From positions 1 through 32,970 of the forward strand of contig JAUWSB010000005.1 of NCBI GenBank assembly GCA_030610255.1: 32,970 bases of DNA, written 5' to 3'. The notes under the pieces were generated by a model. The model had not been told where the DNA came from and made no database searches. It saw only the letters and a list, made by a program, of their open reading frames with translations. Within the stretch, counting starts at the first letter, position 1. Each line of letters opens with the position of its first letter. A program made the position numbers and the translations under genes. This DNA comes from Bacteroidota bacterium. GTDB taxonomy: Bacteria > Bacteroidota > Bacteroidia > Bacteroidales > JADFUO01. Below, piece after piece: positions 1 to 32,970 of this stretch.

Positions 1-705
1 CCTACTCTTAACTCACGTATTGGCGAAGTTTTACAATTTATTAAACAAAAAAAACCTGATGTTCCGGTTGCAGTTTTAACAAACGGGACTTTGTTTTATC
101 AAAAAAAAGTAAGAACGGAATTACTTAATGCTGACCTTGTGCTACCTTCATTGGATGCTGCCACAGATTTAATTTTTCGGAAAATAAACAGACCTTTTTT
201 TAAACTCAATATTCAAGAGTATATACAGGGACTTCAGGATTTCAGGAATGAATATAAAGGTAAAATATGGCTCGAGGTTTTAATTATTCCCGGCTATAAT
301 GACAGCAAAACAGAATTAAAACTGCTTAAGGAAGTTTTTGAAAAAATCCGACCCGACAGCATACAATTAAATACCCTTGACAGACCCGGAGTTATACCTG
401 ATATCAGGGCAGCAACCAAAATAGAATTGCAACAGATAGCAGACTTCTGGAACCTTAATAATGTTGAAATCATTGCAGCAGCTCCTGAGCGAAAAGATAT
501 TAAATCATATCGTGAAGATATTGAAACTGCAATTTTGGAAACAATATTCAGAAGACCATGTACACTCAATGATCTGGCGAAAATTTTAGGATTACATATT
601 AACGAGGTTAATAAATATCTTGATGTATTGGAAGCAGATCATAAGATTAAATCTGTGCGTCAGGAAAGAGGCTTGTTCTATCAAATTAAACATAAACAGA
701 AATAA
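1..705 (+). CDS. Radical SAM family protein, C-terminal part (5' end outside window)
   Basis: The frame is open from base 1 (PTLNSRIGEVLQFIKQKKPDVPVAVLTNGTLFYQ...), so the listed TTG start at 91 is internal. 'VAVLTNGTL', 'LEVLIIPGYNDS' and 'IQLNTLDRPG' are typical of radical SAM proteins; the C-terminus looks winged-helix-like. Confidence 0.75.
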   Translation, partial: PTLNSRIGEVLQFIKQKKPDVPVAVLTNGTLFYQKKVRTELLNADLVLPSLDAATDLIFRKINRPFFKLNIQEYIQGLQDFRNEYKGKIWLEVLIIPGYNDSKTELKLLKEVFEKIRPDSIQLNTLDRPGVIPDIRAATKIELQQIADFWNLNNVEIIAAAPERKDIKSYREDIETAILETIFRRPCTLNDLAKILGLHINEVNKYLDVLEADHKIKSVRQERGLFYQIKHKQK

Positions 706-752
706 AAAATGCATAGAATGGATTCTATTTATAACTGAGATGAAATAAGATA

Positions 753-1280
753 TTATAGTTTAATTCCTTTTTCTTCCAGATATTTTTTAATTGTGTTGTT
801 AGGCAATTTGCTTCCTTTAGATTTTACATTATAAATAAAATAATCGCATTCAGCCTCATTAAGAATTCCTTTTAAAAAAGCTTCAGTAATAAAATCCATA
901 GTAGTAAGATATTTAATATTGTTTTCTTCACAATATAGTTTAATGTCTGATAGATTACTGCTAGCCAATATATCTTTGAAATATCTACAATAGGCCATGC
1001 AAGCACTTTCACCAGAACCAAATGTCCTTTTAAGTTTTGCATATTCCTTTAAAACTTCAAAGTTGCTTGGAAATTCAAGTTCGTGGATTATCTTAAATCG
1101 GATTAGATTTTCAATTTCGGTACGAAGACTTAGAGTAAATATTTCTTTTAAAACATGTTGCAGGATGTAAAGTTTATTTTGGAATATCTTGTTTAAGATT
1201 CCAAGTTGTTCACCTTTACTAAAATGAATAATTACATCAGCATCGAGTAGGATTTTCTTCTTTTTATCAATCTTTATCAC
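753..1280 (-). CDS. PIN-domain-like protein, third gene of the XRE/ImmA-IrrE operon
   Basis: N-terminal 'ILLDADVIIHFSKGEQ' resembles a PIN acidic motif; GTG start overlaps the upstream ImmA/IrrE gene by 14 bp. Confidence 0.6.
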   Translation of the reverse strand: MIKIDKKKKILLDADVIIHFSKGEQLGILNKIFQNKLYILQHVLKEIFTLSLRTEIENLIRFKIIHELEFPSNFEVLKEYAKLKRTFGSGESACMAYCRYFKDILASSNLSDIKLYCEENNIKYLTTMDFITEAFLKGILNEAECDYFIYNVKSKGSKLPNNTIKKYLEEKGIKL

Positions 1281-1992
1281 CGTTATTCATACTATTTAAG
1301 ATATCAATACCGATATCATGCATTAATGAAATATAATGACCCTCGGAAATTTTCTCATTGTCGTAGAGTTGTTTAGCCAGTGTGCCATAGTCGCCAATTA
1401 CAAGGTTATTATTACCCGGTTCATATAGAGTTGTATCGTAGCCATAAGCTTTTGCAGTAGATTTAATATTTAAGCAGTATTCGTCAAATATTTTGGGTGA
1501 AATTAAATTTAATTCCTTTAATCGGAATAAAAGAGCCTTTCTGGAACAGGAAAAATAATTTTCAATCTTTAATATGGTTTGTATGCTTATCTTATCTTTT
1601 TTTATTTCAATATCGGGAATGAGATTAATAATTCCGTCTTCGGGCATTAACATATAGGAAGCAAAAACATCTGCAAAATATTCATTCGTATCTCTCTTGT
1701 TAAATAATCCGGTGCAACAATGATGAGGTTTGAAATTATCATCAAAAAATATATGGTAAAGTTCATGGCATATTGTAAAATGTTGCCTGCCTAAAGAATG
1801 ATTAGCATTTATCAGTATAAACTTTTTACTACCTGCCTTGACAGACATTCCCGAAAAATCATCAGTAAGTTCTTTGAATACTGTAATAATATTAAGCTTA
1901 ATTAATAGGCTTTTTAAACGAATTGGGTCATTGTTGCTAAAACCACACTCATTTCTAAATTCAAATGCTTTTTTCTTAATTGAGAACTCCAT
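1267..1992 (-). CDS. ImmA/IrrE family metallo-endopeptidase (COG2856-like)
   Basis: HExxH motif in 'FTICHELYHIFF', followed by 'NEYFADVFASYMLMPED', characteristic of ImmA/IrrE proteins. Confidence 0.88.
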   Translation of the reverse strand: MEFSIKKKAFEFRNECGFSNNDPIRLKSLLIKLNIITVFKELTDDFSGMSVKAGSKKFILINANHSLGRQHFTICHELYHIFFDDNFKPHHCCTGLFNKRDTNEYFADVFASYMLMPEDGIINLIPDIEIKKDKISIQTILKIENYFSCSRKALLFRLKELNLISPKIFDEYCLNIKSTAKAYGYDTTLYEPGNNNLVIGDYGTLAKQLYDNEKISEGHYISLMHDIGIDILNSMNNGDKD

Positions 1993-2331
1993 CTACTTGT
2001 TCAGTTTTTGCATTTTCAAATAATTTAATACTACTCTTTTAAATGAAGCAATATTTTCCAGGTCTGAAGGTTTCAAATAATCACTACGAAAAGCAAAAGC
2101 CAAATTTACATTTTGGATTTTTTTATCTTCTTCAAGCAATTCATCTAACTCAACTCCAAAAAGATTAGCAAGCTTATTTAGGGCTGTTACAGGAATATAC
2201 CTTTTTCCATTTTCATAATAGCTAATAAGCTCCCGTTTTATATTTAAATAATAAGCTAGTTCATTTTGTGAAAGGCCTAATTTATCTCTAAAATAACGGA
2301 TATTTTTACCGATAATTTGTTTTGATTCCAT
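1993..2331 (-). CDS. XRE-family helix-turn-helix transcriptional regulator
   Basis: 'IGKNIRYFRDKLGLSQNELAYYLNIKRELISYYENGKRYIPVTALNKLANLFGVELDELL' is a canonical HTH_XRE domain. Its stop codon directly abuts the ATG of the ImmA/IrrE gene. Confidence 0.92.
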   Translation of the reverse strand: MESKQIIGKNIRYFRDKLGLSQNELAYYLNIKRELISYYENGKRYIPVTALNKLANLFGVELDELLEEDKKIQNVNLAFAFRSDYLKPSDLENIASFKRVVLNYLKMQKLNK

Positions 2332-2352
2332 TTTCTTAAGATAGGTAAATTT

Positions 2353-2398
2353 TGTTACAAAAGTAATACAATATTTCTAATAACCAAATAATGTAACA
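2353..2398. promoter_or_regulatory. Candidate operator half-sites for XRE autoregulation
   Basis: Inverted heptamers TGTTACA (2353-2359) and TGTAACA (2392-2398) flank and overlap the putative -7 and -33 elements. Confidence 0.35.
2358..2388 (-). promoter_or_regulatory. Bacteroidota-type promoter for the XRE operon (-33 TTTG, -7 TAnnTTTG)
   Basis: Minus strand TTTG (plus 2385-2388), 19-bp spacer, TACTTTTG (plus 2358-2365), upstream of the XRE start at 2331. Confidence 0.5.
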
Positions 2399-2426
2399 TT
2401 TTTTTATTAAAAACCCTGCATAAATA

Positions 2427-2494
2427 ATTGATTTTTTATAAATTTAGAAGAATTCTAAACAAAATGTAAAAGTCAATAATATCAATGCTTTCCA
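2427..2494 (+). repeat. 68-bp direct repeat, copy A
   Basis: Matches 6053-6120 at 66/68 positions; contains the interrupted palindrome TTAGAA-GAA-TTCTAA. Confidence 0.9.
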
Positions 2495-2652
2495 TTAGAT
2501 AATTTGAATAATTAGAATATTTTTCGTAATTTTGGTAAATAAAACTATGAGTATTTGTTTCGTTAAAGAAAACATATTATTAATCAGTGTATTAACAAAA
2601 AACACTGCAATAGACAAAGGCGAAATATAGCGGCATAGTGTAGTATATATTT

Positions 2653-2773
2653 AGAAGTTACCCAACATTAGCCCAACTTGGAAACACGTGAAAAAAGTGT
2701 TCATAACTTCTGTTTGAAAATCAATTTTTGCGATTTTATAACAATTAGATTTTCAAACTACTAAAAAGTAGTT
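2653..2773 (+). other. Hairpin-rich 5' leader upstream of the DUF1566-like gene
   Basis: AGAAGTTA(2653-2660)/TAACTTCT(2704-2711) enclosing AACAC(2683-2687)/GTGTT(2697-2701); GTTTGAAAATC(2712-2722)/GATTTTCAAAC(2748-2758); AACTACT(2756-2762)/AGTAGTT(2767-2773). Confidence 0.45.
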
Positions 2774-2820
2774 ATATATAATAATAGATAGTTATTTACA
2801 AATAAATTAATTTAAGTAAA

Positions 2821-3606
2821 ATGAAAAAATTCAAATTATTATTCGTAGCAATCGCAATGATTGCAGGCTACAGCTTAACAGCACAGGTAAGTATTAACAC
2901 CGATGGCACCGATGCAGATGCTTCGGCCATGCTTGATGTAAAAAGCACCGACAAGGGGCTATTAACCCCGCGTATGACCGAAGCCCAGCGCGATGCAATA
3001 AGCAGCCCCGCCACAGGACTAATGATTTATCAAACCGACGGAACGGCCGGTTTTTATTATTACAATGGCTCGGCTTGGACAGCAAGTGGCAGTACCACAT
3101 ACTCCGTAGGCGACTTTGCCCACGGCGGCATTATATTCTGGGTTGACGAAACAGGACAACACAGTTTAGTTTGTGCAAAAACAGACCAAAGCACTGGGGT
3201 AAGATGGGATGCCGGAACTTATGGACATACGCAAGCTAAAGGAGATGGCCCTTTTTCTGGCGAAATGAACACCGCAATTATTATTGCGGCTCATGTGGCA
3301 ATTGGAGATGATTTTTCAACTTATGCAGCGCGTATCTGTAACGAGTTGCAAATTACCGAAGGCGGAAAAACCTATGGCGATTGGTATTTACCATCAAAAG
3401 AAGAATTAAACCTGATGTACCTTAACAAAGCAACCATTGATGCAACAGCAGTGGCAAATAGTGGAAGTGCTTTTGCTAGTGCCGTCTATTGGAGTTCTAC
3501 AGAGTACTATAGCAACTATGCATGGAGACAGTACTTCGGCAATGGCATTCAGGATTACATCTATAAGAACGACACCTACAGGGTGCGTGCAGTTCGGGCT
3601 TTTTAA
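2821..3606 (+). CDS. Secreted DUF1566/Fib_succ_major-type protein with a DGR variable-region-like C-terminus
   Basis: Signal peptide 'MKKFKLLFVAIAMIAGYSLTAQ'; 'GDFAHGGIIFWVDETGQHSLVCA', 'YGDWYLPSKEELNLMY' and C-terminal 'YWSSTEYYSNYAWRQYFGNGIQDYIYKNDTYRVRAVRAF'. Confidence 0.85.
   Translation: MKKFKLLFVAIAMIAGYSLTAQVSINTDGTDADASAMLDVKSTDKGLLTPRMTEAQRDAISSPATGLMIYQTDGTAGFYYYNGSAWTASGSTTYSVGDFAHGGIIFWVDETGQHSLVCAKTDQSTGVRWDAGTYGHTQAKGDGPFSGEMNTAIIIAAHVAIGDDFSTYAARICNELQITEGGKTYGDWYLPSKEELNLMYLNKATIDATAVANSGSAFASAVYWSSTEYYSNYAWRQYFGNGIQDYIYKNDTYRVRAVRAF
3491..3606 (+). other. Candidate DGR variable region (VR)
   Basis: Clustered codons TAC/TAT/AGC/AAC/GGC/GAT/ATC at positions that would be AAC/AAT in a template repeat, followed by the GC-rich invariant end AGGGTGCGTGCAGTTCGGGC. 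Confidence 0.5.
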
Positions 3607-3626
3607 CAATTTATCTATTTAACTAT

Positions 3627-5486
3627 TTAATAAATAATCATTCTTTTAGAACGAACTTCCTTTCCGGCAGTGAGGTTTACTACGAATATCCCTTTACCAA
3701 CTTCTTTACCGGAATAGTCCTTTCCATCCCATGAAATCACATGCCGGCCTGCTTTAAAAGTGTTATCTGCCAGTGATATAATTTTCTTTCCAAACATTCC
3801 ATAGATGTCGATAATCACATGGGACGATTCAGGCAATTGAAAAGAAATGTATGTTGAATGGCTGAATGGATTGGGGAAGTTCTGAAAAAGTACGAGTCCG
3901 TTTTCATCATGTCTATCCATTGAAGGGTAAATCCCGACGTACTGAGCAGAGAGGTCTTTGTCCATTATTGCAATAAAGGCATCATAATTGCCATTAAAGG
4001 ATTCATCATATGCTCCCGGGGTAGTTGGAAAATCATTAGAAGAGGCATTTCCTGCAACAATAATATTATCATCTTCCGAAAATATGAGTTCAAGCCCGAA
4101 ATCATAAAAATAACCACCAAGAAAAGTTGAAGCGTTTAATTTGCTAAGGTCATCGCTCATTCTTGAAATATATACATCTGTTTCTCCATTAAAGCTGGTA
4201 TCATATGAATGCGCTGTCATAGGGAAATCCTCTCCGCCTGCCATCCCGGTAATAAATACATCACCACTGGATGCATCATACAGTATATCCCGGCATTCAT
4301 CCCAGTCGCTGCTTCCGAGGAAGGTACAAGCAATTAGATTCTCAAGTTTAGAGTCTAAAAGTCCGGCATACCCGTCATAAATACCAAAATTGAAACTTGT
4401 ATCAAATGCTCCTGATGTATATGGAAAGTTATTGGAATCTGTAAAACCGCATACATAAATATTTCCTGTACTATCGAAGTCCATTGAAAAGGCATTGTCA
4501 TGGTGATTACCTCCAATAAAAGTGGATGCCAATAAAGTATCCAGATCATTGCCAAATATAGAGATGTAAGCATCACTATGTCCGTTGAATGTAGGGTCAT
4601 ATGCATTAGGTGTAGCATGAAAGTCAGGTGACCCGGTATTACCGCATATGCATATATTATTATCACGGTCAATGATCATATCAATTACCTGTTCCCAGGC
4701 AGATCCGCCAAAATAGGTTGATGAAAGTAGTTCCGACAAATCTTCCGATAGTTTTGAAATGAATACGTCGTTGGCATTATCCATGCCCCCTGTTGTACTG
4801 TAAGCATTTGGCGTTACAGGAAAATCTCCTGATAGTGTTCCTCCTGTAACAATGATATTTCCATTGGTATCAATGGCCATTCTGACATGGTGGAAGCGTT
4901 CAGATAATGAACCTCCAAGAAATGTTGAAGCCAGCAGTTCATCCAGGTCCGGACTAAAGATTGAAATGAAGATATCCCCTTGTCCGTATTCGTTATCATT
5001 ATAGGTCTGGTCGTAAGTTCCCTCTGTGGTTGGAAAATCAGTAGAGGTGGTAAAACCGGTAATACAAATATTCCCGTTTTCGTCAATTACGATTGATGAA
5101 GCACAGTCCTCGTTTGATCCTCCGATATAAGTAGAAGCAATCAGATATGACAAAGTAGGATCAAGCCTGGCAACGAATGACTCGGATGGTCCGCCTGCAT
5201 AATTAGGTTGATATGTCCCTGGTGTGACAGGGAAGTCGTTAGATTCTGTCGCGCCACAGATGTAGATATCCCCGTTTGGATGCATGACAAATCCAAGTTG
5301 GTCAATATCTGTAACGAATAATTCTCCCGATCCTCCACCAAGGAAAGTGGAAAAAAACAGGGCTTTGGAAGAGGACAATGATTGCGAATAAGTTTTATCG
5401 CAGAATAAGTAAACCAACATCAGTAAAGAAGTAAAGAATAAAATCTTTCTAAAATACATTTTCAAGAGTAAATGATGTGTATCCAT
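3627..5486 (-). CDS. SBBP-repeat beta-propeller protein with T9SS C-terminal sorting domain
   Basis: Repeated 'LLASTFLGGS...D...I.DxNGNIxxxGxTxSxDFPxTPxAYD' units; C-terminus 'LFQNFPNPFSHSTYISFQLPESSHVIIDIYGMFGKKI...GIFVVNLTAGKEVRSKRMIIY'. Confidence 0.88.
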   Translation of the reverse strand: MDTHHLLLKMYFRKILFFTSLLMLVYLFCDKTYSQSLSSSKALFFSTFLGGGSGELFVTDIDQLGFVMHPNGDIYICGATESNDFPVTPGTYQPNYAGGPSESFVARLDPTLSYLIASTYIGGSNEDCASSIVIDENGNICITGFTTSTDFPTTEGTYDQTYNDNEYGQGDIFISIFSPDLDELLASTFLGGSLSERFHHVRMAIDTNGNIIVTGGTLSGDFPVTPNAYSTTGGMDNANDVFISKLSEDLSELLSSTYFGGSAWEQVIDMIIDRDNNICICGNTGSPDFHATPNAYDPTFNGHSDAYISIFGNDLDTLLASTFIGGNHHDNAFSMDFDSTGNIYVCGFTDSNNFPYTSGAFDTSFNFGIYDGYAGLLDSKLENLIACTFLGSSDWDECRDILYDASSGDVFITGMAGGEDFPMTAHSYDTSFNGETDVYISRMSDDLSKLNASTFLGGYFYDFGLELIFSEDDNIIVAGNASSNDFPTTPGAYDESFNGNYDAFIAIMDKDLSAQYVGIYPSMDRHDENGLVLFQNFPNPFSHSTYISFQLPESSHVIIDIYGMFGKKIISLADNTFKAGRHVISWDGKDYSGKEVGKGIFVVNLTAGKEVRSKRMIIY

Positions 5487-5658
5487 AATAGAATTAGTTT
5501 AAGGGCACCACGAAAAACTATTTTTTCAAATGCCATTGTTTGAAACAAATGTATGTAATTTCTTTATAAAAACCTAATTACACCCTCTCTCTTCAAGGGT
5601 CTATTTAATTGAGAATGGTTGTATGATATCAATTTATTTTTTACCAAATTATATACAA

Positions 5659-6069
5659 TTAGTTAATAGAGATAAACTTTTTAGTGATTAAGAAGCTATT
5701 CTCAAATTCAATATTGACAAAGTAAATGCCTTTTGAAAGTTCTTTCGTACTGATATTTATCCTGTTCAAACCTTTTTCCAGTTTTTGAACATATGAGTCA
5801 ATTACTTTCCCTGTAATAGAATATGACGTAACTTTCACAATTTCTTCTTCTGTAACAGTTATTTCAATGTTGGCATAGTTATTTGCAGGATTTGGAAATA
5901 CGTCACTTAAGAAACGAATATTTTCAGGAAGATCATCATATATCCCCATCACAATTTCATCATCATTAATTACGAAACTTATACCATCAATTGAGGGTTT
6001 ACTTATTAAATAATAATCCCTGCTCTCTCTTCTTTTTACATAACTGAATACTATTGATTTTTTGTAAAT
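5659..6069 (-). pseudogene. 5'-truncated T9SS C-terminal sorting-domain remnant
   Basis: Frame is open from ~6069 (IYKKSIVFSYVKRRESRDYYLISKPSIDGISFVINDDEIVMGIYDDLPENIRFLSDVFPNPANN...). There is no passenger domain, and the upstream stop (6070-6072) lies inside direct repeat copy B. Confidence 0.6.
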
Positions 6070-6120
6070 TTAGAAGAATTCTAAACAAAAGGTAAAAGTC
6101 AATAATATCAATGCTTTCCA
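6053..6120 (+). repeat. 68-bp direct repeat, copy B
   Basis: 66/68 identical to 2427-2494 (differences at 2438/6064 and 2465/6091). Confidence 0.9.
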
Positions 6121-6302
6121 ATGATTTTATTTTTTATTTATTATTAGCATGTTTGTAATCTATTGTAAACCAATAAATTTAAACTATAAAAAAATTAAAT
6201 TAAAATATTTAAGAGTTTAATATTTGTTTATAATTTTGCCACCATTAAGATTTAAGATTATAGATTTGAGATTTGAGATTGAATAAGTGCTAATAAATAC
6301 CA

Positions 6303-6410
6303 ATTATACTAATTCTTAACAGGTTTGCGAAGTAAAGCTGTTTAGAAGTAGTTATGCGTGCTGAATAGACCTTTAAGGTTTTTTACATTTCTATTCAGCA
6401 TTAGTATAAT
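6303..6410 (+). ncRNA. Candidate structured leader RNA upstream of rnfB (three-way-junction-like)
   Basis: P1 ATTATACTAAT(6303-6313)/ATTAGTATAAT(6400-6410); P2 AACAG-G-TTT...AAA-G-CTGTT (6318-6342); P3 GCTGAATAGA(6360-6369)/TCTATTCAGC(6390-6399). Confidence 0.45.
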
Positions 6411-6446
6411 AAAGATAAATTTAAAATTTAAACAAGTAATAATAAG

Positions 6447-7388
6447 GTGAATGATATAGTAATTTATGCAGTAATTTCTTTAAGTGCTATAGGTTTAGCT
6501 GCTGCGGTTATTTTGTTTTTTATTGCCAAAAAGTTCAAAGTTATTGAAGACCCGAAGATTGATATTGTTGAGGAAGTTTTGCCGTCGGCTAATTGCGGTG
6601 GATGTGGTTTTCCGGGTTGCAGAAATTTTGCAGAGGCATTGGTTAATAAAAGTAATAAGGATAAAAATATTGAAGGATTAAATTGCCCTGTCGGAGGCAA
6701 TGAGGTTATGAGCAAAGTTGCAGAAATACTTGGTTTGGAAGCTGAGGAAAAAGAACCGATGGTTGCAGTGTTACGCTGTTCAGGGTCAAAAGCAAATGCC
6801 CCGAAAAAAGTTAATTACGACGGACCTGCAACATGTGTATTTGCAAATAATTTATATGCGGGCGAAAATGGCTGCCCTTATGGTTGCCTGGGATTGGGAG
6901 ATTGTGTTGTTGCCTGTAAGTTTGATGCAATGTATATGGACAAAGAAACCGGTTTGCCTGTGATAATTGAGGAAAAATGCGTTGCTTGCGGTGCTTGTGT
7001 TGAAGCTTGCCCGCGAAATATTATTGAACTCAGGAATGTTGGTAAAAAAAGCAGGCGGATTTTTGTATCATGTATCAATGAAGAAAAAGGTGGAGTAGCA
7101 AGAAAAAATTGCAAGGTGGCATGTATCGGTTGTAGTAAATGTTATAATGTATGCAAGTTTGATGCTATAACCATGAAGAACAACCTTGCATACATTGATT
7201 TTGAAAAATGTAAGCTTTGTAGAAAATGTGTTGAAGAATGTCCGACAGGAGCTATCCATGAGCTGAATTTTCCACCGAGAAAACCAAAACCGGAAAAAGT
7301 TATTGAAAAGCAAAAAACCGAAACAGTATCAACTGAAGCTAAAGTTGTTGATAATAAACCGGAAAAAGATTTAAATACAGGAGGATAA
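6447..7388 (+). CDS. rnfB: Ion-translocating ferredoxin:NAD+ oxidoreductase complex subunit B
   Basis: N-terminal TM helix, 'LPSANCGGCGFPGCRNFAEAL' Fe-S motif, multiple CxxCxxCxxxC ferredoxin motifs; first gene of an rnf operon. Confidence 0.95.
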   Translation: MNDIVIYAVISLSAIGLAAAVILFFIAKKFKVIEDPKIDIVEEVLPSANCGGCGFPGCRNFAEALVNKSNKDKNIEGLNCPVGGNEVMSKVAEILGLEAEEKEPMVAVLRCSGSKANAPKKVNYDGPATCVFANNLYAGENGCPYGCLGLGDCVVACKFDAMYMDKETGLPVIIEEKCVACGACVEACPRNIIELRNVGKKSRRIFVSCINEEKGGVARKNCKVACIGCSKCYNVCKFDAITMKNNLAYIDFEKCKLCRKCVEECPTGAIHELNFPPRKPKPEKVIEKQKTETVSTEAKVVDNKPEKDLNTGG

Positions 7389-7393
7389 TAATA

Positions 7394-8725
7394 TTGAAAA
7401 CATTTAAATTAGGTGGGGTTCACCCTGCAGAAAATAAATTATCAAATAACAGCCCTATTCAGGTTCTTCCTATTCCGAAGCAGGTTTTTATTCCTGTTTC
7501 CCAAAGTTTAGGAGCCCCTTCAAAGCCGGTAGTAAACAAAGGTGACCAGGTTAAAGTTGGGCAGTTGATTGCCAAAGGTGAGGCATTTATTTCGTCAAAT
7601 ATACATTCATCCGTTTCAGGAAAAGTTTTAAAAATTGATAATATAACCGATCAAAGTGATTATCCAAAACAGACAATTTTTATTAATGTTGAGGGTGATG
7701 AATGGGACGAAAACATTGATAAATCAGATAAAGTAAAAAGAGAAATTACTTTATCAAAGGAAGAAATTATCAAGAAAATCCATGAAATGGGAATTGTTGG
7801 ATTAGGTGGGGCTGCTTTTCCATCGCATGTTAAATTAATGGTTCCTAAAGGTAAAAAAGCCAATCTGCTAATAATTAACGGAGTAGAATGTGAACCGTAT
7901 CTTACTTCCGATTATCGTTTAATGTTGGAAAAAGGTGAAGAAATTTTAATCGGGGCAACAATTTTAATGAAAGGTCTTGGTGTTAACAAAGCATTTATCG
8001 GTATTGAAAATAATAAGCCGGATGCTATTAAACATCTCACAAATTTGGCAAAAGATTTTGAAGGGATAGAAGTATTTTCTTTAAAAGTAAAATACCCGCA
8101 GGGAGGTGAAAAGCAACTTATCAAAGCATTGACAAACCGTGAAGTTCCTTCCGGAAAGCTCCCTGTTGAAGTTGGATGTGTTGTTAATAATGTTGGAACG
8201 GCTTTCGCTGTTTACGAAGCAGTACAAAAAAATAAACCTTTGTTTGAAAGAGTTGTTACAGTTACCGGAAAATCCATAAAAAACCCATCAAACTTTTTGG
8301 TAAGAATAGGCACACCTTCATCAGAATTAGTTGAAAAAGCCGGCGGACTTCCTGATGATACGGGAAAAATTATTAGTGGTGGCCCTATGATGGGAAAGGC
8401 ATTGAATATGATTGATGTTCCTATTGTAAAAGGTTCATCAGGAGTATTATTAATTGAAGATTCGGAAACAGAAAGGATGGCTGTAAAAAATTGCATTCGT
8501 TGTGCCAATTGTATTTCAGTTTGTCCCATGGGTTTAGAGCCTGTTCTTTTAGCACAATATTCTGAGAAAGAAATGTTTGAAAATGCTGAGAAGGAAAACA
8601 TTCTGGATTGTATGGAATGTGGTTCCTGTCAATATACATGCCCTTCCGGCAGACCATTGCTGGATTATATCAGATTAGGAAAATTTAAAGTTGGTGAAAT
8701 AATTAGAAACAGAGGAAAAAAATAG
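7394..8725 (+). CDS. rnfC: Rnf complex subunit C
   Basis: 'FKLGGVHPAENK', 'GLGGAAFPSHVKL', 'LIINGVECEPYLTSDYRLMLE', 'CIRCANCISVCPMGL', 'CMECGSCQYTCPS'; TTG start. Confidence 0.96.
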   Translation: MKTFKLGGVHPAENKLSNNSPIQVLPIPKQVFIPVSQSLGAPSKPVVNKGDQVKVGQLIAKGEAFISSNIHSSVSGKVLKIDNITDQSDYPKQTIFINVEGDEWDENIDKSDKVKREITLSKEEIIKKIHEMGIVGLGGAAFPSHVKLMVPKGKKANLLIINGVECEPYLTSDYRLMLEKGEEILIGATILMKGLGVNKAFIGIENNKPDAIKHLTNLAKDFEGIEVFSLKVKYPQGGEKQLIKALTNREVPSGKLPVEVGCVVNNVGTAFAVYEAVQKNKPLFERVVTVTGKSIKNPSNFLVRIGTPSSELVEKAGGLPDDTGKIISGGPMMGKALNMIDVPIVKGSSGVLLIEDSETERMAVKNCIRCANCISVCPMGLEPVLLAQYSEKEMFENAEKENILDCMECGSCQYTCPSGRPLLDYIRLGKFKVGEIIRNRGKK

Positions 8726-8730
8726 CATAT

Positions 8731-9771
8731 ATGAACTTACTTACGGTTTCGGGTTCTCCTCACATACATGGAGATAATTCAATTAAAAAAATTATGTATG
8801 GCGTTGTTTTTGCCATGATCCCAGCAATACTTATATCAGTTTACTTTTTTGGCTTGGATGCAGTTAAAGTATTACTGATTTCAGTTATTGCCTGTATGTT
8901 TTTTGAATGGGCTATTCAAAAATTTTTAATAAAAGGTCCCTTAACTATTAATGATGGCTCTGCATTGGTTACAGGTATTTTACTGGCATTCAATGTTCCG
9001 GGCAATTTACCGGTATGGATTATTATTATCGGAGCATTTGTTTCAATTGGCATTGCCAAGATGTCGTTTGGAGGTTTGGGAAAAAATCCTTTTAACCCTG
9101 CATTGGTAGGACGTGTTTTCCTTTTGATTTCTTTCCCTGTTCAGATGACAAGCTGGCCCAAACCGAATCCTTTATTTGCAAGAAAAGTGCTTGATGCAAT
9201 TACAGGACCTACACCTCTTGGAAATTTAAAAGAAGAATTGAAAGGAGGCAGAACCGTTCAGGATATTCTTGAACATGGCACTAAAATGATTGTTGACGGA
9301 AAGGAAGTGTTGTATCAGATTCCGGATTATGCTCAGGAACTATTAGGTAATATGGGTGGCTCCCTTGGTGAAATCTCGGCAGTTGCATTGATTATTGGTG
9401 CTATATATATGTTATGCAGAAAAATCATTACATGGCAAATACCTGTTGCATATCTGGGTTCTGTAATTGTTTTTACAGGAATTCTTTGGATTATTGATCC
9501 GAATATTTATATAAATCCGCTTTTTCATCTGGTTACAGGTGGTTTGATACTTGGAGTATTTTTTATGGCAACAGATATGGTATCAACACCAATGTCGTCA
9601 AAAGGGCAATTAATATTTGGATTGGGATGTGGAGTAATAACAGTAATTATTCGTGTTTGGGGAGCATACCCTGAAGGAGTGTCTTTTGCAATTTTGATAA
9701 TGAATGCATTTGCACCATTAATTAACAAAGGTTTTAAACCTAAAAGATTTGGAGAAACATTAAAAATCTAA
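8731..9771 (+). CDS. rnfD: Rnf complex subunit D
   Basis: 'VSGSPHIHGDNSIKKIMYGVV', 'ITGPTPLGN', 'FFMATDMVSTPMSSKGQLIFGLGCGVITVIIR'; NqrB/RnfD family. Confidence 0.95.
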   Translation: MNLLTVSGSPHIHGDNSIKKIMYGVVFAMIPAILISVYFFGLDAVKVLLISVIACMFFEWAIQKFLIKGPLTINDGSALVTGILLAFNVPGNLPVWIIIIGAFVSIGIAKMSFGGLGKNPFNPALVGRVFLLISFPVQMTSWPKPNPLFARKVLDAITGPTPLGNLKEELKGGRTVQDILEHGTKMIVDGKEVLYQIPDYAQELLGNMGGSLGEISAVALIIGAIYMLCRKIITWQIPVAYLGSVIVFTGILWIIDPNIYINPLFHLVTGGLILGVFFMATDMVSTPMSSKGQLIFGLGCGVITVIIRVWGAYPEGVSFAILIMNAFAPLINKGFKPKRFGETLKI

Positions 9772-9788
9772 AATCTAAAATTAATATC

Positions 9789-10421
9789 ATGGCAAAGAAA
9801 GAATCATCATTTTTAAATATGGTAATTACATTATTTGTTATTACAGGCGTTGCTTCGCTGGCTTTGGGAGGTGTTTATAATCTTACAAAAGAACCTATCC
9901 GGCTGGCAAAATTAGCAAAAGCAGAAAAAGCAATTAAGGAAGTTATACCCGGCTTTGACAGTTTAGAAATATTTACAGTAAAACCGGCAAACGGAACCGA
10001 CTCACTTATCTTTAACTGTGGTTATAAAAATAATAAATTGGTTGGTACTGCTGTTGAATCATATTCAAATAAAGGATATGACCCGACACAGATAAAAATC
10101 ATGGTTGGTTTTACGCCGGATGGTAACATTAACAATACTGCTGTTATTCAGCAGAAAGAAACACCGGGATTAGGTACCAAAATGACAAGCCCGAAGTTTA
10201 AAAACCAGTTTGCAGGGAAAAACCCAAAGAATTTTATTCTAAAAGTTAAAAAAGATGGTGGTGATGTAGATGCAATCACGGCTGCGACAATTAGTTCAAG
10301 AGCTTTTTGTGGTGCAATACAAAGAGCTTACGATGCTTATGAAAAAGAAAATAAGCAAAAAGTTCAAAACACAGAACAACAAACTCAGGATGTCATTACA
10401 GAAGAACAAAAAGAAAAATAA
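9789..10421 (+). CDS. rnfG: Rnf complex subunit G (FMN-binding)
   Basis: 'QQKETPGLGTKM' and FMN-binding motif 'DAITAATISSRAF'; operon position. Confidence 0.92.
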   Translation: MAKKESSFLNMVITLFVITGVASLALGGVYNLTKEPIRLAKLAKAEKAIKEVIPGFDSLEIFTVKPANGTDSLIFNCGYKNNKLVGTAVESYSNKGYDPTQIKIMVGFTPDGNINNTAVIQQKETPGLGTKMTSPKFKNQFAGKNPKNFILKVKKDGGDVDAITAATISSRAFCGAIQRAYDAYEKENKQKVQNTEQQTQDVITEEQKEK

Positions 10422-10431
10422 TTGGTTATAA

Positions 10432-10519
10432 GGAGTAATGGAGTAGTGGAATAGTGGAGTAGTGGAGTAATGGAGTAATGGAGTAGTGGAGTAATGGAGT
10501 AATGGAGTAATGGAATATA
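10432..10519 (+). repeat. 8-bp tandem minisatellite, about 11 copies of GGAGTART-like unit
   Basis: ggagtaat ggagtagt ggaatagt ggagtagt ggagtaat ggagtaat ggagtagt ggagtaat ggagtaat ggagtaat ggaatata. Confidence 0.95.
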
Positions 10520-10642
10520 TACTTGTATAGAAAATATTATTCCATTTTTCCATCATTACATTATTCCAGATTTGTTAGAGAGAGATGAATGAATAGATGC
10601 AATATCTAATACAATATATCTTGACACTTAAAACAATAAGAA

Positions 10643-11227
10643 ATGAATCAATGGAAAAATTTCAGCAAAGGATTTATAAAGGATAATCCTGTTTTTGTAT
10701 TGCTTTTAGGATTATGTCCTACATTGGCGGTAACTTCATCAGCAATTAACGGATTGGGGATGGGACTGGCAACAATGTTTGTACTGGTTTGTTCAAATAT
10801 GGTTATATCATTAATCAAAAATTTAATTCCCGATAAAGTTAGGATTCCATCTTTTATTGTAATTATTGCTTCTTTTGTAACTATTGTAGAGCTTATTATG
10901 GAAGGATTTGCTCCTGCACTTTTTGAAGCACTTGGGATATTTATCCCGCTTATTGTTGTAAACTGTATTGTTTTGGGCAGGGCAGAGGGCTTTGCTTCAA
11001 AGCAAAGTTTTATTTCTTCACTTATCGATGGATTAGGTATGGGATTGGGCTTCGCTTTTGCTTTAACTTTATTAGGTGCTGTGAGGGAAGCTCTTGGTAA
11101 TGGCTCAATATTCGGATATAAATTTATTGAAGGCGATGCCATTTTAGTATTTATTTTATCGCCTGGTGCATTTATCGTTTTAGGATATTTAATTGCGTTA
11201 CTTAACAGATTTAAAAAAACAATTTAA
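10643..11227 (+). CDS. rnfE: Rnf complex subunit E
   Basis: '[34 protein letters not shown]', '[14 protein letters not shown]', '[13 protein letters not shown]'. Confidence 0.95.
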
Positions 11228-11262
11228 AAAAATATTTTTTATCAAGAGTTAAATATAAAGTT

Positions 11263-11838
11263 ATGGAATATTTAATAATTATAATATCGGCAATTTTTGT
11301 TTCTAACATTGTATTAGCACAATATTTAGGAATTTGTCCTTTTCTGGGTGTGTCGGGAAAAGTTTCAACCTCTGTTGGGATGAGCGGGGCAGTATTATTT
11401 GTTATGACCATTGCTACGATTGTAACATGGTTGGTTTATCAATATGTATTACTGCCTTTTGGTATTACCTTTTTGCAAACTATTAGTTTTATTTTGATTA
11501 TTGCATCATTGGTTCAGATGGTTGAAATTATACTTAAGAAAGTCAGCCCTCCATTATATCAGGCATTGGGAATTTATCTCCCTCTTATAACTACAAACTG
11601 TGCTATAATGGGAGTTGCACTTCTTACTGTTGCAAAGCCTGATTTTGATTTACTGAAAGGTGTGGTTTTCGCAGTTGCAAGTGCTTTGGGATTCGGACTT
11701 GCAATGCTGCTTTTTGCCGGCATACGCGAACATCTTGACCTGATGGATGTACCAAAAGGAATGCGTGGAGTTCCGATTGCTTTGGTTACTGCCGGCATTT
11801 TAGCTCTTGCATTTATGGGTTTTACAGGATTGGTTTAA
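11263..11838 (+). CDS. rnfA: Rnf complex subunit A
   Basis: '[34 protein letters not shown]', '[16 protein letters not shown]'. Confidence 0.95.
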
Positions 11839-11996
11839 TAATAATCCAATGCAATTTCAAAAATTATATTAAATTTGTCTGTGTAAATAGTGCCTGCAAG
11901 AAAACGCCTGATTTTTCAAGCACTAAATACATCTTTCGGAAATAAGCTTTTGATAGAGTACTTAGTGATAACTGAATAGATACAAAATATTATACT

Positions 11997-12683
11997 ATGT
12001 CAACAGATACCATCATTGAACTTGAAAACGTTTCGATTTTTCAAAAAAATGCCTTAGTATTATCTGATGTTTCTTTTAAGATAGACAAAGGAGAATTTGT
12101 TTTTTTAATCGGTAAAACAGGAAGTGGGAAAAGCAGCCTGTTAAAAACCATTTATGCCGATTTACCTTTAATTCACGGACAAGCTCATGTTACCGGATTT
12201 GATTTAAATAAAATTAAGACAAAAGATATTCCTTTTCTGAGAAGGAAATTAGGGATTGTTTTTCAGGATTTTCAATTATTGAGCGACAGGACGGTAAGTG
12301 ATAATTTATTGTTCGTGATGAAAGCAACCGGATGGAAAGATAAGAAAAAAATGAAGAGCCAAATACAAGATACATTAACAAAAGTAGGGTTAGGAACAAA
12401 GGGATTTAAAATGCCTCATCAGTTATCCGGTGGTGAGCAGCAGCGTGTTGCAATTGCAAGGGCACTTATTAATAATCCGGAAATAATACTGGCTGATGAG
12501 CCAACAGGAAATTTAGACCCTGAAGCATCAAATAGTCTAATGCACTTATTATTGGAAATAAGTCAGGCAGGGAGGGCTGTTTTTATGGCAACTCATAACT
12601 ATAACTTAATCCATAAATTTCCTTCAAGAATTGTAAAATGTGAAAACGGGAAAATTATAAATTCAGGAAATATAACTAATTAA
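11997..12683 (+). CDS. ftsE: FtsE-like cell-division ABC transporter ATP-binding protein
   Basis: Walker A 'GKTGSGKSSLL', signature 'LSGGEQQRVAIARAL', Walker B 'EIILADEPTGNLDPE'; FtsE-like length and composition. Confidence 0.75.
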   Translation: MSTDTIIELENVSIFQKNALVLSDVSFKIDKGEFVFLIGKTGSGKSSLLKTIYADLPLIHGQAHVTGFDLNKIKTKDIPFLRRKLGIVFQDFQLLSDRTVSDNLLFVMKATGWKDKKKMKSQIQDTLTKVGLGTKGFKMPHQLSGGEQQRVAIARALINNPEIILADEPTGNLDPEASNSLMHLLLEISQAGRAVFMATHNYNLIHKFPSRIVKCENGKIINSGNITN

Positions 12684-13790
12684 TCGTTCAGCACTTATTT
12701 TGTTGGAATAAAGTCCGTTTAGTTTTTGCTTGCGAAGTTCTATCTGATCTTCATCAAAATCATCTTTAAAAATGGTTTTTAACTTATTTTTTAATTGAAA
12801 GGAATTATTGGCGATTACACACAAATCATTCAGTAATGTACCGTTAAGCATTTTTTCGTTTACCAAACAAAAACGTCCGTTATAAAGAGTGTTCAGTAGT
12901 TTTAGCTTTAATCCCGTTGCCTGAAATGTAACTAAAACATTTACATGAGCATCCCTGATCAGTTCAAACATTTTTTCATCATCAGGATTTGATATAAGTT
13001 TAACATTCGGTTTTGAATCAATTAGCTTTTTTATTTGTTCTGGAGGGTTCATACCGGCAACTACCAATGGAAAATCAAGGTCATTAAAAACCTCATTGAT
13101 AAGGAATGAAGCTGCATGGGCATTTTCAGCAACTTCAATATTTCCATGATATAATGCATATTTACCAGTACCTGGTTTAATATCAGGATTTTCGTTTCTG
13201 TGGAAACTTGGCAGGTAAACTACTTTGTTGTTTTTAAAGTGTTGCTGTAAGTATTCAGTGTCTTTTTGTGAAACAACAAGCATCAAATCAGCATGTTTTA
13301 ACACATTTTGATACAATCTTAATTTTATACTTTCAATAATAAAATAAAATTTATTGTAAAGATTTTTGTCAACCTTAAATAAATTATAATAATACCTGTG
13401 TTCAATATTACTTTCGCGGTATATTTTTATTCTGTTTTTTAAACGGGCATCATCAATATAAAAACAACTGTGCATGCCTTCAAAAATAATCGGATAATCG
13501 TTTTTAAGTAAGTTGGTAATTAATTCATCCGATTTGCGGCTTGAAACGATGTATGGTTTTAAGCTGAATGCTGATGAAAGACCGGTTTTTCTTCTGTAAT
13601 AATTAACACTTTCGCAATATTTGTTGAGTTCTTTTGTACGGTCTCTGCCCGGATATTCAATGCAATGCAAATGAATTTTTATACCATTTTGATGAAGGGC
13701 TTTTATCTTGTAGAAAACATCTATAACACCTCCGTAATTTGGTGGATAAGGAATATCAAACGAAACAATATGTATATGTTTTTCAGGCAT
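12663..13790 (-). CDS. Glycosyltransferase family protein
   Basis: '[35 protein letters not shown]', '[24 protein letters not shown]', '[21 protein letters not shown]'. Confidence 0.8.
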
Positions 13791-14898
13791 AAGATTTATA
13801 AACTTCCATTAAAATTTTTTCTTCGTTTTCCCAGAATAATTTCGTTGCTGCAAACTTAAGATTTTCTTTCCATCTATACAATTTTTTCGGATTATTTAGT
13901 ATGTTATTGATTTTTTCTGCAATATGTTTGGGGTCATGGTTATCTATAGTTTCACCAATATCATATTTATCAATAATCTTTTTTATTTCAATTAGTTGTG
14001 ATGCAAGTACAGGAACTCCGGCATTTATATAATCAAAAAGTTTGTTGGGTAAGCTATACCTGTAATTGATGTTTGTATCCTTATCAATTGTAAGTCCTAA
14101 ATCGGCAAACACAGTGTAATTGTATAATTTATCAAAAGGCTGTTTGGGGATAAATATTATCTTGTTGTCAAGATTTAATTCCTTAGAAGTTTTTTTCAGG
14201 ATGTCAATTACATCACCTCCTCCAATTATAAGCAATACCGCATCATTTACATACTGCATTGCTTCTACAAGTTCTTCGGTGCCCCGTTGAATATTAATTC
14301 CTGCTCCCTGAAGTAAAATGATTTTTTTATTTTTTGGAAGATTCAGGTCTTCCTTAGTTTTTGTTATTTTAAATTTATTTTTTGGAGATATGTTTCTTAC
14401 AACCTTTACATCAACTCCATATTCATTTTTGTATAATTGAGCAATTGAATCATTAACAGTAAAAACATGCTTAAGTTTCGGGAAAATATTTTTTTCAATG
14501 GTCTTCCAGATTTTTTGAACGGTTTTTCTGTTTATCAGTTCTGGGGTTTCAGTAAAATATTCATGGCTGTCATAAACAATTGGAATTCTTTTTATTTTAT
14601 GAATTAAATAATTTGGTAATAATGTGTCAAGGTCATTTGACACCAGAAGATTTGCTTTATGAAATATAAGATATAAAAACAACCGGATATTATATTCTGA
14701 ATAAAAAAGAGGTCCTTTCTCAAAGATGAGTTGCATACGTTTGGTTTTGTATGCTCTTTTTTCAAGTTTTTGGCTATCATGTTTTACACGACCTACAAGC
14801 CTTACATCAAATCCTAACTTAACCAGAGTCATACAAGTTTTATCAACTCTTTGGTCGGTTGACAAATCATTAATTACCGAAACTATTACTTTCTTCAA
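13783..14898 (-). CDS. Glycosyltransferase family 4-like protein
   Basis: '[28 protein letters not shown]', '[15 protein letters not shown]', '[22 protein letters not shown]'. Confidence 0.88.
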
Positions 14899-15079
14899 TT
14901 TGCTGCTAATGATTAAACTTTTCAGTTGATTGCTAAAGTTTCTGGTTAGCTAATTTATATTATAAAACTTATTTTGTAAAATATTATTATTCAATAAAAC
15001 ATTTTATCTTTGGAGAGGTTTTTGTTTCTTTATTACTTTGCACTCATATTTGATTAAAAAAAACTAATAATAATTATAA

Positions 15080-17020
15080 ATGAATAGACTTCTTGTATTA
15101 ATATTATCATTATTTATTTTTTCAAATGCTGTACCGGCAATGTATATTAATACAAAAATTGACAGCCTTAACAGCCTTCTTGAAACTTCTACCGACTCAG
15201 AAAAAATCGAAATCTTTAATGAATTGAGTAAAGCTTATGACACAATATCTTATAACAAATCATTAGATTATGCAAAACAAGCGTTTGAATTAACAAAAAA
15301 ATTTAGAAGTAAAGAAGATGTTGCTACTTCTTTAGACAAGGTTGCGAGAATATATTATTTCTTAACCAATTACGATGAATCAATTAATTATTTTATTGAA
15401 TCATTGAAAATGAGAGAAAAAATTGGCGACCAAAAAGCAATTGCACAATCTTATAATAATCTTGGAGTTGTTTATCTGAATTTAGAAAACGATACTAAAA
15501 CATTAGAATATTTGCAAAAAGCATGGGACTTGAGTGAGGAGATTAGTGATGATGAGCTTATGAAAAAAACCGCTAACAATTTGGGGATTGTTTATATGAA
15601 ATTGTCCAACTATGATAAGTCATTGGAATATTATCGGAAAGCATTAAATTTAACTAAAGAAACAGATTTTAAACAACTATCCGTTTGTTTAAATAATATC
15701 GGTATGATTTATTGGTATTTAAAAAATTATGATAAAGCATTAGAATACTACCTGGATGCTTTAAAAATAAATGAAGAAGAAAAATATAAATGGAGTATTT
15801 CCAATACTTCAAGAAATATCGGGATAATTTATATAGAATTTCATAATTATAACAAAGCATCTGTATATCTTGAAAAGGCTTTAAAAATAGCTGAAGAAAT
15901 TGATTCAAAACACTTAATTAAAGATTGCTATAATTCTTTTTCCGAATTATATTTTAAAGAAGATAATTACAAAAAAGCTTACGAATATCATGAAATGTAT
16001 TCAAAAGTTAAGGATAGTATTTTTACAAAAGAACTTAGAAAAAATATTGCAGAATTAGAAGTGAAATTTGAAACTGTAGAAAAAGAAAAGGAAATTGAAA
16101 TTTTAAAAAAAGAAAAAGAGATTAATGCTTTAAAATTAAAAAACAATAAAAATCAAAATATTTTATTAATAATTGTTTTATCATTTATTGTATTATTAAT
16201 CATTATATTATATAGCCAGTATCTTCTTAAAATGAAAACTAACAAGCTCCTTGAAGCTAAAAATCAACAACTAAATATCGCCATTGAAAAAATATCAAAA
16301 TCGGAAGCAGACCTTAAAAAATTAAATACAACAAAAGATAAACTATTCTCAATTCTCAGTCATGACTTACGGAGTTCCTTCAGTTCCATTCTTGGCTTCT
16401 CCGAGATGTTATATTATGAAACTGGAAATTTTGATGCAGCCCAAATAAAAGAAATTGCTGCAACTATATATGAAACCAGTCGGGAAACCTTTGATCTTTT
16501 GGACAACCTGCTCGAATGGTCAAGGGCACAAACCGGCAGTATTAATTTAATACATGAAAATATTCATCTTAAAGATTTGGTTAACAGTACAGTTGATTTA
16601 TTGGCGAATAGTGCCAAGAAAAAAAATATTATTATTTCAAATGAAATCCCGGAACAAATACATATTTTTACAGATAATAATACGATAAATACTGTTTTAA
16701 GAAATTTACTTTCAAATGCCATTAAATTCACTCACCAAAAAGGAAAAGTAAAAATTACAGCCCGTGATATTGATGATTTTATTGAAATTACGATAGCTGA
16801 TTCCGGTATAGGAATAAAGCCGGAAGACATTAAAAAACTCTTCGGGATAGATATAGGATTTTCCACAGTTGGTACAGACAATGAAAAAGGTACGGGATTG
16901 GGATTGATTTTATGTAAAGAATTTATTGAAAAAAACAATGGTAGAATTTGGGTAGAAAGTGAATTGGGAAAAGGAAGCAATTTTATATTTACACTTCCGA
17001 AGGCAAAGACAACTGACTGA
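15080..17020 (+). CDS. TPR-repeat sensor histidine kinase
   Basis: Tandem TPRs ('YNNLGVVYLNLENDTKTLEYLQKA...'), coiled coil and TM helix, HisKA 'FSILSHDLRSSFSSILGFSEML', HATPase '[10 protein letters not shown]', 'DSGIGI', 'GTGLGLILCKEF'. Confidence 0.93.
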   Translation: MNRLLVLILSLFIFSNAVPAMYINTKIDSLNSLLETSTDSEKIEIFNELSKAYDTISYNKSLDYAKQAFELTKKFRSKEDVATSLDKVARIYYFLTNYDESINYFIESLKMREKIGDQKAIAQSYNNLGVVYLNLENDTKTLEYLQKAWDLSEEISDDELMKKTANNLGIVYMKLSNYDKSLEYYRKALNLTKETDFKQLSVCLNNIGMIYWYLKNYDKALEYYLDALKINEEEKYKWSISNTSRNIGIIYIEFHNYNKASVYLEKALKIAEEIDSKHLIKDCYNSFSELYFKEDNYKKAYEYHEMYSKVKDSIFTKELRKNIAELEVKFETVEKEKEIEILKKEKEINALKLKNNKNQNILLIIVLSFIVLLIIILYSQYLLKMKTNKLLEAKNQQLNIAIEKISKSEADLKKLNTTKDKLFSILSHDLRSSFSSILGFSEMLYYETGNFDAAQIKEIAATIYETSRETFDLLDNLLEWSRAQTGSINLIHENIHLKDLVNSTVDLLANSAKKKNIIISNEIPEQIHIFTDNNTINTVLRNLLSNAIKFTHQKGKVKITARDIDDFIEITIADSGIGIKPEDIKKLFGIDIGFSTVGTDNEKGTGLGLILCKEFIEKNNGRIWVESELGKGSNFIFTLPKAKTTD

Positions 17021-17129
17021 ATATCTGCGACTGATATTGTGTTTAAAAAATATTACGGATAAAGTCTCCTAAGATTGAATAGCTAATTGTAATATTGAAA
17101 TAGTTAATAAAAACGCCTTGTAACGTGGG

Positions 17130-17546
17130 ATGACAGATCAATATACAAAAAAGAATGATAAAAGAAAAATAACGAGCAATTTCATAAGGCGAGTAATGAT
17201 TATTGCAGGAAGTTTCTTTGTGGGGCTTGGAATTCTTGGAATATTCTTACCTATTTTGCCTACTACTCCATTTCTTTTACTTGCTGCTGCATGCTATGCT
17301 AAAAGTTCAGAAAGGTTTTACAATTGGCTCATAAATAACAAATGGCTGGGAAATTACATTAAAAATTATCGTGAAGGAAAGGGGGTGCCATTAAAAGTAA
17401 AGGTTTTATCTATTTCTTTTTTATGGTTAACAATAGGGTATTCAGTTGTTTTTGCAGTTAACACTTTTCTAATTCAAGTCATTTTAATTCTAATAGCTAT
17501 TGGCGTTACTATACATATTCTCTCTATCCGAACTTTAAAAAAATGA
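17130..17546 (+). CDS. YbaN/DUF454 family inner membrane protein
   Basis: 'GLGILGIFLPILPTTPFLLLAAACYAKSSERFYNWLINNKWLGNYIKNYREGKGVPLKVK'. Confidence 0.9.
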   Translation: MTDQYTKKNDKRKITSNFIRRVMIIAGSFFVGLGILGIFLPILPTTPFLLLAAACYAKSSERFYNWLINNKWLGNYIKNYREGKGVPLKVKVLSISFLWLTIGYSVVFAVNTFLIQVILILIAIGVTIHILSIRTLKK

Positions 17547-17642
17547 AAAGTATATGATAGTAAACGCTTGAAAGGTTCTGCAGTCAGGCAACTACCGATA
17601 CACCAGTCCTATTAATTTAAAATTTAAAAAAAGGAACTTTTT

Positions 17643-19091
17643 TTACTGAAATTTCGCATTCTTGACCGGGTTTGTCTTACCCGTAATTAAGCTTACAATA
17701 ACAACTGCCAGTAAAGCCAGTGCAAACGAGACAAAGCGAACACTTATCATATCATCAAGCACTGTTATCTTTGACCATACAATAGTTGATACAGCACCGG
17801 TGATCATTCCTGCCAACACACCCTGACTGGTGGTACGCTTCCACTTGAGCAAAAGCAACAAAGCCGGTCCGAACGAAGACCCCAGACCTGCCCAGGCATA
17901 AGAGACCATTGAAAATATCAATTTTTCGGAAGTAACAGCAATTATAAAACCGAATAAACCTATGGCTACTGTAATTATACGACTGAGGTAAAGCAGTGCT
18001 TTTCCTGAAACATCCTTTCCAAGTGTTTTGTGATAAAAATCCTCAATAACCGATGAAGTGATAACAAGCAACTGGCTATCGGCTGTTGACATCATAGCTG
18101 CTATAGCTCCTGAGATAAAGATGCCGGCAAGCCATGCAGGCAATAGAGTCTTTGCCAGTTGAGGCATTACATGCTCCACATCGGCAAAATGCCCATGTCC
18201 ATATATTGCCAGCCCCACCAGCCCTATCAGTATAGTACCTGTGAAAGCCGGTATAGCCCAGGCTATAGCTATTCGCCTGCTGATCTTAATTTTATCACTG
18301 CTTTTTATTGACATGAACCTGGCAAGAAGGTGAGGCTGCCCCATGTATCCGAATCCCCAACTCAAACCGCCGATGATAATGGATACAGCTGCCCAACCTG
18401 TGGCACCACCCACTACACTGATAAATTCATTTCCGGAAGAGTCTATACCTGCTCCCAATGTATTTCCATGTGCATATATTTCAAAAATACCAACTACCGG
18501 CAGGATGATCAGCGTGCCTATCATTATCATACCCTGAATGAAGTCGGTCCAGGCAACTGCAAAAAAGCCACCCATCATGGTGTAAAATATTACCACTACT
18601 GTTCCGATAACAACACCCCAGAACTGGGGTATGTCAAATGTTACATTCAGTATCTTACCTGCACCGTTAAATTGAGCACCAAGATAAAAAGTGAAAAAGA
18701 AGATAATGATTAATGTTGCAACAACACGTATTAACTTTCCTCCCTTACCTAAGTGTTGAGCAAAAAAATTCGGAATTGTAATAGCTTTAACTCTTTCTGA
18801 CTCTTTACGAAGGTCCTTAGCAATGACAAACCAGTAAAAGACAATTCCAAGTACACATCCCAAAGCATCCCACATCGTCATCAGCCCGAATGCCATTGCT
18901 GCACCAGGCAACCCAAGTAATATCCATACCGACTCTCCTGATGCCCGCTCGGAAAAAGCTACTACCCATGGATTCAGCTTTCTTCCGGCAAGAAAAAAAT
19001 CATTGTGTGACTTATTCTTGCGATAAGTCAAAAAACCCACCAACAGGACAATGATAAGATATAAAATGAAACCGATAAAAGTATAGTTCAT
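17643..19091 (-). CDS. Sodium:solute symporter family, PutP-like sodium/proline symporter
   Basis: 'DFFLAGRKLNPWVVAFSERASGESVWILLGLPG', 'GQPHLLARFMSIKSSDKIK', 'GIFISGAIAAMMSTADSQLLVITSSVIEDFY'. Confidence 0.9.
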   Translation of the reverse strand: MNYTFIGFILYLIIVLLVGFLTYRKNKSHNDFFLAGRKLNPWVVAFSERASGESVWILLGLPGAAMAFGLMTMWDALGCVLGIVFYWFVIAKDLRKESERVKAITIPNFFAQHLGKGGKLIRVVATLIIIFFFTFYLGAQFNGAGKILNVTFDIPQFWGVVIGTVVVIFYTMMGGFFAVAWTDFIQGMIMIGTLIILPVVGIFEIYAHGNTLGAGIDSSGNEFISVVGGATGWAAVSIIIGGLSWGFGYMGQPHLLARFMSIKSSDKIKISRRIAIAWAIPAFTGTILIGLVGLAIYGHGHFADVEHVMPQLAKTLLPAWLAGIFISGAIAAMMSTADSQLLVITSSVIEDFYHKTLGKDVSGKALLYLSRIITVAIGLFGFIIAVTSEKLIFSMVSYAWAGLGSSFGPALLLLLKWKRTTSQGVLAGMITGAVSTIVWSKITVLDDMISVRFVSFALALLAVVIVSLITGKTNPVKNAKFQ

Positions 19092-19254
19092 AAATGGATA
19101 TATAATTTTTTAAAGGACACAAAGATAAAGCAACATTGTAATTTACCATAAAATGTAAATTATTTTATTTGAATTCTTATAAACTTAGCACCAACCCGAA
19201 AGTTTTAAGGATAATTTGGTGGAATGAATACAAACTTCTTAATATTAGTACGTT

Positions 19255-19893
19255 TCAACGTATTTTCCAATAAGCATTCTCATCATCATCGTCATCATCA
19301 TCTTCCCATTCATAACGTTTTGGCTGCGGTCCGGTCTTTCTATAATAAAATGCCAAAATCAAACCGGCTACTAATCCCATTAAATGTGATTCCCATGAAA
19401 TATTCTTTTCAGGGAAAAAATCAGGGAATATGCCCCAGATCATGCTACCATACAAAAATGTCACAATTAAAGTAATTGCCAGCAATCTCGGATTTTTTCT
19501 TATTAAACCACTGACAAAAAGAAAGGCTGCCAGGCCATAAACCAAGCCACTTGCCCCGATATGAAAAGCTTCGCGGCCACCAAACCAAACCCAGATTCCC
19601 GTTATCAAATAAATCAGGAAAAATACTTTGTATGCAATTTGTTTATAAAAATAAAAAAGAGTAACACTTAAAACAAATAATGGAATCGAATTAGCAAACA
19701 AATGCGAAAAACTACTATGGATCAATGGTGAGGCAATAATACCAATTAATCCTTTTGTTGTAAGTGGATAAATTCCAAAATACGAAAAATCCAGATTAAA
19801 AAGAACCTCAATAATTTTTACCAACCAAATCAATAAAAGAAAGAAAAAAGGAAATACAAGACTGTGATAAAATTTTTGTTTTTCAGGATTCAC
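19255..19893 (-). CDS. Rhomboid family intramembrane serine protease
   Basis: 'HSSFSHLFANSIPLFVL', catalytic 'HIGASGLVYGLAAFLF' and 'SWESHLMGLVAGLI'; ends in acidic tail YEWEDDDDDDDEN. Confidence 0.92.
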   Translation of the reverse strand: MNPEKQKFYHSLVFPFFFLLLIWLVKIIEVLFNLDFSYFGIYPLTTKGLIGIIASPLIHSSFSHLFANSIPLFVLSVTLFYFYKQIAYKVFFLIYLITGIWVWFGGREAFHIGASGLVYGLAAFLFVSGLIRKNPRLLAITLIVTFLYGSMIWGIFPDFFPEKNISWESHLMGLVAGLILAFYYRKTGPQPKRYEWEDDDDDDDENAYWKIR

Positions 19894-19972
19894 AATTAGA
19901 AATTTAAGGTTCTATATTTAAATACTATGGTTGAAAAAGACAAAAGACATCCATACGGACTCCCGTTGGTCG

Positions 19973-20008
19973 AAAGTAAAAAGTGAAGCGAAGCAAACCT
20001 GTATGGGA
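19973..20008 (+). repeat. 36-bp dispersed repeat, copy 1
   Basis: Reverse complement matches 25089-25124 at 35/36 positions. Confidence 0.85.
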
Positions 20009-20137
20009 CAAAAGTAAAAATTTGTAGCATAATGGAAATTTTGTCCTTTGTTACTAATCAGTTTATTAATCAATTCCTATTCCCTCCCGATAGTATCGGT
20101 ATTGAGGATAAATTTTTAATATAATATAGGGGGAATA

Positions 20138-20213
20138 AAGGTATAAGGGTATAAAGGTATAGGGGTATGAGGTCCCTTATTTCCCTTATTTCCCCTATTT
20201 CCCTCCCGAAAGA
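20138..20213 (+). repeat. Short purine-rich 8-bp repeats (~4 copies) followed by pyrimidine-rich TTATTTCCC-like repeats (~3 copies)
   Basis: aaggtata/agggtata/aaggtata/ggggtatg then cccttatttcccttatttcccctatttccctccc. Confidence 0.7.
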
Positions 20214-20417
20214 TACTGTGTTAAAATCCAAATTATTTTTCATATTTTATTAAATATTTTTTTACTATTGTAAAACAACATAGAACCAAAATTAATGAAT
20301 TAGATAGTAATACGATATTATGCCCACCTGCAAATGTCATTCCAAGCAAAAATACTGACAAATTTTTTATTATATTGTATTTATATATAAATTTGCTAAC
20401 TAAACAACTAAAATAAA

Positions 20418-21764
20418 ATGAAACTTTCAGTCTTAAACGCCATTTCGCCTGTTGACGGGCGTTATCGTAAAACAACCGAATCGCTGGCATATTATTTCTC
20501 TGAAGCCGCTTTTATCAATTACAGAATATTTGTTGAAATTGAATATTTTATTGCATTATGCAAAATACCTTTACCTCAGCTAAAAGATTTTGATAACAAT
20601 CTATTTGAAAAACTTAGAGCAATCTCAAGGGATTTTACATTTGAAGAGGCACAGCTGGTAAAAGATATAGAAAAAACCACAAATCATGATGTAAAGGCAG
20701 TTGAATATTATCTTAAGAATAAATTTGAAGAATTCGGATTAAAACAATACAAAGAGTTTATTCATTTCGGTTTAACCTCTCAGGATATTAATAATACTGC
20801 AGTTCCTTATGCCCTGAAATTAGCTTACCATGATGTATTAAAACCGCTTTATACGGAATTGTTAAATAAACTTATTCACAGATCAAAAGAGTGGAAAAAA
20901 ATACCTATGCTTGCCCGGACACACGGACAACCGGCTTCTCCCACCATTTTAGGAAAAGAAATTTATGTTTTTGCCGAACGTCTAAAAAATCAATTTGATT
21001 TGCTTGAAGATATATCTTTTTCAGCAAAATTCGGTGGAGCAACAGGAAATTTTAATGCTCATCATGTAGCTTATCCCGAAATAAACTGGATTGAATTTGC
21101 CGATAATTTTGTTAAGAACCATCTCGGACTGAAACGTCAGAAAACAACAACACAAATTGAACATTACGACAATATGGCAGCTTTTTTTGACAATCTTAAA
21201 AGAATAAACACAATTCTGATTGATCTTAACCGCGATATCTGGACTTACATCTCAATGGATTATTTTAAGCAAAAAATTAAAGAAGGAGAAGTTGGCTCGT
21301 CTGCAATGCCACATAAAGTTAATCCGATTGATTTTGAAAATTCAGAAGGAAACCTTGGCGTTGCGAATGCCTTGTTCGAATATCTTTCATCAAAGTTACC
21401 CATATCAAGGCTTCAAAGAGATTTAACCGATTCAACAGTTACACGAAATATCGGAGTCCCGGTTGCACATACAATTATTGCCCTGAAATCCATTTTAAAA
21501 GGTTTGGATAAACTTATCTTAAATAACGAAAAAATTAATGATGACCTTGAAAATAACTGGGCTGTCGTATCAGAAGCCATTCAAACAATTTTAAGACGGG
21601 AAAATTATCCGGATCCTTACGAAACCCTGAAAGAACTCACACGAATAAATCAAAAGATCACAAAAGAAACAATCAGTGAATTTATTGACAGCCTTGATGT
21701 TTCTGATGATGTTAAAAACGAACTAAAACAAATTTCTCCAGAGAACTATACAGGAGTTTTTTAA
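20418..21764 (+). CDS. purB: Adenylosuccinate lyase
   Basis: 'LNAISPVDGRYRKTTESL', 'TNHDVKAVEYYL', 'IHFGLTSQDINNTAVP', 'GEVGSSAMPHKVNPIDFENSEGN'. Confidence 0.97.
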   Translation: MKLSVLNAISPVDGRYRKTTESLAYYFSEAAFINYRIFVEIEYFIALCKIPLPQLKDFDNNLFEKLRAISRDFTFEEAQLVKDIEKTTNHDVKAVEYYLKNKFEEFGLKQYKEFIHFGLTSQDINNTAVPYALKLAYHDVLKPLYTELLNKLIHRSKEWKKIPMLARTHGQPASPTILGKEIYVFAERLKNQFDLLEDISFSAKFGGATGNFNAHHVAYPEINWIEFADNFVKNHLGLKRQKTTTQIEHYDNMAAFFDNLKRINTILIDLNRDIWTYISMDYFKQKIKEGEVGSSAMPHKVNPIDFENSEGNLGVANALFEYLSSKLPISRLQRDLTDSTVTRNIGVPVAHTIIALKSILKGLDKLILNNEKINDDLENNWAVVSEAIQTILRRENYPDPYETLKELTRINQKITKETISEFIDSLDVSDDVKNELKQISPENYTGVF

Positions 21765-21829
21765 TTACTTGACAAATTTTTCCACTTCTATTATAATTTT
21801 ATTTAATATCTTTGACAAAATTTTAAATT

Positions 21830-22336
21830 ATGGACTTTAGCGAGATATTAGCAATTTCAGGAAAACCCGGATTATTTAAAATGGTTGCAAAAACCAAAAA
21901 CGGTGTTGTGGTTGAATCATTAATTGACGAAAAAAGAATTCCTGCCTTTGCTCATGAAAAAATAAGTTCTTTAGAGGAAATCAGTATTTTTACTGAAGAT
22001 GAAGACTTGTCATTAAAAGAAGTCTTTAAATTAATCCACGACAAGCAAGATGGCGAAAAAGCTATTGATCATAAATCAGATAATAAAACCCTTAAATCAT
22101 ATTTTGAGGAAATAATTCCAAATTATGATAAAGACAGGGTTTATGTTTCGGATATAAAAAAAGTTATCTATTGGTATAATCTGTTAGTTGAGAAAGATAT
22201 TCTTGATTATTCAGAAATAGAAGAAAAAAAGGAAGAAGAAAAAGATGAATCCAAAACCGAAACAAAATCAAAGGAAGAAACAAAAACTGAATCGGAAAAA
22301 GAAACAAAACCGGATGAAAAAAATTCAGGATTTTAA
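21830..22336 (+). CDS. DUF5606 domain-containing protein with K/E-rich C-terminal tail
   Basis: 'EILAISGKPGLFKMVAKTKNGVVVESLIDEKRIPAFAHEKISSLEEISIFTEDEDLSL'. Confidence 0.85.
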   Translation: MDFSEILAISGKPGLFKMVAKTKNGVVVESLIDEKRIPAFAHEKISSLEEISIFTEDEDLSLKEVFKLIHDKQDGEKAIDHKSDNKTLKSYFEEIIPNYDKDRVYVSDIKKVIYWYNLLVEKDILDYSEIEEKKEEEKDESKTETKSKEETKTESEKETKPDEKNSGF

Positions 22337-23081
22337 TATTTACGCAAATCACCGGTTAAATTACGAAACCTTTATTCTTGAATTAAAAGCACCGGAAAAG
22401 CTTCCCGAAATATTTCCCGGTCAGTTTGCACAACTCAAAATCAATAACCACCCACAAGTATTTTTAAGACGACCATTTTCAATTCATAATGTTGACTATG
22501 AAAAAAACACAATCAGTTTTTTTATAAAAATCATTGGCGAAGGAACCCGTTCGTTGCAAAAACTAAATAAAAAAAATAGCATTAATGTAATTTATCCACT
22601 CGGAAACTCTTTTAATTTGCCAAAACAAAACAATGTTTTATTAGTCGGAGGAGGGACGGGTGTTGCTCCCCTTTTGCTTTTATCTAAATCTTTAAAAAAC
22701 AACAATATCAGCCCAGTTATTTTAATCGGGGGACGTAGCAGAAATGATATTTTACAAATCAAAGAATTTGAAAAGTATTGTAAGGTTTTAATTACTACCG
22801 AAGACGGCACTCTTGGCGAAAAAGGCTTGGTTACACAGCATTCCGTTTTTCAAACAGATAAATTTCCGTTTAAAAAAATTTATACTTGTGGTCCAGAACT
22901 AATGATGAAAGCAATTGGCAAATTTGCAAAAAAGAATAATATTGAATGTGAAGTGTCTTTGGAAAATACTATGGCTTGCGGATTCGGAGCTTGTTTATGC
23001 TGTGTAGTTGAAACGAGTAAAGGTAATAAATGTGTTTGCACCGAAGGTCCTGTTTTTAATATAAAATACTTAAAATGGTAG
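22314..23081 (+). CDS. pyrK: Dihydroorotate dehydrogenase electron transfer subunit
   Basis: '[28 protein letters not shown]', '[17 protein letters not shown]', '[14 protein letters not shown]', '[18 protein letters not shown]'. The listed 22245 start lies inside the DUF5606 low-complexity tail; ATG at 22314 is more plausible. Confidence 0.93.
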
Positions 23082-23986
23082 ATTTAAAAATAAAGATCCA
23101 AAAATTAGAGTTAAAAAATCCGGTAATGACTGCTTCAGGCACTTTCGGTTATGGAGAAGAATACACAGATTTTTTTGATATCAGTAAATTAGGAGGAATT
23201 ATTGTCAAAGGGATAACAATAAAGCCAAGAGAAGGCAATCCCTATCCGCGTATGGCTGAAACAGCATCAGGAATGTTAAATGCCGTAGGACTTCAAAATA
23301 AAGGTGTTGATTATTTTATTAAAAACATATACCCTGAAATCAAAAATTACGACACAAACATAATTGTAAATATTAACGGCTCCACGATTGAAGAATATAT
23401 TCAGGTGGCTGAAAAAATTAATGAACTGGATAAAATTCCTGCAATTGAATTAAATATTTCATGTCCGAATGTTAAAGAAGGAGGCATGGCTTTCGGGACA
23501 AGTTATCAATCGGCAAAAGCTGTTACTGAGGCAGTTCGTAAAGCTTATTATAAAACTCTAATTGTTAAACTCTCACCCAATGTTACAGATATTACAGAAA
23601 TAGCCAAATCAGTTGAAGGGGCAGGTGCCGATTCTATTTCTTTGATAAATACCCTGCTGGGCATGGCAATTGATGCTGAAACCCGTAAGCCGGTTTTATC
23701 AACAATTACCGGTGGCTTGTCCGGACCGGCAGTTAAACCAATTGCATTAAGAATGGTCTGGCAGGTTTACAACTCGGTTAAAATACCTGTTATCGGTTTG
23801 GGCGGAATCATGAATACTTCAGATGCAATTGAATTTATTATTGCAGGAGCTTCCGCAATTCAGGTAGGCACAGCCAATTTTATTGACCCTCAAATTACCG
23901 TTAAAATTATTGACGGAATTGAAGAATACCTTAACAAACACAAGATTGATTCAATTAGGGAATTGGTTGGTGCACTGAATGTTTAA
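23075..23986 (+). CDS. pyrD: Dihydroorotate dehydrogenase (NAD+) catalytic subunit, class 1B
   Basis: '[17 protein letters not shown]', '[17 protein letters not shown]', '[12 protein letters not shown]', '[31 protein letters not shown]'; overlaps pyrK by 7 bp. Confidence 0.96.
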
Positions 23987-23992
23987 TATATA

Positions 23993-24033
23993 CAAGGCCC
24001 TGCAAAAACAGTAGCTTTTACAGGGCTGCCTTG
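23993..24033. terminator. Hairpin downstream of pyrD
   Basis: CAAGGC-CCTG ... CAGG-GCT-GCCTTG imperfect stem; no clean 3' T-tract on the + strand. Confidence 0.4.
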
Positions 24034-24078
24034 AAAAAAACTGTAAATTATAGTCCAGAACAAATTTAATAACAAATT

Positions 24079-24294
24079 TTATTCCTCGGCTTTTAATGCA
24101 TCCAACTCAGACTTCAGCTTTGAATTTTCTTCTGTTAATTTTTTATTTGAAGCTTCTGTTTCACCAATTTTTGTTTTGAGGTCTTTATTTTCTGCATTTA
24201 ATTTTTCTACGTCTGTTTTTAAATGTTTTATATCTGTTTGAAATAAAACAATCTTATCTTCTAATAGCTGGAAGTTATTTATATTTTCTGCCAT
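24079..24294 (-). CDS. Small coiled-coil protein
   Basis: 71-aa heptad-like sequence 'LKTDVEKLNAENKDLKTKIGETEASNKKLTEENSKLKSELDALKAEE'. Confidence 0.65.
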   Translation of the reverse strand: MAENINNFQLLEDKIVLFQTDIKHLKTDVEKLNAENKDLKTKIGETEASNKKLTEENSKLKSELDALKAEE

Positions 24295-24331
24295 GATTTC
24301 AAATTATTAAAATTTATAAAAAATTTTGAGT

Positions 24332-24847
24332 TTAATCAAAAACAATCTTTAATTTTTGACCTTCAAGTATAAAGTCAGGGTCTTTGATGTTATTGTCTTT
24401 GGCAATCTTCGGATATTTATTTCCATCACCATAAAAGCTTTTAGCAATTAAATATAATGTTTCTCCCCATCTGACAGTATATGTAACCTCTTCACATTTT
24501 TGTTTAGATTGCAGGCTTTCACTTTTTAATATTTCTTTTTGTTTATTAAGCTCTGTAATTTGTGATGTGAGCTGTATATTCTTTTTTTTCAGATTTTGAA
24601 TCTGTTGCTCCATCTGGATTTTTTCATCTTTAGAAATTGTTTCTCCCGATGGTAAGAACAAAACCAATAATAAAGCTGCAATAGCTAATATAACAATGAT
24701 AATCAAAAGAATTATTGTATTCTTTCGGTTTTTTGAGCTTTTTTCAACCTTTTTCAAAAGTTGAAAAGATTCAAGGTCGGCATTACAATTTGGACAAGTT
24801 TTTGCCTCCTCATTAATTCCTGTGGTTTTACAAACTGGACATTCCAT
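24332..24847 (-). CDS. Zinc-ribbon, single-TM, LysM-domain protein
   Basis: 'CPVCKTTGINEEAKTCPNCNA' zinc ribbon, TM segment, coiled coil, LysM 'YTVRWGETLYLIAKSFYGDGNKYPKIAKDNNI...ILEGQKLKI'. Confidence 0.85.
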   Translation of the reverse strand: MECPVCKTTGINEEAKTCPNCNADLESFQLLKKVEKSSKNRKNTIILLIIIVILAIAALLLVLFLPSGETISKDEKIQMEQQIQNLKKKNIQLTSQITELNKQKEILKSESLQSKQKCEEVTYTVRWGETLYLIAKSFYGDGNKYPKIAKDNNIKDPDFILEGQKLKIVFD

Positions 24848-25088
24848 TTCTTTAATATTTTATGAATAATACTGTTTTAAATTTTTAGCAATATACAATT
24901 TTTTTGGTTATATGTCAAATATATATGACAAAACATGATAAAAATAGATTTATACAGACTTAATATATTTTATTCAACTTTTTGTTCCCGATATCCAGCA
25001 GGGTCGGGGTACCTGCTATCGGGATTAATTCGACTATAAAATTATTATGCGGCTTAGCCTTTAATAATTTCAGTCTCATTAATTTTTA

Positions 25089-25124
25089 TCCCATACGGGT
25101 TTGCTTCGCTTCACTTTTTACTTT
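25089..25124 (-). repeat. 36-bp dispersed repeat, copy 2 (inverted)
   Basis: tcccatacgggtttgcttcgcttcactttttacttt; reverse complement matches 19973-20008 with one mismatch. Confidence 0.85.
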
Positions 25125-25154
25125 TATCTTTTATCTTTTATCTTGTATTTTGGA

Positions 25155-25508
25155 TTACTTCATCGTATTTACAATCATAGCAACCTCATTTGCCATTTTT
25201 TGATTATATTGAAAAGCTAAATCCTGGTAGTTTATCAGGTCAACAAGAGTTCCGATGAGGCATAAGCCTGCAGTAAATAAATACAGAAGCCCCATTCCTA
25301 TCTGACCTACTAAAAACCGCTGAACTCCTGCCACTACTATAAATCCTAAAAGAGTGCATAACAAAATCATCATTGGATCACGGCGACGGGCACGGTAAAT
25401 GTTTGCAAAATTCTGAATCTGATTATCAGAATAATCTTTTGTTAAACCCTGAACAAAAACCAGTTCATGTCCGGTTAGTTCAGGCATAAGTTGTAAAATG
25501 CTTCCCAT
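25155..25508 (-). CDS. TM2 domain-containing membrane protein
   Basis: 'DPMMILLCTLLGFIVVAGVQRFLVGQIGMGLLYLFTAGLCLIGTLVDLI'. Confidence 0.85.
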   Translation of the reverse strand: MGSILQLMPELTGHELVFVQGLTKDYSDNQIQNFANIYRARRRDPMMILLCTLLGFIVVAGVQRFLVGQIGMGLLYLFTAGLCLIGTLVDLINYQDLAFQYNQKMANEVAMIVNTMK

Positions 25509-25512
25509 AATT

Positions 25513-25833
25513 TTAAGTTTTAATGATTAATTTATAATTCTTTATTGATCTTTTGAATAAAAATATAATTCTATATGTTAAAATAACAACTGCAAAAATA
25601 CCTAATGGATGAGCATTAAATGATTTTGTAATCTCACCATGAAAAAAATACGAAATAGAATGACCTAATCCGCATCCCGGACAGTATTTAAATCCAAGAT
25701 TATGGAACACACAAAAGCTGTAATGATCATTCTCAGGCATAGTTAATGCAAGCGAAATGAGGGCTGTTAACCAGATGAATGCCTCAAGATTTGCCCTGAT
25801 AAATTTTAAAATTATTATTACTGAATTTTTCAA
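25513..25833 (-). CDS. DUF2752 domain-containing protein
   Basis: 'CVFHNLGFKYCPGCGLGHSISYFFHGEITKSFNAHPLGIFAVVIL'. Confidence 0.88.
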   Translation of the reverse strand: MKNSVIIILKFIRANLEAFIWLTALISLALTMPENDHYSFCVFHNLGFKYCPGCGLGHSISYFFHGEITKSFNAHPLGIFAVVILTYRIIFLFKRSIKNYKLIIKT

Positions 25834-25973
25834 TCTCTGATAAAATTATTAATAATTTACTACATACAATCAACAAATTTAAAAAAAATAATCAAAATTC
25901 AAAATGGAATTAAATTTATTCTGAAAAAAAACTATCTTTGGCAAAATTTTGAAAACAATAAATCAATTTATCT

Positions 25974-26909
25974 ATGGAAAATTTAAGTAAAACAAAGATC
26001 TGGCTCAGTCAAATGCGGGCAAATTTTTTATTATTAGCAGTTGTTTTGGTTGCTATCGGTTTAATGTTTGCAGCTAAATACCAACCATTTGAAGAATTTA
26101 ACTTTGCACATGCACTGCTAATTTTAATCGGAGTGATTTCAGCTCATTCATCGGTTAATTTATTTAATGAATATTTTGATTACAAAAACAAGATTGATTT
26201 TAATACAGAACGAACTCCATTTAGTGGGGGAAGCGGCATGCTCACAGCCGGATATACAAATTATAAAAGTGTATTGATAACAGCAATTTCAACATTAATT
26301 GTTTCAGTTACCATCGGGATATATTTTGCAATTGTTTCAAACTGGATAATATTGCTTATTGCCGCTATCGGGGCATTTGCAATAATTTTTTACACAAATT
26401 TCCTTGCAAAGATATTATTGGGAGAATTATTTGCCGGCTTAACATTAGGAACACTGGTTGTTATCGGAACTTATATCGCAATGACTGCAAGTCCGGAAAT
26501 GACTTTGGCAAACCTTGTTCCACAGGAAGTATGGCTGGTTTCAATTCCTCCCGGAATTTTAACAGCACTTTTATTGTTACTTAATGAATTTCCTGATGCC
26601 AAAGCTGATAAAGAAGGCGGCCGAAATCATCTTGTAATTAGATTAGGCAAGAAAAAAGCAGCATATCTTTATTTTTTCGGTTTATTCTCTACTTTCGGAA
26701 TTATTATTTTATTGCCAATTTTAGAAGTAGCATCTCCATGGCTATATCTTGCACTTCTGCCTATTCCTTTGGCTTTTAAAGCCGGGATGAGTGCAATCAA
26801 ACATGGCGATGATATAATAAAGCTTATCCCTTCACTCGGAATAAATGTGCTTGTTGTCTTATCAACCGATTTGTTGCTTGCAGTGTCGGTTTTAATTGAG
26901 ATAATTTAA
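25974..26909 (+). CDS. UbiA/MenA-type prenyltransferase
   Basis: 'NLFNEYFDYKNKIDFNTERTPFSGGSGML', 'LLLNEFPDAKADKEGGRNHLVIRLGKKKA' (two Asp-rich motifs). Confidence 0.88.
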   Translation: MENLSKTKIWLSQMRANFLLLAVVLVAIGLMFAAKYQPFEEFNFAHALLILIGVISAHSSVNLFNEYFDYKNKIDFNTERTPFSGGSGMLTAGYTNYKSVLITAISTLIVSVTIGIYFAIVSNWIILLIAAIGAFAIIFYTNFLAKILLGELFAGLTLGTLVVIGTYIAMTASPEMTLANLVPQEVWLVSIPPGILTALLLLLNEFPDAKADKEGGRNHLVIRLGKKKAAYLYFFGLFSTFGIIILLPILEVASPWLYLALLPIPLAFKAGMSAIKHGDDIIKLIPSLGINVLVVLSTDLLLAVSVLIEII

Positions 26910-27922
26910 AAAACATTCACCTCTTTATTTAACCTGATATTAAATTTTTCAAATACTGAATTTTCAATTTTACATGATAATTCTAAAATTTCTTTGCCTG
27001 TTGAATTGCCGTAATTTACCAGCACAAGCGCCTGATTTTTATACACTCCTGCATTTCCGATTCTTTTACCTTTCCATCCACATTGTTCAATTAGCCAGCC
27101 GGCAGCAATTTTAAATGTCTTATCAGGTCGTTCGTAAGTAATAATATTTGGAAAATCTTTCTTTAAATTTTTAAATTCTTCTTCAGTAATAACAGGATTT
27201 TTAAAGAAACTGCCTGCACATCCGATTTGCTCAATATCCGGAAGCTTTCTTTTTCTTATCCTGCTAACAGCTTTGCTAATAGCACTTACGCTTAATTTAT
27301 TTATACCCATATCCCTCAATTCCATCTCAATAGCTCCATACTTAGTATTAAAAACAGGCTTTCTAAATAATCTGAAAACTACGGAATTTATTATATATTT
27401 ATTTTTAAGTTCATTTTTAAAAATACTACTTCTGTAACCGAAATTACAATCTTTTTTGTTAAATTTTATTATATCACCTGTTTGAATATTAATAGCAGTT
27501 AATTGATAAAATACATCTTTTAATTCAACACCATAAGCACCGATATTTTGAATTGGACCGGCACCCACACTTCCGGGTATTTTTGACAAATTTTCCAATC
27601 CTCCATAATTATTTTTTATGTTATAATCTATAAAATCCTGCCAAACTTCCCCTGCCATTGCTTTTACATAAATAAAATCTTCGTCTTCTTTTAAAATAGT
27701 TATACCTTTTGAATTTATTTTTACAACAACACCGGTAAAATCCTTAGTAAAAAGGATATTACTGCCACCACCTAAGATTAAAAATTGCTTGTTTTTTAAA
27801 AACCCTGAAGATAAAAATGAAATAATTTCTTCATCGGAATTTAATTCAACAAAATACTTTGCCTTAACATCTATTCCGAAAGTGTTAAAAAACTTAATTG
27901 AGAAATTTTGTTTGATATTCAT
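26906..27922 (-). CDS. murB: UDP-N-acetylmuramate dehydrogenase
   Basis: 'LILGGGSNILFTKDFTGVVVKI', 'LSKIPGSVGAGPIQNIGAYGVELKD', 'CNFGYRSSIFK', 'GSFFKNPVI', 'AAGWLIEQCGWKGKRIG'. Confidence 0.96.
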   Translation of the reverse strand: MNIKQNFSIKFFNTFGIDVKAKYFVELNSDEEIISFLSSGFLKNKQFLILGGGSNILFTKDFTGVVVKINSKGITILKEDEDFIYVKAMAGEVWQDFIDYNIKNNYGGLENLSKIPGSVGAGPIQNIGAYGVELKDVFYQLTAINIQTGDIIKFNKKDCNFGYRSSIFKNELKNKYIINSVVFRLFRKPVFNTKYGAIEMELRDMGINKLSVSAISKAVSRIRKRKLPDIEQIGCAGSFFKNPVITEEEFKNLKKDFPNIITYERPDKTFKIAAGWLIEQCGWKGKRIGNAGVYKNQALVLVNYGNSTGKEILELSCKIENSVFEKFNIRLNKEVNVF

Positions 27923-28075
27923 TATTAGGACAAGTTAGTTATTCATATTTAGTTAAATATACAGTTCCTTTTCGTTTCAAACGATGCCTTTCTGTAAACC
28001 AACTTTTTGGTGTAAGTTGATGCAATCTTAAGATCAGATTTGGATAACATGATGGAAAATAATTTTAGTAGATAG

Positions 28076-28645
28076 TTATAGTACTCCAATTTTTTTCATT
28101 TGCCAAAAACACTTTGCTGTTGCGTTGATATCAACTGCTGCATTATGTGCTTCTTCAAATCCTGTCCCGAAAAGTTTGTAATGGAGTTCTGAAAGTTTTG
28201 GCCACTTGTATCCGTAAGGTCCATCAAGCTTACAATAATTGGTAGATTTTTCCATTGTGCAAATTTTGTTCTTTGTCGCAATGCTGTTAACCATGTTTTT
28301 TCTTAGAAACTCTGCTCCAACAATTTTCTCATCAAAGCTCATGTTGTGAGCAACTAAATAGCTTGCTTGTGAAATTAGGTTTTGAAAGTCGTTTAATACG
28401 CCTTGTAATGCAATGCCTTCATTCAATGCTCGTTCAGTTGAAATTCCATGAACCCTTGAAGCATCAGAAGGAATAGTGAAACCGTCTGGCTTTATGATGT
28501 AATTATTTCCGCCAATTTTATTTCCGTCTTTGTCGTAGTGTAACCATGCAAGTTGAACAAGTCGTGGCCAGTTATTAAAATCGCTTACAGGTGCTTTCCA
28601 GTTTCTTGGAAGTCCTGTTGTCTCGGTGTCAAAGAATAGATACAT
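28076..28645 (-). CDS. DnaQ-family 3'-5' exonuclease
   Basis: 'YLFFDTETTGLPRNW', 'VHGIS', 'VAHNMSFDEKIVGAEFLR', 'EEAHNAAVDINATAKCF' (DEDDh-type motifs). Confidence 0.9.
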   Translation of the reverse strand: MYLFFDTETTGLPRNWKAPVSDFNNWPRLVQLAWLHYDKDGNKIGGNNYIIKPDGFTIPSDASRVHGISTERALNEGIALQGVLNDFQNLISQASYLVAHNMSFDEKIVGAEFLRKNMVNSIATKNKICTMEKSTNYCKLDGPYGYKWPKLSELHYKLFGTGFEEAHNAAVDINATAKCFWQMKKIGVL

Positions 28646-28682
28646 GTGCCTGTTTTTTTTGTTATATGATTAATGTTTCAAA

Positions 28683-28727
28683 GTTAGCAGAATGTCACTA
28701 CGAAGCACGAATAGCATTTCTGCCAAC
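28683..28727. repeat. attC-like imperfect inverted repeat, site 1
   Basis: GTTAGCAGAATG ... CATTTCTGCCAAC: arms differ by one G/A mismatch and one extrahelical base. Confidence 0.45.
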
Positions 28728-28785
28728 GTGAGTATGCGTTTAAACTCCAAATTTTATGCTAAAATAGTAAATATTTCTATATTAG
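28721..28785 (+). repeat. 65-bp direct repeat, copy 1
   Basis: 60/65 identical to 31184-31248. Confidence 0.9.
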
Positions 28786-29810
28786 TTTTCTTCTATTTTA
28801 TATATCCGATAATCAGAACGTTCCTTTTCTGACAAGTGAATTTGTGAAGTTGTAAAATAAATATTTCCCTGAGAGTCTTTAGAAAAACTGTCTGCCCATT
28901 TAATCCGGCTACCTTTGACTACAGTTTGTAATTTGTTGGGATAGTTAAACTTAATAACTGAATTGCTCTCAAGATTTGCCATAAATAAATCACCTTGCTC
29001 ATTAAATAACATTCCATCAGCAGGCCCTGTTTTTATTACCTTTTCAACTTGCTCTTCTAATTCTGCCTCAGACAAACCGGGATTTAAAAGTTTTTTTGTC
29101 GGAATCCTGTATAAATGGTCTCCTGTAAGAGCGACATAGTATAAGTAAGCTCTATCAGGAGAAAGAGCAATCCCATCTGAATGAACAGTATTTGACCATT
29201 TTTTGGAGTTTATAATCAAATAATCTCTCTCGGCTTTGGTAGAATAATGATTTTCCAAAAGCCTTTTGCATTCTCCTGTTTGCAAATCAAGAGTTATGAT
29301 GGCACCTGTACCTGAATCTGTGATATACGCCACTCCTTTTACTTCATCAATCCGGACGTCATTAAAGTAAGAATTGGACAAAAAGGTAGTTGAATCAAAA
29401 TTATATTTTTTTATCAATGAGTCTTTTGACAAATCAAATTTGTACAAAGCAGGTCCTGGATCTTTAACACCCATAAACATAGGGTTATTTGTCTCAAGTA
29501 CCCATAGTATATCATTGCGATCAACAAAAACACTCTGAATGCAATTAAAACCAATAGTCGGATTATTAAAATCAATATTAGGATATGGGACTATTTCCCC
29601 ATCTTTTAGTTCACCTACAGATATAGGAACATTTTCAGACCATCTGGGGAAATTAACAAATATTCTATCTTTCCCACTAATCGCAATACCTGTCCATAGA
29701 TTCTTTGACGATGCAATCTCTTTTAATGCAAATTTTTCATTGTCTTTAGTATCACAGGATGATAATCCTAATAAAATTAATAATACTCCTAAAACTTCTT
29801 TTGTTTTCAT
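28782..29810 (-). CDS. Lipoprotein of the major royal jelly/yellow-like, SMP-30-like beta-propeller family
   Basis: Lipobox 'LLGLSSCDTKD'; 'NLWTGIAISGKDRIFVNFPRW', 'VRIDEVKGVAYITDSGTGAIITLDLQTGECKRLL', 'HSDGIALSPDRAYLYYVALTGDHLYRIPT'. Confidence 0.85.
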   Translation of the reverse strand: MKTKEVLGVLLILLGLSSCDTKDNEKFALKEIASSKNLWTGIAISGKDRIFVNFPRWSENVPISVGELKDGEIVPYPNIDFNNPTIGFNCIQSVFVDRNDILWVLETNNPMFMGVKDPGPALYKFDLSKDSLIKKYNFDSTTFLSNSYFNDVRIDEVKGVAYITDSGTGAIITLDLQTGECKRLLENHYSTKAERDYLIINSKKWSNTVHSDGIALSPDRAYLYYVALTGDHLYRIPTKKLLNPGLSEAELEEQVEKVIKTGPADGMLFNEQGDLFMANLESNSVIKFNYPNKLQTVVKGSRIKWADSFSKDSQGNIYFTTSQIHLSEKERSDYRIYKIEEN

Positions 29811-29835
29811 ATTTCTATTCCTCCCTTAAATTAAT

Positions 29836-29888
29836 GCTAACTGTTGAAGTAAAAGGCGTTTTAATGCTTTTTACTTTCTTGTTAGCAA
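29836..29888. repeat. attC-like imperfect inverted repeat, site 2
   Basis: Outer TGCTAAC(29836-29842)/GTTAGCA(29882-29888); inner AAGTAAAAGGC(29848-29858) vs GCTTTTTACTT(29867-29877), 10/11 complementary. Confidence 0.45.
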
Positions 29889-29900
29889 CTATTCCGTTTT

Positions 29901-31127
29901 TTACTTTTTAATCAATTTATTAGTTATAACTTCCTTTTCAGTATAAATTTTTAAAAAGTAAACTCCTCTTTCTAAATTATCAATATTTATACTTGTTTCG
30001 GAAGTTTTTAAAATAAAATTTTGCAACAATTTCCCTTCTATATTAACTATATCAACTTTGGTTATTTTATAAAAATATGATTTTATTGTAATTTTATCAT
30101 TTGCCGGATTTGGGAAAATTGTTATATTAATATCCTGTTTAATATTTTTTTTATTGATTCCCACGGAAAAATCATAAACATAAAGACCATGTTCAGTGCC
30201 GGCATATAGATGCATAATATCGGCAGGACTTTGAGCAAGGCAGTATACTATACTATCTCCCAAACCGGTATTAATGACCTGCCAGCTTATACCTCCATTT
30301 ATTGTTTTTTTTACACCATAGCCTGAATCAGCTGCATATACAGTATTTGGGTTAAGAGGATTAATAAGAATGTCTGTAATAAAAGGCCAATATTCTGAAA
30401 TAATCCACGTAAGACCATAATCTGTAGATTTATACATTCCATCAGACCAACTACCCCCATCAATTGCTGCCCATAAACTATAACCTGTTCCATCTCCATC
30501 TGAGGAGATTGCCGGAATAGTAATATTAGTAGCAGTATTTGTATTATTCCAATATTCATGGAGGTCATAATTATAATAAAATATACCGCCTTCAGTCCCT
30601 GCAAAATATACTTGTCCTGAATCTGAATCAAAGGGATTTATATGTATAAGTGAAAGAACATTCAAATTATTCAAACTATCATTTATTGTAGTCCATGTAT
30701 CTCCATAATTACTACTTTCATATACACCCATTCCTTTTGTGCCAGCAACAAGAGTTCCTTGAGGATATCCTGGAATCGTAAGTGAAGTAGATAAATACAA
30801 CCATTCTAAAATATTCCAATTATTGCCCCCATCAATAGATTTATATATTCCATCACTATATGAACCTTCTCCAAGAGTTGCATACATTGTATCAGGTATA
30901 GGATGAAATGTAATTGAATTAAAAGAATATAATGAGACTGTATCCCAGTTTATCCCACCGTCAGACGATTTATAAAGGTTATCTCCAGACACGAATATTA
31001 TGTTAGGATTTTGAGGGTGAACAGCAATTGCATGGATTTTTTCATCAGGAAATCCTAAAAATGTCCAGTGCTGAGAATAACTGTAAATTCCCATAAAAAT
31101 TAAACTCAAAAGGAAAATCGTTTTCAT
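29901..31127 (-). CDS. Secreted BNR/sialidase-like repeat protein with T9SS C-terminal sorting domain
   Basis: Signal peptide; repeats 'NLYKSSDGGINWDTVSLYS', 'GIYKSIDGGNNWNIL', 'GMYKSTDYGLTWIIS'; C-terminus 'ITIFPNPANDKITIKSYFYKITKVDIVNIEGKLLQNF...LERGVYFLKIYTEKEVITNKLIKK'. Confidence 0.9.
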   Translation of the reverse strand: MKTIFLLSLIFMGIYSYSQHWTFLGFPDEKIHAIAVHPQNPNIIFVSGDNLYKSSDGGINWDTVSLYSFNSITFHPIPDTMYATLGEGSYSDGIYKSIDGGNNWNILEWLYLSTSLTIPGYPQGTLVAGTKGMGVYESSNYGDTWTTINDSLNNLNVLSLIHINPFDSDSGQVYFAGTEGGIFYYNYDLHEYWNNTNTATNITIPAISSDGDGTGYSLWAAIDGGSWSDGMYKSTDYGLTWIISEYWPFITDILINPLNPNTVYAADSGYGVKKTINGGISWQVINTGLGDSIVYCLAQSPADIMHLYAGTEHGLYVYDFSVGINKKNIKQDINITIFPNPANDKITIKSYFYKITKVDIVNIEGKLLQNFILKTSETSINIDNLERGVYFLKIYTEKEVITNKLIKK

Positions 31128-31183
31128 AAAACCTCCATTTTTAAATCAATTATTAAAATTGTTTGACATTCATTCCGAATTGT

Positions 31184-31248
31184 TGCCAACGGGAGTCTGC
31201 GCTTAAACTCGAAATTTTACGCTAAAATAGTAAATATTTCTATATTAG
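31184..31248 (+). repeat. 65-bp direct repeat, copy 2
   Basis: 60/65 identical to 28721-28785. Confidence 0.9.
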
Positions 31249-31301
31249 GTTTCATATAATTCTTTAAAAATCGGATTGAAAATATTTAATAAAGAATTTT
31301 T

Positions 31302-31493
31302 TTAGTCAATGTTTTGCATAGGTGGGCATTTTTCTGAACCATAAGAGCAATAAACACAGCAATCACCCTTTTTTGTTTTTAAAATAGTTTTACAATTTTC
31401 ACATTCGTAGTAATATTGACATGCATCAGTCGGCATTTCTTCTTCTTTTTTATATCCGCATTTGGGACAAGTAATTGTTGAATTCAATTTCAT
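31302..31493 (-). CDS. GDCCVxC domain-containing protein
   Basis: 'ITCPKCGYKKEEEMPTDACQYYYECENCKTILKTKKGDCCVYCSYGSEKCPPMQ'; contains the GDCCVxC motif. Confidence 0.88.
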   Translation of the reverse strand: MKLNSTITCPKCGYKKEEEMPTDACQYYYECENCKTILKTKKGDCCVYCSYGSEKCPPMQNID

Positions 31494-31514
31494 TTATTTA
31501 ACATATCAGTTTAA

Positions 31515-31542
31515 AAGAGTCTGCCCCGAAAGACAGACTCTT
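31515..31542 (-). terminator. Rho-independent-type terminator
   Basis: Perfect 9-bp stem AAGAGTCTG(31515-31523)/CAGACTCTT(31534-31542), followed on the minus strand by TTTAA. Confidence 0.65.
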
Positions 31543-31550
31543 GCATTTTA

Positions 31551-31716
31551 TTAATGATTATGACCTTCGTGCTTTTTCTCCTCCTTTACCTCTTTTGGAC
31601 GGTCATATTTACAGCATCCCGGAAGATTGTTATAAACTTCATCTTTTGCTTTGTGCAAATACAGACATTGCTCCGATTAAGAACAATACTACTAAACTTA
31701 AAACTTTCTTTTTCAT
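31551..31716 (-). pseudogene. Frameshifted small secreted His-rich protein in the metal-resistance cluster
   Basis: Minus strand encodes MKKKVLSLVVLFLIGAMSVFAQ then goes out of frame; removing one A from GCACAAAGC restores ...SVFAQAKDEVYNNLPGCCKYDRPKEVKEEKKHEGHNH*. Confidence 0.55.
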
Positions 31717-31744
31717 TTTTTAAAATTTAAAATTAATAATTCAT

Positions 31745-32017
31745 TTATTTATTTACTCTACCTATTGCACAACTTATAAACGATTTTGCAACAGAGATTG
31801 AATTGTTATTACCTGTTTTAGGATATCCCAAACGCGCTAATTTTGTTTTGTAGTCCATGATCTTTTCATTCTCTCCATCGAATGAAATCTCAACCAGCGA
31901 TTTTTCAATATCCACACCTACACTCTTTACCTCTTCGAACTTTAAAAGTCCTTTCCTAATGGTTGATGCACAACCATGACATTTGAGGTTTTCGATTTGA
32001 ATTGTTGCTTTGTTCAT
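31745..32017 (-). CDS. Heavy-metal-associated (HMA) domain protein
   Basis: 'ATIQIENLKCHGCASTIRKGLLKFEEVKSVGVDIEKSLVEISFDG' with a CxxC metal-binding motif. Confidence 0.9.
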   Translation of the reverse strand: MNKATIQIENLKCHGCASTIRKGLLKFEEVKSVGVDIEKSLVEISFDGENEKIMDYKTKLARLGYPKTGNNNSISVAKSFISCAIGRVNK

Positions 32018-32028
32018 AATATTAAGTT

Positions 32029-32970
32029 TTATTGGTTATTAAATTCTTTCTTTACTTCACCACACGTTAGCATTTTATCTCCAAAATAGGGGTTTCGTAT
32101 TTCTTTATGAGCACTTATCCAAAACGCTCCTTTATTATCGAAAGCCATTGGACAAAATTCTAAATATACAGGTTGATCAATTGCAATCCCAAACATATCA
32201 ATAGCTTCGATAAGTTTATTCGACACAATACTAAAATGACTGCGTTTCATCTCAACGCCTTTCATTGTAATAATACTGTTAAGATTTTCTTTAATAGACT
32301 TCAGGAGATTCATCCATTCTACATGTGCATTGCCTTTTAAAAGGGTCATATCTATTTTATTTAAGCTTGATAAAACAGTCTTAGCTTCTGCTTCGACCTG
32401 TTTTTCATCAGTAGCTACAAAGGCGTCTTTCAATTTAAAATAATCATTTACAAGTTCGTCAAGCTGTGCTATAAAAGTTTCAGAAACATCTGTAAAATTC
32501 AAAGCTTCAGCCTTTTTATCAGAAGGATCCATTGCTTTCATTTCTTCATCACTCATTTGAGTGCCGCCATGATTGTGCCCTGTAGAAATTTTACCACCTT
32601 CAGGATTCATCATACTTGGTTTACCTGCCAACTGAGCTGATGCATCAATCTTAAAGACTCCATTGGTTGCAATTATCTCACCTTCTGATAAGCCTTCGGC
32701 AACCACATAGAAATTTCCTGCTTCGGGACCAAGTATAATTTCACGGTACAGGAATGACGGTGTTTTACGGTTCGGGATTTTTACATACACAACAGCACGT
32801 TTACCTGTCCATAGGATTGCGGATTTTGGTATTAATAGTTCGTTCGAGTTTTTAGCGATGTTCGACTCTAAAATACCATTAGCAAACATCTCTAATTTGA
32901 AAGCTTTGTCCTTATTTACGATTTCTACCCGAACCTGTGCAATTCTTGTGTAAGCATTAATAAACGGGTC
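32029..32970 (-). CDS. Efflux RND transporter periplasmic adaptor (CusB-like) with DUF3347-like C-terminus (5' end outside window)
   Basis: 'MFANGILE..NELLIPKSAILWTGKRAVVYVKIPNRKTPSFLYREIILGPEAGNFYVVAEGLSEGEIIATNGVFKIDASAQL'; C-terminal 'LDELVNDYFKLKDAFVATDEKQVEAEAKTVLSSL...VYLEFCPMAFDNKGAFWISAHKEIRNPYFGDKMLTCGEV'. The frame is open to the window edge (DPFINAYTRIAQVRVEIVNKDKAFKLE precedes the listed M). Confidence 0.88.
   Translation of the reverse strand, partial: DPFINAYTRIAQVRVEIVNKDKAFKLEMFANGILESNIAKNSNELLIPKSAILWTGKRAVVYVKIPNRKTPSFLYREIILGPEAGNFYVVAEGLSEGEIIATNGVFKIDASAQLAGKPSMMNPEGGKISTGHNHGGTQMSDEEMKAMDPSDKKAEALNFTDVSETFIAQLDELVNDYFKLKDAFVATDEKQVEAEAKTVLSSLNKIDMTLLKGNAHVEWMNLLKSIKENLNSIITMKGVEMKRSHFSIVSNKLIEAIDMFGIAIDQPVYLEFCPMAFDNKGAFWISAHKEIRNPYFGDKMLTCGEVKKEFNNQ

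Follow-up and report, generated by a model that had tools for sequence, protein, structure and literature searches.

How does a gene that bears the marks of a DGR target come to stand on a bacterial chromosome with no reverse transcriptase (RT) beside it? This question is raised by the open reading frame at 2821-3606 of the window (the whole 32,970-nucleotide stretch of DNA analysed here), which the original prediction, made from the sequence alone, had described as an orphan target whose C-terminal variable repeat (VR) was either diversified in trans from a remote locus or a fossil. Here we combine comparisons with complete cassettes of related Bacteroidota, searches of the host genome and its congener, and codon analysis across the wider family, and find it likely that the gene is an orphaned, frozen target that lost its machinery, rather than one diversified in trans. 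The features on which this reading draws are collected in Table 1.

Table 1. Positions of the orphan target, its variable repeat and neighbouring features in the window
Feature	Position	Strand	Basis or remark
Orphan DGR variable protein, 261 aa	2821-3606	+	ORF translation, Pfam, homologs, AlphaFold model
Variable repeat (VR)	3472-3603	+	Upstream edge is the start of TR/VR homology in cassettes
Stretch with TR-AAY-equivalent codons	3505-3579	+	15/15 NNY
IMH-like GC-rich 3' end, GTGCGTGCAGTTCGG	3583-3597	+	Common to L082 cassette TR and VR except one silent A/T (3591)
AT-rich post-stop linker, CAATTTATCTATTTAACTATTTAA	3607-3630	+	Conserved in cassettes
Convergent SBBP beta-propeller-repeat gene with T9SS sorting domain	3627-5486	-	Occupies the place of Avd-TR-RT in cassettes
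Stretch without counterpart at the syntenic locus in congener G001	700-6423		Locus comparison
Direct repeat, left copy, 68 nt	2427-2494	+	97% to 6053-6120; brackets orphan and SBBP genes
Direct repeat, right copy	6053-6120	+	Repeat comparison

The reading frame and its C-terminus were exactly as first described. Its product joins a signal-peptide-like start and a Bacteroidota surface-protein N-terminal region (residues 1-90) to an Lcl_C / C-type-lectin-like domain (residues about 93-261). Pfam assigns residues 121-259 to Lcl_C (PF07603, formerly DUF1566; E=2.3e-13), a domain previously recorded among DGR targets (PMC4159848). An AlphaFold model, with an input alignment of 31 sequences, has pLDDT mostly above 90 across the C-terminal domain, and both Pfam and the model place the VR inside this C-type-lectin-type domain. 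The top PDB match of the modelled domain was the C-terminal domain of Legionella pneumophila Lcl (8q4e; Foldseek E=1.1e-8, TM-score 0.81 by target length), followed by a Bacteroides fimbrial protein and then by weak C-type lectins. The Legionella domain shares Pfam family and fold with the window protein at 28% identity, and the latter has no collagen-like repeats. We take the product to be a secreted or surface lectin-fold protein that would bind a ligand.

Adenine-directed differences in the variable repeat

Complete cassettes with homologous targets, ordered target, bAvd, TR and RT, were identified at six loci of other Bacteroidota genomes (L079, L081, L082, L093, L100 and L120) and in the order-level relatives G083 and G015. 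In L079, L081, L082 and G083 the mismatches between VR and TR fall at template adenines only, with none elsewhere in the last 110 nt. Aligned over 117 nt with the L082 TR (YWSSTENNNNNAWKQNFDNGNQNNNNKNNTNRVRAVRDF), the window VR (YWSSTEYYSNYAWRQYFGNGIQDYIYKNDTYRVRAVRAF) differs at 16 of 47 template adenines as against 5 of 70 other sites (Fisher p=2.7e-4), and the same comparison for control DNA upstream of the VR gives 22/119 adenine and 61/271 non-adenine sites, without adenine bias. All 15 amino-acid changes relative to this TR can be reached via template-adenine changes alone. Each of the five non-adenine differences is either silent or in the third position of a changed codon, and since the reference TR belongs to another genus than the host of the window, they may represent either drift of that TR or decay in the window.

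The variable codons had been proposed to lie close to AAC or AAT, and this was borne out: each of the 15 columns that hold AAY in the TRs of relatives is NNY in the window (residues 229-233, 238, 241, 243, 245-248, 250, 251 and 253). Two further codons, AGA (residue 236) and AGG (residue 254), are unfit for an AAY origin; the L082 TR has AAA and AGG there, which explains both. The IMH-type end, also foreseen, was recovered (Table 1). Furthermore, silent identity between the window and the L082 cassette rises from 54/101 upstream of the VR to 16/18 in its conserved codons (p=0.004), which suggests that templating of the VR came later than the divergence of the rest of the gene, or that the VR is kept at the DNA level.

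The adenine-biased mismatches, the full set of adenine-explained changes and the unbiased upstream DNA together argue that the VR sequence stems from a DGR of the L082-type cassette family, so that, judged by sequence comparison, its DGR origin appears near certain. An ordinary Lcl_C/DUF1566 adhesin without DGR history, its variable codons being the product of normal divergence, could be proposed because Lcl_C occurs in proteins here unlinked to DGRs, Legionella Lcl among them, and because the amino acids used partly force NNY codons; we regard this as very improbable, given that a real TR accounts for every amino-acid difference through its adenines, that the mismatch bias is restricted to the VR, and that across the family's orphans the TR-AAY columns are NNY in 79% of cases as against 51% upstream for the same amino acids in the same genes (p about 1e-41).

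Undetected machinery and missing target-site hairpin

The genome-wide search agreed with the orphan status first assigned to the gene, as neither an RT nor a TR was found in the assembled window genome (G000; 77% complete, 237 contigs). RVT_1 gave no matches in this assembly and a close-homolog search found no DGR RT, while an 81-nt adenine-permissive TR pattern allowing up to 3 mismatches and a TR pseudo-peptide search each returned the VR itself only. A BLAST search for other copies of the VR in the same genome yielded, beyond the VR itself, AT-rich chance matches only, and Fib_succ-type paralogs from this genome and its congeners (L162-L167) proved to be diverged and not TRs of the window VR. 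No cassette bAvd adjoins the gene and none was recognised elsewhere in the assembled genome, as judged with a narrower bAvd model because PF05635 is too broad. Profile matches to PF22296/PF05635 at C139 and C82 were assigned to the four-helix family in its wider sense; the C139 gene sits among ferredoxin reductase/glutamate synthase-type genes in an RT-free neighbourhood and has a counterpart in the congener. An RT was likewise not found in the congener G001 (92% complete). Beyond these genomes, DGR-like RTs occur in viral contigs (best 59% identical) and plasmids (38%), and the viral and plasmid searches gave no sufficiently close carrier as a source for the window's C-terminal domain. Since the window genome is 77% complete, the absence of RT and TR is suggestive only, a DGR could possibly lie within the unassembled 23%, and the proposal that a complete genome lacking both would refute the original prediction applies only in part.

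The 3' flank of the gene provides a second line of evidence. Past the post-stop linker, all 10 of 10 cassette targets carry a hairpin of the form (A)CCGC-loop-GCGG(T), 26-33 nt past the first base of the stop codon (CCGC..GCGG sought within 80 nt). The corresponding element, (A)CCGCGAAGCGG(T), expected at about 3630-3641, is missing from the window, where the sequence diverges at its expected start. The hairpin is kept in just 2 of 32 orphans from genomes in which such an RT was not seen (p=4e-8 against the cassettes). In phage BPP-1 a hairpin at the equivalent place is needed for efficient retrohoming, its loss reducing homing rather than abolishing it (PMC3240598), and its conservation suggests a similar requirement in the Bacteroidota cassette family; because a T-run comes next, the element could alternatively be a terminator. 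Because RT, TR and cassette Avd went undetected and the hairpin is missing, rewriting of the VR has probably ceased, and diversification of the gene would have stopped.

Locus and acquisition of the gene

A second copy of the locus is provided by a 4149-bp contig (L075, JAUVUS010000321.1), which matches window 1-3931 at 99.67% identity and differs by 13 SNPs over these 3931 bp. Three of these lie inside the gene (2961, 3213 and 3591) and leave the protein unchanged; between these two assemblies, the only ones compared, the VR amino acids and all adenine-type codons are identical. The MAG that holds this contig (CSMAG_798) was rejected as an RT-less sister genome, its Rnf genes being just 66-70% identical and the MAG carrying a separate copy of the first gene in the window. 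Given this distance, the contig was probably misbinned from the species of the window, and it was used solely as a second copy.

In the congener G001, sequences matching window 1-699 (94%) and 6424-9771 (97%) flank a gap of about 1.65 kb, which carries a REP-type-transposase-like ORF in place of the window's 5' insert (Table 1). At the site corresponding to the 68-nt direct repeats G001 has a single 34-nt core. Also within the insert lie a MITE-like repeat of about 105 nt (6304-6410) with terminal inverted repeats ATTATACTAAT...ATTAGTATAAT, present in dozens of copies in congener genomes, and a single minus-strand cluster (753-2331), likewise missing at the congener site, that comprises an HTH gene (PF01381), an IrrE/M78 peptidase-like gene and a 175-aa ORF and is antitoxin- or phage-repressor-like. 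Rfam gave no matches in window 600-6500.

The gene had been noted as more GC-rich than its neighbours, and its GC content is indeed 45.5% as against 32.8% for the window. The separate acquisition suggested on that basis is supported by this difference, by the insert-free locus of the congener and by the matching architecture of a related cassette target, and the gene would have arrived by horizontal transfer. Among full-length relatives the closest is L076 (about 70%), where a bAvd follows directly downstream. This suggests a cassette origin for the entire target gene and not for the C-terminus alone; the cassette status of L076 depends on this bAvd, which is truncated at the contig end.

In the scenario that we favour, a DGR belonging to the Bacteroidota cassette family (target, bAvd, TR, RT) would have hypermutated an Lcl_C lectin-type target, which then came to stand alone at a variable site of the chromosome; the cut in its 3' flank would fall within the target-recognition region, before the hairpin. 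The VR would since have evolved like an ordinary gene, and one frozen binding surface would be retained on the secreted or surface lectin-fold protein.

Orphaned targets across the family and in other systems

Among the relatives of the gene, cassettes are vastly outnumbered by orphans, defined as loci in whose retrieved flanks an RT was not seen, some of these loci lying near contig ends (L080, with a bAvd-like start at its contig end, was dropped from the no-RT set). Counting amino acids free in the third base, the 15 TR-AAY columns have C or T there in 57/57 cases in cassettes and 461/581 in orphans. Across orphans, VRs that conserve their silent sites better also retain more NNY codons (rho 0.69, n=85; the p-value is indicative only, since the sequences are related). 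Among orphans of the family the DGR codon signature thus decays by degrees, and the window VR, with all its NNY codons and its high silent conservation, is among the freshest.

A pair of cassettes 98% identical upstream has 0/15 variable residues in common. Several orphan pairs share 13-15 of them, namely L087/L088 (13/15), L136/L137 (15/15) and the window with L075; the close orphan pair L139/L141 shares one, and the frozen state is therefore not true of every locus labelled an orphan. L087 and L088 come from different genomes, which suggests transfer of a frozen variant. An RT is also missing from many other carrier genomes, including the isolates Gelidibacter japonicus and Polaribacter sp. 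MSW5. Possible decay was seen at further loci: L257 (G099:C18) encodes a 550-aa cassette-type target on the minus strand, with an upstream gene of the same kind as in DGR cassettes, and looks like a decayed DGR locus in a genome where no DGR RT was found, and in-frame stops inside the DGR RT matches L181 (G117:C5), L179 (G105:C29), L185 (G130:C1) and L193 (G083:C100) possibly mark decaying cassettes.

The freshness of the window VR also fits recent or occasional diversification. It could accordingly be an active remote target, rewritten in trans by a DGR carried in unassembled genomic sequence or by an extrachromosomal element, a reading helped by the incompleteness of the genome, by the close match of the VR to the family TR at silent sites, by related orphans whose genomes encode a DGR RT at another locus (L106, L107, L113 and L116) and by remote targets reported in Treponema denticola (PMC4891356). 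We consider this unlikely. Apart from the absence of an RT from both the assembly and the more complete congener, the window lacks the hairpin found in every cassette target, its VR amino acids are the same in two assemblies, and orphans with an RT elsewhere are no fresher than those without (NNY 0.84 in both groups, the former being 7 sequences only). The DGR origin implied by the original prediction stands; of the two mechanisms that it offered, a remote target and a fossil, the second is favoured because no RT, TR or cassette Avd was found in the assembled genome, the hairpin is gone and the VR amino acids are identical in both copies.

Contained within the frozen-target explanation is a more specific variant, to which we give appreciably less credence, in which the gene arrived already frozen, having long been cassette-free and moving between genomes alone. 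The excess of orphans over cassettes, the alike VRs of orphan pairs from different genomes and the position of the gene within a stretch missing from the congener are in keeping with it; against it, a near-identical donor copy was not found outside the species of the window, and the VR silent sites are far better kept than those upstream, which suggests fairly late templating in the lineage.

Orphan DGR targets as such are already known from Treponema denticola and nanoarchaea. T. denticola isolates without a core DGR hold VR-bearing targets with adenine-site-restricted differences, read as leftovers of a lost DGR (PMC4891356), and the window resembles them in each respect, with RT and TR not found in its genome. 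Those orphans belong to a different phylum and target family and were compared within one species, whereas here a single-species copy stands beside many Bacteroidota orphans. Nanoarchaeal partial DGRs consist of target, VR and cis elements without an RT, for which fossil or remote readings were proposed (PMC4372165). They share with the window an adenine-type VR history and the lack of a local RT, but the nanoarchaeal genome has other DGRs and its cis elements are described as kept, while in the window genome an RT was not found and the hairpin is lost. Also close are the Bacteroidota Lcl_C/DUF1566 cassettes themselves (such as L082, L079 and L081), whose domain is about 80% identical over window residues 93-261, with equal VR placement, IMH-like 3' end and post-stop linker; unlike them, the window has no bAvd, TR, RT or post-VR hairpin, and its VR shows a few silent departures from the family TR.

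DGR surveys are anchored on the RT and, as they state, miss targets distant from it (PMC8144416). The present analysis contributes a test, based on codons and cis elements, by which orphans can be ordered according to their decay. With NNY at TR-AAY columns, silent VR conservation and the post-VR hairpin taken together, orphaned targets can be recognised without an RT, and the frequency with which DGR products are fixed and outlast their machine becomes testable. More tentatively, the Bacteroidota cassettes could be factories shedding lectin variants that are passed between genomes as frozen single genes, with the window gene a young member of this pool. If so, orphans would carry a clock, running from hairpin loss through silent VR drift to the loss of NNY codons.
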